Positions 1-64,000 of a DNA stretch of 64,000 nucleotides are shown here, piece by piece (the stretch's first letter is position 1; the number at the start of each line of letters is the position of its first letter). The translations under genes and the position numbers were made by a program. Below the pieces are notes generated by a model. The model made no database searches. It saw only the letters and a program-made list of their open reading frames with translations, and was not told the origin of the DNA. This DNA comes from Methylobacterium sp. Leaf108 (GTDB taxonomy: Bacteria > Pseudomonadota > Alphaproteobacteria > Rhizobiales > Beijerinckiaceae), in the NCBI RefSeq assembly GCF_001423265.1, contig NZ_LMND01000023.1, positions 1 through 64,000 of the forward strand, in the 5' to 3' direction.

Positions 1-401
1 AACACCACGAGTGCGGGCACGCCGACCTGGCGGGCGAGCAGGATGTGCTCGCGGGTCTGGGGCATCGGGCCGTCGGCCGCCGATACCACCAGGATGGCGC
101 CGTCCATCTGCGCCGCACCCGTGATCATGTTCTTCACGTAATCCGCGTGGCCGGGGCAATCGACGTGGGCGTAGTGCCGGTTGGCGGTCTCGTACTCGAC
201 GTGGGCCGTCGAGATCGTGATGCCGCGCGCCTTCTCCTCGGGCGCCTTGTCGATCTGGTCGTAGGCCGTGAACGTCGCCCCGCCCGACTCGGCCAGGACC
301 TTCGTGATCGCCGCCGTCAGCGACGTCTTGCCGTGGTCCACGTGACCGATCGTGCCGATGTTGCAATGCGGCTTCGTGCGAGCAAACTTCTCTTTGGCCA
401 T
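1..401 (-). CDS. tuf: Elongation factor Tu, N-terminal part (cut by window edge)
   Basis: EF-Tu carries aminoacyl-tRNA to the ribosomal A site as a GTP complex. Only about the first 133 residues are in the window; the gene continues beyond base 1. The start ATG at 401 gives [12 protein letters not shown], the standard EF-Tu N-terminus. The P-loop GHVDHGKTS lies near residue 20, followed by the switch region RGITIS and the G3 motif [11 protein letters not shown]. It follows fusA by 65 bp on the same strand, the classical last position of the str operon. Bacteria of this group often carry a second tuf copy elsewhere; that cannot be seen here. Identity is certain. Confidence 0.97.
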
Positions 402-466
402 CGTAGCCTCCGTCTATCTCAGGTGTTTCGGGTGATGCTGCAGCGGTCCGGAAAAGGCGGGAAGCC

Positions 467-2542
467 TTAAGCGTACTTCGCGACGACCTTCTCGGCCTCG
501 CCGCGCGGCACCTCTTCGTAATGGTCGAACTGCATCGTGAAGTTGGCTCTGCCCTGCGAGAACGAGCGGAGCTGGTTCACGTAGCCGAACATGTTGGCGA
601 GCGGCACCATCGCGTTGATGACGTTCGCGTTGCCGCGCATGTCCTGGCCCTGGATCTGGCCACGGCGAGAGTTGAGATCGCCGATCACCGAACCGGTGTA
701 CTCCTCCGGGGAGACGACCTCGACCTTCATCACCGGCTCGAGCAGCACCGAGCCACCCTTCTGGAGCGCCTCGCGCAGGGCCGCACGGGAAGCGATCTCG
801 AAGGCGAGCGCCGAGGAGTCGACATCGTGGTAGGCCCCATCGACGAGCTCGACCTTGATGTCGACCACCGGGAAGCCGGCGAGGATGCCGGCACCCAGGA
901 CCGAATTCAGGCCCTTTTCGACGCCCGGGATGTACTCCTTGGGCACCGTGCCGCCGATGATCTTCGAGGAGAACTCGAAGCCCTTGCCCGGCTCGTTCGG
1001 CTCGACGACGAACTTCACCCGCGCGAACTGGCCTGTACCGCCGGTCTGCTTCTTGTGGGTGTAGTCGATCTCGGTCCGCTTGGTCAGCTTCTCGCGGTAG
1101 GCGACCTGGGGCGCACCGATGTTGGCGTCGACCATGTAGGTGCGGCGCAGGATGTCGACCTTGATGTCGAGGTGGAGCTCGCCCATCCCGCGAAGGATGG
1201 TTTGGCCCGACTCCTGGTCCGTCGAGACCCGGAAGGACGGGTCTTCGGCGGCGAGCTTGGCCAGGGCGATGCCGAGCTTCTCCTGATCGGCCTTCGACTT
1301 CGGCTCGACGGCGATCTCGATCACCGGCTCGGGGAATTCCATCTTCTCGAGGATCACGGCCTTCTGGGGATCGCACAGGGTGTCGCCAGTGCGGGTGTCC
1401 TTGAGGCCGGCCAGCGCCACGATGTCGCCCGTGAAGGCTTCCTTGACGTCCTCGCGGTTGTTGGCGTGCATGAGAAGCATGCGGCCGACACGCTCCTTCT
1501 TGTCGCGCGACGAGTTGATGACGTTCGCGCCCGACTCGATCTTGCCCGAGTAGACGCGGCAGAACGTGATCGTGCCGACGTGGGGATCGTCCATGATCTT
1601 GAAGGCGAGCATGGAGAAGGGATCGCTGTCGGACGGATGCCGGACGATCTCTTCCTCGGTCTTGAAGTCGAGGCCCTTGATCTCGCCGCGGTCGGCGGGA
1701 GACGGAAGGTACTCGACGACCGCGTCGAGCAGCGGCTGGACGCCCTTGTTCTTGAAGGCCGAGCCACATAGCACGGGATGGAACGCGCGGCGCTGCACGG
1801 CGGTGCGGACCAGGCGATGCATCGTCTCGGCGTCCGGCTCGACACCGTCGAGGTAGGCCGACATGGCGTCGTCATCCATCTCGACGCAGGCCTCGACGAG
1901 CTTGATGCGGTATTCCGCAGCCTGATCGACGAGGTCGGCCGGGATTTCGGCTTCCGCGAAATCCGCACCGAGCTTCTCGGAGGTCCAGACGATCGCCTTC
2001 ATCTTGATGAGGTCGATGACGCCCTTGAAGCTCGTCTCCGAACCGATCGGCAGCTGCAGGCACACCGGCTTGCCGGCGACGCGGTCGATGATGTCGGCGA
2101 CGCACTTGAAGAAGTCGGCACCGACCTTGTCCATCTTGTTGACGAACACGACACGCGGCACATCGTACTTGTCGGCCTGGCGCCAGACGGTCTCGGTCTG
2201 GGGCTCGACGCCCTGGTTGCCGTCGAGCACGCAGACCGCGCCATCGAGCACGCGCAAGCTGCGCTCGACTTCGATGGTGAAGTCGACGTGGCCGGGGGTG
2301 TCGATGATGTTCAGGCGCTTGTCGCGCCAGAAGCAGGTGGTCGCGGCGGAGGTGATCGTGATGCCACGCTCCTGCTCCTGCGTCATCCAGTCCATGGTCG
2401 CGGCGCCGTCGTGGACTTCGCCGATCTTATGGGACTTGCCGGTGTAGTAGAGGATCCGCTCGGTGGTCGTGGTCTTGCCGGCGTCGATGTGCGCCATGAT
2501 ACCGAAGTTGCGGTAGTCCTCGATCGCGTGCGTGCGGGGCAT
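467..2542 (-). CDS. fusA: Elongation factor G
   Basis: EF-G is the GTPase that drives translocation and, with RRF, ribosome recycling. The 691-residue product has the family's usual length. The start [20 protein letters not shown] leads into the P-loop [19 protein letters not shown]; then come [11 protein letters not shown], the G3 motif [15 protein letters not shown] and NKMDK. The C-terminal part has the family IV/V segments ([16 protein letters not shown]). A Shine-Dalgarno-like AGGAGC precedes the ATG at 2542. It lies 30 bp after rpsG and 65 bp before tuf, so it is co-transcribed in the str operon. Confidence 0.98.
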
Positions 2543-2572
2543 CGGATTGCTCCTGAAAGGGTCCGGGGCCGC

Positions 2573-3061
<489 letters not shown>

Positions 3062-3139
3062 CTAAGGTCTTGGAACCACCCCGCGCAGGCCGCCTCAGCC
3101 TTCAGGGCCGGCGACATCCTTAGGGGGTGCGCGAAAGTC

Positions 3140-3511
3140 TTACTTGGGACGCTTGGCGCCGTACTTCGAACGACGCTGCTTGCGGCCCTTGACGCCCTGC
3201 GTGTCGAGCACGCCGCGCAGGATGTGATAGCGCACACCCGGAAGATCCTTCACGCGGCCGCCGCGGATCATCACCACGGAGTGCTCCTGAAGGTTATGGC
3301 CTTCGCCCGGGATGTAGCCGATGACCTCGAAGCCGTTGGTCAGACGAACCTTGGCGACCTTACGGAGCGCCGAGTTCGGCTTCTTCGGGGTCGTCGTGTA
3401 GACGCGGGTGCAGACGCCACGCTTCTGCGGGCAGGCGTCGAGGGCCGGAACCTTGTTACGGGCCTTCTGCGCCTTGCGCGGCTGGGCGATCAGCTGGTTG
3501 ATCGTCGGCAT
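3140..3511 (-). CDS. rpsL: 30S ribosomal protein S12
   Basis: S12 lies at the decoding centre and controls translational accuracy; it is the classical streptomycin-resistance target. The ATG at 3511 gives [20 protein letters not shown] and 123 residues, exactly the family length, with GAGAGG as ribosome-binding site. An in-frame upstream ATG would add 29 non-homologous residues, so it is not used. Conserved segments [20 protein letters not shown] and [10 protein letters not shown] are present. The residues at the two common streptomycin-resistance lysines read as wild type (KKPNSALRK and [11 protein letters not shown]). First gene of the str operon. Confidence 0.98.
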
Positions 3512-3937
3512 GCCAATCCTCTCGCAACGCATCGCCTCGTGGCGACCGTCGAATCTTCCATCTCGTGCCGTCTGCCGCAGGGATGCGGCGAAACGCAAAA
3601 CCGCGCCCCAGGCTGCGATCAGCCTTTGGCGCGCCGTTGCAAGCAGAGGATCACGGATACCGATCCGCGGTCATGCCAAGCTGACACGTGTTCGTCGTTT
3701 GAATGTCGGTCGCGTTTAGGCGGTCTGGATCAGGGCTTTTGAGAAAGCACTTCGATCGGCTACCGCCTACGGCCAGCCGTTCAGTGAGGGTCTGTTAGAG
3801 GGGGATTCGCCGCGCGTCAACCGCGAAGTGTGACCGCGGACACTGGCAGAGCGAGGTTATCGGACGATGACCGGCATCGCGGCCGCCTTACTTTCGGCCG
3901 ATCCGGAAAGGCGATCGGCTTCGACATCGGCGTTGCG
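3512..3937 (-). other. 426-bp intergenic region: str operon leader
   Basis: Non-coding stretch between rpsL and the flavin monooxygenase gene, both on the minus strand. It holds the candidate str promoter described separately and an untranslated leader of about 275 nt. I see no convincing gene, and no hairpin with a T-run that would terminate the upstream monooxygenase transcript. Short reading frames here lack ribosome-binding sites and homology. Confidence 0.6.
3792..3820 (-). promoter_or_regulatory. Candidate promoter of the str operon
   Basis: On the minus strand, TTGACG (3820-3815) is followed after exactly 17 bp by TAACAG (3797-3792). It is the best sigma-70-like pair I find in the 426-bp gap upstream of rpsL. 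It would give a leader of about 275 nt before the rpsL ATG. The match to alphaproteobacterial consensus is reasonable at -35 and weak at -10. This is a sequence reading, not a mapped start. Confidence 0.45.
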
Positions 3938-5128
3938 TCACGGCCGGCCGTCGGGCGTCCATCCGTAGAGCCATGCATAGCGTTCCGTGAGGCGCGCCGG
4001 GGTCATGCGGCTCATCACGGCGTTTCGGGCGAGCCGCGTGAGGCCGCCGGCATGATAAGTTCGGCCGTTGCCACGGGCGGCATCGCGCACTCTGCGGACC
4101 CTGGCGCCGCGCTCGCGGGCGTATGCATCGAGGGCGGCCGGAACCTCGGCCTGGCGGAGCGTGCGGGCGATGACCGCGGCGTCCTCGATGGCGAGGGCGG
4201 CGCCCTGGGCCAGGAACGGCAGGATGGGATGGGCCGCGTCGCCCAGGAGCGCGATGCGGCCCCTCGCCAGGGGCCTTGCCGCCGGTCGGTCGACGAGGGA
4301 CCAGACGAGCCAGGAATCGGGGATGGCGAGCAATGCGGCCAGGGGTGGGGCGGCCCCGTGCAGCCGGGCACGCAGGACTGCGGGTTCGCCGAGTCGCCCC
4401 CAGCCTTCGCTGCCTAGCTTCTCGGGGATCACCGCAACGATGTTGATCTGCTGGCCGCGCCCGATCGGATAATGCACCACGTGGTGGCCGCGGCCGAGCC
4501 ACAGGCCCGTTTCGTCGGACTGGAACTCCTCCGGGGCGGCCTCGCGCGGAACGAGCGCGCGCCAGGCCGCCTGGCCGCAGGCCTGCAGGGGCCTGGCGTC
4601 GAGGTGCTGGCGCAGGCGCGAGCGTACCCCGTCGGCGCCGATGGCGAGATCGGCCTCGAACGTATCGGTACGGCTTCCGTGCCCGCTCTCCAGGGTGAGG
4701 GTGACGCTGGTGTCGGTCTCGGCGATGGCGGTGACCTCGCGCCCCACCATCAACCGGATGCCGGCGCGGCTGCGCACCGCATCGAGGAGCAGCGTCTGCA
4801 GGTCGGCCCGGTGGATGACGTAGTAGGGTGCGCCGAACCGCTCCTTCAGCGAGGCCCCGAGCAGGACGCCGCCGAGCGTGCGGGCGCTCGCCAGGTCGCG
4901 CACCGTCACCTGCGGCGGCAGATCGGCGGCCCGGCGCAGGGCGGCGGACAGGCCGAGGTCGGCGAGCACGCGGCTGGCGTTGGGCGACAGCTGCAGGCCG
5001 GCCCCGACCTCGCTGAACCCGGTTCGCCGCTCGATCAGCGTCACCGAATGGCCTTCGGCGTCGAGGGCGAGGGCCGCGGTGAGGCCGCCGATGCCGGCTC
5101 CGACGATGGCGATGGTACGGGTGGTCAC
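3938..5128 (-). CDS. FAD-dependent monooxygenase (salicylate hydroxylase-like)
   Basis: Class A flavoprotein monooxygenase, using NAD(P)H and O2 to hydroxylate a substrate, usually aromatic. From the GTG at 5128 it has 396 residues. The FAD dinucleotide-binding motif GAGIGG is at the very N-terminus (TTRTIAIVGAGIGGLTAAL), the DG motif appears as IGADGVRSRLR, and the second FAD motif as LLGDAAHPILPFLAQGAALA. An open frame extends further upstream, but it overlaps the zinc-finger gene and would displace the Rossmann fold from the N-terminus, so GTG 5128 is preferred. It begins 17 bp after the stop of the zinc-finger gene and is probably co-transcribed. The substrate is unknown; ubiquinone-type hydroxylases share the motifs. 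Confidence 0.85.
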   Translation of the reverse strand: MTTRTIAIVGAGIGGLTAALALDAEGHSVTLIERRTGFSEVGAGLQLSPNASRVLADLGLSAALRRAADLPPQVTVRDLASARTLGGVLLGASLKERFGAPYYVIHRADLQTLLLDAVRSRAGIRLMVGREVTAIAETDTSVTLTLESGHGSRTDTFEADLAIGADGVRSRLRQHLDARPLQACGQAAWRALVPREAAPEEFQSDETGLWLGRGHHVVHYPIGRGQQINIVAVIPEKLGSEGWGRLGEPAVLRARLHGAAPPLAALLAIPDSWLVWSLVDRPAARPLARGRIALLGDAAHPILPFLAQGAALAIEDAAVIARTLRQAEVPAALDAYARERGARVRRVRDAARGNGRTYHAGGLTRLARNAVMSRMTPARLTERYAWLYGWTPDGRP

Positions 5129-5145
5129 GGGGGAGATCGCGGTCC

Positions 5146-5403
5146 CTAGCCGATGGCCGCGGTCGCCCTGTCGTCCCAGACGCAGGCGGCGGGATCGGCC
5201 TGGTCGGCCTTGAGGCCGGCACGGAACCGGTACAGCGTCGAGCAGTACTGGCAGATGATCTCGTGGTCCGCGCCCATGTCGAGGAAGACGTGCGGATGGT
5301 CGAAGGGCGGCTTGGCGCCGATGCACATGAATTCGTGCACGCCGACATGGACGACCGCCACGCCGGGGTCGTTGTGGAAATGCGGTCTGCCTGCGTCAGC
5401 CAT
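5146..5403 (-). CDS. Small zinc-finger (CHCC type) protein
   Basis: 85-residue protein starting MADAGRPHFHNDPG. It has the CHCC zinc-finger layout of the mitochondrial complex I 13-kDa subunit family: Cys in FMCIGAKPP, His in FDHPHVFLDMG, then CQYC near the C-terminus. Bacterial members are short, soluble and mostly uncharacterised; a zinc-binding structural role is inferred from the family. The ATG at 5403 is preferred over an in-frame upstream start because conserved sequence begins there. It lies 17 bp before the monooxygenase gene and divergent from map, with 178 bp between the starts. Confidence 0.85.
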   Translation of the reverse strand: MADAGRPHFHNDPGVAVVHVGVHEFMCIGAKPPFDHPHVFLDMGADHEIICQYCSTLYRFRAGLKADQADPAACVWDDRATAAIG

Positions 5404-5581
5404 CGCGCCGTCCTGCCCGTGTGTCCTGCCCGTGCGAGGGTCCGCTCGCGGAGCCCCGGTCGCCACCGCTCTACCCGCTCGGATCGGTCAATCCTAGCCC
5501 GCAGGCGGGTTGGCGCCGGGATCGGCGCATCCTACAGTGCCGTCCTGACGCGCCGCCGCCCTTGAAGACGTTCGAACATCC

Positions 5582-6412
5582 ATGATGCAGCAGGATCAAG
5601 CGAAGGCCGAGACCGGCCGGCGCGTACCCGAACCGCCGATCTACGGTCCCGACGGCTTTGCCGGCATGCGCCGCGCGGGCCGGCTCACGGCCGAGGCCCT
5701 CGACCTCCTGATGGAGGCGACGGTGCCAGGGGTGACCACGGAGGCCCTCGACAGGCTGGCCTACACCTTCGCGATGGACCACGGCGCCTACCCGGCCTCG
5801 CTGCTCTACCGCGGCTATCCGAAGTCGATCTGCACCTCGATCAACCACGTGGTGTGTCACGGCATCCCCAACGACAAGCCCCTGCGCGAGGGCGACATCG
5901 TCAACCTCGACATCTGCCTGATCCTCGACGGCTGGCACGGCGATTCGAGCCGGATGGCCTACGTCGGCGAGGTGCCGCGCAAGGCCGCGCGCCTCGTCGA
6001 GATCACCTACGAATCGCTCATGCGCGGCATCGCGGCGATCAAGCCGGGCGGCACCACCAGCGACATCGGCCGGGCGATCCAGACCTTCGCGGAGGCCGAA
6101 CGCTGCTCGGTGGTGCGCGATTTCTGCGGCCACGGCCTCGGTCGCAGCTACCACGACGCGCCGACCATCCTCCATTACGTCGAGCCGAGCTACGACGTGA
6201 CCCTGCGGCCGGGACAGTTCTTCACCATCGAGCCGATGATCAACCTCGGACGGCCCGCGGTGAAGATCCTCTCCGACGGCTGGACGGCCGTGACGCGGGA
6301 CAGGTCGCTGTCGGCCCAGTTCGAGCACACGATCGCGGTGACCGAAACCGGGGCCGAGATCTTCACCCTGTCGCCCACGGGGATGCACAAGCCGGTCGAC
6401 ATCGGCGCCTGA
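5582..6412 (+). CDS. map: Methionine aminopeptidase, type I
   Basis: Removes the initiator methionine from nascent proteins; a di-metal enzyme. 276 residues. The family segments are clear: the substrate/metal histidine region [20 protein letters not shown], metal ligands in [12 protein letters not shown] and [25 protein letters not shown], and [10 protein letters not shown] near the end. There is an N-terminal extension of about 25 residues before the catalytic fold, common in alphaproteobacteria. Two adjacent ATG codons occur at 5582 and 5585. The gene is followed 11 bp later by radC. Confidence 0.97.
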
Positions 6413-6423
6413 GGCGGGTGGCG

Positions 6424-7143
6424 ATGAAGCCCGGCCTGCCCTCCGGCCGCGATGCCCCCGCCGCCGAGGACCCGCAGCATTACCTCGGCCACCGCGAACG
6501 CCTGCGCGCCCGCTTCGCGCAGGCCGGGGCGGATGCGCTGCCCGATTACGAACTCCTGGAGCTCGCCCTTTTTCGCGCCATTCCGCGGCGGGACGTGAAG
6601 CCGCTGGCCAAGGCGCTGATCCGGCGTTTCGGCAGCTTCGCCGAGGTGGTGAGCGCCGAACCGGCGCGGCTGTCCGAGATCGAGGGCGTCAGCGCCGGCG
6701 TCGTGGCCGACCTCAAGCTCATCGAGGCGGCGGGCCACCGTCTCGCGCGCGGGGCCATCGCGGCCCGGCCGCTGCTGTCGTCGTGGGCCGCCTTGATCGA
6801 ATACTGCCGGGCGACCATGGCCTTCGCGCCCCGCGAGCAGTTCCGCGTGCTCTTCCTCGACAGGCGCAACCATCTCATCGCCGACGAGGTCCAGGGTCGC
6901 GGCACCGTCGACCACACCCCGGTCTATCCCCGCGAAGTGGCGCGGCGGGCGCTGGAGCTCTCCGCCACCGCCATCATCCTCGCCCACAACCATCCCTCCG
7001 GCGATCCGACGCCGTCGGCGGCCGACATCCGCATGACCCGCGAGATCGTCGCCGTGCTCGATCCCCTCGGCATCGTCGTCCACGACCACGTCATCCTCGG
7101 GCGAGATGGCCATGCCAGCCTCAAGGGTCTCAAGCTGATCTGA
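6424..7143 (+). CDS. radC: RadC family JAB/MPN-domain protein
   Basis: 239 residues from ATG 6424. An N-terminal helix-hairpin-helix-like part ([20 protein letters not shown], then EIEGVSAG) is followed by the C-terminal JAB1/MPN metalloprotease-like domain with the metal signature [19 protein letters not shown]. Despite the name, a role in recombinational repair is not established for the family; many members are annotated simply as DNA repair proteins. Starts 11 bp after map, so probably co-transcribed. The frame is open further upstream into map, but homology begins at [10 protein letters not shown] shortly after this ATG. Confidence 0.93.
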
Positions 7144-7353
7144 CAATCCCGTGGCCCCGGCCGGGTCGCCGGAACGCGGCGGCCCGGGCCGGGTTCATCC
7201 TCGGCGGGACAGGTTGTGGTGGCGCCCGGCGGGCGCTCGGCTAGGATGAAACCAACCGTACCGCCGGCCCTTCTCCGGCGGCGTCGCGCACCGGCCGCCG
7301 CCCTCGGATGGCGCGCCTCTTGCGACGAAGCGGGCGATCAAGGGGAGGCGCGA

Positions 7354-8793
7354 ATGGCGCTCAACGCGTACGACGAGATGAACGGCTTTGCCGTGGACGG
7401 CATGAGCCCAGCGGCGGTGCGCGAAGCCTATGGCAGCCTCAAGTCCTGGCTCGAGACGACGCCGCCGGAGCATTTCAACACCCGCCGCAGCCAGGCCGAA
7501 CTGCTGTTCCGGCGCATCGGCATCACCTTCGCGGTCTACGGCGCCAACGAATCCACCGAGCGGCTGATCCCGTTCGACATCATCCCGCGGGTGATCACCA
7601 AGCCGGAGTGGGGCTTCCTGGAGCGCGGTCTCAAGCAGCGCGTCACCGCCATGAACGCCTTCCTGAAGGACATCTACAGCGCCCAGGAATGCATCAAGGC
7701 CGGCATCATCCCGGCCGACCTCGTCTACCGCAACCCGCACTACAGGATGGAGATGCGCGCCTTCTCGGTCCCGCACGACCTCTACGTCCAGATCGCCGGC
7801 ATCGACATCGTGCGGACCGGCGAGAACGACTTCTTCGTGCTCGAGGACAACGCCCGCACCCCGTCCGGCGTCTCCTACATGCTCGAGAACCGCGAGGTGA
7901 TGCTGCGCCTCTTTCCGGAGCTGTTCTCGCGCCATCGCGTGGCGCCGGTAGAGAACTATCCCGACGCCCTGCTCGCGACCCTGAACAGCCTCGCGCCATC
8001 GACCGCGACCCGCGACCCCACCGTGGTGCTGCTCACCCCGGGGCGCTACAATTCGGCCTTCTACGAACACTCGTTCCTGGCCGACAAGCTCGGCGTCGAC
8101 CTCGTGGAGGCCTCCGACCTCTTCACCAAGGACGACGTCGTCTACATGCGCACCACCGAGGGGCCGCGCCGGGTCGACGTGATCTACCGCCGCCTCGACG
8201 ACGACTTCCTCGACCCGCTGGTGTTCCGCCCCGATTCGGTGTTGGGCGTGCCCGGCCTGATGAACGCCTACGAGCGCGGGACAGTGACGCTGGCCAACGC
8301 GGTCGGCACCGGCATCGCCGACGACAAGGCGGTCTACAGCTACATGCCGGACATCATCAAATTCTTCACCGGCGAGGAACCGATCCTGCACAACGTGCCG
8401 ACCTATCGCTGCCGCGAGAAGGAGGCCTTCGCCTACGTCATGGACAACCTCGCCGAACTGGTGGTGAAGGAGGTCAACGGCTCGGGCGGCTACGGCATGC
8501 TGGTCGGCCCCCATGCCACCAAGCGCGAGATCGAGGATTTCGGAAAGAAGCTGCGGCACGCGCCGGACGGCTTCATCGCCCAGCCGACCCTGGCGCTGTC
8601 GACCTGCCCGACCTTCGTGGCCTCCGGCGTCGCCCCCCGCCACGTCGACCTGCGCCCCTTCGTGCTATGCGGCGCCGACGAGATCCGCATCGTGCCGGGC
8701 GGCCTCACCCGCGTCGCGCTGAAGGAGGGCTCCCTCGTGGTCAACTCCAGCCAGGGCGGCGGCACCAAGGATACCTGGGTGCTCGACGCCTGA
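7354..8793 (+). CDS. Circularly permuted ATP-grasp type 2 protein (Anbu operon)
   Basis: 479 residues from ATG 7354, preceded by AGGGGAGG at good spacing. It belongs to the circularly permuted ATP-grasp family (formerly DUF404/DUF407). Typical segments are SRQAELLFRR-like NTRRSQAELLFRRIGITFAV, ERLIPFDIIPRVI, EDNARTPSGVSYMLENREVM and VVKEVNGSGGYGMLVGPHAT. Family members are predicted to form an amide or peptide-type bond using ATP; the substrate is unknown. It is the first of four genes whose order matches the known Anbu gene neighbourhood, so a role in a peptide-tagging or peptide-turnover system is inferred. The 210 bp upstream presumably hold the operon promoter. Confidence 0.92.
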   Translation: MALNAYDEMNGFAVDGMSPAAVREAYGSLKSWLETTPPEHFNTRRSQAELLFRRIGITFAVYGANESTERLIPFDIIPRVITKPEWGFLERGLKQRVTAMNAFLKDIYSAQECIKAGIIPADLVYRNPHYRMEMRAFSVPHDLYVQIAGIDIVRTGENDFFVLEDNARTPSGVSYMLENREVMLRLFPELFSRHRVAPVENYPDALLATLNSLAPSTATRDPTVVLLTPGRYNSAFYEHSFLADKLGVDLVEASDLFTKDDVVYMRTTEGPRRVDVIYRRLDDDFLDPLVFRPDSVLGVPGLMNAYERGTVTLANAVGTGIADDKAVYSYMPDIIKFFTGEEPILHNVPTYRCREKEAFAYVMDNLAELVVKEVNGSGGYGMLVGPHATKREIEDFGKKLRHAPDGFIAQPTLALSTCPTFVASGVAPRHVDLRPFVLCGADEIRIVPGGLTRVALKEGSLVVNSSQGGGTKDTWVLDA

Positions 8794-8898
8794 CCGACAC
8801 CGCCCCACGGGCGCACACGACGCCATCGGCTGCCTCCCGGCGAGGCAGTCCACTCCAGACTCCGGCCACCCTCCGCGCCGGCCCGCTTCAGGACACCC

Positions 8899-9843
8899 AT
8901 GCTCTCCCGGACCGCCGATAACCTGTATTGGCTCTCGCGCTACGTCGAGCGGGCGGAGTTCGTCGCCCGCATCCTGGACGCCGCGCATCGCCTCGCCGCC
9001 CTGCCCTCGAGCTACGGCGGCGGCGAGACCAACGAGTGGGCCTCGGCGCTGGCCTCGGCCGGCGACCCGGAGGTGTTCAAGCCACTCTACGGCGGGGTGA
9101 ACGAGGCCACGGTCTGCAACTTCCTGGCCTTCAGTCCGCACAACCCGTCCTCGATCCGCTCCTGCATCGAGACCGCCCGCGAGAACGCCCGCAGCGTCCG
9201 CACCGCGCTGACCTCCGAGATGTGGGACGCGATCAACGGCGCCTGGCTCGAGCTGCGCAACTACGAAGGCCGCGACCTCAACCGCGAGGAGTTCTCGCAC
9301 TTCCTCGACTGGGTGAAGGGTGTCTCGCTGGCCTTCGACGGCTCGGCCTATCGGACCATGCTGCGCAACGACGCCTATTGGTTCACGCGCCTGGGCACCG
9401 CCATCGAGCGCGCCGACAACACCGCCCGCATCCTCGACGTGAAGTACCGCATCCTCCTGCCGGACACCGAGCGGGTCGGCGGCAGCCTCGACTACTTCCA
9501 GTGGACCACGATCCTGCGCGAGGTCTCGGCCTTCAACGCCTACCATTGGGTCTACCGCGAGAGCGTCAAGCCGCTGCTGGTGGCCGACCTCCTGATCCTC
9601 AACCGGCAGATGCCGCGATCCCTCGCCAATTGCTACGGCATGCTCGTGGAGCACCTCGATCTCGTCGCCGACGCCTACGGCCGGCGCGGGGCCAGCCAGC
9701 GCCTGGCCAGCAACACCCTCGCCCGGCTCGAAGGCGAGAACATCGAGCGGGTGTTCAATTCCGGCCTGCACGAGTTCGTCACGGCCTTCATCGCCGAGAA
9801 CAATCGCCTCGGCGCGGCGGTCATCGAGCAATATCTGGTGTAG
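8899..9843 (+). CDS. Alpha-E domain protein (Anbu operon)
   Basis: 314 residues, all-helical alpha-E family (formerly DUF403). The characteristic N-terminus MLSRTADNLYWLSRYVERAE is present, as are ENARSVRTALTSEMWDAING and FTRLGTAIERADNTARILDV. Biochemical function is unknown. The family nearly always occurs beside the circularly permuted ATP-grasp gene and is sometimes fused to it, which suggests a complex or consecutive steps. Starts 105 bp after the ATP-grasp gene and 37 bp before the transglutaminase-like gene. No signal peptide or membrane segment. Confidence 0.92.
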   Translation: MLSRTADNLYWLSRYVERAEFVARILDAAHRLAALPSSYGGGETNEWASALASAGDPEVFKPLYGGVNEATVCNFLAFSPHNPSSIRSCIETARENARSVRTALTSEMWDAINGAWLELRNYEGRDLNREEFSHFLDWVKGVSLAFDGSAYRTMLRNDAYWFTRLGTAIERADNTARILDVKYRILLPDTERVGGSLDYFQWTTILREVSAFNAYHWVYRESVKPLLVADLLILNRQMPRSLANCYGMLVEHLDLVADAYGRRGASQRLASNTLARLEGENIERVFNSGLHEFVTAFIAENNRLGAAVIEQYLV

Positions 9844-9880
9844 GGTCGAGGCCTGAAGCCCGCGCGACCAAGGTTCCCGC

Positions 9881-10708
9881 ATGCGCATCCGCGTCTTCCA
9901 CGAGACCCAGTACACCTATGAGCAGCCGGCCCGCGGACTGATCCAGGTGCTCCGGCTGCGGCCGCGCGACCACGACGGGCAGTACGTGCGCCGCTGGCGC
10001 ATCGAGCCGTCGGTGGATGGCCGCATCAGCGAGCGCGAGGACGGCTTCGGCAACATCGTCCATTGGTTCACGGCCGACGATCCCGCCGATGCCCTCACCA
10101 TCCGGGTCACCGGCGAGGTCGACACCAACGAGATGCACGGCATCGTCCGCGGCACGATCGAGCGCCTGCCCAACGTGTTCTACCTGCGTGACTCCGATCT
10201 CGCGATGGCCAACCCCGAGATCCAGGCCTTCGCCAGGACCGTGGCCGCCGACGGCGATCCGACGCCCCTGTCGCAGCTCCATCGCCTGATGGCGGCCGTG
10301 AACGAGACCGTCGCCTATACGCCGGGACCGGCCAGTGCCAGCACCACCGCGGCCCGGTCGTTCGAAGCCGGCAAGGGCGTCTGCCAGGACCATGCCCACA
10401 TCTTCATCGCCGCGGCCCGGTTCCTGGAGATCCCGGCCCGCTACGTCTCGGGATACTTCCACCGGGGTGACGGCGTCGTCGACCAGGAGGCCGGCCACGG
10501 CTGGGTCGAGGCCCTGGTGCCGGATCTCGGCTGGGTCGGGTTCGACCCGGCCAACGGCATCGCCACAACCGAGGCGCACATCCGCGTCGCGATCGGTCTC
10601 GATTACCTGGGCGCGGCCCCGATCCGCGGCAGCCGCATGGGTGGCGGGACGGAAACGCTCGCCGTGACCTTGCGCGTCGAGCAGGCACAGGCTTCCGTCC
10701 AGTCCTGA
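9881..10708 (+). CDS. Transglutaminase-like cysteine protease/amidase (Anbu operon)
   Basis: 275 residues. The N-terminal bacterial transglutaminase-associated domain (MRIRVFHETQYTYEQPARGL onward) is followed by a transglutaminase-like papain-fold domain. The catalytic triad is visible: Cys168 in GKGVCQDHAHIFIAAAR, His206 in AGHGWVEALVPDLGW and Asp222 in GFDPANG. Bacterial relatives are predicted peptidases or amidases rather than true crosslinkers. No signal peptide, so cytoplasmic. Third gene of the Anbu cluster, 37 bp after the alpha-E gene and 41 bp before the Anbu gene. The family can hydrolyse the kind of bond that the ATP-grasp could make; that pairing is inference. Confidence 0.92.
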   Translation: MRIRVFHETQYTYEQPARGLIQVLRLRPRDHDGQYVRRWRIEPSVDGRISEREDGFGNIVHWFTADDPADALTIRVTGEVDTNEMHGIVRGTIERLPNVFYLRDSDLAMANPEIQAFARTVAADGDPTPLSQLHRLMAAVNETVAYTPGPASASTTAARSFEAGKGVCQDHAHIFIAAARFLEIPARYVSGYFHRGDGVVDQEAGHGWVEALVPDLGWVGFDPANGIATTEAHIRVAIGLDYLGAAPIRGSRMGGGTETLAVTLRVEQAQASVQS

Positions 10709-10749
10709 TTCCGGTATCGCGCCGGAGCGTTTGAGGGGAAAACCGGACC

Positions 10750-11499
10750 GTGACCTACTGCGTCGGGCTCCTCGTCGAGGACGGGCTCGTGATGATCGCC
10801 GATACCCGCACCAACGCGGGGCTCGACAACATCTCGACCTATCGCAAGCTCCACCACTTCAACGTGCCGGGCGAGCGCGTGATGATGCTGGCCTCGGCCG
10901 GCAACCTCTCCATCACCCAGTCGGTGCTGAGCATGCTCGCCGAGGGCGTCGACGACAAGGAGAGCGAGGCGCCCCAGACCATCCTGCAGCAGCCGACCAT
11001 GTTCAAGGCGGCCCAGCTCGTGGGGCGGGCGATCCGCCGGGTGCGGGCGATCGAGCGCGAGGGGTTCGAATCGGCCAACCTGCGGATGGACGTGTCCTTC
11101 CTGTTCGGCGGCCAGATCGGCGCAGAGCCGATGCGGTTGTTCATGATCTACTCGGCCGGCAACTTCATCGAGTGCAGCCGCGACGCGCCGTTCCTGCAGG
11201 TGGGCGAGCACAAGTACGGCAAGCCGATCCTCGACCGGGCCGTGAAATACGAGACCGACCTCTACGACGCCCTCAAGGTCGGCCTGGTCTCGATGGATTC
11301 GACCATGCGCTCCAACCTCGGGGTGGGGTTGCCCATCGACATCGCGGTCTCGCGCTCGGGCTCCCTCGACACCGAGGTGAACTACCGGATCGAGGCCGGC
11401 GAGAGCTATTTCCACGACCTGCGCGAGCGCTGGTCGGCGGCCCTGCGCGCCGCCCATCGCGCGATCCCGCGCCCCCCCTACGGCCCGTCGGGGCGGTAG
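10750..11499 (+). CDS. anbu: Proteasome-type peptidase Anbu
   Basis: 249 residues from GTG 10750. It belongs to the Ntn-hydrolase proteasome beta-subunit superfamily, Anbu (ancestral beta subunit) branch, distinct from HslV. Removal of Met would expose Thr at the N-terminus (MTYCVGLLVEDG). The conserved ADTRTNAGLDNISTYRK contains the Asp and Lys expected of the catalytic centre, and SMDSTMRSN carries the later conserved Ser. Anbu proteins from Pseudomonas and Hyphomicrobium form open, split-washer rings; their physiological substrate is unresolved. No partner ATPase gene is nearby. Last of the four clustered genes; an 82-bp gap separates it from the cyclase gene. Confidence 0.92.
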   Translation: MTYCVGLLVEDGLVMIADTRTNAGLDNISTYRKLHHFNVPGERVMMLASAGNLSITQSVLSMLAEGVDDKESEAPQTILQQPTMFKAAQLVGRAIRRVRAIEREGFESANLRMDVSFLFGGQIGAEPMRLFMIYSAGNFIECSRDAPFLQVGEHKYGKPILDRAVKYETDLYDALKVGLVSMDSTMRSNLGVGLPIDIAVSRSGSLDTEVNYRIEAGESYFHDLRERWSAALRAAHRAIPRPPYGPSGR

Positions 11500-11581
11500 G
11501 CCGGACGCACAAGGTTTTCCCGCCACGGGAAACGCCGATTTCCCGGTTGCCTCGCCGGGGGGCGACAACCACCTAGGCCGT

Positions 11582-12841
11582 ATGCTGGATCGTGGCCCGC
11601 CCCAACCGCCGCCGCCGACCGCCGATGCGGACGGGTCCGAGGCCAACGACGTTCCCTTCGGGGCGCTGCAGGCATGCGTCGCCCTGCGCGACTGGCTGCT
11701 TAGCGAAGGCGCGCGCCTGCCCAAGGCCGACGACCTCCTGGCGGGGCTGTCCGAGCGGCTGATCGACCTCGACGTGCCCATCGACCGGGCCACCACCGCG
11801 ATCGATACCCTGCATTCGGAGTATTCCGGGATCGGCCGCTACTGGACCCGCAAGGACGGCCCGTCGGTGCGGCTGTTCCCGCACGGCGAGGCCTCCGACA
11901 AGGCCTATCGCGAGAGCCCGTTCCTGACGGTCCACGAGACCGGCGAATGGCTCGTCCTCGACCTCGCCGAAACGCCCGAGGACCGCTACGCAGTCCTCCC
12001 CGAACTGAAGGCGGACGGCTACACCCACTACATCGTCGCGCCGCTGTTCTTCACCAACGGCACCCGCAACGGCATCACCTTCGCCACCCGCGCGCCGGAG
12101 GGGTTTCGCGACGAGGACATCGCGATCCTGCGCTTCGTCATGCCGACCCTGGCGGCGGTGATGGAGATGCGGATCGTCAACAAGACCCTCGACCAGGTGC
12201 TGCGCATCTACGTCGGCGACGAGCCTCATACCGCCATCCTTGCCGGGGACATCCGCCGGGGCCAGGTGCGCCGCATCCGCTCCGCGATCCTGTTCGCCGA
12301 CATGCGCGACTACACCCGCATCTCCGCCGACATGACGCCCGAGGAGGCGGTGACGCTCCTCAACATCTTTTTCGATTGCCTCGTCCCGGCCATCGAGCGG
12401 GAGGGCGGCGAAGTCCTGAAGTACCTCGGCGACGGCCTTCTGGCGATCTTCCGCGAGCCCGGCGACGACCTCGGCAGTGCGGCCAAGGGCGCCCTCATGG
12501 CGGCCCAGAGCGCCCTGTCGGCCCTCGACGAGGCCAACGGCCTCGGCCGATTCGCCACCCCGGTGGCGGCCGGCATCGCCCTGCACCACGGCGAGGCGGC
12601 CTATGGCAACGTCGGCTCGGGCGCCCGGCTCGACTTCACGGTGATCGGTCGCGACGTGAACCTCGCCAGCCGGCTGGCCAAGCTCAACCGGCTGCTCGGG
12701 GAGCCGCTCCTGATGTCGAAGCCCTTCGTCGACTTCCTCTGGGGCGACCCGGAACCCCTCGGTCTTCATGCCCTGGACGGATTTCCCGAACCGATGGCGG
12801 TCTATCGCCCGGCCCGGCCGCTTTCGGCCCGAGGGGATTGA
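11582..12841 (+). CDS. Class III adenylate/guanylate cyclase
   Basis: 419 residues. The C-terminal half is a class III nucleotidyl cyclase domain: ILFADMRDYTRISADMTPEE near residue 235 has the first metal-binding Asp, and EREGGEVLKYLGDGLLAIF has the second metal Asp and the dimer interface; DFTVIGRDVNLASRLAKLN follows. The N-terminal ~200 residues look like a GAF-type sensory domain without membrane segments, so a soluble enzyme is likely. Product cAMP is more likely than cGMP, but substrate residues were not checked against structures. It follows the Anbu operon by 82 bp; a functional link is possible but unproven. Confidence 0.88.
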   Translation: MLDRGPPQPPPPTADADGSEANDVPFGALQACVALRDWLLSEGARLPKADDLLAGLSERLIDLDVPIDRATTAIDTLHSEYSGIGRYWTRKDGPSVRLFPHGEASDKAYRESPFLTVHETGEWLVLDLAETPEDRYAVLPELKADGYTHYIVAPLFFTNGTRNGITFATRAPEGFRDEDIAILRFVMPTLAAVMEMRIVNKTLDQVLRIYVGDEPHTAILAGDIRRGQVRRIRSAILFADMRDYTRISADMTPEEAVTLLNIFFDCLVPAIEREGGEVLKYLGDGLLAIFREPGDDLGSAAKGALMAAQSALSALDEANGLGRFATPVAAGIALHHGEAAYGNVGSGARLDFTVIGRDVNLASRLAKLNRLLGEPLLMSKPFVDFLWGDPEPLGLHALDGFPEPMAVYRPARPLSARGD

Positions 12842-12871
12842 CCACGACGCGCGGCGGGACCACATCAGGGT

Positions 12872-12983
12872 CGTTCCAGGGAGATCCCCGACAAGGGGCT
12901 GAGACACCGATGAGCCCGTCCTTCGCGGACGGGCGGCGCGGAAATCCTTCGAACCTGAACCGGCTCATACCGGCGTAGGGATT
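12872..12983 (+). promoter_or_regulatory. TPP riboswitch (thi box)
   Basis: All conserved parts of the thiamin pyrophosphate aptamer are present. P3 is CCCC/GGGG (12886-12898), followed directly by CTGAGA (12899-12904). P2 is AGGGA (12878-12882) with TCCTT (12945-12949). The 3' half reads ACCTGAAC then CCGG-loop-CCGG and GCGTAGGGA (12974-12981). An accessory GCCCGTCC/GGACGGGC hairpin (12914-12934) is inserted on the P2-P3 side. It lies 91 bp before thiO and would lower thiOSGE expression when TPP is plentiful. The expression platform, probably occlusion of the thiO ribosome-binding site, is not resolved. Confidence 0.93.
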
Positions 12984-13073
12984 GGACCGCGGGCCCCGCG
13001 ACAACGGCCCGGCTCGCTCGCCGAGACGCGAGCGACAGGACACCAGTCTCCGCCGGTCGATGCGGAGAGAGTT

Positions 13074-14291
13074 GTGGCGGACCTGGCGACCATCATCGGA
13101 TCACGCAGACCGACCGGGGAATCCTGGCCGGGCGTCAGCCTACCGCAGAGCACCGACGTCATCGTGGTCGGGGCCGGCGTCGTCGGCCTGTCCATCGCCT
13201 GGCGGCTCGCCGACGCGGGGCGGTCCGTGACGGTGCTGGAGCGATCCGAGGTCGGCGCCGGCGCGAGCCTGGCTGCCACCGGCATGCTGGCGCCCGCCGC
13301 CGAGCACGAGCCCGGGTCCGATCCGCTGCTGCCGCTCGCCCTCGACAGCCTCGCGCGCTGGCCGGCGTTTCGCGATGACCTGGAGGCGGCGTCCGGGATC
13401 GACATCGACTACCGCACGCAAGGCACCCTCGTTCTCGCCATCGGCCGCGACGAGGTCGAGCGCCTGCGCTTCCGCCACGACCTGCAGACACGCTCCGGCA
13501 TCCGGGCGCGCTGGCTCTCCGGCCTGGAGGTGCGCGAGCGCGAGCCGATGCTGCGCCCCGCCGTCACCGCCGGGATCCTGTGCGAGGACGACCACCAGGT
13601 CGATCCTCGCAAGGTGATGGCCGCGCTGATCCGCGCCTGCCGGGCCGCCGGCGTCGCCCTGGTGGCGCCCTGCCCGGCCCAAAGCCTCGACTGGGCCGGG
13701 GGACAGGTCCGCGGCGTCGTCACCGCGCAGGGGCGCATCGCCGCCGGGACGGTGGTCCTCGCCTCGGGCGCCTGGAGCGGCGAACGCGGCCTGCTGCCGC
13801 CGGAACTCGCGCTGCCGGTACGGCCGATCAAGGGTCAGGCGCTGGCGGTGAAGACCACGGCGCGCACCGGCACCCTCACCCACATGGTCTGGACCGAACA
13901 GGTCCACATAGCGCCCAAGGGCGACGGCGACCTCATCGTCGGCGCCACCGTGGAGGATTGCGGCTTTCGCGCCGGCCTCACCGTCGGCGGCCTCTATGCC
14001 CTGCTCGAAGGCGCCCGCCGCGTCCTGCCGGGGATCGAAGAGATGGAGATCGGCGCGGTCTGGAGCGGCTACCGCCCGACCTCGGACGACGACGCCCCCA
14101 TCGTCGACCGCCTGGCGCCCGGCCTCGTGGTCGCCACCGGGCACCACCGCAACGGCTACCTCCTGACCCCGGCCACCGCCGACGCGGTGACGGCCCTCGT
14201 CGACACCGGTGCGGTCCCGGACTTCGCCCGCGGCTTCGGCCTCGGGCGCTTCGAGGCGGCGCCTCGACCGGGCATGAGGGTTCCGGCATGA
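13074..14291 (+). CDS. thiO: Glycine oxidase ThiO
   Basis: 405 residues from GTG 13074, with GGAGAGA just upstream. FAD-dependent oxidase converting glycine to iminoacetate (dehydroglycine) for thiazole synthesis. The dinucleotide-binding motif VVGAGVVGLSIAWRLADAG starts near residue 32, and the DAO-family C-terminal segment is SGYRPTSDDDAPIVDRLAPG followed by GHHRNGYLLTP. The ~25 residues before the Rossmann fold are an ordinary extension. First gene of the operon under the TPP riboswitch; its stop overlaps the thiS start (ATGA). Presence of ThiO rather than ThiH indicates the aerobic route. Confidence 0.94.
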   Translation: MADLATIIGSRRPTGESWPGVSLPQSTDVIVVGAGVVGLSIAWRLADAGRSVTVLERSEVGAGASLAATGMLAPAAEHEPGSDPLLPLALDSLARWPAFRDDLEAASGIDIDYRTQGTLVLAIGRDEVERLRFRHDLQTRSGIRARWLSGLEVREREPMLRPAVTAGILCEDDHQVDPRKVMAALIRACRAAGVALVAPCPAQSLDWAGGQVRGVVTAQGRIAAGTVVLASGAWSGERGLLPPELALPVRPIKGQALAVKTTARTGTLTHMVWTEQVHIAPKGDGDLIVGATVEDCGFRAGLTVGGLYALLEGARRVLPGIEEMEIGAVWSGYRPTSDDDAPIVDRLAPGLVVATGHHRNGYLLTPATADAVTALVDTGAVPDFARGFGLGRFEAAPRPGMRVPA

Positions 14292-14500
14292 CCATCACGG
14301 TCAACGGCACCCCCCGGGACCACGCGGCGTCCGACCTCGAGGCCCTGTTCCGGATCGAGGCCGAGGAGGCCGGCATCGAGAGCGCACAGGGGGTGGCCAT
14401 CGCGCTCAACGGGCGGGTCGTGCCCCGCCGCGAGTGGGCGCGCACACCGCTGGGCGACGGCGACCGCGTCGAGATCGTGCGGGCCATGCAGGGAGGATGA
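14288..14500 (+). CDS. thiS: Sulfur carrier protein ThiS
   Basis: 70-residue ubiquitin-like sulfur carrier starting [12 protein letters not shown] and ending in the obligatory Gly-Gly (IVRAMQGG), whose C-terminus becomes the thiocarboxylate donor for the thiazole ring. The internal [15 protein letters not shown] segment is typical. The start overlaps the thiO stop by four bases, and thiG begins four bases after its stop, so translation is probably coupled. The activating enzyme ThiF is not in the window. Confidence 0.95.
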
Positions 14501-14504
14501 ACCC

Positions 14505-15290
14505 ATGAGCGCATCGATAAACACCGACGACGCCCTGGTGATCGCCGGGGTGAGCCTCGCCTCGCGGCTGTTCATCGGCACCGCCGGCTATCCGACCCAG
14601 ACCATCATGACCCAGGCCGTCGAGGCCTCCGGCGCCGAGGTGGTGACCGCCTCGATCCGGCGGGTCTCGCTCGAGGGGCACGGCTCCGACACGGTGCGGC
14701 GCCTGGCGGGCTACCGCTTACTGCCCAACACCGCCGGCTGCGAGACGGCGCGCGACGCGATCCTCACCGCCGAACTCGCCCGCGAGGCCCTCGACACCAC
14801 CTGGATCAAGGTCGAGGTCATCGGCGACCGCGAGACCCTCTACCCGGACGTCGCGGAACTGCTCGCCGCCTGCCGCCACCTCGTCGACGACGGCTTCACC
14901 GTCCTGCCCTATTGCAACGACGACCCGGTGCTGTGCCAGCGGCTCGAGGACATCGGCTGCGCCGCGGTGATGCCGATGGGTTCGCTGATCGGGTCGGGCA
15001 TGGGCATCGCCAACCCGGCCAACCTCGAACTCATCTGCCGCCGCGCCGGCGTGCCCGTCATCGTCGATGCCGGCATCGGCACCGCCTCGGACGCGGTCAT
15101 CGCCATGGAGCTCGGCGCCGCCGGCTGCCTCCTCAACACGGCGGTCGCCAAGGCCGACGATCCCGTGCGGATGGCCCGCGCCATGCGCCGGGCCGTCGAG
15201 GCCGGGCGCGACGCCCATTGCGCCGGCCGGATCCCGCGCCGCGGCCGGGCCGAGCCGTCGAGCCCGCAACTCGGGCTGGTCGGCTCGTGA
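14505..15290 (+). CDS. thiG: Thiazole synthase ThiG
   Basis: 261 residues. Condenses 1-deoxy-xylulose 5-phosphate, dehydroglycine and ThiS-thiocarboxylate into the thiazole phosphate. TIM-barrel family segments are clear: [20 protein letters not shown], the Schiff-base lysine region in [38 protein letters not shown] and [15 protein letters not shown]. The ATG at 14505 is preceded by GGAGG at the end of thiS. Third gene of the riboswitch-controlled operon. Confidence 0.96.
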
Positions 15291-15300
15291 GGCACCGGGA

Positions 15301-15951
15301 ATGAAGCCGCTGCCGTCGCCGCTGCTCGTGGTGACGGACCGGGGGCCGATCCGCTCTCCCTCCGACCTCGCGCCGGCAGGAGCGCGCCTCCTCGCCACCG
15401 TCGAGGCGGCCCTGGAGGGCGGCGCGCGCTGGCTGTGGTTCCGCGAGAAGGACATGGCGTCCGGCGAGCGGCGCCGGCTGGCCGTCGCGGTGATGACCCG
15501 AGTGCGGGCCTTCGGTGGAACCTTCACCCTGGGCGGCGAGGCCGCAGCGGCGGTGGCGATCGGGGCCGATGGCGTCCATCTGCCCGGCGACGCGACGCAG
15601 GACGCGATCGCGGCGGCGCGCAGGGCCATGCCCGACGGCCTCGTCGGCGTCTCCGCCCATGGCGCGTCGGACATCGGGCGGGCCGCCGCCGCCGGAGCCG
15701 ATTACGCGACCCTGAGCCCGATTTTTCTCACCGCCAGCAAGCCGGGCTACGGCCCGGCGCTGGGCGTCGACGCGATCCGGGCGGCGTCGGGCTACGGCCT
15801 GCCGGTGATCGCCCTGGGAGGCATCGCGCCCGCGCACGTCGCCGGCTGCCGCGGCGCCGGTGCGGCCGGCATCGCGGTGATGGGCGGCATCATGGCTGCG
15901 GACGACCCGGGCTCGGCCACGGCGCGCTACCTCGGTGCCTGGACAGGCTGA
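15301..15951 (+). CDS. thiE: Thiamine-phosphate synthase ThiE (or TenI-like)
   Basis: 216 residues from ATG 15301, 10 bp after thiG. TIM-barrel family that joins HMP-PP and thiazole phosphate. Visible segments are LLVVTDRGP, the WFREKDM strand, GADGVHLPGD, GVSAHGASDIGRA, YATLSPIFLTASKPGYGPALG and the phosphate-binding VIALGGIAP. REKD in place of the usual QxRxK signature, the GVSAHGASD variant and the C-terminal operon position leave open a TenI-type thiazole tautomerase, which shares the fold. Last gene of thiOSGE; thiC, thiD and thiF are elsewhere. Confidence 0.85.
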   Translation: MKPLPSPLLVVTDRGPIRSPSDLAPAGARLLATVEAALEGGARWLWFREKDMASGERRRLAVAVMTRVRAFGGTFTLGGEAAAAVAIGADGVHLPGDATQDAIAAARRAMPDGLVGVSAHGASDIGRAAAAGADYATLSPIFLTASKPGYGPALGVDAIRAASGYGLPVIALGGIAPAHVAGCRGAGAAGIAVMGGIMAADDPGSATARYLGAWTG

Positions 15952-16230
15952 CGCTGCGACCCGAGGTCTGCGCCGTCCGAGCCCGGAAGGCGGCCTCGGC
16001 ACCGCCATCCGAACCGGCTGCCTTCTTCAATCACCACCCGTTAACGAAGACCTGAAGATCGTCGGGTGGGTGCGTCTTCGCACCGCGAACATTTGCGGGC
16101 ACTGCAATAACGAATAAATCGTGAAGCTCTCGAACGATGTGGAACTTTTCAGCGGTTTCCCCATTATCCGCTGAGTGTCGTCGTCGCGTTCTCGAAATCT
16201 TCCTGGTGTCCCACAGGTCCGGTGACCGCA
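15952..16230. other. Intergenic region after the thiamin operon
   Basis: About 280 bp with clearly lower GC than the surroundings between 16060 and 16200. It carries no recognisable gene, RNA or hairpin-plus-T-run terminator. The AT-richer part may be the promoter region of the small reading frame that follows; I see no -35/-10 pair good enough to call. Confidence 0.5.
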
Positions 16231-16446
16231 ATGCCCGTTTTCGATGCCAAGAACCTCGACTCCGATACGGAAGGCTTCGCCCTCCTCGCCGCGATCCTGT
16301 ACCCGACCCGTGAAGCCCAGGACCGCGCCCTGACGCACGGTCGTTGCCGTGCCGATCGCTCGGCTGCGCTCGCCGATCCGCTGACGATGGAGATGCAGTT
16401 TCCCCAGCGCGCCGGACAGACCGAGGCGGCGATCTCGACCTCCTAG
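16231..16446 (+). CDS. Possible small protein, unknown function
   Basis: 71-residue frame beginning MPVFDAKNLDSDTEGFALLA from ATG 16231; an in-frame GTG at 16222 is an alternative. I do not recognise a family. In its favour: codon third positions are strongly G/C as in neighbouring genes, it starts just after an AT-richer stretch, and the N-terminal half has an ordinary amphipathic composition. Against it: the ribosome-binding site is weak, and the complementary strand is also open. It is convergent with the membrane coiled-coil gene, whose stop lies 60 bp downstream. Confidence 0.4.
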   Translation: MPVFDAKNLDSDTEGFALLAAILYPTREAQDRALTHGRCRADRSAALADPLTMEMQFPQRAGQTEAAISTS

Positions 16447-16505
16447 GGCAGCTTGATCCGGACCGCCCGTCGGGACGGGTCGGTCCGCCGGCCCGTGCGG
16501 TTCGA

Positions 16506-17375
16506 CTACCAATCCTGCGCTGTGATCACACCGTCCTTCGTCACGACGGCCCAAGCGCGGCCGCGACGCTCGATGGTCTCCACCCGACCGACTCCGGGCA
16601 CCATGTCGCCACGCGCGACTTCCACGAGGCGCCGCTTGCGGTCTTCCAGGACGGCGATGCCGTCGTAGACCTCCCGAACCGCCCAGTTCGTCGCCGCCGC
16701 CGTCTTCGGCTTGGTCTCGACCGCCCCCTTGGGATCGGCCAGCGACCCCGTCTGCACCGGCTCGGCCGGAGCGGCCTTGGCCGCCTGCGGCGCCACAGGT
16801 TGCGGCGCCGGGGCGGCGGGGACCGCGAGGCGCTTGTCGATGACCGCGCCGAGGCTGGCGATGCGAGCGGCCTGCTCGCGGTCGGACACGTCCTGTTTGT
16901 CGGTCAATGCGACGAGGCGCGCGGCGATCGCCTGTTCCATCCGTGCGATCCGCTGCGAGACCTCGGCCCGGATCGCCTTGGCGTCCTCGGCCGCGCGTTC
17001 GCCGGACTGGCCGACAGTGGCGGCCAGCCGGCCGATCTGCGTGGCGATGCGAGCGGTCTCGCTGCGTCCCGCCTCGAGATCGGTCTTGATCGCCGACAGC
17101 GTCAGCGGGGCCGTGGCGTCGCGCGGGATGGTGAGGGCGGTGCCCCCCGCCCCGAGGATCAGGCCGATGCTGAGGGCGGCCCCGCCGACTGCCGCTGCGC
17201 GGGCGTCGACGAAGCCGAACGTCTTGCGCCGCAGGGCACGGGCGGCGGTCACCACCGGCGGCGCGTCGGGCTGGGTCTTGGCCGATCCCGAGACGGCCTG
17301 CTTGAGCAGAGCCTCGGCCGAGGCGCCGGCCGGGGTTGCAGACGGCGGCTTTGCCGCGACGACCGTATCCGTCAT
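16506..17375 (-). CDS. Membrane-anchored coiled-coil protein, unknown function
   Basis: 289 residues. A ~50-residue Ala/Pro/Lys-rich cytoplasmic N-terminus precedes one hydrophobic segment near residues 62-82 (AVGGAALSIGLILGAGGTAL). A predicted coiled coil of about 100 residues rich in Ala, Arg, Glu and Gln follows (from LSAIKTDLEAGRSETARIAT), then a Pro/Ala linker and a compact C-terminal domain with GIAVLEDRKRRLVEVARGDMV and GRAWAVVTKDGVI. The C-terminal piece resembles pilus-assembly or SH3-like beta modules but I cannot assign it. Such proteins are common in Methylobacterium as hypotheticals. Convergent with the small frame at 16231, and 107 bp from the M3 peptidase gene. Confidence 0.8.
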   Translation of the reverse strand: MTDTVVAAKPPSATPAGASAEALLKQAVSGSAKTQPDAPPVVTAARALRRKTFGFVDARAAAVGGAALSIGLILGAGGTALTIPRDATAPLTLSAIKTDLEAGRSETARIATQIGRLAATVGQSGERAAEDAKAIRAEVSQRIARMEQAIAARLVALTDKQDVSDREQAARIASLGAVIDKRLAVPAAPAPQPVAPQAAKAAPAEPVQTGSLADPKGAVETKPKTAAATNWAVREVYDGIAVLEDRKRRLVEVARGDMVPGVGRVETIERRGRAWAVVTKDGVITAQDW

Positions 17376-17482
17376 GAGAAACCGTCCCGATGAAACAGGT
17401 CTCCATCGTTAAGGACGTTTGTTTACCGAAGGGTTACCATGTTCGGCCGGCAAGCCTTCCCTCGGCCGGCAAGCCCCCGGCA

Positions 17483-19540
17483 TCACGCGGCGAGGCCGCG
17501 CTGGCGCAGCAGCGGCGTGATGCTCGGCAGGCGCCCGCGGAAGGCGGTATAGGCCTCCTTCGGGTCGCGGAGGTTGCCGGCACCGTAGACGTAGGTGCGC
17601 AGGCGCGCAGCCGTCTCGGGATGGAAGATGTCCCCGGCCTCGCGGAAGGCGTCGAAGGCGTCGGCGTCGAGCACTTCCGACCACAGGTAGCTGTAGTAGC
17701 CGGCCGCATAGCCGTCGCCCGAGAAGATGTGCGCGAAATGCGGGCTGCGATGGCGCATGGAGATCTCGGCCGGCATGGCGATGCGTTCCAGCGCATCCGC
17801 CTCGAAGGCCGCCACGTCGAGCCCGTCCTCGCCGGCGCTCGAGAGGTGCAGCGTCATGTCGACGATGGCCGAGGCGGTGTATTCCACCGTCGAGAAGCCC
17901 TGGTTGAAGGTGCGCGCGGCGAGCAGGCGCGCCAGCAGGTCCTCGGGCATCGGCTCGCCGGTGACGTAGTGCCGGGCGTGCTCGCGCAGGACCTGCGGCT
18001 GCTCGAACCAGTGCTCGTAGAGCTGCGAGGGCAGTTCCACGAAGTCGCCCGAGACGGCGGTGCCCGCCAGCAGCGGATAGGTCACGTCCGAGAGGAGCCC
18101 GTGCAGGGCGTGGCCGAACTCGTGGAACAAGGTGCGCGCGTCGTCGAAGGACAGGAGGGTCGCCTCCCCGGCCGGCGCCTTGGCGAAGTTCATCACGTTG
18201 ACGATGATCGGCTTGACGTCGCCGATCAGGCGCTCCTGCGAGCGGAAGGCGCTCATCCAGGCGCCGCTGCGCTTCGAGGCGCGGGCGAAATAATCGCCGA
18301 TGAAGACGCCGACCTGCGACCCGTCGGAGTTGCGCACGCTCCAGGCGCGGATGTCGGGATGGTAGCGCGGGAACTCCGCCAGTTCCTCGAAGACGAGCCC
18401 GAACAGGCGCGAGGCGGTGTCGAAGGCCGCCGCGATGACCCCGTCGAGGGAGAGGTACGGCTTGATCTCGCCCTCGTCGAGGTTGTGCTCCACCCGCCGC
18501 AGCTTCTCGGCGTAGAAGCGCCAGTCGTGGCGGGCGAGGGCGAAGTTGCCCCCTTCCGCCTGGACCAGGGCCTGGAGCCGGTCGCGCTCGGCCGCCGCGC
18601 GGCGATGGGCGGGCGTCCAGACGTTGCGCAGGAGGTCCATGGCCGCGTCGGGGGTCCCCGCCATGGTGTCGGCGAGCTTGAAATGCGCGAAGCTCTCGAA
18701 GCCCAGGAGTCTCGCCCGCTCCGCGCGCAGGGCGACGATCTCGGCGATGATGCCGCGGTTGTCGTGGGCGCCGCCGCCCTCGCCGCGCCGGGTCCAGGCC
18801 TCGTAGGCGCGCTCGCGCAGGTCGCGGCGGGTCGAGAAGACGAGGAAGGGCTCGATCAGCGAGCGCGACAGGGTGATGACGTGGCCGTGCTCGCCGCCGC
18901 GCTCCTTGGCGGCGCTGGCGGCGGCGGCCTTCAGGAAGGGCGGCAGGCCGGCCAGGTCGTCCTCGCCGTGGAGGGGCAGGACGAAGCCGCTCTCGTCGGC
19001 GAGCAAGTTCTGGCTGAAGCTGGTGCCGAGTTCCGCCATGCGGCCGCTGATCTGCGCCATCCGTTCCTTGGCCTCGGGGGCGAGGTCGGCGCCCGACCGG
19101 CGAAAGCGGGTCCGGTAACGGTCGAGGACGCGCCGTTCCTCCGGTCCCAGCGCTTCGGCGGTCTCGTCCACGCCGGCGATCCGGGCCCAGAGCCGGGGGT
19201 CGAGGTAGATCGCGCTGCCGTGGCGCGCCAGCCGCGGCGTGATCGCGCGCTCGACCGCCTGCAGCTCCGGATTGGTGTGGCTGCCGCTCAGGTTGAAGAA
19301 CACCGAGGCGACCCGGTCGAGGGCCTGCCCGGCCGTCTCCATGGCGACGACGGTGTTGGCGAAGGTCGGCGCGTCCGGATGGCCGGCGATGGCCGCGATC
19401 TCGGCGGTATGGGCTTCCAGGGCCTCCTCGAAGGCCGGCAGGAAGTGCGCCGCCTCGATCCGCTCGAACGGCGGCAATCCGAAGGGGGTATCCCAGGCGG
19501 GCTCTGCGAACGGGCCGGAAGGGGTGGTGCTCGTGGTCAT
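17483..19540 (-). CDS. M3 family oligopeptidase (oligopeptidase A / Dcp type)
   Basis: 685 residues from ATG 19540, preceded by AAGGACGACA. Zinc metallopeptidase that degrades short peptides, presumably in the cytoplasm as there is no signal peptide. The thimet-oligopeptidase signature is intact: LFHEFGHALHGLLSD with HEXXH near residue 473, and the downstream zinc-ligand region GTAVSGDFVELPSQLYEHW. The start MTTSTTPSGPFAEPAWDTPF and the LPPFERIEAAHFLPAFEEAL segment match prlC/dcp-type proteins. Which of the two activities it has cannot be told here. An open frame upstream of 19540 is a shadow of the opposite-strand extensin-like gene. Confidence 0.92.
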   Translation of the reverse strand: MTTSTTPSGPFAEPAWDTPFGLPPFERIEAAHFLPAFEEALEAHTAEIAAIAGHPDAPTFANTVVAMETAGQALDRVASVFFNLSGSHTNPELQAVERAITPRLARHGSAIYLDPRLWARIAGVDETAEALGPEERRVLDRYRTRFRRSGADLAPEAKERMAQISGRMAELGTSFSQNLLADESGFVLPLHGEDDLAGLPPFLKAAAASAAKERGGEHGHVITLSRSLIEPFLVFSTRRDLRERAYEAWTRRGEGGGAHDNRGIIAEIVALRAERARLLGFESFAHFKLADTMAGTPDAAMDLLRNVWTPAHRRAAAERDRLQALVQAEGGNFALARHDWRFYAEKLRRVEHNLDEGEIKPYLSLDGVIAAAFDTASRLFGLVFEELAEFPRYHPDIRAWSVRNSDGSQVGVFIGDYFARASKRSGAWMSAFRSQERLIGDVKPIIVNVMNFAKAPAGEATLLSFDDARTLFHEFGHALHGLLSDVTYPLLAGTAVSGDFVELPSQLYEHWFEQPQVLREHARHYVTGEPMPEDLLARLLAARTFNQGFSTVEYTASAIVDMTLHLSSAGEDGLDVAAFEADALERIAMPAEISMRHRSPHFAHIFSGDGYAAGYYSYLWSEVLDADAFDAFREAGDIFHPETAARLRTYVYGAGNLRDPKEAYTAFRGRLPSITPLLRQRGLAA

Positions 19541-19714
19541 TGTCGTCCTTGGTCGTCCTAGCGGGATCGCGCCGCCGATGGCCCTGAAGGTAGAGGGGCC
19601 TTGGCCCCGCGCAAAGCCATCCTTTGCGACACAGGGCGACGCGGCCGCTCCCGATCGGTATGCGGTGAAGACCCGACGTCGATGACGACGCGGGCGACGC
19701 GTGAGGGGAATGCG

Positions 19715-20698
19715 ATGCCGACGCCGCGACGAGCACACCCATCGAGGGTGAAAGTCTGTCTGTTCGTCGCCCTGTCCGGGGGGCTCTTCACCGTCATGCC
19801 GCCGTCCGGCTCGACCGCAGCCGAAGAGAAGACCGCTGTCCGGGAGACGTCCTCGGTCCAAGACAAGCCGGCGATACAGTCACCCTCGCCGGTGCCCCCT
19901 CCCCGCCCGGAAGAACTCGGCCCCTCCGCCGCATCGCCGAATCCTGTGCCAACTCCTGCGACAACCCCTGCGACAACCCCTGCGCCAACTCCCTCGCCGG
20001 TGCCTCCGAGCGCGCCGCCGCCGCCCGAGCGGCCGAGCGAGCTGACGCCGGCGGCTCCGGCACCCGCCGTCGCCGCGCCGCCGCCGGCCGAGATGCCGGC
20101 CCCGCCGCCGCGTCCCGCCGACCTCGGCTCCGAGACCGCCCTCGCCATCAAGGTCGAGGCGGTGGACGATACCGCCTGTCGCCGGCGCCTCGAAGGCCTC
20201 GGCGCCGTCGTCTCGCCCCTGCCCCCGATCGCGCTCGGCCAATGCGGGGCGGCGAGGCCGCTGCTGGTCTCGAGTCTCAAGGGTGTCGCGCTCAATCCGC
20301 CGGCCACCCTGGTCTGTCCTGCCGCCGAGGCCCTGGCGCGCTGGACGACGGAGGTCCAGGTCTTCGCGGAACGGGACCTCGGCGCACCGCTGGCCAGTCT
20401 CGGCATCGGCACCTCCTACCTGTGCCGCGGCCAGAACCACGATCCGGATGCCAAGCTCAGCGAGCACGCCTTCGCCAACGGCGTCGACGTGATGGGCTAC
20501 GGCTTCACGGGCCGCGCCGCCATCGCGGTCGGGCCTGCGGCCAAGGGGACGCCGGAGGCGGCCTTCCAGGCCAACGCCCAGGCCAAGGCCTGCGCCTTCT
20601 TCCGCACGGTGCTGGGGCCTGGCTCGGACGCCGCGCACGCCAACCACCTGCATCTCGACGAGCGGGAACGGTCCGCCGGTCACCGACTCTGCCAATAG
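19715..20698 (+). CDS. Extensin-like C-terminal domain protein, exported
   Basis: 327 residues from ATG 19715 with GAGGGGAA upstream; an in-frame ATG at 19682 is possible. An N-terminal export signal (VKVCLFVALSGGLFTVM) is followed by a Pro/Ala/Thr-rich linker of about 110 residues containing the near-repeat PATTPATTPAPTPSPVP. The C-terminal ~190 residues form the bacterial extensin-like domain with conserved Cys in CRRRLEGLGA, CGAARPLL and CPAAEALARW, and the metal-type motif SEHAFANGVDVMGYGF plus HANHLHLDERE. The fold is related to D-Ala-D-Ala peptidases; a periplasmic cell-wall role is inferred. The L,D-transpeptidase gene follows after 63 bp. Confidence 0.88.
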   Translation: MPTPRRAHPSRVKVCLFVALSGGLFTVMPPSGSTAAEEKTAVRETSSVQDKPAIQSPSPVPPPRPEELGPSAASPNPVPTPATTPATTPAPTPSPVPPSAPPPPERPSELTPAAPAPAVAAPPPAEMPAPPPRPADLGSETALAIKVEAVDDTACRRRLEGLGAVVSPLPPIALGQCGAARPLLVSSLKGVALNPPATLVCPAAEALARWTTEVQVFAERDLGAPLASLGIGTSYLCRGQNHDPDAKLSEHAFANGVDVMGYGFTGRAAIAVGPAAKGTPEAAFQANAQAKACAFFRTVLGPGSDAAHANHLHLDERERSAGHRLCQ

Positions 20699-20761
20699 GC
20701 CGGGAACGGCATCGGTCCTCGTGGCTTGATGGTCCGGATGGACGACCGGGGTAGCACGGCG

Positions 20762-21985
20762 ATGACGACGACGACGGCGGCGATGCGGACGGGTGCGGTG
20801 CTGTTTGCCCTCGTCGTCGGGGGCGGCCATGCCTTGGCCGCCCCCGACGACGAGCGGCTGACCAGGGATGGCGTCAACGGCGCGGCCTTCGCGGACGAGG
20901 GAGCCGGGGCCGGCCGTGCGTCGAAAAAGGACACCGCGCGCAAGGCGGCGGGCGAACGGCCCGACCCGCTGCTCGTCAAGGTGCAGGTCCTCCTCGATCG
21001 GGCGCGGTTCTCCCCGGGCGCCATCGACGGACGCGATGGCGACAACCTGCGCGGCGCGCTCGCCGCCTTCGCCGCGGCCCGGGAAGGCGCGGCCCAGGAA
21101 GGCGCAGCCAAGGACGCGTCAGCCAAGGACGCGTCAGCCAAGGACGCCTCGACCAAGGACGCCTCGGCCGGGAAGTCCCTCTACAAGCCGTTGTTCGAGA
21201 CCCTCCAGGCGACCAGCGCCGACCCGGTCCTGGTCGACTACACCCTCACCGAGGACGACGTCGCCGGGCCCTACGTCGACGAGATCCCCGCCAAGATGGA
21301 GGATCAGGCCGACCTCAAGGCGATGGGCTACGAGACCCCGCGCGAGATGCTGGCCGAACGCTTCCACATGAGCGGCGCTCTCCTGGCGGCCCTCAACCCC
21401 GATGCGGCCTTCGACAAGGCCGGTACCGTCGTCACCGTGGCGGCGGTGCCGCCGATGGAGAGGGGCAAGCCGCGGGCGCTCAAGGGGAAAGCGGGCAAGG
21501 AAAAAGCCGGCCCGGAAAAAGCCGGCACGGAGAAGCCGGACACGCTGAAAGACGACCAGGAACCGCCGCGGGTGACCCGCATCGTGGTCGACAAAGCCGC
21601 ACGCCAGGTCCGCGCGTTCGACCGTGACGGGACCCAGCTCAGGTTCTATCCCGCCTCGATCGGCAGCGACGAGAAGCCGGCGCCGTCCGGCACCGCCAAG
21701 GTCGAGGCGGTGGCCTTCGAGCCGACCTATACCTACGACCCGAAGTACGCCTTCGACGGCGTCAAGGCCAAGAAGCCCTTCGCGATCCGTCCCGGCCCCA
21801 ACAACCCCGTGGGGCTCGCCTGGATCGACCTGTCGATCCCCTCCTACGGCATCCACGGCACCGCCGAGCCGGAGAAGGTCGGCAAGACCGAGTCCCACGG
21901 CTGCGTCCGCCTCACGAACTGGGACGTGCGCGACCTCGCCACCCTCGTCGAGAAGGGCGCCGTGGTGGAGTTCAAGGACGAGTAG
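20762..21985 (+). CDS. L,D-transpeptidase with peptidoglycan-binding-like N-terminus
   Basis: 407 residues from ATG 20762; in-frame ATGs at 20726 and 20729 would lengthen the signal region. Signal peptide (TGAVLFALVVGGGHALAA), then a PG-binding-like segment (LVKVQVLLDRARFSPGAIDG), an Ala/Lys/Asp repeat tract, and a YkuD catalytic domain near residues 275-400. The active-site region is canonical: YGIHGTAEP and SHGCVRLTNWDV with Cys381. Such enzymes make 3-3 crosslinks in peptidoglycan or attach proteins to it. Follows the extensin-like gene in the same direction; its last 14 bases overlap the convergent permease gene. Confidence 0.93.
   Translation: MTTTTAAMRTGAVLFALVVGGGHALAAPDDERLTRDGVNGAAFADEGAGAGRASKKDTARKAAGERPDPLLVKVQVLLDRARFSPGAIDGRDGDNLRGALAAFAAAREGAAQEGAAKDASAKDASAKDASTKDASAGKSLYKPLFETLQATSADPVLVDYTLTEDDVAGPYVDEIPAKMEDQADLKAMGYETPREMLAERFHMSGALLAALNPDAAFDKAGTVVTVAAVPPMERGKPRALKGKAGKEKAGPEKAGTEKPDTLKDDQEPPRVTRIVVDKAARQVRAFDRDGTQLRFYPASIGSDEKPAPSGTAKVEAVAFEPTYTYDPKYAFDGVKAKKPFAIRPGPNNPVGLAWIDLSIPSYGIHGTAEPEKVGKTESHGCVRLTNWDVRDLATLVEKGAVVEFKDE
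21090..21175 (+). repeat. In-gene tandem repeat coding for KDAS units
   Basis: A run of imperfect ~12-bp repeats of the type GCCAAGGACGCGTCA encodes successive (A/T)KDAS(A) units, preceded by related EGAAQEGAAKDAS. It lies between the PG-binding-like segment and the catalytic part of the L,D-transpeptidase. Unit number may vary between strains by slippage. A second short Lys/Gly/Ala repeat (KAGKEKAGPEKAGTEK) is encoded near 21485-21535. Confidence 0.8.
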
Positions 21986-22703
21986 CGCGGCGCAAGAGAC
22001 CTGCGACGGCGAGCATCGCGGCATCGCACAGGAAGGCCAGCGCCGCCGTGGCGCAGGCACCCTGGAGCAGCGGAACCAGGTTCTGGTTCTGGAGGCCGGC
22101 GACGATGGGGGTGCCGAGGGTGGCGGCGCCGGCGAGCGCCCCCACCGCTGCGGTCGCCACCGCGAGGACGAGGCCGGTGCGCAGGGCGTCGAGGATCCCC
22201 GGCGCGGCGAGCGGCAGTTCCACCTGCCGCAGGACCTGGAGATCGCTTAACCCGATGGCCCTGCCCGCCTCGCGCGCATCGGTCGGAACGCCTTCGATGG
22301 CGCCGATCGTCCCGCGCAGCACCGGCATGATGCCGTAGGCGACGAGCGCGAGCAGCGTCGGCGGCCCCCCGAAGCCCAGCACCGGCAGGGCGAGGGCCAC
22401 CACCACCACCGGCGGCACGGCCTGCGCGAAGGCTGCCACCCGGTCGATCTCTCCACGCCAGGCCAGGGCGCCCGCCCGCGTCGCCAGGACGCCGAGGCCG
22501 ACCCCGAGGATGGCCATGACGGCGAGTCCGCCGGCCGCGATGGACACATGGCTGGCGCCGAGGTCCACCAGCCGGTCGAGGCTCACCGGCCGCAGGGCCG
22601 GTTGCCCGAAGGCCGCGACGAGGGAGCCGGCGACACCGGGAAGGCTCGCCGCGGCCAGGACCGCCCCGGCCAGGGCCGAGCCCCCTGCCTTCCCGACGCT
22701 CAT
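21972..22703 (-). CDS. ABC importer permease, YehW-type (osmoprotectant family)
   Basis: 243 residues, the same length as E. coli YehW. About six membrane segments and the EAA loop EAGRAIGLSDLQVLRQVELPLA of binding-protein-dependent permeases, followed by GTPIVAGLQNQNLVPLLQGA, typical of the glycine-betaine/choline (OpuBB/YehW) branch. The start ATG 22703 overlaps the preceding permease stop (ATGA). The 3' end overlaps the convergent L,D-transpeptidase gene by 14 bp. With the next two genes it forms a YehZYW-like set, but no ATPase gene adjoins. Confidence 0.9.
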   Translation of the reverse strand: MSVGKAGGSALAGAVLAAASLPGVAGSLVAAFGQPALRPVSLDRLVDLGASHVSIAAGGLAVMAILGVGLGVLATRAGALAWRGEIDRVAAFAQAVPPVVVVALALPVLGFGGPPTLLALVAYGIMPVLRGTIGAIEGVPTDAREAGRAIGLSDLQVLRQVELPLAAPGILDALRTGLVLAVATAAVGALAGAATLGTPIVAGLQNQNLVPLLQGACATAALAFLCDAAMLAVAGLLRRATRP

Positions 22704-23845
22704 GAGTGCGACCGCCGTCGTGCCATGGCCTCGGCCGCCCCGAGGCCCGCATCGGCCGCGAGGGACAGGCCGACGATGGGCAGGGCCCCGAGCAGGATCA
22801 GGTCGGGGGCGAATTGCGCCATGCCATCGAACACGATGCGTCCGAGCCCGCCCGCACCCACGAGGGCACCCAGGGTCGCGAGGCCGAGGCTCTGCACGGC
22901 CGCGACCCGCAGGGCGCCGACGAGGACCGGAGCGCCGAGGGGAAGCCTGACCGACAGGAGGACCTGACGGCGGCCGAGGCCGACGGCCTCTGCGGTATCG
23001 ACCAGGGTGGCCGGCGTTCCCCCGAGCCCGGCCGCCAGGCCGCGCCAGAGCGGCAGCAGCAGGTAGGCCGCGATGCCGAGGATGGCGGGGCCGGGCCCGA
23101 GTGCGCTGAGCCCGGCTTCGCGCAGGCTCGGTACAGCGCTCAGGACGGCCGAGAAGGCGCCGACCAGGGCGCCGAACAGGGCCACCGCCGGCACCACCTG
23201 GATGCCGCTCACCACCACCTCCACCAGACCCTGACCGCGCCGCCACAGGGACATCGTCACCGCACAGAGGCAGGCGAGGACGAGGGCGCCGCCGGCCAGG
23301 ACGAGGTGCTGGACGATCGCCTCGCCGAGGACGGCGTGGCGGGCGCGGAACTCCACGGCCAGCGAGAGGTGATCGAGGGTGCCCGACCGGGCGAGCGTGG
23401 TCAGGCCCGCGGCCAGCCCCGCGATGGCGATGGCGCCGAACCCCGGCATCCGGAAAGCGCGGACCGACCAGCCCGCCGCCGCCAGCAGGACCATGACCGC
23501 GCACCAGCCGCCCGATCCGACGCTCGCCCTGGCGGCGGTGGGGCGGCCGTCGAGGAGGGCGGTCGCGCCCGCGCCGAGACCGGCCGCCAACAGAAGCACG
23601 GCGGCGCCGAATATCGGCAGGGCCAGGGCGGCGCCCACCCGTCCCGGCGCGGCGGCGAACAAAGCCAGCCCGGCGAGACCGAGGCCGGCCACGGCATGGA
23701 CGTGGCCGCCGCCGGCCGCGGCACCGAACGCCGGCGTCCCGAGCGCGAGCCGGTTGGCGGCCACCGACAGGAGCGGCAGCCCGTAGAGGCTCGCCGCCAG
23801 CGCCAGGGCGAGGATGGCGGCCGCGGCGGCACGGGCGGTCGTCAT
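22700..23845 (-). CDS. ABC importer permease, YehY-type (osmoprotectant family)
   Basis: 381 residues, close to E. coli YehY (385). The N-terminal ~170 residues add five or six extra hydrophobic segments, as in YehY, before the permease core. The core contains VVVSGIQVVPAVALFGALVG and the EAA loop VDTAEAVGLGRRQVLLSVRL. The C-terminus shows LGALVGAGGLGRIVFDGMAQ. Start ATG 23845 overlaps the stop of the substrate-binding protein gene by four bases, and its own stop overlaps the YehW-type start, so the three genes are one translationally coupled unit. Confidence 0.9.
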   Translation of the reverse strand: MTTARAAAAAILALALAASLYGLPLLSVAANRLALGTPAFGAAAGGGHVHAVAGLGLAGLALFAAAPGRVGAALALPIFGAAVLLLAAGLGAGATALLDGRPTAARASVGSGGWCAVMVLLAAAGWSVRAFRMPGFGAIAIAGLAAGLTTLARSGTLDHLSLAVEFRARHAVLGEAIVQHLVLAGGALVLACLCAVTMSLWRRGQGLVEVVVSGIQVVPAVALFGALVGAFSAVLSAVPSLREAGLSALGPGPAILGIAAYLLLPLWRGLAAGLGGTPATLVDTAEAVGLGRRQVLLSVRLPLGAPVLVGALRVAAVQSLGLATLGALVGAGGLGRIVFDGMAQFAPDLILLGALPIVGLSLAADAGLGAAEAMARRRSHS

Positions 23846-24846
23846 CGGCCCCCGCGCCGGTCGGCGAGGTAGCGCGCGGCCACCGCTTCGGCCGGCTCGC
23901 CCTCAACCGCCACGGCGGCGTTGAGCCGGCGCAGGGTCGCGGCGTCGAGGGAGCGGAACAGGTCGGCCAGGGCCGGGCGGATGCCGGGGTGCCGGGCGAG
24001 GCTGGCCTCCCTGATCACCGGCGCCACCTCGTAGACGATCTGCGCGTTTTTGGGGTCGGCCATCACCACGAGGTCGAGGGCGGAGAGGGCGCCGTCGGTG
24101 CCGTAGACCATGCCCGCATCGACGCCGCTGATCCCCTGCGCCGCCGCCCGCGCGGTCACGGCGGTGTCGCCACCGGGCAGGCTGATCACACGGTCTCGCG
24201 GCATGTGGAAGCCGTAGGCCGCTTCGTAGGCCGGCAAGGCCGCCGGGCTCTCGACGAACTCGGTGGAGGCGGCGAGCCGGATCAGGCCACGCCGCACGGC
24301 CTCGGCGAAATCGGCCATCGTCGCCAGTCCCTCGCGCCGGGCGAGATCGCCCCGGACCGCGATGAGCCAGGTGTTGTTGGCCGGCGCCCGCTCCAGCCAG
24401 ACGAGGCCACGGGCGGCATCGCTGCGGGCGATGCTCGAAAAGGCGCCCTCCGGCGTCCGCCAGGCGGGGTCGGTCTCGGTACCGGTGAAATAGGCGCCGT
24501 TGCCGGTGTATTCGGGATAGACGTCGACATCGCCCGACAGCAGCGCTGAGCGGACGATCAGGGTCGGGCCGAGCCCGAGGCGCCGCTTTACGGTCAGGCC
24601 GAGCCCTTCGAGCACCAGGGCGATCATGGCTCCGGTCAGGGCGCCCTCCGTATCGCTCTTCGAGGCGACCACGAGGACGCGGTCCGCCGCCACGGCGCCG
24701 CGCCGGGAGGCGTCGACGAGCGCGAAGGCGACCATCGCTCCAGCGACGAGGGATCGCCTGGGGAGGGTGGCGTGCGACACACGCGTCACGCTGGTTCTTC
24801 GGCCGTCATGCGCACCGTAACGGGCATCGCGAGTGTATTCTTTCAT
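23842..24846 (-). CDS. Osmoprotectant-type ABC substrate-binding protein (OsmF/YehZ-like)
   Basis: 334 residues. A twin-arginine-like N-terminus (LPRRSLVAGAMVAFALVDAS) indicates export. The mature part starts DRVLVVASKSDTEGALTGAM, and carries GDVDVYPEYTGNGAYFTGTE and AAAQGISGVDAGMVYGTDGA, hallmarks of the QAT-family binding proteins for betaine-like compounds. First gene of the importer set. The ATG at 24846 has a poor ribosome-binding site; GTG 24789, just before the Tat-like stretch, is a plausible alternative. The ligand is unknown; low-affinity glycine betaine uptake is known for YehZ. Confidence 0.88.
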   Translation of the reverse strand: MKEYTRDARYGAHDGRRTSVTRVSHATLPRRSLVAGAMVAFALVDASRRGAVAADRVLVVASKSDTEGALTGAMIALVLEGLGLTVKRRLGLGPTLIVRSALLSGDVDVYPEYTGNGAYFTGTETDPAWRTPEGAFSSIARSDAARGLVWLERAPANNTWLIAVRGDLARREGLATMADFAEAVRRGLIRLAASTEFVESPAALPAYEAAYGFHMPRDRVISLPGGDTAVTARAAAQGISGVDAGMVYGTDGALSALDLVVMADPKNAQIVYEVAPVIREASLARHPGIRPALADLFRSLDAATLRRLNAAVAVEGEPAEAVAARYLADRRGGR

Positions 24847-25084
24847 ACCGTGTGTCGCGCCGATGTATCACTGCGTTACATTACGCGAACGTCGAGGGGT
24901 TCTACAGGACGTCCGGAGCTTGACACCACGCCCCGGACGGGCGACGGCTCGGGTCCGTCGTCCGAGACCGAGCATGGCAGACGCCGCTCCCCGACCCGGT
25001 TCGTCGCTTGCCGCGGGCAGGCGATCCAAGGGTCGAGGCTGCGGCCTTCTCGACGACGACGCACCCTAGGGAAGACATCGCAGC

Positions 25085-25474
25085 GTGAGTGCTGAAGCGA
25101 ACGACGACCTGCTGAACGGAGTCCGGGTGCTGGTCGTCGAAGACGAGGCGGCGATCTCGATGCTGCTCGAGGACATGCTCCTCGACTTCGGCTGCACCGT
25201 GGTCGGCCCCGCCGCGCGTCTGGCCACCGCCCTCGAGATGGCCGAGGCCGAGAGCTTCGACGTCGCGATCCTCGACGTGAACGTGGCCGGCGAGCCGATC
25301 TATCCGGTGGCCGAGGCGATCGTGCGCCGCACGCTGCCGCTGGTGTTCTCCACCGGCTACGGTGGTGCCGGCATCCGCGAGCCGTTCCGGGATTGCCCGG
25401 TGGTGCAGAAGCCGTTCAGCCAGGCCGACCTCAAGCGCACCCTGACGGCGGCCATCGTCGCCGCCCGGAAGTAG
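25085..25474 (+). CDS. Single-domain response regulator (receiver only)
   Basis: 129 residues from GTG 25085, containing only a CheY-like receiver domain and no output domain. VRVLVVEDEAAISMLLEDML supplies the acidic pair, FDVAILDVNVAGEPIYPVAE the phospho-acceptor Asp, FSTGYGGAGI the switch Thr/Ser position, and CPVVQKPFSQADL the conserved Lys-Pro. This type, with VNVxGE after the Asp, is common in alphaproteobacteria. No kinase gene is adjacent. It may act as a phosphate sink or as a protein-protein regulator. Divergent from the osmoprotectant importer; convergent with yraN. Confidence 0.9.
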   Translation: MSAEANDDLLNGVRVLVVEDEAAISMLLEDMLLDFGCTVVGPAARLATALEMAEAESFDVAILDVNVAGEPIYPVAEAIVRRTLPLVFSTGYGGAGIREPFRDCPVVQKPFSQADLKRTLTAAIVAARK

Positions 25475-25479
25475 CGGCC

Positions 25480-25872
25480 TTACAGCCCTTCGATCGGGAA
25501 GGCGTCCGGCACGTGCACCGGCCAGGAGGCCGGGGCGACGAAGACCGCGTCGGCCCTGAAGACCAGCCCGGCGTGGCGGGGATGGCGGCTGATCCAGCCG
25601 CGCACGGCCCGCGAGAACCGCGCCCGCTTCCTCGCGTCGATCGCCTCCACCGCATCCCGCATCCGGGCCCGGGCCTTCACCTCCACGAAGGCGATGGTCT
25701 CGCCCCGGCGCAGGATCAGGTCGATCTCGCCGCCGGCCGCGCTGAAGCGCCGGGCGAGCGGCCGATACCCCTTGAGCATCAACGCGACGAGCGCCAGCGT
25801 CTCGGCGGTGCGTCCGCGCAGATAGGTGGCGCGGCGGCGTCCTTCGGGACCCGCGAGCCGCCCCCTCGTCAT
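25480..25872 (-). CDS. yraN: YraN family (UPF0102) nuclease-like protein
   Basis: 130 residues from ATG 25872. The restriction-endonuclease-like PD-(D/E)XK core is visible: [20 protein letters not shown] followed by [20 protein letters not shown]. The family has no settled function, though the nuclease fold suggests DNA or RNA processing. The start overlaps the rsmI stop (ATGA), and rsmI-yraN linkage is widely conserved. Its stop lies 5 bp from the convergent receiver-gene stop. Confidence 0.93.
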
Positions 25873-26828
25873 CGCCGCGCCAGCACGAGGGCGCGGGCGT
25901 AGACCGCCCGGCGCGGCTGGCCGGTCTCGTCGGCCACGAGGGCCGCCGCGTCCTTGATCGAATGTCGCTCCAGGGCCAGGGCGATGGCCGCATCGAGCCC
26001 GGCGTCCGCCTCCTCGGCGGCTGGCTCCTCGGTGGGCGTCCCGATCACGACGACGACCTCCCCCTTGGGCGCCCCCTCTTCCGCGAAGGTTTCGGCCAGG
26101 GAGCCGAGGGTGCCGCGCCGAATGGTCTCGTAGAGCTTGGTCAATTCGCGGGCCACCGCCGCCGGGCGGGCGGGTCCGAGGATCGCGACGGCGTCCGCCA
26201 GCATCTCCGGCAGGCGATGGGGCGATTCGAACAGCACCAGCGTCCCGGGAATGTCCGCCAGGGCAGCGAGGCGGTTGCGCCGCGCCCCGGACTTGTGCGG
26301 CAGGAACCCCTCGAAGAAGAAGCGATCGGTGGGCAGGCCTGCGGCGACGATGGCCGTCATCACCGCCGAGGGCCCGGGAATCGGGGTGATGACGAGGCCC
26401 GCCTCGATCGCCGCCTGGACGAGCTTGAAGCCGGGGTCCGAGACCAGGGGCGTGCCCGCGTCCGAGACCAGGGCCAGGGCCTCGCCGGCCTGCATGCGCG
26501 CGATCATCCGCTCGCGTACCGCCGCGTTGGAATGCTCGTGATAGGCCACCAGCGGCGTGGTGATCCCGTAGTGCATCAAGAGCGTGCGGGTGACTCGGGT
26601 GTCCTCGGCCAGCACGGCGTCCGCCGCGGCCAGGGTCGCGAGGGCGCGGAACGACACGTCCTTCAGGTTGCCGATGGGGGTGGCGACCACGTGCAGGCCG
26701 GGCTCCAGGGGCTGCGCCTCCGCCGCGAGGCCGAAGGCGGTGAAGGTGGCCGGCGCCGTGCCCTCGGGCAGGGTCGGCCGCCGCCGGCTGCGGTTGTCGA
26801 TGCGGGTGGGTGGCGCTGCCTTGGTCAT
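25869..26828 (-). CDS. rsmI: 16S rRNA 2'-O-ribose C1402 methyltransferase RsmI
   Basis: 319 residues from ATG 26828, preceded by AAGGTGG. SAM-dependent tetrapyrrole-methylase-fold enzyme that methylates C1402 in the 30S P site. Segments are diagnostic: [66 protein letters not shown] and [15 protein letters not shown]. An in-frame ATG at 26891 would add 21 residues without homology. Upstream partner of yraN; divergent from the LpoA-like lipoprotein gene. Confidence 0.96.
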
Positions 26829-26957
26829 GGGCGCCACCTTGCCACGGCGAACGCCGGCGATGGAATGGCGCTGGCGGGGACCGCCGGACATTTACTTTTC
26901 GCCCCCAGACTTTAAGCCCGACCGACGGCCGGCGGTCGCAAGCTGAAGGGGGGAGCC

Positions 26958-28199
26958 ATGCGCCTACGAGATCGCTTCGGCAGGCGGCGGCATGCCCTCC
27001 CCCGCGGCCTCGCTCCGGCCGTCGTCCTGTTTGCATGCGCGCTCGCCGCCTGTGTCGGCGGGCCCGACGGCGGTCCCCGGTCTGCGGCGCGCACGCCGCC
27101 GGTGGCGGCCGATGCACCGGTCGCCGCCGATGCGGTCCCCGTTTCGGGCACCCGGATCGGTGCCGGTTCGGTCAAGCTCGCGCTGATCCTGCCGCTCACC
27201 GGACAGGGGGCGGCCATCGGCACGGCGATGCGCAACGCCGCCGAACTCGCCATCGAGGATTTCCAGAAGCCCGACCTGGAGATCCTGGTGAAGGACGACC
27301 GTGGCACGCCGGACGGCGCCCGCGAGGCGGCACAGGCCGCGCTGACGGATGGGGCCGACCTGGTGCTCGGTCCACTGTTCGCCGCCAACGTCCAGGCCGT
27401 GGCCGGCGTCGTCCGTCCCGTGGGCAAGCCGATGGTCGCCTTCTCCACCGATGCGGCGGTGGCGGCGCGGGGCGTCTACCTCCTCAGTTTCCTGCCCCAG
27501 ACCGAGGTCGACCGCATCGTCGACGCGGCGGTGGCCGGCGGCCGGACCTCGTTCGCCGCCCTCATTCCGGAATCGAGCTACGGCAACGCCGTCGAGGCGC
27601 AGTTCCGGGAGGCCGTGGCGCGAAAGGGCGCGCGCCTAGTCGTCCTGGAACGCTACCCTCCCGGCAACCCGGCCGCCGCCGTCGCCCGCGTCTCGGGCCT
27701 GATCGCCGGCCCCGGCGCGCAGGCGGATGCGCTGTTTTTGCCCGACACGCCGGAGGGGCTCACCGCCCTCGCCCCGGCGCTCACCCGGGCCGGCTTCTCG
27801 CCCGCCCGCGTCAAACCCCTCGGCACCGCCTTGTGGAACGACCCGAGGGTGTTCGCCCTCCCCGCGCTTCAGGGCGGCTGGTTCGCGGCCGCCGATCCTG
27901 CCGGGTTCGCAACCTTCTCGCAACGCTACCAGGCCCGGTTCGGGGCGGCGCCGCCCCGGGTGGCGACCCTGGCCTACGACGCGGTCTCGCTGAGCGCGGC
28001 ACTGACCCGCCAATACGGCTCGCAGCGCTTTGCCGACGCCACGCTCACCAACCCGGCGGGGTTCGCCGGCACCGACGGCACCTTCCGCTTCCGGCCCGAC
28101 GGCGCGAGCGACCGCTCGCTCGCCGTCAGCGAGGTCCGCAGCGGCGGTGCCGCCATCGTCAGCCCGGCGCCGCGGGCGCTCGGGCCTTCGGGGACTTGA
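26958..28199 (+). CDS. Penicillin-binding protein activator, LpoA-like lipoprotein
   Basis: 413 residues. An Arg-rich start, hydrophobic stretch and lipobox ALAAC with Cys32 indicate an outer-membrane-type lipoprotein. After an Ala/Pro spacer the mature part is a periplasmic-binding-protein fold: [40 protein letters not shown] and [20 protein letters not shown]. It matches the LpoA C-terminal domain and Leu/Ile/Val-binding relatives. In gammaproteobacteria LpoA activates PBP1a; here the role is inferred from family and from its conserved place opposite rsmI. GGGGGAG precedes the ATG. Confidence 0.88.
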
Positions 28200-28203
28200 G
28201 CGA

Positions 28204-29007
28204 CTACTCGCCGTCGATCCGCTTGCCGAGGAGCGCGATGGCGCGCTGGTAGACCGAGGCCGCGTTCCAGCCCTGGATCGCCGCGAAGTTCGGCTCGCCG
28301 GGCTGGTAGCCGGCGCCGGCCCGCCAGCCGTGGGCCTTCAGGAAGTTGGCCGTGGCGTTCAACGCGGCCGGGGCGTTGTCGAGGCTGCCGCCGGTGCCGT
28401 AGTTCAGGACGCTCTTGGGCAGGAACTGGGTGTGGCCGATCTCACCGTGGGCCGCACCGCGGGTGCTCGAGCTGAGGATGCCCCTGTCGACCAGGGTGAG
28501 GGCGGCGTAGAGCTGGTCGGTGAAGAACTCCGAGCGGCGGCAGTCGTAGGCGAGCGTCGCCACGGCCGAGAGGGTGTTGATGTTGCCCTTCACCGCGCCG
28601 AAGCCCGTCTCCATGCCCCAGATCGCCAGGAGCGGGCCGGCCGGCACGCCGTAGCGCTGCTCGATCGAAGCGAACAAAGCCGCCTGCGACTGCTTGAGCG
28701 ACCGCCCGCGCGAGACGATGGCCGGGCCGCCGCGCTTGGCCAGGAACTGGTCGAGGGTGAGCTTGAAGCTCTTCTGGCCCCGGTCCGCCGAAATGGTCGC
28801 GGTGGAATAGGACGTCGTCATGAGGGCGGCGAGGCTGGCCGCGCTCGCCCGGCCCTTGGCCTCGTCGGCGAACTGCTGTTTCCAGGCCTCGAATCCGGCA
28901 CCGGTGTTGCCGCATTGGGCCGCGTCGGCCGCCCCGCCGAGGCCGACGGCGGTGCAGACGCCAAGGGCCAGCGCGACGGTCCGATACCTGCGTGTGATCA
29001 TCGACAT
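28204..29007 (-). CDS. Lytic murein transglycosylase (MltB-like)
   Basis: 267 residues from ATG 29007 with GGGAG upstream. Signal peptide (RTVALALGVCTAVGLGGAADA), then an SLT/MltB-type catalytic domain. The catalytic Glu is in LLAIWGMETGFGAVKGNINT, and IGHTQFLPKSVLNYGTGG and LKAHGWRAGAGYQPGEPNF follow. These enzymes cleave the MurNAc-GlcNAc bond with formation of 1,6-anhydro-MurNAc. At 267 residues it is shorter than E. coli MltB and lacks a PG-binding domain. Convergent with the LpoA-like gene, 4 bp apart. Confidence 0.92.
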   Translation of the reverse strand: MSMITRRYRTVALALGVCTAVGLGGAADAAQCGNTGAGFEAWKQQFADEAKGRASAASLAALMTTSYSTATISADRGQKSFKLTLDQFLAKRGGPAIVSRGRSLKQSQAALFASIEQRYGVPAGPLLAIWGMETGFGAVKGNINTLSAVATLAYDCRRSEFFTDQLYAALTLVDRGILSSSTRGAAHGEIGHTQFLPKSVLNYGTGGSLDNAPAALNATANFLKAHGWRAGAGYQPGEPNFAAIQGWNAASVYQRAIALLGKRIDGE

Positions 29008-29137
29008 AAACTCCCTGAGGCGGCGGGCCAGAAAACCGGGGCACGACCTCGACATCATGTGCGTCGATCGCGACCGATCTGCCGCTCTCGGACGATGCCG
29101 TCCTCTTGCCATTCCTTCGATGGGGAGGAAACCATGG

Positions 29138-29159
29138 CGCCGCGGGAAGCGGCGTTTTT
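29138..29159 (+). terminator. Hairpin plus T-run, orphan terminator-like
   Basis: CGCCGC (29138-29143), loop GGGAA, GCGGCG (29149-29154), then TTTTT. It reads as an intrinsic terminator on the plus strand, but no plus-strand gene is known upstream: flanking genes are both on the minus strand. It lies in the 230-bp gap between hemW and the lytic transglycosylase gene. It could end a small RNA or be fortuitous. Confidence 0.4.
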
Positions 29160-29237
29160 ATCGGACCTGCGGCAGGACTGTCGCTCTCCAAGACTGTCGC
29201 TGTGCTTGACGTTTGCTCCGGCCGGGACCGGGGGAGC

Positions 29238-30488
29238 TCACCCCGCCAGTTGCGCGACGACCGCGTTCAGCACCGGCGCGCCTCGGGCCGTCGTGGCGAT
29301 GCGCCCGCCAGGCCGCCGCGCCACCAATCCTTCCGCCACGAGCGTCGCGAGCCGATCCGCGTCGAGGGCGCGGCCCTTCAACGCCGCATAACGGGCGGGG
29401 TCGATGCCCTCGGCCAGGCGCATCCCCATCATCAGGAACTCGTCGCCCTGGACGGCCGGGCTCAGCGTCTCGGTGGAAACGATGCCGTGACCGTCGGCCT
29501 CGACGCGCGCGAGCCAGGTTTCGGGGGCGCGCTCGGTCACCGTGCCGATCCGCCCCTGCGGCGTCACGAGGCGGCCGTGGGCGCCCGGCCCGATGCCGGC
29601 GTATTCGCCGTAGCGCCAATAGAGCAGGTTGTGGCGCGACTGCGCGCCGGGCCTGGCGTGGTTCGAGATCTCGTAGGCGGCGAGGCCGGCGCGGTCGCAG
29701 ACCTCCTGCGTCACGTCGTAGAGGACGCGCGCGGTGTCGTCGTCCGGCGGCACCAGCCTGCCGGCCGTAAACAGACCGTGGAACGGCGTGCCCGGCTCGA
29801 TGGTGAGCTGATACAGCGACAGGTGCTCGGCGGCCCGCGCGATGGCATCGGTCAGTTCCGCCCGCCAGGCCTGAGCGGTCTGGTCGGGACGGGCATAGAT
29901 CAGGTCGAACGACGAGCGGTCGAAATGCCTGGCGGCCACGGCCACCGCCGCCAGGGCCTCCTCGGCCGTATGGAGGCGGCCCAGGCGCTTGAGAGAGGCG
30001 TCGTCCAGGGCCTGGACGCCGAGCGAGACCCGGTTGACGCCGGCGGCCCGGTATCCGGCGAAGCGACCGGCCTCGACGCTGGTGGGGTTGGCCTCCAGGG
30101 TGATCTCGACGTCGCCGGTGGTGCCCCAGGCCGTGGCGATGGCGTCGAGGAGCCCGGCGACGGTGGCCGGCTTCATCAGCGAGGGGGTGCCACCGCCCAG
30201 GAACACGCTGGAGACGGTGCGACCGGGGGTGCGCGCCGCCACGTGGGCGATCTCGGCCCGGAAGGCGGCGAGGTAGCGCGTCTCGTCGACCGGGGCATGG
30301 CGGACGTGGCTGTTGAAGTCGCAATAGGGGCATTTGGCGGCGCAGAACGGCCAATGCAGGTAGACCCCGAAGCCCACGTCGCGGGTCGGATGGTCGGGGG
30401 CCATGGGGTGGGCCGACATGCGCTGCGATCGAATCCGTTCCGAACGAGGCCCGCTTCCCTCGCCGGAGGGACGGGCCGTCGCACTCAT
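29238..30488 (-). CDS. hemW: Radical SAM protein HemW (heme chaperone)
   Basis: 416 residues from ATG 30488, whose ATGA overlaps the rdgB stop. The radical-SAM cluster motif [10 protein letters not shown] shows three cysteines followed by Phe rather than a fourth Cys. That is the HemW pattern and not that of the coproporphyrinogen oxidase Hem[13 protein letters not shown] and [20 protein letters not shown] are typical, and the HemW C-terminal domain ([19 protein letters not shown]) is present. HemW is thought to insert heme into respiratory enzymes. Starting at ATG 30419 would also preserve the fold. Third gene of rph-rdgB-hemW. Confidence 0.94.
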
Positions 30489-31117
30489 ACCCGCCGCAGG
30501 CAGGCCGCGGCCAGCAGAACGAAGGCGCGGGCCCTGTGCGACAGTGCCGCCCCGGACTGCCAGTCGACGCCGTGCTTCTCGTCCGACGTCATCTCCCCGA
30601 AGGTGCGGTCGTGGTCGTCGGGCAGGAACAGCGGATCGTAGCCGAAGCCGAGACCGCCGCGCGGCGGCACGATGCTGCCGAAGACCCGGCCCTCGAAGGT
30701 CTCGAGGTGGCCGTCGGGCCAGGCGATGACCAGGGCCGAGACGAAATGGGCACGCCGCTCGGTGGCGCCGCGGCGGTCGAGTTCGTGCGCGACCCGGCCC
30801 ATGGCGCCGGCGAAATCCTTCGACGGCCCGGCCCAGCGCGCGGAGAACAGGCCGGGTGCCCCGTCGAGCGCATTCACGCACAGGCCGGAATCGTCGGCGA
30901 AGGCGGGCAGGCCGGACGCCCTGGCGGCGGCCTCGGCCTTGATCGCCGCGTTCTCGCAGAACATCGTCCCGGTCTCGTCGGGCTCGGGCAGGCCGAGCTC
31001 TCCGGCCGAAACGGCCTCGATCCCGAACGGCGCGAGCAGTTCGCGCATTTCGACGAGCTTGCCCGGGTTGTGGGTCGCGATCACGACCTTGCCGGTAAGG
31101 AGGCGATGATCGCTCAT
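30485..31117 (-). CDS. rdgB: Non-canonical purine NTP pyrophosphatase RdgB
   Basis: 210 residues from ATG 31117. Hydrolyses dITP, ITP and XTP to monophosphates, keeping deaminated purines out of DNA and RNA. HAM1/RdgB signature: [60 protein letters not shown] and [12 protein letters not shown]. Start and stop each overlap the neighbours by four bases (rph upstream, hemW downstream), indicating strict translational coupling; this order is conserved in alphaproteobacteria. Confidence 0.96.
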
Positions 31118-31827
31118 GCGATGGCCTGTTTCTGCAGGGCGACCAGTTCGGCGATGCCGCCCTTGGCCAGACGCAGGAGGCTGAGGAGTTCCTCCTCCGA
31201 GAACGGCTTGCCCTCGGCGGTGCCCTGCACCTCCACGAGACCGCCCGAGCCGGTCATGACGAAGTTCGCGTCGGTCTCGGCGGCCGAATCCTCGGCGTAG
31301 TCGAGATCGAGGACGGGCGTTCCCTTGTAGATGCCGCAGGAGATGGCGGCGACGTGGTCGCGCAGGGGGTCGACCGAGATGATCGAGCGGCCGCGCATCC
31401 ACGAGAAGCAATCGTGCAGGGCGATCCAGGCTCCGGTGATCGCGGCGGTGCGGGTGCCGCCGTCGGCCTGGAAGACGTCGCAATCCACGGTGATCTGGCG
31501 CTCGCCGATGGCCGGCAGGTTGGTGACCGCGCGCAGCGAGCGGCCGATCAACCGCTGAATTTCTTGGGTGCGCCCGGAAGGCTTGCCCGCCGTGACCTCG
31601 CGGCGGTTGCGCTCGTGGGTGGCGCGCGGCAGCATCGCGTATTCCGCCGTGACCCAGCCCTTGCCCGAGCCACGCAGCCACGGCGGGCCGCGCTCTTCCA
31701 GGGAGGCCGTGCACAGCACCTTGGTCTCGCCGAAGGTGACGAGGCAGGACCCTTCGGCGTAGCGGGCGACCGACCGTTCGAGGGTGACGGTACGCAGGGC
31801 GTCGGTGGCGCGCTTCGACGGCCGCAT
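31114..31827 (-). CDS. rph: Ribonuclease PH
   Basis: 237 residues from ATG 31827, the usual length ([18 protein letters not shown]). Phosphorolytic 3'-5' exoribonuclease that trims tRNA 3' ends. Visible are [56 protein letters not shown], and the active-site strand [20 protein letters not shown]. An in-frame ATG further upstream would add 28 residues lacking homology. In many alphaproteobacteria rph is divergent from hrcA-grpE; here hrcA is indeed upstream, with a small exported-protein gene between. Confidence 0.97.
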
Positions 31828-31955
31828 CGGCGTCTTCCTCAGGGTGCTCTCGCTCGGGGTGGTCCGGAACGATGAGGCCGCGCTCTTAGGCGTCCGTCGT
31901 GTGGGCGGCAAGCGGCGGGACGCCGACCCGAAGGGTCGTGTCCCGCCCGTGCGGC

Positions 31956-32246
31956 TCAGTACCGGAAGCGGCGGCCGTGGTGGTGATGGTGGCGACGGCC
32001 GTAGTGGTGGCCGAAGTGACGGCCGCGATGGTGATGGAAGTGGCGGCGGTGATGGCGACCGTGATGACGCCAGTGACCGCCACCGTAGCGGACTTCGGCG
32101 ATGTCGGTGGACGGGGCGACGACCTCGATCGGAGCCACGGCGGGAGCCGCCTCGGCGGTCTTCGGGCTACCGAACATCATGCCGCCGACGATGGCGACGA
32201 CGAGGGCGGACGACTTGACCAGACCGGCCAGGGTTGGGAACTTCAT
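31956..32246 (-). CDS. Histidine-rich small exported protein
   Basis: 96 residues from ATG 32246. A signal peptide ([22 protein letters not shown]) is followed by a ~20-residue spacer and a C-terminal tail with 17 histidines and many Arg/Gly, including a block of five His near the end. No known domain. His-rich periplasmic peptides can bind Ni, Zn, Cu or Co; metal binding here is inference from composition. It lies 128 bp upstream of the rph start on the same strand and divergent from hrcA. The strand and frame are supported by the clean signal peptide. Confidence 0.8.
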
Positions 32247-32463
32247 CGCATGAACTCCTGTGAAGCACTCACTCGGATCGAGCCGGCCCGCGGTGGCGGG
32301 CGAGCGCGATAAGCGGAGACAAACGTCCGACACCCGCGAAACGACCCGACACCGGCGTGTTTTTCTCCGACTTAATTTCGCGGCCGCCGGGGATTAGTGT
32401 CGCGCCGCGGTCCGTCTCGTGCGTCCCTCGTCACCGGGATGCCGGCGGGGTCGGCCAGGATCA

Positions 32464-32506
32464 GGACCCGTGCAGGACGACCCGTGCAGGACCAGGACCA
32501 GGACCC
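32464..32506 (+). repeat. Short AGGACC(CGTGC) repeats in the hrcA leader
   Basis: Several imperfect copies of AGGAC(C/G)ACCCGTG-like units directly precede the hrcA GTG: GGACCCGTGCAGGACGACCC, then GTGCAGGACCAGGACCAGGA. The repeats supply several AGGA ribosome-binding cores and several in-frame or near-frame GTG codons, so the true start and initiation rate could depend on repeat number. Confidence 0.7.
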
Positions 32507-33595
32507 GTGACAGAGCACCCTCGCCCGTTCTCGACCCACCACGCTCTCTCCGGCCTCGACACGCGGGCGCGGGAAATCTTCCGGCAGATCGTCGAGAGTT
32601 ACCTGTCCACCGGGGAGCCGGTGGGCTCGCGCAACCTCGCCCGCATCCTGCCGATGCCGCTCTCGCCGGCCTCCATCCGCAACGTGATGGCGGATCTGGA
32701 GCATTCCGGGCTGATCTTCGCACCCCACACCTCCGCCGGGCGGCTTCCCACCGAGCAGGGCCTGCGTTTCTTCGTGGATGCGATGCTGGAACTTGGCGAC
32801 GTCGGCCGCGAGGAACAGGAGCGGATCGAGGCGCAGATGCGGGCGGCCGCCTCCGGCCATACCTTCGAGAGTGCGCTGGCCGAGGCCTCGACGCTGCTGT
32901 CGGGCATCTCGCGGGGGGCCGGCGTCGTCGTCACCACCAAGGCGAATGTGCAGCTCAAGCACATCGAGTTCGTGCGGCTCGACCCGCAGCGCGCCCTCGT
33001 CGTTCTCGTCTCCGACGACGGTTCGGTGGAAAACCGGCTGCTCGACCTGCCGCCCGGCCTGCCGGCCGGCGCGCTCCAGGAGGCCTCGAACTATCTCAAC
33101 GCCCGCCTGCACGGCCGCACCTTGGGCGGCCTGCGCGCCGAGATCGAGGCGGGGCGCCAGGCCATGAAGCAGGAGCTCGACGCCATCACGGAGCGGCTGG
33201 TGGATGCCGGGCTCGCCGTCAGCGTCGGCCCGAGCGAGGCGCGCCAGCTGATCGTGCGCGGCCAGGCCAATCTCCTCGACGACCTGCGCGCGGCGGAGGA
33301 TCTCGAACGCATCCGGCTGCTGTTCTCCGACCTCGAGACGCAGAAGGAGGTCATCGACCTCCTGTCCCGTGCCGAGGGCGGCGAGGGCGTGCGAATCTTC
33401 ATCGGCTCGGAGAACAAGCTGTTCTCGCTGTCCGGCTCGTCGATGATCGCCGCTCCGTTCCGGGACGGGTCCCAGAAGATCGTCGGCGTCGTCGGCGTCA
33501 TCGGCCCGACCCGGCTGAACTACGCGCGGATCGTGCCGATGGTCGACTATACGGCCCGCGTCGTTTCGCGGATGCTCGATCGCGGGCCCAGGTAG
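32507..33595 (+). CDS. hrcA: Heat-inducible transcription repressor HrcA
   Basis: 362 residues from GTG 32507. N-terminal winged helix: [20 protein letters not shown], then [20 protein letters not shown] and [20 protein letters not shown]. The C-terminal dimerisation domain includes VFIGSENK-type [20 protein letters not shown] and [20 protein letters not shown]. HrcA binds CIRCE operators of groESL/dnaK genes and depends on GroEL. Alternative upstream starts exist, because the leader is a run of short GGACC-containing repeats without stops, but homology begins here. grpE, its usual partner, does not follow; an intrinsic terminator does. Confidence 0.94.
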
Positions 33596-33613
33596 CGCTC
33601 GGCCCGCGAGTGA

Positions 33614-33642
33614 GCGCGCGGCCCGAAGGCCGCACGCTTTTT
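33614..33642 (+). terminator. Intrinsic terminator after hrcA
   Basis: Stem GCG-C-GCGGCC / GGCCGC-A-CGC with CGAA tetraloop (33614-33637), followed by TTTTT (33638-33642). It lies 18 bp beyond the hrcA stop and ends just before the convergent DUF1236 gene. Confidence 0.8.
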
Positions 33643-33646
33643 CGGC

Positions 33647-34555
33647 TCAGCCGCGGATCACGTCGACGATCTCGTAGGTGTCGGGATCGACGATGACGAT
33701 GTCGTCGTCCACCAGCACGTAGCGGTAATCCTCGTACTCCGGCACCACCCGGACGATCTCGGGCGGCAGGGTCGAGAGGGTGTAGCTACGGGCGATGGCG
33801 GTCCCAACCGTCAGCGCGAAGGCGCCGGCGGCCAGACGGGTCACGCCGCCACGGCGAAGCAGGCTCTGGCGGAACTCGGTGCGCTGCGGGGCGCCGAGAC
33901 GGCCGAAGGCACCGCGGGCCGCGCCGCGCTCGCCGCGCATTCCGCGATCGCCACCGCGTCCGTCGCGGTCCGCCCGACCGTCGCGGTCGCCGCCACGTCC
34001 ATCACGATCCGCGCGGCCGTCACGATCGCCCCCGCGCCCGTCGCGTCCGTCGCGGTCCATCTTGCCGTCGCGGTCGCCCCGCTCGGCGCCCTTGCCGTCA
34101 CGGTCGCCCTTGCCGTCGCGATCACCCTTGCCGTCGCGATCACCCTTGCCGTCACGCTCCATCTGTCCGCCTTCGCGGCCGCCGCGGGCGCCATCCTCGC
34201 CACCCCGTCCGGGAGCACCGCCGGCCCGGCCAGGTGTTCCGGCCTCGCCGGCACCGCCACGCATGCCACCACCCGCACCGCCGGCCGCGCCACCCGCCTC
34301 ACCGGCGCCGCCACGCATACCGGCGCCACCGGCACCACCGCCGGCACCCATGCCTGCGCCGCCGCCGACGCCGCCGCCCGCACCGCCACCAGCACCGCCG
34401 CCAGCAGCCCCGCCGCCCGCACCGCCACCAGCAGCCCCGCCGGCGGCACCGCCGCCAGCGCCGCCACCGCCGCCGGGACCGCCCTGCGCGACCGCGCTCG
34501 CCACACCGGCCACCATCAGGGCAGCCGCCATCGTGCTCCGCATGAGCTTATTCAT
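33647..34555 (-). CDS. Exported low-complexity protein with DUF1236-like C-terminus
   Basis: 302 residues from ATG 34555; ATG 34561 is equally possible. The signal peptide (RSTMAAALMVAGVASAVAQG) is followed by ~100 residues of nearly pure Gly/Ala, then a highly charged tract of repeated GDRDGK, GRGGDRDGRA and related units, then a globular end containing APQRTEFRQSLLRRGG and LPPEIVRVVPEYEDYRYVLV, VDPDTYEIVDVI. The last part matches DUF1236/RcnB-like periplasmic modules. Function is unknown. Repeats are also visible in DNA, so unit number is likely to vary among strains. No co-directional neighbour within 340 bp. Confidence 0.82.
   Translation of the reverse strand: MNKLMRSTMAAALMVAGVASAVAQGGPGGGGGAGGGAAGGAAGGGAGGGAAGGGAGGGAGGGVGGGAGMGAGGGAGGAGMRGGAGEAGGAAGGAGGGMRGGAGEAGTPGRAGGAPGRGGEDGARGGREGGQMERDGKGDRDGKGDRDGKGDRDGKGAERGDRDGKMDRDGRDGRGGDRDGRADRDGRGGDRDGRADRDGRGGDRGMRGERGAARGAFGRLGAPQRTEFRQSLLRRGGVTRLAAGAFALTVGTAIARSYTLSTLPPEIVRVVPEYEDYRYVLVDDDIVIVDPDTYEIVDVIRG
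33960..34180 (-). repeat. Tandem coding repeats GDRDGK / GGDRDGRADRDGR
   Basis: Imperfect tandem repeats of 18 bp (coding GDRDGK, about 34080-34165) and of about 39 bp (coding GGDRDGRADRDGR, about 33960-34020) inside the low-complexity exported protein. The upstream part (34225-34490) is built from GGC/GCC-type Gly-Ala codons with 15-to-30-bp periodicity. These are copy-number-variable in principle. Confidence 0.75.
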
Positions 34556-34561
34556 GACCAT

Positions 34562-34902
34562 CCATCCAATCGTATTCGAGATCCGGCGCCACGAATGAAC
34601 GCCATCGCGAACCCGAAACGAGACTGCATACAAAACCGTTCCGTCCCATCGCGGTGGGTCTTGCGAAAGATCACGTCGGGACGAAACTGCCGGCAACGGC
34701 AAGCTAAGCGATGGCGCTTGTTGGCCTTCGCGAGCAAAGGGCGAAAAGCTTGAGCATTCCGGTCGATCGCGATTGAAAGTCGGTCGTCGAATACGGTCCG
34801 GCGGGCACGCGTCTTGCGCCCGTCGGTCGGCGTCCGTGGGGGCGAGCCGGGGCTTCTCGCGAACGGTCCGGCCGGTGGGAGCGCCCGTGTCCGCGGTGGC
34901 CC
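34562..34902. other. 341-bp intergenic region, nothing identified
   Basis: Gap between the DUF1236-like gene start and the end of the tartrate-dehydrogenase gene, both on the minus strand. It should hold the promoter of the DUF1236-like gene. I find no RNA gene, terminator or credible small reading frame; GC is lower than in the flanking genes between 34590 and 34790. Confidence 0.5.
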
Positions 34903-35982
34903 TCAGCCGAGGGCCGCCACCACCGCCCGGCCGCAGGCAGCGGTGTCGGCCCGGCCACCGAGATCGCCGGTGCGGGTCTCCGGGTCGGCGAGCACCCGTT
35001 CGATCGCGGCCACGATGGCGGCGGCGGCGTCCCGCTCGCCGAGGTGGTCGAGCATCATCGCCCCGGACCAGATCTGCCCGATCGGGTTGGCGATGCCCTT
35101 GCCGGCGATGTCGGGGGCCGAGCCGTGGACGGGCTCGAACAGCGACGGGAAGCGCCGCTCCGGGTTGATGTTGGCCGAGGGCGCGATCCCGATCGTGCCG
35201 GTGCAGGCGGGGCCGAGGTCCGACAGGATGTCCCCGAACAGGTTGGAGGCGACCACCACGTCGAACCGATCGGGGTTGAGCACGAACTGGGCCGTCAGGA
35301 TGTCGATGTGGTACTGGTCCCAGCGCACGTCCGCATAGTCCTGCGAGACCGCCTTCACCCGCTCGTCCCAGAACGGCATGGTGATCGAGATGCCGTTCGA
35401 TTTCGTCGCCGAGGTCAGGTGGCGCTTGGCCCGGCTCCTGGCCAGGTCGAAGGCGAAGCGCAGCACGCGGTCCGTGCCGAACCGCGTGAAGATCGATTCC
35501 TGCACCGCGAACTCGCGGTCCGTGCCGGGGAACATCCGCCCGCCGGCGTTGGAATACTCGCCTTCGGTATTCTCGCGCACCACCCAGAAGTCGATGTCGC
35601 CGGGCTTGCGGCCGGCCAGCGGGCACGGAACGCCGGGCATCAGGCGCACGGGACGCAGGTTGACGTATTGGTCGAACTCCCGCCGGAACAGGATCAGCGA
35701 GCCCCACAGCGAGATGTGGTCGGGCACCTGGTCGGGCATGCCGACGGCCCCGAAGTAGATCGCGTCGTGGCCGCCGATCCGCTGTTTCCAGTCCTCGGGC
35801 ATCATCCGGCCGTGGGCGGCGTAGTAGTCGCAGGACGCGAAATCGAAGACGTCGAGGTCGAGGGTGAAGCCGAAGCGCTCGGCGACACGTTCCAGGACGC
35901 GGACGCCTTCGGGCATCACCTCCTTGCCGATGCCGTCTCCGGCGATGACGGCGATGCGATGGTGTCGTGCGGCCTTCGTCAT
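34903..35982 (-). CDS. Tartrate / D-malate dehydrogenase (isocitrate-isopropylmalate family)
   Basis: 359 residues. NAD-dependent beta-decarboxylating hydroxyacid dehydrogenase. HRIAVIAGDGIGKEVMPEGV opens the fold; VRENTEGEYSNAGGRMFPGT is the substrate-specificity region, DILTAQFVLNPDRFDVVVAS and NLFGDILSDLGPACTGTIGI include metal ligands, and EPVHGSAPDIAGKGIANPIG is the NAD-binding segment. The VRENTEGEYS pattern with Trp-rich neighbourhood points to tartrate dehydrogenase or D-malate dehydrogenase (TtuC/DmlA) rather than LeuB. No cofactor or substrate proof. Stands alone; no transporter is beside it. Confidence 0.88.
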   Translation of the reverse strand: MTKAARHHRIAVIAGDGIGKEVMPEGVRVLERVAERFGFTLDLDVFDFASCDYYAAHGRMMPEDWKQRIGGHDAIYFGAVGMPDQVPDHISLWGSLILFRREFDQYVNLRPVRLMPGVPCPLAGRKPGDIDFWVVRENTEGEYSNAGGRMFPGTDREFAVQESIFTRFGTDRVLRFAFDLARSRAKRHLTSATKSNGISITMPFWDERVKAVSQDYADVRWDQYHIDILTAQFVLNPDRFDVVVASNLFGDILSDLGPACTGTIGIAPSANINPERRFPSLFEPVHGSAPDIAGKGIANPIGQIWSGAMMLDHLGERDAAAAIVAAIERVLADPETRTGDLGGRADTAACGRAVVAALG

Positions 35983-36060
35983 GGCTGTCTCTCCCGGTGC
36001 GTTTTTCCCGGGGCGGGTCTGGATCGCACCGGTCGCGGCGTCAATCGCCGCGGCGGCTCC

Positions 36061-36762
36061 TCATGGCACCCGGGACCGGATGCGGTCGATGAAGGTCTCG
36101 ACGGTCGGCAGGATGCCGGCGACGATGGTCTCGACCCCCTTGGTGTTGGGATGGAGCCCGTCCTCCAGGTTGAAGGTGCGGTCGCCGACGATCCCGTTCA
36201 GGAAGAACGGGTAGAGGACGAGGTCGTGGGCCTTGGCGAGATCGGGAAAGATCGCATCGAACCGCGCCGTATAGTCCGGCCCGAGGTTGCGCGAGGCGTG
36301 CATGCCGGCGAGCAGCACCGGAATGCCGCGCGCCTTCAGCCGCGTGACGATCGCCTCCAGCGCTTTTCGCGTAACCGCCGGATCAGTGCCGCGCAGCATG
36401 TCGTTGGCGCCGAGCTCGAGGATGACGCCGTCGGTCCCGTCGGGCACCGACCAGTCGACGCGGTCGAGGCCGCCGGTGGCGGTGTCGCCGGAGACGCCGG
36501 CATTGGCCACGCTGACGGCGTGGCCCTTGGCCGTCAGCGCCCGTTCCAGCACGGCCGGGAAGGCCGCGCTCGCCGGCAGCCGGTAGCCGGCGCTGAGGCT
36601 GTCGCCGAAGGCGACGAGGTTGAGCGTCCGTCCGGCCGGCGCGGCCCGGGCCGCGCCCGGCATTACGAGGGCGACCGAGAGCGTCGTGACGAGTGCGGCA
36701 AAGAGCGCCATCAGCGCGGCCCCGAGCCGGGGCGCATGGCGCCGGGCACGGGGCGGGACCAT
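36061..36762 (-). CDS. GDSL/SGNH arylesterase (TesA-like), exported
   Basis: 233 residues from ATG 36762. Signal peptide (LGAALMALFAALVTTLSVAL, ending near PGAARA). SGNH hydrolase blocks: I, LVAFGDSLSAGYRL with the catalytic Ser; II, ANAGVSGDTATGGL; III, ILELGANDMLRG; V, EDGLHPNTKGVE with catalytic Asp and His. Acts as periplasmic lysophospholipase/thioesterase/arylesterase. Divergent from the YbbA-YbbP ABC genes with 130 bp between starts, the same arrangement as tesA-ybbA-ybbP in E. coli, so the identification is well supported. Confidence 0.93.
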   Translation of the reverse strand: MVPPRARRHAPRLGAALMALFAALVTTLSVALVMPGAARAAPAGRTLNLVAFGDSLSAGYRLPASAAFPAVLERALTAKGHAVSVANAGVSGDTATGGLDRVDWSVPDGTDGVILELGANDMLRGTDPAVTRKALEAIVTRLKARGIPVLLAGMHASRNLGPDYTARFDAIFPDLAKAHDLVLYPFFLNGIVGDRTFNLEDGLHPNTKGVETIVAGILPTVETFIDRIRSRVP

Positions 36763-36892
36763 ATCGCGCTCAACCGACGCGGCGGGGCCGGCGCTGGGGC
36801 TGTCATGTGACGCAGAGCACAGATCCATTCCGACACGTCCCCGATCCTCGTCGCCATCCGTCGTCGCTCGCCCCAAGATCGGTCTCCCATCG

Positions 36893-37642
36893 ATGCCAGA
36901 CAAGCCGTCGTCGGTCGCTTCCCAGACAACTCGCCAGACGATCCACCAGGTACCCCGCCCCGCCGGGCCGACCATCGCGCTGTCCGACATCGACCTCAGC
37001 CTCGGGCGCGGGGCGGCCCGGGTCCATGTCCTGCGCGGCATTTCCCTCGATGTCGCGGCGGGCGAGGCGGTGGGCCTCGTCGGCCCGTCCGGATCGGGCA
37101 AGTCGACCCTGCTCATGGTGATGGCCGGGCTCGAGCGGCCCGATGCCGGGCGGATCGTGGTCGAAGGCACCGACCTCGGCGCTTTGAGCGAGGACGATCT
37201 GGCGCGGTTTCGCGGCCGGCGTATCGGCATCGTGTTCCAGGCCTTCCACCTCGTGCCGACCATGACGGCGATCGAGAACGTGGCCCTGCCCCTCGAACTC
37301 GCCGGCAAGGACGGGGCGCACGAGCGCGCCGCGGCGGAACTGGCGGCCGTCGGTCTCGGGCACCGGCTGCACCACTATCCGGCCCAGCTCTCGGGCGGCG
37401 AGCAGCAGAGGGTGGCGATCGCGCGGGCCATCGCCCCCGATCCGGCCATCCTCGTGGCGGACGAGCCCACCGGAAACCTGGACGAGACCACCGGCCGGCA
37501 GATCGTCGACCTGCTGTTCGCATTGAAACGCGACCGTGGCGCCACCCTCGTCCTCGTCACCCACGATCCGGGGCTGGCGCGGCTGTGCGATCGCACCGTC
37601 CGGCTGCGGTCCGGCCGGGTCGAGGAGGCCATGGCCGCGTGA
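36893..37642 (+). CDS. ABC transporter ATPase, YbbA/LolD type
   Basis: 249 residues from ATG 36893. Walker A GLVGPSGSGKSTLLMVMAGL, signature LSGGEQQRVAIARAIA, Walker B ILVADEPTGNLDETTG. The Q-loop is in GIVFQAFHLVPTMTAIENV. It belongs to the LolD/MacB/YbbA group that works with FtsX-type permeases rather than importers. The frame is open well upstream, but homology starts near PTIALSDIDLSLG. Its stop overlaps the GTG start of the permease gene. Location opposite the TesA-like esterase fits the ybbA-ybbP locus, whose substrate remains unsettled. Confidence 0.93.
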   Translation: MPDKPSSVASQTTRQTIHQVPRPAGPTIALSDIDLSLGRGAARVHVLRGISLDVAAGEAVGLVGPSGSGKSTLLMVMAGLERPDAGRIVVEGTDLGALSEDDLARFRGRRIGIVFQAFHLVPTMTAIENVALPLELAGKDGAHERAAAELAAVGLGHRLHHYPAQLSGGEQQRVAIARAIAPDPAILVADEPTGNLDETTGRQIVDLLFALKRDRGATLVLVTHDPGLARLCDRTVRLRSGRVEEAMAA

Positions 37643-40236
37643 GTACGCATCTGCAGGGTACCCTGGCTGAGGCCGCCCCGGCGCGCCGCCCGGCCTCTCC
37701 GAGCCGCCTTCCCCTCACCCTGCGCCTGGCGCTTCGCGAATTGCGCGGCGGGCTGTCGGGCTTTGCGGTGTTCCTCGCCTGCATCGCACTGGGCGTCGCG
37801 GCGATCGCCGGGGTCGCCTCCATCGCCGGCTCGCTCACGGACGGGCTCGGCCGCGAAGGCCGGCGCATCCTGGGCGGCGACCTCACCTACAGCCTGATCA
37901 ACCGCGCCGCGACGCCGGCCGAACTCGCGGCGCTGGAAGCGCAGGCGCCCGTCTCGGTGGTGACCACCCTGCGGGCCATGGCGCTGGCCGGCGACAAGGG
38001 CGCCGCCCTCGTCGAGATGAAGGCGGTGGGTGCCGATTATCCCGGTGCCGGGACCCTCGTCACCGATCCCGAACGGCCGCTGCAGGACCTCCTGGCGCAG
38101 GCCGACGGGGCCTTCGGCGTCGTCGTCGATCCGCTGCTCCTCACCCGCCTCGACCTCAAGGTCGGCGACCGCATCACCATCGCCGGGCAGCCGGTGGCGA
38201 TCCGGGCGACCCTCGTGTCGGAGCCCGACAAGATCGCCAACGGCATCGGCTTCGGGCCGCGCGTGCTGATCTCGCGGGCGGGCCTCGATGCCACGGGCCT
38301 GATCCAGCCCGGCAGCCTCAACCGGTTCAGCTACCGGCTGCAGGCGCCCGAGGCGAGCGAGGCGGAGCTCGTCGACAAGGCCGCCGCCATCGCTGCGGCG
38401 GCCCCCGATGCCGGCTGGGAGATGCGCGCGCGCACCAATGCCGACCCGCGGTTCGCCAAGAGCATCGAGCGGTTCACGCAGTTCCTGACGCTGGTGGGCC
38501 TCACCGCCCTCATCGTCGGTGGGGTCGGCGTCGCCAACGCCGTCCATGCCTTCGTCGAGCGCAAGCGCGGCTCCATCGCCACCCTCAAGAGCGTCGGCGC
38601 GCCCGGCGCCCAGGTGGTGGCGCTCTACCTGACGCAGGTGATGCTGATCGCCACCCTCGGCACCCTGATCGGCCTCGTGATCGGGGCCGGCCTGCCGTTC
38701 GCCCTCGACGCCCTGTTCCGGAACGACCTGCCCCTGCCCCTCGACCCGACCCTGTCGCCGGGGGAACTCGCCCTCGCGGCGGCCTACGGCCTGCTGACGG
38801 CGCTCGCCTTCGCCATCGTCCCCCTCGGGCGGGCCCACGACGTGCCGGTGTCGGGCCTGTTCCGCGACGTGGTCGACCCGAGCGCGGCGCGGACCCGCCT
38901 GCGCTACCGCCTGATCCTCGCCGGCGCGGTGGCGGCCCTGGTCGCCCTCTCGCTGGTCACCGCCTTCGACCGGCGCGTGGCGCTGATCTTCATCGCGGCG
39001 GCCGGGCTCGCCTTCGGCCTCCTGCGGCTCGTCGCCATCGGCGTGATGGCCGGAGCCAGGCGCCTGCCGCGCCCGCGCTTCGCCGCGCCCCGGATGGCCC
39101 TGGCCAACCTCCATCGTCCCGGCGCCCTGACGCCGGCGATCGTGCTCTCGCTCGGGCTCGGGGTCACGCTCCTGGTGACCTTGAGCCTCATCGACGTCAA
39201 CGTCCGGCGCACCCTCACGAACTCGCTGCCCGCGCGCGCGCCCAACCTGTTCTTCCTCGACATCCCCTCGGCCGACGCCGACGCGTTCCACGACTTTCTC
39301 GGGAAGCAGGCGTCGGGTGCCAAGATCGAGCGGGTGCCGATGATGCGCGGGCGCATCGCCGCCCTCAACGGCGTGCCCGCCGGGCAGATCAAGGCGCCGG
39401 ACGATGCCGCCTGGGTCCTCGACGGCGACCGCGGCATCACCTACGCGGCAGACCTGCCGGAGGGGTCGAAGCTGGTCGCCGGTACCTGGTGGGACGCCGA
39501 GGCGGCCCGCACGCCGCTGGTCTCCTTCGACGCCGAACTCGCGCGCCGCCTCGACCTCTCTGTAGGCGACACCGTGAGCGTGAACGTGCTCGGGCGGACC
39601 CTGACCGCCACCATCGCCAACCTGCGCAAGGTCGAATGGCGCAACCTCGGCATCAACTTCGTGATGGTGTTCTCGCCCGGCACCTTCCGGGGGGCGCCCC
39701 ATTCCGACCTCGCCACCCTGACCCTCGCGGGCGGGCCGGACGCCAAGGCCGAGGCGGTGATCCTGCGCGACGTCGCCCGCGCCTTCCCCTCGGTGACCAG
39801 CGTGCGGGTGAAGGACGCCCTCGACGCGGTCAACGACATCGTCGGCAAGCTCGTCCTGGCGATCCGCGGCGCCAGCGGGGTCGCGGTGGTGGCGAGCCTG
39901 TTCGTCCTGGCCGGCGCCATCGCCGCCGGTCACCGGGCCCGCCTCTACGACGCGGTGGTGCTCAAGACGCTGGGCGCCACCCGTTGGCGGCTCCTCCACG
40001 CCTATGCCCTCGAATACGGGGCGCTCGGCGCGGTCACGGCGGTGTTCGGGCTCCTGGCCGGCACGCTGGCGGGCTGGGTCATCGTGACGAAGGTGATGAA
40101 GCTCGACTTCGCCCTCGATCTGTCGGGCGCCCTGGTCGCGGCCGGCCTCGCCGTGGTGTTCGCGATCGTGCTGGGCCTGGCCGGCACCTGGCGCATCCTC
40201 GGCCAGAAGCCGGCGCCCTACCTGCGCCAGTTCTGA
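37639..40236 (+). CDS. ABC transporter permease, YbbP/FtsX type
   Basis: 865 residues from GTG 37639 (GTGA overlap with the ATPase gene). Large MacB/FtsX-type permease: one membrane segment near residue 45 (LSGFAVFLACIALGVAAIAG), a periplasmic domain of ~230 residues, then membrane segments around VGLTALIVGGVGVANAVHAF, a second half with another large periplasmic loop (from LTNSLPARAPNLFFLDIPSA), and a final FtsX block ending in WRILGQKPAPYLRQF. Matches E. coli YbbP in size and layout. Probably exports or extracts an envelope lipid or lipoprotein; unproven. Confidence 0.92.
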   Translation: MSTHLQGTLAEAAPARRPASPSRLPLTLRLALRELRGGLSGFAVFLACIALGVAAIAGVASIAGSLTDGLGREGRRILGGDLTYSLINRAATPAELAALEAQAPVSVVTTLRAMALAGDKGAALVEMKAVGADYPGAGTLVTDPERPLQDLLAQADGAFGVVVDPLLLTRLDLKVGDRITIAGQPVAIRATLVSEPDKIANGIGFGPRVLISRAGLDATGLIQPGSLNRFSYRLQAPEASEAELVDKAAAIAAAAPDAGWEMRARTNADPRFAKSIERFTQFLTLVGLTALIVGGVGVANAVHAFVERKRGSIATLKSVGAPGAQVVALYLTQVMLIATLGTLIGLVIGAGLPFALDALFRNDLPLPLDPTLSPGELALAAAYGLLTALAFAIVPLGRAHDVPVSGLFRDVVDPSAARTRLRYRLILAGAVAALVALSLVTAFDRRVALIFIAAAGLAFGLLRLVAIGVMAGARRLPRPRFAAPRMALANLHRPGALTPAIVLSLGLGVTLLVTLSLIDVNVRRTLTNSLPARAPNLFFLDIPSADADAFHDFLGKQASGAKIERVPMMRGRIAALNGVPAGQIKAPDDAAWVLDGDRGITYAADLPEGSKLVAGTWWDAEAARTPLVSFDAELARRLDLSVGDTVSVNVLGRTLTATIANLRKVEWRNLGINFVMVFSPGTFRGAPHSDLATLTLAGGPDAKAEAVILRDVARAFPSVTSVRVKDALDAVNDIVGKLVLAIRGASGVAVVASLFVLAGAIAAGHRARLYDAVVLKTLGATRWRLLHAYALEYGALGAVTAVFGLLAGTLAGWVIVTKVMKLDFALDLSGALVAAGLAVVFAIVLGLAGTWRILGQKPAPYLRQF

Positions 40237-40253
40237 GGGCGTCGCGTCCGACG

Positions 40254-41978
40254 CTATTCCGCGGCGTCGAGCATCACCGCCTGCAGCCTCGGCGCGGCCG
40301 GGCCGTCCTTGCGGCCGGACCGCAGCGGCGCGATGTCGACCCGGTTGCGGCCTGCCTGCTTGGCCTTGTAGAGGGCCGCGTCGGCGGAACGTACGAGGTC
40401 GGTGGTCCCGCTGGCGGTGGCCGGGATCGACGAGACGCCGAACGAGGCCGAAACCGTCGCCCCGCGCTGGCCCGACAGCGCCTCGATCCGCTGGCGGATC
40501 ACTTCGGCCTTGTCGGCGGCGTTCTCCAGGTCGCAATCGGGCATCAGCACGATCATCTCCTCGCCGCCGTAGCGGCAGGCGACATCGGTCTCGCGCAGGG
40601 CGCCCACGATGGCGCCGGCGGCCTCGCGCAGCACCGCGTCGCCGGTGGCGTGGCCGTGCTCGTCGTTGAGCCGCTTGAAGTGGTCGAGGTCGATCATGAT
40701 CACCGCGAGCCTGCGGTTCTCGCGCTCGGCCAGGCGCACGAAGCGGTCGAGGCTGTCCTCCATGTAGCGGCGGTTGTAGAGGCCGGTGAGCGGGTCGCGC
40801 AGGGCCTGGTTGCGCAGCTTTTCCCGCAGCGACAGGTTCGAGAGGGCGAGCGACATCGCATCGGCCATGGCGAGGCCCAGCGGCGAAGCCGCGGTGACAC
40901 GCGCCTCCGCCTCCGGTCCGTCGGCGAAGATCTGCAGCAGGCCGAGGATCTCGCCGCGGGCGATCATCGGGATCTCGACGAGGGTGCTGCCCGGCACGTG
41001 GTGCTCGCAGCACAGGCCGAGGCCGGCCGCGCCGTTGCGGTGCGGCTTGCCGCGCTTGAGCGCCCAGCACTGGTCGAGGCCGATCATCGCCGGCAGCGAC
41101 CGCTCGGCGGGGATGTCCCAGGACGTCGAGAGGGTCAGCCGGTCGCGCGAGTTGTTGAAGACGTAGAGGGCGCCGCCGAGGCCGGGGATGAGTTCGCCCG
41201 CCGTCGCCCGCAGCACGGCGTTGGCGTCGAGGTGGTTGGCGGCGCTCTGGAGCATGTCCGTCATGTCGAACAGGCGCTTCACCTGGCGCCGCGACGAGGT
41301 CGCCTCGGCGATGGCCGCGGCGCGCCCCTGCGCCTCGCGGGCCGCCGACAGCACCGCCAGCAGCATCAGGACGCCGATCAGGACCTGGAACCCCATCACG
41401 CTGAGGGTGCCGGCCTCGATGCGGTTCTCGTAGGCCGTGAACTGCCCGTTCAGCTGGGCGAGGAAGGCGTCGGTGGCCGCGTGCAGGCCGTCGGAGGCGA
41501 TCGTCGCCCGGCGCTGCGCCAGGAGGGCCTGGGCTTCGCCGCGCCGGCCCGCCTGGATCAGGTCGATCGCCTCGCGCCAGGTGGAATCGAGCCGGTCGAG
41601 GAGTACCGTGGCGCCGTCCGCGTCGCCCGCCGCCTCCAGTACCGGGGCGAGGACGGCGGCATACTCCTGTTTCCTGACCCGCAGCGTCTCCAGCGCGCGT
41701 GCCTGGAGAGAGCCGCTGCCGTCGTCGGGTCCGAAGGCGCGATGGAAGACGTGCGCCGCCGCGTCGGCCACGGCCTCCTGCGCGATCCGGACCTGGCGGC
41801 CGCCCTCGCGCAGGTCGATCAGGGTCCGGCGCTGCGTGTTGGTGAAGATGAAGCTCGCCAGCACCGCCGCGAGCATGGCCAGCACGAGCCCGCCCTGCAG
41901 GATCAGGCGGAACTGCGGCCCGAGGCTGCGCGCGGGCGGGACTGCATCGGCTCTCTCAGGCGTGAGTACAGTCTGCAT
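40254..41978 (-). CDS. Membrane diguanylate cyclase with GAF and GGDEF domains
   Basis: 574 residues from ATG 41978. Two membrane segments (about 25-46 and 190-212) bracket a periplasmic helical sensor domain. A GAF domain (about 240-380, QSAANHLDANAVLRATAGEL onward) and a GGDEF domain follow. The active-site loop reads RYGGEEMIVLMP near residue 471: GGEEM rather than GG(D/E)EF. The inhibitory I-site RETD lies exactly five residues before it. DHFKRLNDEHGHATGDAVLR is intact, so it is probably an active c-di-GMP synthase under product inhibition. An in-frame ATG at 42104 is possible but covers the divergent promoter region. Confidence 0.92.
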   Translation of the reverse strand: MQTVLTPERADAVPPARSLGPQFRLILQGGLVLAMLAAVLASFIFTNTQRRTLIDLREGGRQVRIAQEAVADAAAHVFHRAFGPDDGSGSLQARALETLRVRKQEYAAVLAPVLEAAGDADGATVLLDRLDSTWREAIDLIQAGRRGEAQALLAQRRATIASDGLHAATDAFLAQLNGQFTAYENRIEAGTLSVMGFQVLIGVLMLLAVLSAAREAQGRAAAIAEATSSRRQVKRLFDMTDMLQSAANHLDANAVLRATAGELIPGLGGALYVFNNSRDRLTLSTSWDIPAERSLPAMIGLDQCWALKRGKPHRNGAAGLGLCCEHHVPGSTLVEIPMIARGEILGLLQIFADGPEAEARVTAASPLGLAMADAMSLALSNLSLREKLRNQALRDPLTGLYNRRYMEDSLDRFVRLAERENRRLAVIMIDLDHFKRLNDEHGHATGDAVLREAAGAIVGALRETDVACRYGGEEMIVLMPDCDLENAADKAEVIRQRIEALSGQRGATVSASFGVSSIPATASGTTDLVRSADAALYKAKQAGRNRVDIAPLRSGRKDGPAAPRLQAVMLDAAE

Positions 41979-42363
41979 CGTCGCGATGTCTCCCCGCCGA
42001 AACGATAGACCGGACGACGATGGGCCGTGAGCGGGATGTTGAGGGACGCTTAACGAAGATCCGAAATCCCCTCGCGTTTTTCTTTCAAAAGAGACAGATC
42101 TCAACGATGTCGCGTCGTCGCCGCGTGGACGGTCGGCCGAGACCGCGTTTTGCCTGGCGGGACCGGGTTTAATCCCCGATGCGGCAAATAAAAACAGGGC
42201 GGCGACGACGGGAATCCCGTCGTCGCACGTGCAATGTCCCTCTTGTGCGGGACGGCGCGACCGAACATATTTGGGATCGAGGCGCCGCAGGGTGCCAGAG
42301 GCGGTGTGCGTGAGCCTCGATTTTCGAAATCACACGCTGAGAGAGTTTCCAAAGGAATCTCCC
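41979..42363. other. 385-bp divergent promoter region with a perfect hairpin
   Basis: Separates the diguanylate cyclase gene (minus) from the BI-1 family gene (plus), so it should carry both promoters. A perfect 11-bp hairpin GCGACGACGGG/CCCGTCGTCGC with a 3-nt loop lies at 42202-42226. On the minus strand it is followed after six bases by TTTTT, so it could terminate a short minus-strand transcript. No gene recognised. Confidence 0.6.
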
Positions 42364-43134
42364 ATGGCATTCGACAACAGCCCCTTCCGCTACGGAAGCC
42401 AGCAGCAGACCGGCTACGCCGGCACCCAGGTCGACGTCGACCAGGGCCTGCGCACCTTCATGCTCGGCGTCTACAACAACATGGTCATCGGTCTCGGCAT
42501 TTCGGGATTGGTGGCGCTCGGCCTCAACATGGCCGCCACGGCACAGACCACCACGGGCAAGGTCGCCCTGACCCCGTTCGGCCAGATGCTCTACACCAGC
42601 CCCTTCAAGTGGGTGCTGATGCTGGCGCCGCTGGCGTTCATCTTCTTCTTCTCGTTCCGGATGGACCGGATGTCGGCCGCCTCGGCGCGCACGATGTTCT
42701 TCGCCTTCGCGGCGGTGATGGGCGCCTCGATGTCGACGCTGCTGCTCGTGTTCACGGGTGCCAGCGTGGTGCGGGTGTTCTTCATCACGGCGGCGACGTT
42801 CGGTGGCCTGAGCCTCTACGGCTACACCACCAAGCGCAGCCTGTCGGGCATGGGCTCGTTCCTGATCATGGGCCTGATCGGCCTGATCATCGCCTCGCTG
42901 GTAAACATCTTCCTCGCCTCGAGCGCGCTGCAGTTCGCGATCTCGGTGATCGGCGTGCTGATCTTCGCCGGCCTGACCGCCTACGACACGCAGAAGCTCA
43001 AGGAGATGTTCCTCTACAGCGGCGCGGATGCCGAAGGCGCCGCCAAGCTCTCGGTGAACGGTGCCCTGACGCTCTATCTGGACTTCATCAACATGTTCCA
43101 GATGCTGCTGTCGCTGCTGGGTGACCGCCGCTAA
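42364..43134 (+). CDS. Bax inhibitor-1 / YccA family membrane protein
   Basis: 256 residues from ATG 42364, with AAAGGAATC as ribosome-binding site. Seven hydrophobic segments, e.g. FKWVLMLAPLAFIFFFSFRM, ARTMFFAFAAVMGASMSTLL, FGGLSLYGYTTKRSLSGMGS, SFLIMGLIGLIIASLVNIFL. The conserved C-terminal block is IFAGLTAYDTQKLKEMF, with the acidic residues proposed to control proton/calcium leak in BsYetJ-type proteins. Role in bacteria is uncertain (membrane stress, ion leak, FtsH substrate). Monocistronic: a clear terminator follows after 19 bp. Confidence 0.95.
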   Translation: MAFDNSPFRYGSQQQTGYAGTQVDVDQGLRTFMLGVYNNMVIGLGISGLVALGLNMAATAQTTTGKVALTPFGQMLYTSPFKWVLMLAPLAFIFFFSFRMDRMSAASARTMFFAFAAVMGASMSTLLLVFTGASVVRVFFITAATFGGLSLYGYTTKRSLSGMGSFLIMGLIGLIIASLVNIFLASSALQFAISVIGVLIFAGLTAYDTQKLKEMFLYSGADAEGAAKLSVNGALTLYLDFINMFQMLLSLLGDRR

Positions 43135-43153
43135 GCGCTCCACCGATACGAAG

Positions 43154-43182
43154 AAGCCCCGGTGAGAACCGGGGCTTTTTTT
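43154..43182 (+). terminator. Intrinsic terminator after the BI-1 family gene
   Basis: Stem AAGCCCCGG/CCGGGGCTT with a TGAGAA loop, followed by a run of seven T. Strong intrinsic terminator 19 bp after the stop. Confidence 0.95.
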
Positions 43183-43224
43183 ATGCGCGGGCCGGTGCTG
43201 CGTTCGGCGTGACCCGCATGTTGG

Positions 43225-43599
43225 TCACACCGCCCGCAGGGGCTTGTCGAGCACCGCCAGCACGCGGGCGAGGTCGTGCCCGCGCTTCATCACGAGGCCG
43301 GTGGCGGCGACGACCGCATAGGCACCCTGGCGCCGGGCCAGCCTCGGGTCCTTCTCGACGCGGTACAGCGGCATCTCCGACGTGCGGCGGTAGATCGAGA
43401 ACACCGCCTTGTCCCGGCGGAAATCGATGGCGTAGTCGCGCCATTCTCCCTCGGCGACCCGGCGCCCGTAGAGATCGAAGATGGCGCGCAGTTCCGTGCG
43501 GTCGAAGGTGACCTGGGCGACGACGGGTGGCACGGGGAAGGGAACGACGCTGCCGCTGGGGTCCGTCTGTCTCTGGTCGCCGCCCGTCCTCTCGCTCAA
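43225..43599 (-). CDS. DUF2794 family protein
   Basis: 124 residues from TTG 43599 (LSERTGGDQRQTD), preceded by GAGGAGCCAGGA, a strong ribosome-binding site that decides the start. In-frame ATG 43683 would add 28 residues of low-quality sequence. The conserved part is VTFDRTELRAIFDLYGRRVA, EWRDYAIDFRRDKAVFSIYR and a basic C-terminus. DUF2794 is an alphaproteobacterial family of unknown function. Small, soluble, no signal peptide. Divergent from the candidate small RNA and bluB. Confidence 0.85.
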   Translation of the reverse strand: MSERTGGDQRQTDPSGSVVPFPVPPVVAQVTFDRTELRAIFDLYGRRVAEGEWRDYAIDFRRDKAVFSIYRRTSEMPLYRVEKDPRLARRQGAYAVVAATGLVMKRGHDLARVLAVLDKPLRAV

Positions 43600-43711
43600 T
43601 CCTGGCTCCTCGGTTCGCGGTCGTCGGTTCTTGGGATGATGGGCCGGCGGCCGGCGGCCCGCAAGGGTTGCCGCCGGAAACACGGACCACGATTCCGCCG
43701 TGTTGGCGCCC

Positions 43712-43740
43712 TTGACAAGCCTTCATGAGAAGCCATCCCT
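43712..43740 (+). promoter_or_regulatory. Candidate promoter of the 43746 small RNA
   Basis: A perfect TTGACA (43712-43717) is followed after 16-17 bp by CATCCC/ATCCCT (43734-43740). The initiation site predicted about 6 bp further on coincides with the base of the long RNA stem. The -35 is consensus; the -10 is poor, as often in GC-rich alphaproteobacteria. Confidence 0.5.
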
Positions 43741-43745
43741 GTGAC

Positions 43746-43895
43746 GGAACCTCGTCGGTTCCGATGGCCGGATCGTCCCCCGATCTTCTACGGTCCCCCA
43801 GCCTTTCGGGGGGTGCCCGGCCCTTCGGACCGACACTCCAGAGGTTTCGAGACCCAAGGACTTCAGGCCGCCTCTTCGGAGTGCGGCCTTTTTTT
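43746..43895 (+). ncRNA. Candidate rod-shaped small RNA with own promoter and terminator
   Basis: About 150 nt. Three helices stack into one long hairpin: GGAACCTC (43746-43753) with GAGGTTTC (43841-43848); GTCGGtTCC (43754-43762) with GGACCGAC (43827-43834); GGCCGG (43766-43771) with CCGGCC (43817-43822). The apex can form CCCCC/GGGGG around AGCCTTTC. The 3' end is an intrinsic terminator: AGGCCGC-CTC-TTCG-GAG-T-GCGGCCT (43865-43889) and seven T. A consensus TTGACA lies at 43712. The rod with internal loops recalls 6S RNA (SsrS) in size and shape, but I cannot confirm the family. It lacks the GGAAGCAGCC loop sequence of SRP RNA. Confidence 0.6.
43865..43895 (+). terminator. Intrinsic terminator of the candidate small RNA
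   Basis: Stem AGGCCGC-CTC / GAG-T-GCGGCCT with UUCG tetraloop, then TTTTTTT (43889-43895). No protein gene on the plus strand ends upstream of it within 700 bp, which is the main argument that it belongs to a non-coding transcript. Confidence 0.88.
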
Positions 43896-43968
43896 CGGAT
43901 CGATGCTGCGCCCTCCGCCGGCGTTTCGGGTATGCACGAGGGACGGGAGACGGGGCGCGGGACGGGTC

Positions 43969-44601
43969 GTGGTGCAATTCGATGCGGGTTTCCGGGCCGC
44001 CCTGGCGGATCTCGTCGCCTGGCGCCGCGACGTGCGCCGGTTCCGCGTCGATCCGGTGCCCGAGGCCGTGCTGCGCGAGTGCCTCGCCATGGCGTCCTCC
44101 AGCCCCTCGGTGGGCAACAGCCAGCCCTGGCGCTTCGTGAGGGTCGCCGATCCCGCCCGCCGTGCGGCGGTGGCCGCGAGCTTCGAGCGCTGCAACGCGG
44201 CGGCCGCCGCGAGCTACCCCGATGCCCGGCGCGCCGCCTATGCCCGCCTCAAGCTCGCCGGCCTGCGCGAGGCGCCGGTCCATCTGGCCGTGTTCTGCGA
44301 TGCCGTCACGCCCATCGGCCACGGCCTCGGGCGGGCGACCATGCCCGAGATGCTGCGCTACTCCGTGGTCTGCGCGGTGCAGACCTTCTGGCTGGCCGCC
44401 CGCGCCCACGGACTCGGCGTCGGCTGGGTCTCGATCCTCGAACCTGCCGAAGTGGCGGCCTGCCTCGACCTCCCCCCGGCCTACGAACTGGTGGCCTATC
44501 TCTGCGTCGGCTATCCGATCGAGGAGCACCTCGACCCGGAACTCATTCGCCACGGCTGGCAGGAGCGGACCGCAGACGCCGACCGCCTGATCGAGCGATG
44601 A
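43969..44601 (+). CDS. bluB: 5,6-dimethylbenzimidazole synthase BluB
   Basis: 210 residues from GTG 43969 (MVQFDAGFRAAL); GTG 43972 or ATG 43903 are alternatives, the latter having no ribosome-binding site behind the terminator. BluB fragments reduced FMN with O2 to make the lower ligand of vitamin B12. Nitroreductase-like fold; RRDVRRFRVDPVPEAVL, ASSSPSVGNSQPWRFVRVAD, AARAHGLGVGWVSILEPAEV and the end VGYPIEEHLDPELIRHGWQE are the BluB pattern. No other cobalamin genes are adjacent and I see no B12 riboswitch before it. Confidence 0.9.
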   Translation: MVQFDAGFRAALADLVAWRRDVRRFRVDPVPEAVLRECLAMASSSPSVGNSQPWRFVRVADPARRAAVAASFERCNAAAAASYPDARRAAYARLKLAGLREAPVHLAVFCDAVTPIGHGLGRATMPEMLRYSVVCAVQTFWLAARAHGLGVGWVSILEPAEVAACLDLPPAYELVAYLCVGYPIEEHLDPELIRHGWQERTADADRLIER

Positions 44602-44643
44602 CGCCGTCGTGGTGAGCGAAGGTTTAAAGCCGAACCTCGATTT

Positions 44644-44677
44644 ATCACGATCGTCGAGCGATGCTTTTGATCGTGAT
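44644..44677. repeat. Inverted repeat ATCACGATC-N16-GATCGTGAT
   Basis: Perfect 9-bp arms (44644-44652 and 44669-44677) in the 178-bp gap between bluB and the second L,D-transpeptidase gene, 103 bp before its ATG. No T-run follows, so operator or structural element rather than terminator. Binding factor unknown. Confidence 0.6.
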
Positions 44678-44779
44678 TGTCGAAACACGGGGACGGCCCC
44701 CGCCCAGTAACCGGACCGACAATCGCGAACGGCGATGGTCCCTGGACTTGCGGTGACGCTTGGACAGGGAGACGGATCG

Positions 44780-45283
44780 ATGATCGGGCGGATGGGTGTG
44801 TGGGCGATTCTTACTGGCGCGGCGCTGATGGGATCGCCGCTGCAGGCGCGGGAGGTGGTGGCCTTCTCCGAAGGGGTGTCGCCGGGCACCGTCGTGGTGC
44901 GGACGGCCGAGCGCCGGCTCTACCTCGTCAACGGCGACGGCACCGCGATCCGCTATCCCGTCGCGGTGGGCAAGCCCGGCAAGCAATGGTCCGGGGCGAC
45001 GCGCATCGACGGCAAGTACGTCGCGCCGGCCTGGTCGCCGCCCGCTGAGGTCAAGCGCGACAACCCGCGCCTGCCCGACGTGATCGCCGGCGGCTCGCCG
45101 AGCAACCCGATGGGGGCCGCCGCCATGACGCTGGCGGGGGGGCAATACGCCATCCACGGCACCAACCGGCCGAGCTCGGTCGGCACCTACGCGTCCTATG
45201 GCTGCATCCGCATGTACAACCAGGACGTGGTCGACCTGTTCGACCGGGTCGACGTCGGCACGCAGGTCTACGTCACGCGCTGA
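44780..45283 (+). CDS. L,D-transpeptidase, short form, motif variant
   Basis: 167 residues from ATG 44780, preceded by AGGGAGA. A signal peptide (GVWAILTGAALMGSPLQA) is followed almost directly by the YkuD domain: PGTVVVRTAERRLYLVNGDG, GKQWSGATRIDGKYVAPAWS, YAIHGTNRP and the active site YASYGCIRMYNQDVV with Cys142. The residue before Gly-Cys is Tyr, where the textbook motif has His. The protein is closely similar in layout to the L,D-transpeptidase at the right end of the window. The frame extends upstream to 44735, but the signal peptide and ribosome-binding site favour 44780. Confidence 0.93.
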   Translation: MIGRMGVWAILTGAALMGSPLQAREVVAFSEGVSPGTVVVRTAERRLYLVNGDGTAIRYPVAVGKPGKQWSGATRIDGKYVAPAWSPPAEVKRDNPRLPDVIAGGSPSNPMGAAAMTLAGGQYAIHGTNRPSSVGTYASYGCIRMYNQDVVDLFDRVDVGTQVYVTR

Positions 45284-45295
45284 GGCCGGGCCCCG

Positions 45296-45535
45296 TCAGA
45301 AATCGACGGCGATGCCCTTCACCTCCCAGTCGGTGTAGCGCACCGGCTCGAGGCCGCCGCGGCCCTGCTTCTCCCGCGTCGCGGCGATGGCCTCGGCCCG
45401 GGCGTCGATGTCGGCGCGGCGCGCGGCGGCCTCCGCCAGGGCGCGCTCGGCCGCCGCCGGCAGCGGGGGCCGCGACACCGCCGTCGCTTCGCCGGCTTCG
45501 CTGGCGGGCGAATCTTTCGGCCTTTCGTCTTGCAT
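45296..45535 (-). CDS. DUF1674 protein, SdhAF4-like
   Basis: 79 residues from ATG 45535. An acidic, Ala-rich N-terminal half precedes the diagnostic C-terminus GGLEPVRYTDWEVKGIAVDF, the DUF1674 signature shared with mitochondrial succinate dehydrogenase assembly factor 4. A role as a chaperone for the flavinylated SdhA subunit is inferred from that homology. Divergent from rsmB with 75 bp between starts; convergent with the L,D-transpeptidase gene, 12 bp apart. The neighbourhood with rsmB is frequent in alphaproteobacteria. Confidence 0.9.
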   Translation of the reverse strand: MQDERPKDSPASEAGEATAVSRPPLPAAAERALAEAAARRADIDARAEAIAATREKQGRGGLEPVRYTDWEVKGIAVDF

Positions 45536-45610
45536 CGACCTGAACCTGTGTGGAAGGGCGTCGGGTGAGCCCGGGCGACAGCCGGGCGTGATGCAAGCAA
45601 GGTGGCATTC

Positions 45611-46981
45611 ATGGCGGCTCGCCGCAACGCGCCCGGTCCCGCGCCGGCGCTCGATTCCAGCGTCGCCGGCCTCGCCGCGCGCCAGGTCGCGCACGCGGCC
45701 GTGGCCGATCTCATCGGCAAGGATCGGGCCTTCGCCCTCGACGACGCCCTCGCCCAGGCCGACCGGGACGGGCGCCTCGAGCCGGCCGATGCCGGGCTGG
45801 CCCGCGCCATCGCCACGGCGACCTTCCGCCGCTTCGGTTTCCTGCGCTGCGCCCTGCACGAGCGCCTGTCGCAGGGCCTGCCCGAGGACCAGCCGCGCCT
45901 CGTGGCGCTGCTCGCCACCGGGGCGGCGCAAATCCTCGACCTCAACGTCCCCGACCACGCCGCCGTCGACCTGTCGGTGCGCCTCGCCAAGGGCGATCCC
46001 CAGCTCCAGCACCTCGCCGGCCTCGTGAACGCGGTGATGCGCCGCGTGGTGCGCGAGCGCGCGGCGATCTTTTCCGCCAGCACCGACCCCCTCGGCGACA
46101 ACACCCCCGGCTGGCTCGCTACCCGCTGGCACGAGCGCTACGGACCGGAGACGGCCGCGGCCATCGCCGCCGCGCACCTGCGGGGTGCCCCCCTCGACAT
46201 CACCGTCAAGGAGGATCCGCAGGCCTGGGCCGAGCGGCTCGGCGGCGTCCTCCTGGCCACCGGCAGCATCCGCCTGCACGACGTCCACGCGGCCGTCTCG
46301 GCGCTTCCCGGCTACGACGAGGGCGCCTGGTGGGTGCAGGACGCCGCCGCCGCGATACCGGCGCGCCTCCTCGGCGTGCGGCCGGGCGAGCGCGTCGCCG
46401 ACCTCTGCGCCGCTCCGGGCGGCAAGACCGCCCAGCTCGCCGCCGCGGGGGCCGCCGTGACCGCCGTCGACCGGTCCGGGCCGCGCATGGAGCGCCTGTC
46501 CGAGAACCTCGCACGGCTCGGCCTCACCGCCGAGATCCGCGTCGGCGACGCCCTGGCGCTGGGTAACGACGAGACCTTCGACGCGGTCCTCCTCGATGCG
46601 CCCTGCTCGGCCACCGGCACTATCCGGCGTCACCCGGAGGTGGCCTGGACCAAGGTCGAGGCCGACATCCAGCGCCTGGCCGGATTGCAGGCGCGCCTGC
46701 TCGACCGGGCCGCCACCCTGGTCCGGCCGGGCGGGCGGCTCGTCTACTGCACCTGCTCGATCGAACCCGAGGAGGGCGAGGCACAGGTGGCGCGTTTCCT
46801 CTCCCGCAACGCCGGCTTTTCGCGGGTTCCGATCCTGGCCGACGAGATCGGCGGATTGGCCGAGGCGATCGATGGCGAGGGCGACCTGCGCACCCTGCCC
46901 GCGCAACTCGACGGAGACGCGCCGGATCGTCAGGGCGGCCTCGACGGTTTCTTCGCCGCGCGGCTGACGCGCCTCGCCTGA
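45611..46981 (+). CDS. rsmB: 16S rRNA m5C967-type methyltransferase, RsmB family
   Basis: 456 residues from ATG 45611 with AAGGTGG upstream; GTG 45602 would add three residues. The N-terminal ~150 residues form the NusB-like RNA-binding domain. The SAM-dependent methyltransferase domain follows: RVADLCAAPGGKTAQLAAAG (motif I), LLDAPCSATGTIRRHPEVAW with the PC motif IV cysteine, and RLVYCTCSIEPEEGEAQV with the catalytic TCS cysteine. Both m5C cysteines are present. Probably targets 16S C967. First of rsmB, heparinase-like, purH in the same direction. Confidence 0.93.
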   Translation: MAARRNAPGPAPALDSSVAGLAARQVAHAAVADLIGKDRAFALDDALAQADRDGRLEPADAGLARAIATATFRRFGFLRCALHERLSQGLPEDQPRLVALLATGAAQILDLNVPDHAAVDLSVRLAKGDPQLQHLAGLVNAVMRRVVRERAAIFSASTDPLGDNTPGWLATRWHERYGPETAAAIAAAHLRGAPLDITVKEDPQAWAERLGGVLLATGSIRLHDVHAAVSALPGYDEGAWWVQDAAAAIPARLLGVRPGERVADLCAAPGGKTAQLAAAGAAVTAVDRSGPRMERLSENLARLGLTAEIRVGDALALGNDETFDAVLLDAPCSATGTIRRHPEVAWTKVEADIQRLAGLQARLLDRAATLVRPGGRLVYCTCSIEPEEGEAQVARFLSRNAGFSRVPILADEIGGLAEAIDGEGDLRTLPAQLDGDAPDRQGGLDGFFAARLTRLA

Positions 46982-47104
46982 GTCGCCGGCCCGTGCGGCC
47001 GATCCTTATGCTTAACCGCCGGTTAAGCCCCGTGGCGCTACCGTGAGCCTGGGACCATCCTGCAGCGCCCCCTTCGGCGATGCGTCGCCGAACGAGGAGA
47101 CCAC

Positions 47105-48850
47105 GTGGGTTGGGGCGCTGATCGCTGGCGGCTATATCGGCTCATCGGGGGCGAGGCCCTGCGCATGGTGCGCGGCGCCGTGCTGCGGCTGGGCGCCCGC
47201 CCGGACGTCCTGGCCGGTGCGCGGGTGACCGGCGTGGTGATCGCCCCCCACGACCTGCGCACCAGCGACGCCACCTTCGCCGACGACATCTATGCCGGCC
47301 TGTTCGTGTTCTCGGGCCGCTCGCTCTCTGTGAGCGGACGCTCGCCCTTCGATTACGCGCCCCCCTCCCCCGAATGGGCCGATGCGCTCTACGGCTTCGG
47401 CTGGCTGCGCCATCTGCGCGCCGCCGACACCGCGCTGGCCCGCGCCAACGCCCGTGCCTTCGTCGGTGACTTCATGGCCGGACGGGGCGACGCCGCCCTG
47501 GCGCGGCCGACGGCGGTGGCAGCGCGGCGCCTCATCGCCTTCCTGTGCCAGTCGCCGCTGGTCCTCGAAGGTGCCGACCACGCCTTCTACCAGGCCTTCC
47601 TCAAGACCCTCGGCCGCTCGGCGCGCGACCTGGAGCGCGACCTGCGCCGCACCGGCCTGCCGCAGACCCGCCTCGTCGCAGCGGTGGCCCTGAGCTACGC
47701 CGGCCTGTGCTGCGAGGGCATCCAGCCGATCCTGCGCCGCGCGACCCGTGTGCTCAGTCGCGAACTCGACCGCCAGATCATGCCCGACGGCGGGCACCGC
47801 AGCCGCGACCCGCGCTTCGCGATGGAACTGCTCCTCGACCTGCTGCCCCTGCGCCAGAGCTTCCTCAGCCGCGGCGTCGATCCGCCCGACGCGCTGCTGC
47901 GGGCCATCGACCGGATGCTGCCGCTGCTGCGGCTCCTGCGCCACGGCGATGCCTCGCTCAGCCATTTCAACGGCATGGGGGCCACGGCGGCCGACCACCT
48001 GGCCACCCTGCTCGTCTACGATGGCGCTCTGGCCCAGCCGATGATGCACGCGCCCCATTCCGGCTACGAGCGGCTGGAGGCCGGCCGCGTGGTGGTGGTG
48101 GCCGATGTCGGCGCACCGCCGCCGATGCTCGCCTCGGCGCGCGCCGGGGCCGGCTGCCTCTCCTTCGAGATGTCGAGCGGCCCCCAGCGCATCGTCGTCA
48201 ACTGCGGTCTGCCGGCCAGCGGCCCGGAACTGCGCCGCCTCGCGCGCAGCACCGCCGCGCATTCCACCGCCAGCGTCGCCGACACCTCCTCCTGCCGCTT
48301 CCTCGCCGGCGGCGCCTGGTGGGGCGAGGCCCGGGCGATCGACTGGCTCTCGAACCGGATCGGATCGGTGGTTCTGTCGGGCCCCCGCGAGGTCCGGGCC
48401 GAACGCACGCGCGACGGGCAGGCCCATGTGCTCGCCGCCCGCCACGACGGTTATGCGGCCGGCTTCGGGCTGATCCACGAGCGCCGCTGGCGGCTGCCGG
48501 CGGATGGACGCGCCCTCGAGGGCGAGGATTCCTTCGTGCGCGAGGGCAAGAGCAAGGACAAGGGCCGCCTGCGCACCCACGAGGTCGCGATCCGCTTCCA
48601 CCTCCATCCGGGCATCGCGGTGCGGGGTCGGGCCGGCGACGGCCTCGAACTCGCGACCCCGCAGGGCGAGGTCTGGCACTTCGAGGCCGAATCGGACGAG
48701 GACGCCCTCGACGTCGCGATCGAGGAGAGCGTCTACTTCGCCGGCCTCACCGGCGCGCGGCGCACCGACCAGATCGTAATCTACGTCACGGTGGCCGCCG
48801 CGGCGCGGCTGCGCTGGCGCTTCGCCATGGTCGACGTGAGGCCGGCGTAA
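47105..48850 (+). CDS. Heparinase II/III family protein
   Basis: 581 residues from GTG 47105, preceded by GAGGAGACCAC. The N-terminal alpha-toroid part (from [60 protein letters not shown]) is followed by a C-terminal beta-sandwich heparinase II/III-like domain ([36 protein letters not shown]). No signal peptide. Despite the name, alphaproteobacterial members between rsmB and purH are of unknown substrate; polysaccharide lyase activity is only inferred. The H/Y catalytic residues were not verified. Confidence 0.88.
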
Positions 48851-48926
48851 GATCGGGCCTCCCTGGCCCGGCCGGCCGGTTTCGTGCTACCCGCCGCAGC
48901 CCGACCCTTGTAAAAACGAGTTGCCG

Positions 48927-50525
48927 ATGCCGTCCGATGCCGTGCGCATCACCCGCGCCCTCCTGTCCGTCTCCGACAAGACCGGCCTCGTGGAGTTCGC
49001 CCGCGCGCTGGCCGGGCACGGCGTCGCGCTGCTCTCCACCGGCGGCACCCACCGCGCCTTGCGCGAGGCGGGGCTGGCGGTGATCGAGGTCTCCGACGTC
49101 ACCGGCTTTCCCGAGATGATGGACGGGCGCGTCAAGACCCTGCACCCGGCCATCCACGGCGGGCTGCTGGCGGTGCGCGCCAACCCCGAGCACCAGGCGG
49201 CCATGGCCGCCCACGGCATCGGGCCGATCGACCTCCTCGTGGTCAACCTCTATCCGTTCGAGGCGACGATCGCGCAGGATTGCACCGACGCCGAGGCGAT
49301 CGAGAACATCGACGTCGGCGGCCCTGCGATGATCCGGGGCGCGGCCAAGAACCATGCCGACGTGGCGGTGGTGACGGATGTCGCCGATTATCCCGCCCTC
49401 CTCGCCGAGCTGGACGGCCGAGAAGGGACGCTGAGCAGCGTCACCCGGCGGCGCCTCGCGGCCAAGGCGTTCGCGCGCACGGCGGCCTACGACGCGGCCA
49501 TCGCCAACTGGCTGGCGGCCCGCGCCGGCGAGCCGGAGACGGCGCCGTTCCGGGCCTTCGGGGGCACCCTGGCGCAGGGGCTGCGCTACGGCGAGAACCC
49601 GCACCAGGCCGCCGCCTTCTACCGCTCGCCGGGCAAGGCGCGGGCCGGCGTCGCGACGGTGCGCCAGCTCCAGGGCAAGGAACTGTCCTACAACAACCTC
49701 AACGACACCGACGCGGCCTACGAATGCGTCGCGGAGTTCGATCCCTCCTCCGCGGCCGCGGTGGCGATCATCAAGCACGCCAACCCCTGTGGCGTCGCCA
49801 CCGGCACCACCTTGGCCGAGGCCTACGAGCGGGCGCTCGCCTGCGATCCCTCCTCCGCCTTCGGCGGCATCGTCGCCCTCAACCGGACGCTGGACGCCGA
49901 CTCGGCGCGGCGGATCGTCGAGATCTTCACCGAGGTCATCATCGCGCCGGACGCCACGCCGGAGGCCGTCGCCATCGTGGCCGCCAAGAAGAACCTGCGC
50001 CTGCTCCTGGCCGGTTCGCTGCCCGATCCGCGTGGCGCCGGCGAGACCGTGCGCACGCTCTCGGGCGGGCTGCTGGTACAGGGACGCGACAACGCCGTCG
50101 TCGACGACATGGCCCTGCGGGTCGTGACCAAGCGCGCGCCCACCGAGCGGGAGCTCGCCGACCTGCTGTTCGCCTTCCGGGTCGCCAAGCACGTGAAATC
50201 GAACGCCATCGTCTACGCCCGCGACGGCGCCACCGTCGGCATCGGCGCCGGACAGATGTCGCGGGTCGATTCCTCGCGCATCGCCGCCTGGAAGGCGGCC
50301 GAGGCGGCCGCACGGGGCGGTGCCACCGAGAGTCTGGCCAAGGGCGCGGTCGTGGCCTCGGACGCCTTCTTCCCCTTCGCCGACGGCCTGATCGCGGCGG
50401 CGGAGGCCGGCGCCACCGCGGTGATCCAGCCCGGCGGCTCGATGCGCGACGACGAGGTGGTGCGGGCCGCCGACGAGGCGGGCCTCGCCATGGTCTTCAC
50501 CGGGCACCGCCACTTCCGGCACTGA
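48927..50525 (+). CDS. purH: Bifunctional AICAR transformylase / IMP cyclohydrolase
   Basis: 532 residues from ATG 48927. Catalyses the last two steps of IMP synthesis. The N-terminal MGS-like cyclohydrolase domain has [29 protein letters not shown]-type [15 protein letters not shown] and [16 protein letters not shown]. The C-terminal transformylase shows the catalytic Lys-His in [14 protein letters not shown], and [14 protein letters not shown] and [18 protein letters not shown]. The TTG at 48921 is a poor alternative. It follows the heparinase-like gene by 76 bp. Confidence 0.97.
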
Positions 50526-50610
50526 GGGCATACGGGCGTCGCCGGTGGCCTCGCCCGCCGATCGGACTGCCGCTACGGTCGACGCACCATCACCGGAGCG
50601 TCCACCCACC

Positions 50611-51975
50611 ATGACCGAGTCGTCCGCCTATCACACCCGGAGTGCGCGCTACGCCGTCGGGGAGGCGCTCGCCAGGGCGACGCCCCATGCCGAACATGCC
50701 GCCTGGCAGCCCAGGCCCGATCGGGCGCCCCTGGCGATCCTCGCCGAGAGCGACGCCGAGCGGCTGCCGGACCTGGTGCCGCGCCGCTACAAGCGGATGG
50801 CCGAGAGCCCCTTCACCTTCCTGCGCGGGGCGGCGGCCGTCATGGCCCGGGACCTCGTCGGCGCGGCCATGGCCGGCGTGCCGGTCCAGGCCTGCGGCGA
50901 TTGCCACGTCGGCAACTTCGGGCTGTTCGTGAGCCCCGAGGGCCGGGTGCTGTTCGACATCAACGATTTCGACGAGACTCTTCCCGGCATCGACTTCACC
51001 GTCGACCTCAAGCGCCTCGCCACCAGCATCGTGGTGGAGACCCGGGCCGATGCCCATGCCGATGCGGACACCGCCCGTGCGGCGGCGCAGGCGGCGCTGC
51101 GGGCCTATCGCGAGCACATCCACCATCTGGCTGCGCTGGAGCCGCTCGCCTGCTGGCGCAGCAACATCGACCTCGATCACGAGGTGGCGCACATCGACGA
51201 CGACGGATCGCGCGACGAAGCCGAGCGCGGTCTCGATGCCGGCCTGCACCAGGAGACCGTCAAGGCCGACATCCCCGAACTCGACCCCGCCACCCAGGAC
51301 GGCGCGCCGGCGACCTGGCGCATCGCGGACAAGGGCAAGAAGGTGTTCCACGTCGCGCCCAACGGCGACCGCGAGCCGGTGGAGGATGCGCGCGCGGCCC
51401 TGATCGCCTATCCGGCCGGCCTCGCGCCGGAGCGGCGCGGCCTCGTCGAGCGGTACGCCCTGCGCGACGTCGCCTTCAAGGTGGTGGGCATCGGCTCGGT
51501 CGGCCGCGTTTGCGCGGTGGGGCTCTACACCGATGCCGACGGTGCGCCGCTCTTTCTCCAGGTCAAGGAAGCCCGGCAGTCGGTGCTGACGCCCCTCGTC
51601 CTGGCCAGCGCCCGTGCGGCGGCGACGGAGGGCTTGCGCGTGGTCGAGGGCCAGCGGGTGATGCAGGCGGCGAGCGACATCTTTCTCGGCGCGGCGCAAT
51701 CCCCGACGAGCGGCCGCTCCTATTACGTGCGCCAGCTCAAGAACAAGAAGCTGTCGGACGTGGCCGACCTGATGTCGCGGACCGAGCCGAGGCGCTACGC
51801 CGCCCTGTGCGGGCGGACCCTGGCCCGCGCCCACGCCCGCTCGGGCGAAGCCTCGACCATCGCCGGATACATGGGCGAATCCGACGGCCTCGACGAGGCG
51901 ATCGCGCGGTTCGCGATGACCTACGCGGATGAGACCACCGCGGACCACGCGGCGCTGCTCGCCGCGAGGGGGTGA
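50611..51975 (+). CDS. DUF2252 family protein (kinase-like)
   Basis: 454 residues from ATG 50611; GTG 50545 is an in-frame alternative without homology support. DUF2252 hallmarks: RRYKRMAESPFTFLRGAAAV, the conserved CGDCHVGNFGLF, FDINDFDETLPGIDFTVDLK, and later VGRVCAVGLYTD and FLQVKEARQSVLTPLV. The GDxHxGNFG/DxNDFDE pattern resembles the catalytic and metal-binding loops of aminoglycoside-phosphotransferase-fold kinases, so a kinase role is inferred; substrate unknown. No signal peptide. Likely monocistronic; a terminator lies 165 bp downstream. Confidence 0.88.
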   Translation: MTESSAYHTRSARYAVGEALARATPHAEHAAWQPRPDRAPLAILAESDAERLPDLVPRRYKRMAESPFTFLRGAAAVMARDLVGAAMAGVPVQACGDCHVGNFGLFVSPEGRVLFDINDFDETLPGIDFTVDLKRLATSIVVETRADAHADADTARAAAQAALRAYREHIHHLAALEPLACWRSNIDLDHEVAHIDDDGSRDEAERGLDAGLHQETVKADIPELDPATQDGAPATWRIADKGKKVFHVAPNGDREPVEDARAALIAYPAGLAPERRGLVERYALRDVAFKVVGIGSVGRVCAVGLYTDADGAPLFLQVKEARQSVLTPLVLASARAAATEGLRVVEGQRVMQAASDIFLGAAQSPTSGRSYYVRQLKNKKLSDVADLMSRTEPRRYAALCGRTLARAHARSGEASTIAGYMGESDGLDEAIARFAMTYADETTADHAALLAARG

Positions 51976-51978
51976 TAC

Positions 51979-52074
51979 GGTTCCCGCTCGAATCAAGCGG
52001 GAACGGTCTCACCGAGCCCGCGCGGCGCTCGAGAGAAGCCGACATCCGCTTTGCGAAGCCATCGAACGGATGTC
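51979..52074. repeat. Two nested palindromes, REP-like
   Basis: GTTCCCGCT-N7-AGCGGGAAC (about 51980-52004) is followed about 40 bp later by GACATCCG-N18-CGGATGTC (about 52041-52074). Neither has a T-run. They occupy the gap between the DUF2252 gene and the terminator before the MFS gene. The layout recalls REP/BIME-type intergenic repeats, which would occur in many copies across the genome; only one copy is visible here. Confidence 0.55.
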
Positions 52075-52140
52075 GTATGACCCCGAGCTTCGGGCGGTGC
52101 CCCTGCGATCCGGCGCAGGCCGGCCCGCCCCAAAAGAAAA

Positions 52141-52168
52141 AAGGCCCCGTCGCGAGACGGGGCCTTTT
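52141..52168. terminator. Bidirectional intrinsic terminator
   Basis: Stem AAGGCCCCGT/ACGGGGCCTT with a CGCGAG loop, followed by TTTT on the plus strand and by a T-run on the minus strand (AAAAGAAAAAA precedes it on the plus strand). It can end both the DUF2252 transcript and the convergent MFS transcript. Confidence 0.93.
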
Positions 52169-52191
52169 CTCATGTCGCGGTGCGGTTCACC

Positions 52192-53979
52192 TCAGCGCGT
52201 GGGCGCCTCGTCGTAGGTGAAGATATCGCGGTCCTTGGTCTCCGGGATGAAGAGGGCACCGATGACCGCGGTCGCGAGGGCGATGACGATCGGGTACCAG
52301 AGCCCGAAGTAGATGTCGCCGGTCTGGGCCACCATGGCGAAGGCGGTGGCCGGCAGCAGGCCGCCGAACCAGCCGTTGCCGATGTGGTAGGGCAGCGACA
52401 TCGAGGTGTAGCGGATACGCGTCGGGAACAGCTCCACCAGCGCCGCCGCGATCGGGCCGTAGACCATCGTCACGTAGAGGACGAGGATCGTCAGGATGCC
52501 GATGATGGTCAGCTTCTGGACCGTGAAGATGTCGATCATCTTGGCGAAGTTCGACAGGCCGTCCTTCGGGTCGATGGCGATCTTCACGATGCTCGGGTTG
52601 GTGGCCGTCGGGTAGCCGGCGGCGGTCAGCGCTGCACCCACGTCCTTGGCGAAGGCCGGATCGGCGGCGGCGAACTCCTTGCCGGCGACGGTCACGGTGG
52701 CCTTGGTGCCGGCGGCGACCGGCTCGGTGGTGTAGTTCACCGCGGAGCGGGCGAGCAGCGCCTTGGCGATGTCGCACGAGTTGGTGAACTTGGCCGTTCC
52801 CACCGGATTGAACTGGAAGGAGCAATCCGCCGGGTCGGCCTTGACCACCACCTGCGTGTTCTGCTGGGCCGCGTGCAGGGCCGGGTTGGCCGCAGCGGTC
52901 AGCGCCTTGAACAGCGGGAAGAAGGTCAGGGCCGCGATCACGCAACCGCCGAGGATGATCGGCTTGCGGCCGATCTTGTCGGAGAGCGAGCCGAAGAACA
53001 GGAACCCGCCGGTGCCGAGGATGAGCGACCAGGCGATGAGCACGTTGGCCGTGAACTGGTCGACCTTCAGGATCGTCTGGAGGAAGAACAGCGCGTAGAA
53101 CTGGCCGGTGTACCAGACCACTGCCTGGCCGGCGGTGAGGCCGAGGAGCGCGAGCAGCGCCCACTTGGCGTTGCGCCATTGGCCGAAGGCCTCCGAGAGC
53201 GGCGCCTTCGAGCCGGTGCCCTCTTCCTTCATCTTCTTGAAGGCCGGGCTCTCCTGCATCTGCAGGCGGATCCAGACCGAGATGCCGAGCAGCACGATCG
53301 AGACCAGGAACGGAATGCGCCAGCCCCAGGCGGCGAACGGCGTGATCGTGCCGGCGGTGCCATCGGCCAGGGTGGTGGCCACGGGGACGTAGTTGGCGTT
53401 CACGTAGATCTGGGTGAACAGGATCACCATCAGCGACAGCAGCAGCCCGAGGGTCGCCGTGGTCTGGATGAAGGCGGTGTAGAAGCCGCGACGGCCGCGG
53501 GGGGCGTGCTCGGCCACGTAGACGGCGGCGCCGCCGTATTCACCACCGAGCGCCAGACCCTGGAGCATGCGCAGGGCGAGGAGCGCCACGGGGGCGACCC
53601 AGCCGATGCCGTACTCGTTCATGGTGGCGTAGGAGGGCAGCAGGCCGACGACGAAGGTCGAGATGCCCATGATCAGGATGGTGACGAGGAAGGTGTACTT
53701 GCGGCCGACGAGGTCGCCGAGCCGGCCGAACACCAGGGCGCCGAAGGGGCGCACGAGGAAGCCCGCGGCGAAGGCGAGCAGCGCGAAGACGTTGCGGGTG
53801 GCTTCCGGATAGGCCGAGAAGAACTGCGCGCCGATGATCGCGGCGAGCGAACCGTAGAGATAGAAGTCGTACCATTCGAAGACGGTCCCCAGCGACGAGG
53901 CCAGGATGACCTTCTTCTCTCCGGCGCTCATCGGTCGCGCCGCCTCCTCCGTCACCGGTGTCGCACTTGCAACAGCCAT
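52192..53979 (-). CDS. MFS transporter, metabolite:H+ symporter (MHS) type
   Basis: 595 residues, starting MAVASATPVTEEAARPMSAG. Twelve-segment MFS of the proline/betaine-type MHS family: SSLGTVFEWYDFYLYGSLAA, FGALVFGRLGDLVGRKYTFL, ALGGEYGGAAVYVAEHAPRG and SLSDKIGRKPIILGGCVIAA are diagnostic. A loop of ~120 residues (about 362-486) with two Cys is inserted between two membrane segments; normal MHS proteins are 430-550 residues long. The gene lies downstream of acs on the same strand, 284 bp apart, so carboxylate uptake is one possibility. Substrate unknown. Confidence 0.92.
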   Translation of the reverse strand: MAVASATPVTEEAARPMSAGEKKVILASSLGTVFEWYDFYLYGSLAAIIGAQFFSAYPEATRNVFALLAFAAGFLVRPFGALVFGRLGDLVGRKYTFLVTILIMGISTFVVGLLPSYATMNEYGIGWVAPVALLALRMLQGLALGGEYGGAAVYVAEHAPRGRRGFYTAFIQTTATLGLLLSLMVILFTQIYVNANYVPVATTLADGTAGTITPFAAWGWRIPFLVSIVLLGISVWIRLQMQESPAFKKMKEEGTGSKAPLSEAFGQWRNAKWALLALLGLTAGQAVVWYTGQFYALFFLQTILKVDQFTANVLIAWSLILGTGGFLFFGSLSDKIGRKPIILGGCVIAALTFFPLFKALTAAANPALHAAQQNTQVVVKADPADCSFQFNPVGTAKFTNSCDIAKALLARSAVNYTTEPVAAGTKATVTVAGKEFAAADPAFAKDVGAALTAAGYPTATNPSIVKIAIDPKDGLSNFAKMIDIFTVQKLTIIGILTILVLYVTMVYGPIAAALVELFPTRIRYTSMSLPYHIGNGWFGGLLPATAFAMVAQTGDIYFGLWYPIVIALATAVIGALFIPETKDRDIFTYDEAPTR

Positions 53980-54182
53980 GGCCCCGTCCCTCCCAAGATC
54001 TTTTGTTTTGATTGTCGCGATGCGCCGGACCCGGCGCGGTTCAGATTAGGCGTCGATCGCCGCCGCGTCTGTGTCGACGGGATGCGGCGGGACCCGCATT
54101 TCCGCCACGCGGCGATACCGATACGGCCAAGTTACCGCAAGGTTTGACCGGGCCCAACAGTGAAAAGGAAATTTACCATCGA

Positions 54183-54209
54183 CGCAAAGCATTTTGTAAC
54201 AGCTTTGCG
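54183..54209. repeat. Inverted repeat CGCAAAGC-N11-GCTTTGCG
   Basis: Perfect 8-bp arms (54183-54190 and 54202-54209) around an AT-rich centre ATTTTGTAACA, located about 200 bp upstream of the MFS start and just downstream of the acs terminator-like hairpin. Shape fits an operator for a dimeric regulator of the MFS gene. Inference only. Confidence 0.5.
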
Positions 54210-54214
54210 CGAAC

Positions 54215-54252
54215 GCGGCTGCCGGAGAGGGTCGCAAGTGCCCGGCAGCCGC
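54215..54252 (-). terminator. Strong hairpin after acs
   Basis: Perfect 11-bp arms GCGGCTGCCGG (54215-54225) and CCGGCAGCCGC (54242-54252), 11 bp beyond the acs stop on the minus strand. There is no clear T-run, so it may protect the 3' end or act with Rho rather than terminate alone. Confidence 0.5.
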
Positions 54253-54263
54253 GCTCTCGGAGT

Positions 54264-56213
<1,950 letters not shown>

Positions 56214-56388
56214 CGCGCGTTTCCCTGTTCCCGGTGCCCGATCGTATCGCGACAACGCGCGCAGCCGGTGCTTCCAGTGCCGTTCTTAGGCGTGCGCACA
56301 GGGCGGCGGCAAGGGCAAAAACGTCAATCGGGACAAGTGCTGAGCCACCCTCCCTCCCGGAGTGCCGGTCACGATCGCGGCGGCGGCG

Positions 56389-57678
56389 TCAGCTGCGATC
56401 GGCGCAGGGCTCGGTCCGGGCCGGCCAGTCGGGATGGGCGGCGCGGAAGGCGATGACGAGGGTGTCGAGGCGGGCATCGACGAGGGCGCGCTCCTGCGCG
56501 ATCGGCGCCACCGAAGGCGCCCATTTCGCCCCGTCCCAGGTCTGCAGCGACAGGGCGGGACGGCCGCCGTGGTCGCGGCAATCGAAGCTCACCGCACGGG
56601 CGAAGCCCGCGAGCCCGAGCTCCTTCCAGCGAATGCCATCGATGGACAGGGTCTCGAACCCCCGCCTGATCCCGTCGCCCGTGAGGCCGCCCTGTGTTCG
56701 CCCATGCCCCCGGATCGCCTCGGCGAGGAGGACCGCGCCGTAGACGCCGCGGTTGTAGAGAGGTTCGCCGGAACCGTCTTTTGGCGTGCGCGAGAGGCCG
56801 CGGTCGATGACGTGCACGTCGATCTCGTCGAAGGCCGGGAAGTGGTCGCCGAAGGCGTGGCGGCTGACCTCGCGGAACCCGCGCGCGCCCGTGCCGAGCC
56901 GGTGCAGCACGGTGTCGTCGGGCCAGTGCAGGGCCACCAGCCTGTCCGGCGGCATGCCCGCCGCCAGGGCGTCCTCGACGGCCGTGTCCGCCTTCGGGCC
57001 GCGCCCGAGCAGGACCAGATAGTCCGGGCGCTGCGGTCCCAGGTCGCGCAGGCCGCCGGCCTCGCCGGACAGTGCGTAGAACCTCGGCGTGAAGCCGAGC
57101 CGGGCGGCGAGGTCGCGCATCACGTCGAGGGAGGCGGGATCCGCCGTCTCGGCGTCGTGGACCAGCCCGATCGAGAGGCCCGTCAGGTCGGCTTCGCGCC
57201 CTGTGAGATCGGCGATGGCACGAACGGCGACGGTGATGCCGCCCAGGGTCGCGTCCGACGGGTTGAACAGCCAGGGCATCACGTCGCCGCGGGTGGCCAC
57301 GGCGAACCCGTCCGCCAGGGACAGCATCGGAACGCGGGCTCGCCCGGCGACGGCGGCCAGCGCCCGCGTTGTCGCCCGTTCGGTGGCCAGCACCACGACG
57401 GCGCCGGCCGCCACGGCCTGTCCGTGGCAGGCGGCGGCCTTCGCCTCATCGGCACCGACCTCGCATTCGAGGATCGTGAGGGGGCGGCCCGCGACGCCGC
57501 CGTCGCGCCGGTCGAGCATCGTGAGGTAGTCGCGCGCACCGTTGGCGATGCGGGTGCCGCTCGCGGCCGCCGGCCCGGTGCGGTCGGTCAGCAGCGCCAC
57601 CACCAGCGGCTCGCCCAAGGCGGTCGTGGCCGCCAGCATCGCGGCGATGCCGGCGATCCATCCCGCAGATCTGGCCAT
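56389..57678 (-). CDS. Periplasmic ligand-binding protein (branched-chain amino acid type fold)
   Basis: 429 residues from ATG 57678. A signal peptide (SAGWIAGIAAMLAATTALG) is followed by a type I periplasmic-binding fold: LVVALLTDRTGPAAASGTRI, ANGARDYLTMLDRRDGGVAG, and LYNRGVYGAVLLAEAIRGHG near the C-terminus, a pattern of HAAT/LivK-like ABC binding proteins. No permease or ATPase genes are adjacent. It begins 92 bp after the stop of the histidine kinase gene on the same strand, so it may be co-expressed with the kinase. Ligand unknown. Confidence 0.87.
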   Translation of the reverse strand: MARSAGWIAGIAAMLAATTALGEPLVVALLTDRTGPAAASGTRIANGARDYLTMLDRRDGGVAGRPLTILECEVGADEAKAAACHGQAVAAGAVVVLATERATTRALAAVAGRARVPMLSLADGFAVATRGDVMPWLFNPSDATLGGITVAVRAIADLTGREADLTGLSIGLVHDAETADPASLDVMRDLAARLGFTPRFYALSGEAGGLRDLGPQRPDYLVLLGRGPKADTAVEDALAAGMPPDRLVALHWPDDTVLHRLGTGARGFREVSRHAFGDHFPAFDEIDVHVIDRGLSRTPKDGSGEPLYNRGVYGAVLLAEAIRGHGRTQGGLTGDGIRRGFETLSIDGIRWKELGLAGFARAVSFDCRDHGGRPALSLQTWDGAKWAPSVAPIAQERALVDARLDTLVIAFRAAHPDWPARTEPCADRS

Positions 57679-57770
57679 GCCGCTCGCTCCCCGCCCCGCA
57701 CCGGTCCAGACCGGTACCGGAGGGCGAACCACGGCCCGGGCGCCCTGGCAAGGGCGTCGCGGGCGCCGGT

Positions 57771-60314
57771 TCAGGCGCTGAGGGCCGGGGGGAACAGCAT
57801 CTCGACGAGGGTGCCCTCGTCCTTGTGGCTGGTGATGCGCAGGCGCCCGCGGTTGGCCTCCACCAGGGCCTTGGTCAGCGGCAGGCCGAGGCCGGTGCTG
57901 CCCCGCGGCGTCGGCGCGGCGGTCTTGCGGTAGGGCTCGAGCACGGTCTCGACCTCGTCGGGCGTCATGCCGACGCCGGTGTCGCGGACCCGCAGGGCGA
58001 TCTCGCCGCGGTCGGCCATGGTGGTGGAGACGATCACCTGCCCGCCCGCCTGGGTGAAGCGGATGGCGTTGGCGATCACGTTCAGGGCCGCCTGGCGCAC
58101 CGAGGGCTCGTCGGCCACGAGGCGCGTCAGGTTCTCGGAGAAGCTTGTGCGGATCACGATCCGGTCCCTGGCGGCCTGCGGGAGCATCATCGCCACGCAA
58201 CTCGACACGATGTCGTTGAGCGGCACCTCGGTGAAGGCGAGGTCCCGCCGCCCGGCCTCGAGGCTCGCCAGATCGGCGAGATCCTTGACGACGGCGAGCA
58301 CGTGCTCTCCGGACGCCCGGATGTCGTGCAGGCACTCCCGGTACCGCTCGTTCTCCAAGGGGCCGAACTGCTCGGTGAGCATCGCGTCGGTGAAGCCGAG
58401 GATGCCGTCGAGGGGGGGGCGGACCTCGTGGTTGATCTTGGCGAGGATCTCGGACTTCAGCCCGGCCGCTGCCCGGTCCGGCTCCGCCTCCGTCTGCATC
58501 GCGCGCAGCAGCAGGAGCGATCGTCTCTCGCCTGCTCCGCTCAGGGGGACACGGCGCATCTGGAGGGTGAGCGGGCCGTTCGCGCCCTCGACGACGACCT
58601 GGCGCGGCTCCGGGCCGTCCGGCACCCGCGCGCCGGGGCGGTGGGCGACGCCGGACAACAGCGACGCGACCCCCGCGCCGACGACCTCGCGCGCATCGAG
58701 GCCGAGCAGCCGCGCCGCCGGCCTGTTGACGCCGAGGATGCGGCCGGCGGCATCGAGGGTGACGACGCCGTCGTCGAGGCTGTCGAGCACGGCCAGGACC
58801 TCGGCGGACCGGCGTCCCGCGAAGTCCTGCGCCACCCGCGCCGCGGCGAGGGCGACGTCGGGGGCCTCGGCGGCGACCTCGCGGATCAGAAGCAGCTCGG
58901 CCGATCCGCCCTGCCACGGGATCTCGCAGCGCGACACCGACACGCCGACGCTGCCGCCCTCGCGGCGGAACAGCAGCGCCGGGCTTTCCACCCGCGCCAG
59001 GTCCTCCGGTGGCCGGCCATGGAACAGGCGCGCGAGCCCCCCGGCGGCCACCAGGCCGTCGATGTCGGCGAAACCCGCCAGCGTCAGCATCGTCGGGTTG
59101 GCGAAGATCGGATGTCCGGCGCGGCAGACCAGCACCGCCGCCGGGAGCCGGACCAGGATCGCGATCGGATCGGCGCGCGCCTCGTCGCCGGGCGCGTCCG
59201 GTTCGGGCGCCCGCGGAACGGGGGCGGGAAACGGCATCACGTCGCCGCCGGGACCGTCGCGCCTTTCCGCGGTCCGGTCGGGTTCGTCGCCGGCGAAGCG
59301 CGCGCCGAGCGCCCGCGCGATCTCGCGAAAGGCATCGTGCTCGTCGCCCGACAGATGCGGATCGGACGCCGCCGCTCCGATCTCGACGGGCTCGTCCGCT
59401 GGCGGTGGCGTCGGGCCGTCGGCGATCACGGACACGGCCGGCTCCGTCACCGGATCCGAAGCCTGCGGAGCCGGATCGTCCGGCGGCTCGGCAGGGCGCT
59501 CGTCGACGGGGAGCGGGCGCAGCAGCCCGAAGCCGCCGTAGCCCGAGAACGGTTGCCCGGCGCGGGCCAGGGGCGTCCCGGAAAGCTCCATCTCGAACCG
59601 AGCCGGGAAGCCCGGCCGGCGCAGGACGAGGGAGATCGCCCGGAAGGTCCGTTGCTGCGCCAGCGCGGCGAGCAACCCCTCGGCATCGGTCAGCACCCGC
59701 GATTCGGCGAGGCCCTGCCACGATGCGCCGAGCATCGCCGATTGCACCAGCGCACCGGCCGGGCCTGCGATCGCGCCGAGGCGATCCTCGCCGTCGCTGC
59801 GCCAGGTGAAGCGCGCCGGCCCCTCGGCCGGTATCGTCGGCTCCGCCTCGGGTTCCGGCTGGGCCGCGGGTGGCACGACCCGCCGACCGACCGGCGCTTC
59901 GGCCGCGGGCCGGAGGCGGGGGAGACGGCCGGTGACGATCAACGCGATGACGGGGCCGCCCTCCCCGTCCGCCCTGACGACGAGGCAGGTGGCGGAGGGC
60001 TGGATACGGCGGCGATCGAACTGGAGCCGGGCCAGGGCCGGACCGTCGCCGCTCAGCCCGATCCGGCCGACCTGGGCCTTCAGCCCGACCGCAGGGTCGA
60101 TGCGATCGCCGGCCCCGGCCAGTCCCGCCCGCAGGGGGGCGGCCGCCTCGGACGCATGGAGGATCGCTTCCGCAGCCGCGTCGAGGATCAGCAGCGCACA
60201 GGCCGGCGCGGCCAGGAGCGGGCCGAGCCGGCGGTCGTCGGCCCACCGCGCCAAAACCACGCCGAGGGCATCGGCGCCACCATCGCGATCCTCGCGCTGC
60301 TCCCGATTGGACAT
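57771..60314 (-). CDS. Cytoplasmic PAS sensor histidine kinase (PdhS-like core)
   Basis: 847 residues from ATG 60314, no membrane segment. A long N-terminal half rich in Ala/Pro/Glu of unassigned fold contains LLILDAAAEAILHASEAAAP and PAS-like stretches (AVLVCRAGHPIFANPTMLTL near 400; VLDSLDDGVVTLDAAGRILG near 520). The C-terminal HisKA has His629 in KINHEVRPPLDGILGFTDAM, and the HATPase has VRQAALNVIANAIRF (N box), LRVRDTGVGMTPDEVETVLE (G1) and RGSTGLGLPLTKALVEANRG (G2). The H box resembles PdhS/DivJ-type kinases. A run of eight C encodes the Pro-Pro after the His. No response regulator is adjacent. Confidence 0.9.
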   Translation of the reverse strand: MSNREQREDRDGGADALGVVLARWADDRRLGPLLAAPACALLILDAAAEAILHASEAAAPLRAGLAGAGDRIDPAVGLKAQVGRIGLSGDGPALARLQFDRRRIQPSATCLVVRADGEGGPVIALIVTGRLPRLRPAAEAPVGRRVVPPAAQPEPEAEPTIPAEGPARFTWRSDGEDRLGAIAGPAGALVQSAMLGASWQGLAESRVLTDAEGLLAALAQQRTFRAISLVLRRPGFPARFEMELSGTPLARAGQPFSGYGGFGLLRPLPVDERPAEPPDDPAPQASDPVTEPAVSVIADGPTPPPADEPVEIGAAASDPHLSGDEHDAFREIARALGARFAGDEPDRTAERRDGPGGDVMPFPAPVPRAPEPDAPGDEARADPIAILVRLPAAVLVCRAGHPIFANPTMLTLAGFADIDGLVAAGGLARLFHGRPPEDLARVESPALLFRREGGSVGVSVSRCEIPWQGGSAELLLIREVAAEAPDVALAAARVAQDFAGRRSAEVLAVLDSLDDGVVTLDAAGRILGVNRPAARLLGLDAREVVGAGVASLLSGVAHRPGARVPDGPEPRQVVVEGANGPLTLQMRRVPLSGAGERRSLLLLRAMQTEAEPDRAAAGLKSEILAKINHEVRPPLDGILGFTDAMLTEQFGPLENERYRECLHDIRASGEHVLAVVKDLADLASLEAGRRDLAFTEVPLNDIVSSCVAMMLPQAARDRIVIRTSFSENLTRLVADEPSVRQAALNVIANAIRFTQAGGQVIVSTTMADRGEIALRVRDTGVGMTPDEVETVLEPYRKTAAPTPRGSTGLGLPLTKALVEANRGRLRITSHKDEGTLVEMLFPPALSA

Positions 60315-60515
60315 TCAAACCCGTTTTGCGTCACACCAATGCGGTCTGCGACCGTTAGTACGGCATTGCGCACCAGGATGTCGGCACCTAAGGGAGCCAA
60401 CACACGTTTACGCGATGTCAACCTTAATGCGCTCGGCCCGGCTGTCATAGGCGAACGAGCGTGTTATTGTGCAGCGCACAACGATGCATCAACAAGCAAG
60501 TCCGAGGAGACGATC

Positions 60516-61004
60516 ATGAGCAACATTCCGTCCTACGAGGTTCCCGCCGAGATGCGCGATTTCGCCGAGAAGAGTGTCGATCAGGCTCGCAAGGCTTTCG
60601 ATTCCTTCATCGGCGCCGCCCGCAAGACCGCCGAGACGGTCCACGGCTCCACCGAGACCGCCCGCACCAGCGCCCAGGACATGTCGGCCCGCGGCTTCGA
60701 GTTCGCCGAGCAGAACGTGACCGCCGCCTTCGACCTCGCCCAGAAGCTCGTGCGCTCCCGCGACGTCCAGGAGGCGATGCAGCACCAGGCCGAGTTTGTG
60801 CGCAACCAGTTCGCCGCGATCCAGGCCCAGGCCAAGGAGTTCGGTGGCCTCGCCCAGTCGGTGATGCAGCAGAGCGCCGAGAAGGCGAAGTCCGCCATGG
60901 AGCAGGGCGCCCAGCAGGCCCGCCAGGCCATGGAGCAGGGTACCGAGCAGGCTCGCAAGGCCGGCGAGGACATGCAGAACGCCGCCCGCAACGCCACCAA
61001 CTGA
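60516..61004 (+). CDS. Phasin family protein
   Basis: 162 residues from ATG 60516 with GAGGAGACGATC upstream. Small, all-helical, Ala/Gln-rich: EMRDFAEKSVDQARKAFDSF is the phasin_2 start, and QEAMQHQAEFVRNQFAAIQA and a tail of repeated AMEQGxQQAR units follow. Phasins coat polyhydroxybutyrate granules and control their size and number. Starts 201 bp from the divergent kinase gene; a strong terminator follows. No PHB synthesis gene is in the window. Confidence 0.93.
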   Translation: MSNIPSYEVPAEMRDFAEKSVDQARKAFDSFIGAARKTAETVHGSTETARTSAQDMSARGFEFAEQNVTAAFDLAQKLVRSRDVQEAMQHQAEFVRNQFAAIQAQAKEFGGLAQSVMQQSAEKAKSAMEQGAQQARQAMEQGTEQARKAGEDMQNAARNATN

Positions 61005-61046
61005 TTCGCGGACCCAAGTCCGTCCGTGAATCCGTCCGTGACGGCC

Positions 61047-61077
61047 GGCCCGCCCCACGCCATGGGGCGGGCCCTTT
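61047..61077 (+). terminator. Intrinsic terminator after the phasin gene
   Basis: Perfect 11-bp stem GGCCCGCCCCA/TGGGGCGGGCC with a CGCCA loop, followed by CTTTC. The U-run is short but the stem is very strong; 43 bp beyond the phasin stop. Confidence 0.8.
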
Positions 61078-61209
61078 CATGTCCGACAGGTTTTCGGGGT
61101 CCGGCGCCGGGCGCCGCCTTTTTTCCGGCATGGCGGGGCCATAACGCCTGCCTCGCGGCCCGCACATCGCGTTCTCGGGGGCCGGATCCTCACAGGGGCG
61201 ACCACAGCC

Positions 61210-61533
61210 ATGCGTCTTGCCTATCGAATCGGTCTCAGCGCCGTGATCCTCGCCAGCGCCATCGGATCGCAGACGGCCAGCGCCCAGTACTACGGCGGCT
61301 ACGACCGTCCGCCGCCGCCCCGCTACCAGGAGGACGACGGCTACGACCGTCCGCCGCCGCGCCGCCGCGCCGTCGGACTGAACTGCGACGCCGTCCAGTC
61401 CGGCATCTCCGGGCTGCAGCCGTTCTCCTGCCCGCTGCCCGGGCCGAGGCCGCTCGGCGCCCGCTGCTTCTGCGACATGCCGATCGCCTCCTTCAGCGCG
61501 CCGCAGACGGCGGTGGGACGGGTGGTCCCGTAG
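61210..61533 (+). CDS. Small exported protein of unknown function
   Basis: 107 residues from ATG 61210. Signal peptide (IGLSAVILASAIGSQTASA), then a Tyr/Pro/Arg-rich segment with a repeated YDRPPP motif, then a C-terminal part with four Cys (LNCDAVQSGISGLQPFSCPL, ARCFCDMP) that could form disulfides in the periplasm. No family recognised. Convergent with the third L,D-transpeptidase gene; a hairpin between them may serve both. Confidence 0.78.
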   Translation: MRLAYRIGLSAVILASAIGSQTASAQYYGGYDRPPPPRYQEDDGYDRPPPRRRAVGLNCDAVQSGISGLQPFSCPLPGPRPLGARCFCDMPIASFSAPQTAVGRVVP

Positions 61534-61549
61534 GATATCGGAACGCAAG

Positions 61550-61584
61550 ACGGCCGCGCCGCCCCGTGAGGGCGACGCGGCCGT
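61550..61584. terminator. Hairpin between convergent genes
   Basis: Arms ACGGCCGCG (61550-61558) and CGCGGCCGT (61576-61584) with an inner GCCC/GGGC pair. T-content after either arm is low (TTCTG on plus, TCTTG on minus), so termination efficiency is uncertain, but the position between two convergent stops fits. Confidence 0.55.
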
Positions 61585-61609
61585 TCTGCAGATTCGGAAG
61601 AACCGCGGT

Positions 61610-62284
61610 TCAGTTCAGGACGACGACCTTGGCGCCGACCTTCACGCGCTCGTAGAGATCGGTGACGTCCTCGTTGGTCATCCGGATGCAGCCGGACGAG
61701 ACCGCCTGGCCGATCGTGTCGGGCTCGTTGGAGCCGTGGATGCGGTACTCGGTATTGCCGATGTACATCGCACGGGCACCGAGCGGGTTCTCGACACCGC
61801 CGGCCATGTAGCGCGGCAGGTCGGGACGACGGGCCAGCATCGCGGCCGGGGGCGTCCACGACGGCCACTCGCGCTTGGCGGTCACGGTCTTGGTGCCGGA
61901 CCAGGTGAAGCCGGGGCGCCCGACGCCGACGCCGTAACGGATCGCCTCGCCACCCGGCAGCACGAAGTACAGGCGCCGCTCGGCGGTGGAGACGACGATG
62001 GTGCCCGGCTTGTAGTTGGCATTGAACGCGACGAGCTCGCGGGGGATCGGCGCCACCTGCGCCTGGGGTGCCGCCTGGACCGAATAGCCCCGCGATCCGT
62101 AGCCCGGCTCGACGCCGCGCGGCGCGGTATAGGGGTCGTAGGCCGGATCCGAGTAGTATTCCTCGCCGGCGTTGGTCTCGAATGGATCGTAGGGCGCTGC
62201 CGTGACCGGTGACGCGCCGAGAACACAGATCCCGATGACGCCTGCACCGAGAACGCCCGCGAGGGCCGTAGCCAAGGTCTTCAT
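61610..62284 (-). CDS. L,D-transpeptidase, motif variant
   Basis: 224 residues from ATG 62284. Signal peptide (LATALAGVLGAGVIGICVLG, ending near PVTAA), then a Tyr/Pro-rich spacer of ~60 residues, then the YkuD domain: PGTIVVSTAERRLYFVLPGG, GFTWSGTKTVTAKREWPSWT, YRIHGSNEP, and the active site IGQAVSSGCIRMTNEDVTDL with Cys199. The position before Gly-Cys is Ser instead of His. Very similar in layout to the short enzyme at 44780, suggesting paralogues. Probably anchors or crosslinks peptidoglycan in the periplasm. AAGGG precedes the start. Confidence 0.94.
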   Translation of the reverse strand: MKTLATALAGVLGAGVIGICVLGASPVTAAPYDPFETNAGEEYYSDPAYDPYTAPRGVEPGYGSRGYSVQAAPQAQVAPIPRELVAFNANYKPGTIVVSTAERRLYFVLPGGEAIRYGVGVGRPGFTWSGTKTVTAKREWPSWTPPAAMLARRPDLPRYMAGGVENPLGARAMYIGNTEYRIHGSNEPDTIGQAVSSGCIRMTNEDVTDLYERVKVGAKVVVLN

Positions 62285-62467
62285 GATGGAACCCTTACCT
62301 GCGCGATAACCTTTGCCATACAAGCGTGGGCATAGGCGGCGGGTTCCCTGGTCTGTCGTGTTTTCGCGCACCGCGATGGACGAATGGTGAAAGGCGGATG
62401 TCTGGCGGCGATCGAAGGCAATGTCGCCGTCGAAACGTCGGGCCGCCGCCGCGATCCGCAGTGCCCG

Positions 62468-63085
62468 TCAGGCGGTGCGCAGCCCGGCCGCCGCCGCGGC
62501 GTTGCGCCGGATCGTGTCGGGGTCCGGGGTGCCGGCCGGAACCACCCAGCTCCCCCCGACGCACAGGACGGACTTGAACGCGAGCCACTCCGGGGCCGAG
62601 GCCTCGGTGATGCCGCCGGTGGGGCAGAACCGGACCTGACCGAACGGCCCTGCCAGGGCCTTGAGCGCCTTCAGGCCGCCGGCGGCCTCCGCGGGAAAGA
62701 ACTTGAACCGGTCGAGCCCGTGGTCGAGCCCGCGCATGATGTCGGCCGCATTGGCGATGCCCGGCAGATAGGGAATTCCGCTGTCGAGGGCGGCCCTGGT
62801 CAGCGGATCGGTGAGGCCGGGGCTGACGACGAAACGCGCGCCGGCCGCGAGCGCGGCGTCGAGGTCCCTGCCGTTCAGGACGGTGCCGGCGCCCACGACC
62901 GCGCCCTCCACCGTGGCCATCTCGCGGATGACCTCGAGGGCGGCGGGCGTGCGCAGGGTGACTTCGAGGGCGGTGAGTCCCCCCTCCACCAGTGCTTGCG
63001 CGATGGGGATGGCGTCGCGGGCATTCTCCACCACGAGGACGGGGATCACGGGGACGGAGCGCATCAGGGCGTCGATGGCGGACAT
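62468..63085 (-). CDS. eda: 2-dehydro-3-deoxy-phosphogluconate aldolase
   Basis: 205 residues from ATG 63085. Class I aldolase splitting KDPG into pyruvate and glyceraldehyde 3-phosphate, the last step of the Entner-Doudoroff pathway. [20 protein letters not shown], the Glu in [38 protein letters not shown], the Schiff-base Lys in [20 protein letters not shown] and [18 protein letters not shown] are all present. It lies 64 bp downstream of edd on the same strand, so the two genes are probably one operon. Confidence 0.96.
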
Positions 63086-63149
63086 CGGAAGTATCCTCGG
63101 CTGAAGGTGTCGGTGCCCTCCCCTGTCGCGGGGAGGGCGGAGGCGCGAC

Positions 63150-64000
63150 TTACAGGCCGGCCGCCGCCAGCATCGCGGAGGCGCCCTGCTCGGCCCCGTC
63201 CGCCCCCTGGCGCATGAAGGCGAAGAGCTCGCGCCCGGTGCCGAAGGCCGGAGGGGGCGCCACCGCGTCCTTGCGGGCGGCCCATTCCGCCGGATCGACC
63301 AGGGCGACCAGGCTCCCCTCCTCCGCGCTGAGGCGCACGCGATCGCCGTCGCGCAGCTTGGCCAGAGGGCCGCCGCCCAGGGCCTCGGGGCTCAGGTGGA
63401 TCGCCGCGGGCACCTTGCCCGACGCCCCCGACATCCGCCCGTCGGTGACCAGCGCCACCCGGAAGCCCCGGTCCTGGAGCACGCCGAGCTGGGGCGTGAG
63501 CTTGTGCAGTTCGGGCATGCCGTTGGCCTTGGGGCCCTGGAAGCGCACGACCACCACCACGTCGCGTTCGAGTTCCCCGGCCTTGAACGCGGCGAGCACG
63601 TCGTCCTGGTCGTCGAAGACACGGGCCGGGGCCTCCACCGTCCAGCGCTCGGGATCGACCGCGCTGGTCTTGAAGGTGGCCCGGCCGAGGTTGCCCTGGA
63701 CCAGCCGCATGCCGCCGTCGGCCTTGAAGGCGTTGGCCGGCGCGCGCAGGATCGACTCGTCGTGCGAGCGGTCGGGGGCGTCCTCGAAGACGAGGTCGTC
63801 CTCGATCAGCTTGGGGTCGCGGGCGTGGTCGCGCAGGCGCGTGCCGGCCACCGTGAGGATGTCGTCGTGCAACAGCCCGGCGTCGATCAGGCTGGCGATG
63901 ACGTAGCTCATGCCGCCGGCGGCATGGAAGTGGTTCACGTCGCCCGAGCCGTTGGGATAGACCTTGGCCACCTGCGGCACCACCGCCGAGAGCCGGTCGA
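63150..64000 (-). CDS. edd: 6-phosphogluconate dehydratase, C-terminal part (cut by window edge)
   Basis: The frame runs off base 64000; about 283 codons of the 3' half are visible. IlvD/Edd family Fe-S dehydratase converting 6-phosphogluconate to [24 protein letters not shown], a stretch with [20 protein letters not shown], and [20 protein letters not shown] are the Edd pattern, with the MSGASG segment conserved in the family. The N-terminal Fe-S cysteines lie outside the window. Upstream of eda, 64 bp apart. Confidence 0.95.

Follow-up and report, generated by a model that had tools for sequence, protein, structure and literature searches.

The Anbu operon of Methylobacterium sp. Leaf108: a conserved putative sigma-54 promoter site and family-wide evidence on dispensable parts

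What does a proteasome-like hydrolase do next to a predicted peptide-type ligase, when is such a gene set switched on, and which of its parts can be dispensed with? These questions are raised by four adjacent genes in the stretch of DNA analysed here (64,000 nucleotides of contig NZ_LMND01000023.1 of Methylobacterium sp. Leaf108; hereafter, the window). The features are as follows:

7309..7323, + strand: putative sigma-54 (-24/-12) promoter site, TGGCGCGCCTCTTGC (pattern match, enrichment and footprint)
7354..8793, + strand: circularly permuted ATP-grasp ligase, 479 amino acids (Pfam CP_ATPgrasp, E 6e-164; 3n6x, E 5e-198)
8899..9843, + strand: alpha-E protein, 314 amino acids (Pfam Alpha-E, E 3e-94; all helical by prediction)
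9881..10708, + strand: transglutaminase-like cysteine hydrolase, 275 amino acids (Pfam Bact_transglu_N and Transglut_core, E 8e-23)
10750..11499, + strand: Anbu, a proteasome-like Ntn hydrolase, 249 amino acids, GTG start (similarity to solved Anbu-type sequences; Thr2/Asp18/Lys33)

Pfam and similarity matches agree with the first-pass annotation of this DNA, which had named the four co-directional genes, and both the C168-H206-D222 triad of the transglutaminase and the N-terminal Thr of Anbu that it had pointed out are found in the sequence. The fourth gene falls slightly under the cut-off of the Pfam Proteasome family; it aligns over almost its entire length with solved Anbu chains (five distinct Anbu-type sequences, E 5e-78 to 2e-61) and is, by sequence comparison, clearly Anbu. 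The four genes, in this order and on one strand, are the already known Anbu operon, an association that the annotation had recognized as such. Earlier accounts of it were reportedly given by Valas and Bourne in 2008 and by Iyer et al. in 2009. Further accounts are those of Fuchs et al. 2017 (PMC5666114) and Piasecka et al. (PMC6376114). The intergenic gaps here are 105, 37 and 41 bp (family medians: 14, 16 and 60 bp). The arrangement is not a matter of chance, because order and strand are kept in 61 of 80 loci of the order Rhizobiales that hold the ATP-grasp gene; these represent 80 of the 85 other genomes of the order with an orthologue, five short-contig or duplicate cases being left out. 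In 63 of them, Anbu lies at some place within the roughly 8 kb of sequence taken for each locus.

As the annotation had also stated, the operon has no unfoldase gene: none was found by Pfam among the four genes and the neighbouring map, radC, cyclase and thiO-like genes, which sets it apart from AAA+-dependent proteases of the HslUV type. A GAF/class III nucleotide cyclase (11582-12841, + strand) begins 82 bp downstream of Anbu. We do not regard it as a conserved fifth member of the operon, because an orthologue is present in 0 of the 80 order loci and because two close named relatives, L115 and L116, carry a strong orthologue (85-86% identity) past thiO and in the opposite orientation; one further locus (L164) has a weak orthologue. 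A search with PADLOC gave no match, and an anti-phage defence reading was dropped; a search of the operon for known RNA elements gave none at E ≤ 0.1.

When is the operon expressed? The ATP-grasp gene starts at an internal ATG within a longer open frame, and 30 bp upstream of this codon lies a site with the -24 GG, the -12 GC, the spacing and the flanking consensus of sigma-54 promoters. Scored with generic sigma-54 weights and consensus, the match at 7309-7323 is not significant by itself, and genome-wide the pattern is not in excess here (18 matches versus 23 for a backward control). Its conservation in relatives, however, exceeds background. At a score of at least 8.3, a threshold picked once the first 80 loci had been scored and inspected, and left unchanged for the second 80, a site is present within 160 bp 5' of the ATP-grasp gene in 16 of the 80 order loci, compared with 5 of 3747 same-strand and 10 of 4033 reverse-strand controls. 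Among 80 named loci (the best 80 of 587 confirmed places, with a bias to close relatives and perhaps some species already in the first 80), the count is 35, compared with 31 of 6940 controls; strong sites occur in 0.1-0.5% of control segments overall. The other 64 order loci and 45 of these best 80 named loci have no site at 8.3; a Methylobacterium MAG (L124) and two Microvirga loci (L137, L138) belong to this group. At a score of at least 7.7, the site is found in 9 of the 12 Methylobacteriaceae loci among the best 80 of 587. When the window is aligned with nine Methylobacteriaceae loci, picked for having the site, the -24 and -12 blocks do not vary and the flanks have diverged. The genome has one copy of rpoN (E 1e-65), and we infer from the sequence that sigma-54 may act at 7309-7323 in this organism. 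A palindrome for NtrC was rejected as a common upstream element (15 of 80 loci versus 14.7% of controls); in the window it is matched only with two mismatches, using the enterobacterial consensus.

Published data on related clusters fit a sigma-54 site, by analogy. In Pseudomonas putida, PP_2686-2688 are listed as induced 11- to 15-fold by nitrogen limitation in the wild type and still 14- to 20-fold in an rpoN mutant (PMC7801951, Table 2); since induction survives in the mutant, the sigma-54 reading is weakened. In Burkholderia cenocepacia, PMC5491218 gives a cluster of ATP-grasp, alpha-E and transglutaminase genes as log2 6.0-9.4 lower in an ntrC mutant and lists it among common NtrC and sigma-54 targets. 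COG3484 appears among predicted sigma-54 targets in PMC12316311. The membrane-vesicle paper PMC12096838 was put aside, as it deals with a different transglutaminase. The conserved promoter hints, again by analogy, that nitrogen shortage may be the signal in this organism. A peptide-storage role, one of the possibilities raised by the first-pass annotation, is disfavoured because the sigma-54 promoter is conserved and because, in P. putida, limiting nitrogen raises rather than lowers expression of an operon of this type (Table 2 of PMC7801951); NtrC control in Burkholderia also speaks against it.

Which genes form the core? The ATP-grasp residues E164, N166, K372, G378, G379 and G381 are intact here and kept in 161 of 161 sequences; we take the roles of E164, N166 and K372 to be those known from glutathione synthetase. 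A model of a natural ATP-grasp/alpha-E fusion (pTM 0.78) matches glutathione and glutathionylspermidine synthetases. Both the ATP/metal residues and the modelled fold suggest a peptide or amide ligase, kin to the peptide-type ligases. For alpha-E, no structural relative was found in PDB or BFVD at E ≤ 0.001; a match of the fused model to NasR (E 0.03) was too weak to retain and does not recur in the 50 listed matches of alpha-E by itself. Alpha-E accompanies the ATP-grasp gene at 160 of 160 loci (the first 80 and the best 80 of 587), at most 400 bp away and on the same strand in 158.

The presence of Anbu is nested within that of the ATP-grasp gene. Anbu is found in 76 of 121 genomes of the order, all 76 of them among the 86 with an ATP-grasp orthologue. 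The converse fails, as 10 of the 86 have no Anbu match (two of the ten, G023 and G024, are fragmented assemblies). In a sample of the phylum, which overlaps the order sample and contains related, non-independent genomes, 83 of 85 Anbu genomes have the ATP-grasp gene (in one of the 83, G134, Anbu identity is just 33%); the exceptions are G205, 100% complete and without an ATP-grasp match, and G257, 74% complete with a partial Anbu match and only an ATP-grasp paralogue. Thr2, Asp18 and Lys33, the Thr1/Asp17/Lys32 site of Anbu, are present here and in all 115 sequences examined.

The transglutaminase behaves differently. Of 106 operons, 14 have a transglutaminase without the catalytic cysteine, whereas the ATP-grasp and Anbu sites are invariant. 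On a quick tree, whose starred branches force at least six changes of state, we interpret the changes as losses. The present genome, like others, carries a second, paralogous system, an operon of a transglutaminase-DUF2126 protein, a fused ATP-grasp/alpha-E protein and a transglutaminase. The DUF2126 system is present in 14 of 14 genomes without the cysteine versus 44 of 92 others (matches in pieces, in G356, G357 and G390, or partial, in G370, were counted as present; two of these are in Cys-less genomes), and in a held-out half in 5 of 5 versus 17 of 39. Genome size is probably not the cause of this link: the smallest Cys-less genome of the order measures 3.7 Mb, and 18 of the 26 genomes of the order with the cysteine and without DUF2126 are as large or larger. 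The transglutaminase domain of the DUF2126 protein keeps its cysteine in 40 of 40 cases examined. A sigma-54 site shared by the DUF2126 operon was rejected, the signal being weak: 2 of 40 such operons have one at 8.3 and 7 of 40 at 7.7, and the DUF2126 operon of this genome has none. So far, losses of the cysteine are confined to genomes that have a sister gene set as a possible substitute, and from the sequences we infer that the paralogous DUF2126 system may have taken over the hydrolase step.

We tentatively propose, at a little short of even confidence, that the operon is a sigma-54-switched module that makes and breaks amide bonds when nitrogen is scarce, with a hydrolase step that the DUF2126 system can replace. 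Sigma-54 polymerase would start from the site at 7309-7323 and transcribe the four genes. The ATP-grasp protein, with alpha-E, would activate a small, peptide-like carboxylate and couple it to an amine. Two hydrolases, the transglutaminase-like cysteine enzyme and Anbu, a split-ring threonine hydrolase, would cut the product, and cutting would return usable nitrogen or clear blocked peptides. ATP-grasp and alpha-E would be the core, Anbu an accessory that depends on it, and DUF2126-system transglutaminases would be able to replace the cysteine hydrolase. The small substrate and the direction of flux are likewise suggestions. Against the module count the rpoN-mutant result and the scant rise of Anbu itself in P. 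putida, the many loci with no site at 8.3, and the failure to detect a complex or Anbu peptidase activity in Yersinia bercovieri (PMC6376114). It is conceivable, though less likely than not, that the two operons are arms of one nitrogen-starvation pathway sharing a substrate or product; where both are present, the Cys-less protein of the Anbu arm would survive as a non-catalytic subunit while transglutaminases of the other arm cut.

Loss of the cysteine could instead be simple decay of the least-needed gene, its link with DUF2126 reflecting shared ancestry and not takeover. An independent-pairs test that lacked power was not significant (median p 0.125); no transglutaminase was detected between alpha-E and Anbu at three of the best 80 of 587 loci (L160, L178, L151), and the genome of L178 also has no DUF2126 match. 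Pairs of Cys-less transglutaminases have a raised dN/dS (0.25-0.87 versus 0.17-0.34 otherwise), as expected of decay and of a new role alike. Decay accords less well with the repeated losses on the quick tree, with the held-out half, or with the Cys-less genes themselves, which keep frames of 254-311 amino acids; of the 106 operons, 103 retain the His and 105 the Asp. Only 1 of 3932 accepted tree simulations, under a constant-rate, irreversible model, placed all losses in genomes with DUF2126. We consider decay possible but, on balance, not probable.

Two published readings address the whole operon, and we think both unlikely. The prediction of Iyer 2009, as cited in PMC6376114 and PMC5666114, is that the ATP-grasp protein attaches a peptide tag to proteins or synthesizes peptides, assisted by alpha-E, that the transglutaminase cross-links or edits, and that Anbu removes the tag or degrades the tagged proteins; the tag idea of the first-pass annotation belongs here. 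Two amide-bond enzymes do adjoin a proteasome-like hydrolase, the ATP-grasp fold appears kin to peptide-type ligases, and the Yersinia bercovieri protein liberates phosphate from ATP (PMC6376114). Yet no complex of the operon proteins was detected in that species and pull-downs gave no specific interaction (PMC6376114), and neither tag removal by Anbu nor cross-linking by the transglutaminase is obligatory, because Anbu is unmatched in 10 of 86 genomes and the nucleophile missing in 14 of 106 operons. For the same reason the annotation's cycle of bond formation and two sorts of hydrolysis does not hold, as a fixed scheme, for the family. What the annotation said on gene identities, on active sites and on the missing unfoldase gene stands; storage is disfavoured. 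According to Fuchs 2017, Anbu would be a general starvation protease, and the three genes next to it would serve some metabolic function of their own. In favour of this, Anbu is bound by proteasome inhibitors (PMC5666114), it lies far from the operon in three genomes (G034 and G076, where one contig holds both, and G038, where Anbu is on another contig), and P. putida Anbu (PP_2685) rises only 1.1-fold in the wild type, unlike the other three (PMC7801951, Table 2). However, no peptidase activity was detected for Y. bercovieri Anbu (PMC6376114), the operon has no unfoldase gene, and a protease acting independently would not be expected to nest within ATP-grasp presence.

If the amide-bond module is the right reading, Anbu is not a free-standing protease but a ligase accessory induced by nitrogen shortage. 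The search for an Anbu substrate would then shift to nitrogen-starved cells and the products of the ATP-grasp protein. Because the transglutaminase loses its nucleophile only conditionally, a genetic prediction follows: single mutants and double mutants with DUF2126 should differ.

Glutathionylspermidine synthetase/amidase pairs an ATP-grasp ligase with a papain-fold cysteine amidase, so that one amide is made and broken. The E. coli enzyme (PDB 2io7) shares the permuted ATP-grasp fold by model match; in the Anbu operon, the proteins are separate and alpha-E and Anbu are added. HslV and the 20S proteasome share fold and Thr/Asp/Lys site with Anbu (PMC6376114), but the Anbu operon has no AAA+ partner such as HslU, and the published Anbu assembly is a split ring. 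In P. putida (PP_2685-2688) and B. cenocepacia (I35_5080-5083), ATP-grasp, alpha-E and transglutaminase genes are tied to nitrogen limitation in published reports; here there is a putative sigma-54 site but no NtrC palindrome was found upstream, P. putida induction persists in the rpoN mutant, and the B. cenocepacia cluster is described with a large transglutaminase protein and not Anbu. Anbu itself has been considered a potential forerunner of the proteasome. With the known Anbu operon no difference in gene set was found: the four genes, their order, the catalytic residues and the lack of an unfoldase gene are identical, and what this analysis adds is the putative promoter, together with data from across the family that bear on which parts can be lost.

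An open reading frame check of the window (positions 1-64000 of contig C23 in the 4.47 Mb, 35-contig source genome, whose closest named relatives are Methylobacterium) finds an ATP-grasp, an alpha-E, a transglutaminase and an Anbu gene where the first-pass annotation had placed them, and Pfam, PDB sequence searches and residue checks upheld its gene identities and catalytic residues. The features discussed here are:

5582-7143, operon direction: map (methionine aminopeptidase) and radC, directly upstream of the operon
7309-7323: sigma-54 -24/-12-like site, TGGCGCGCCTCTTGC, matching the consensus save at the fifth position
7354-8793, plus strand: permuted ATP-grasp (PDB match 3n6x, E 5e-198)
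8899-9843, plus strand: alpha-E (Pfam)
9881-10708, plus strand: transglutaminase-like protein, with C168-H206-D222
10750-11499, plus strand: Anbu, with T2/D18/K33 (PDB sequence search and residue check)
11582-14291, same strand as Anbu and after it: GAF and class III nucleotide cyclase gene, then a thiO-like gene
12869-12999: TPP riboswitch aptamer (50.7 bits, E 4e-9; slightly below the Rfam gathering score of 54.3)
13074-14291: the thiO-like, DAO-family oxidase gene, downstream of the aptamer
Contig C31: paralogous DUF2126 system (TGase-DUF2126 protein, fused ATP-grasp/alpha-E protein, further transglutaminase)
Contig C31, opposite strand, just upstream of that system: Peptidase_Mx gene

Neither PADLOC nor Rfam gave a match in the operon, an intact and ordinary example of a type that is known but still lacks an explanation. 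Excerpts of two papers (PMC6376114, PMC5666114) already give the operon and its gene order, describe a split-ring Anbu, report phosphate release by the ATP-grasp protein, detected neither peptidase activity of Anbu nor a complex of the operon proteins, and credit the proposal of peptide synthesis or tagging to Iyer 2009.

Which parts of the operon depend on which? An ATP-grasp orthologue is present in 86 of 121 order genomes (87 matches at E <= 1e-20, minus G089, which has only a paralogue). Anbu occurs in 76 of the 121, and all 76 are among those 86. In a phylum sample of 249 genomes, which overlaps the order sample, ATP-grasp is found in 131 (E <= 1e-100), Anbu in 85 and both in 83, and alpha-E was found in all 160 ATP-grasp loci examined. 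Where Anbu is missing from the cluster, a possibly divergent copy lies next door in G019, G065 and G101, and a copy is located far off in G034 and G076 and on another contig in G038; other genomes have no match genome-wide. From these presence patterns across order, phylum and loci, ATP-grasp and alpha-E are the core and Anbu is a dependent part.

The ATP-grasp residues E164, N166, K372, G378, G379 and G381 are invariant in 161 sequences, as are Anbu T2, D18 and K33 in 115. Among 106 transglutaminases encoded between alpha-E and Anbu (the window's and those of 105 loci), His206 is retained in 103 and Asp222 in 105, while Cys168 is replaced in 14 (P in six, A in four, and G, S, V and D in one each). 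The flank of the Cys aligns clearly in most (Methylobacterium oryzihabitans GVGQDLAHIF versus GVCQDLAHIF in G117, of the same genus) and is more divergent in L071, L072 and L190. On a quick ATP-grasp tree the Cys label needs nine changes, at least six of them forced by starred branches. Pairwise dN/dS is 0.25-0.87 for Cys-less copies (five pairs), 0.17-0.34 for copies with the Cys (seven pairs) and intermediate for mixed pairs; alpha-E dN/dS is also raised (0.75) in one Cys-less pair. Judged from these ratios, constraint on the Cys-less transglutaminases is weaker, yet dN/dS stays below 1. Separately, three loci (L160, L178, L151) have no detected transglutaminase between alpha-E and Anbu (gaps of 28, 21 and about 140 bp).

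The loss of the Cys goes together with the DUF2126 system. Of the 121 order genomes, 51 carry DUF2126; it is found in 9/9 Cys-less genomes versus 27/53 others (one-sided Fisher p 0.005). In 44 held-out named genomes, checked for DUF2126 genome-wide for the first time in this test, it is found in 5/5 versus 17/39 (p 0.024); pooled, the counts are 14/14 versus 44/92 (p 1e-4, kinship ignored). We ran 28,000 simulations of loss on the tree, with a constant rate and no reversal, and kept the 3932 that gave similar numbers; in one of these, every loss fell in a DUF2126-positive genome. An independent-pairs test gave the same direction in 3.7 pairs and the opposite in 0.0 on average, with a median p of 0.125, the number of differing pairs being too small. 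Of the 51 genomes, 40 were examined for the transglutaminase domain of the DUF2126 protein, and its Cys is intact in every one, seven of the nine Cys-less order genomes included. We found no mention of this link in the literature searched (partial texts, with that of Iyer 2009 outside the set). Of the new results, this conditional nucleophile loss in the transglutaminase is the most useful; it opens the way to a simple double-mutant test.

Among the named loci (best 80 of 587), DUF2126 lies within the locus in 12, Anbu in 53 and both in two; in L180 the Anbu and TGase-DUF2126 genes share four bases. The fused ATP-grasp/alpha-E paralogue occurs at L003:6500-9019, L161:9260-11677 and L182:10389-13073, with partial copies in L152, L153, L165 and L177. 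None of the 7 copies inspected has the E-x-N motif found in the Anbu-operon enzyme, and the GGYG loop is absent in 4/4 where the stretch is visible (L003, L153, L161, L165); going by these motifs, the paralogue is possibly a non-catalytic ligase.

In the order loci map is found in 15/80 and radC in 19/80, and in the named loci (best 80 of 587) in ten and 11; Thr2 of Anbu would be exposed by an enzyme of the methionine aminopeptidase kind. In L115 and L116 the order of the cyclase and thiO-like genes is reversed and both are on the opposite strand, as though the segment had flipped. In Methylorubrum thiocyanatum (L120:8548-14845), about 4.5 kb separates alpha-E from transglutaminase and Anbu, and the operon seems interrupted by an insertion.

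The sigma-54-like match at 7309-7323 is unremarkable by itself: the pattern occurs in 26 of 100 shuffled windows, and 18 times in the source genome versus 23 for the backward pattern. Its weight rests on conservation. Sites were scored up to 160 bp upstream of the ATP-grasp start. A site scoring at least 7.7 stands about 30 bp before the gene in nine of 12 named Methylobacteriaceae loci (L115-L123; from the best 80 of 587), and L124, L137 and L138 have none. When the window and these nine site-bearing loci are aligned, the TGGC and TCTTGC blocks are invariant and the rest of the upstream region has diverged. A site of at least 8.3 occurs in 16/80 order loci (64 have none), versus 5/3747 same-strand and 10/4033 reverse-strand control segments. 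With scoring scheme and threshold carried over, it occurs in 35 of the named loci (best 80 of 587; none in 45), versus 31/6940 controls. NtrC-type palindromes showed no upstream enrichment, and rpoN is single-copy in the source genome. Of the other 17 genomic matches, the gene behind seven was scanned with Pfam, and four sit 25-35 bp ahead of a recognisable gene: fliK and, tentatively (below the NCBIfam cut-off), a branched-chain amino acid/urea-type ABC substrate-binding protein, a PotA-like ABC ATPase and a taurine/nitrate-like ABC ATPase. The 1.3 Mb genome G054 (locus L106) keeps ATP-grasp, alpha-E and transglutaminase with no Anbu match; a sigma-54-like site (8.45) lies 102 bp upstream, within a 27% GC stretch.

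The AlphaFold2 model of alpha-E is confident and all-helical (pLDDT 89.8, pTM 0.89), with no structural match at E <= 0.001. A model of the natural ATP-grasp/alpha-E fusion from L161 (pLDDT 80.1) matches 3n6x best, then eukaryotic glutathione synthetases, E. coli glutathionylspermidine synthetase/amidase and trypanothione synthetase. This likeness to glutathione-type synthetases favours, as far as a model can, a reaction that joins a small carboxylate and an amine rather than one on a large protein substrate.

Given the promoter and the nested presence, the best reading, held tentatively, is a ligase-centred module of nitrogen starvation; that Anbu is a separate protease is unlikely. The excerpted Table 2 of PMC7801951 weakens the former and strengthens the latter: in nitrogen-limited wild-type P. 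putida, PP_2686-2688 rise 11- to 15-fold and Anbu (PP_2685) only 1.1-fold. In the rpoN mutant PP_2686-2688 still rise 14- to 20-fold, which speaks against sigma-54 control.

As for the ligase-centred module, control of such operons by nitrogen is prior knowledge. NtrB/NtrC control of PP_2685-2688 is called likely (PMC7801951), the B. cenocepacia DUF404/407-DUF403-transglutaminase cluster is a target of NtrC and sigma-54 (PMC5491218), and COG3484 is among predicted sigma-54 targets in alpha-, beta- and gammaproteobacteria (PMC12316311). To these known systems we add the placement of the site in the window and its test across relatives.
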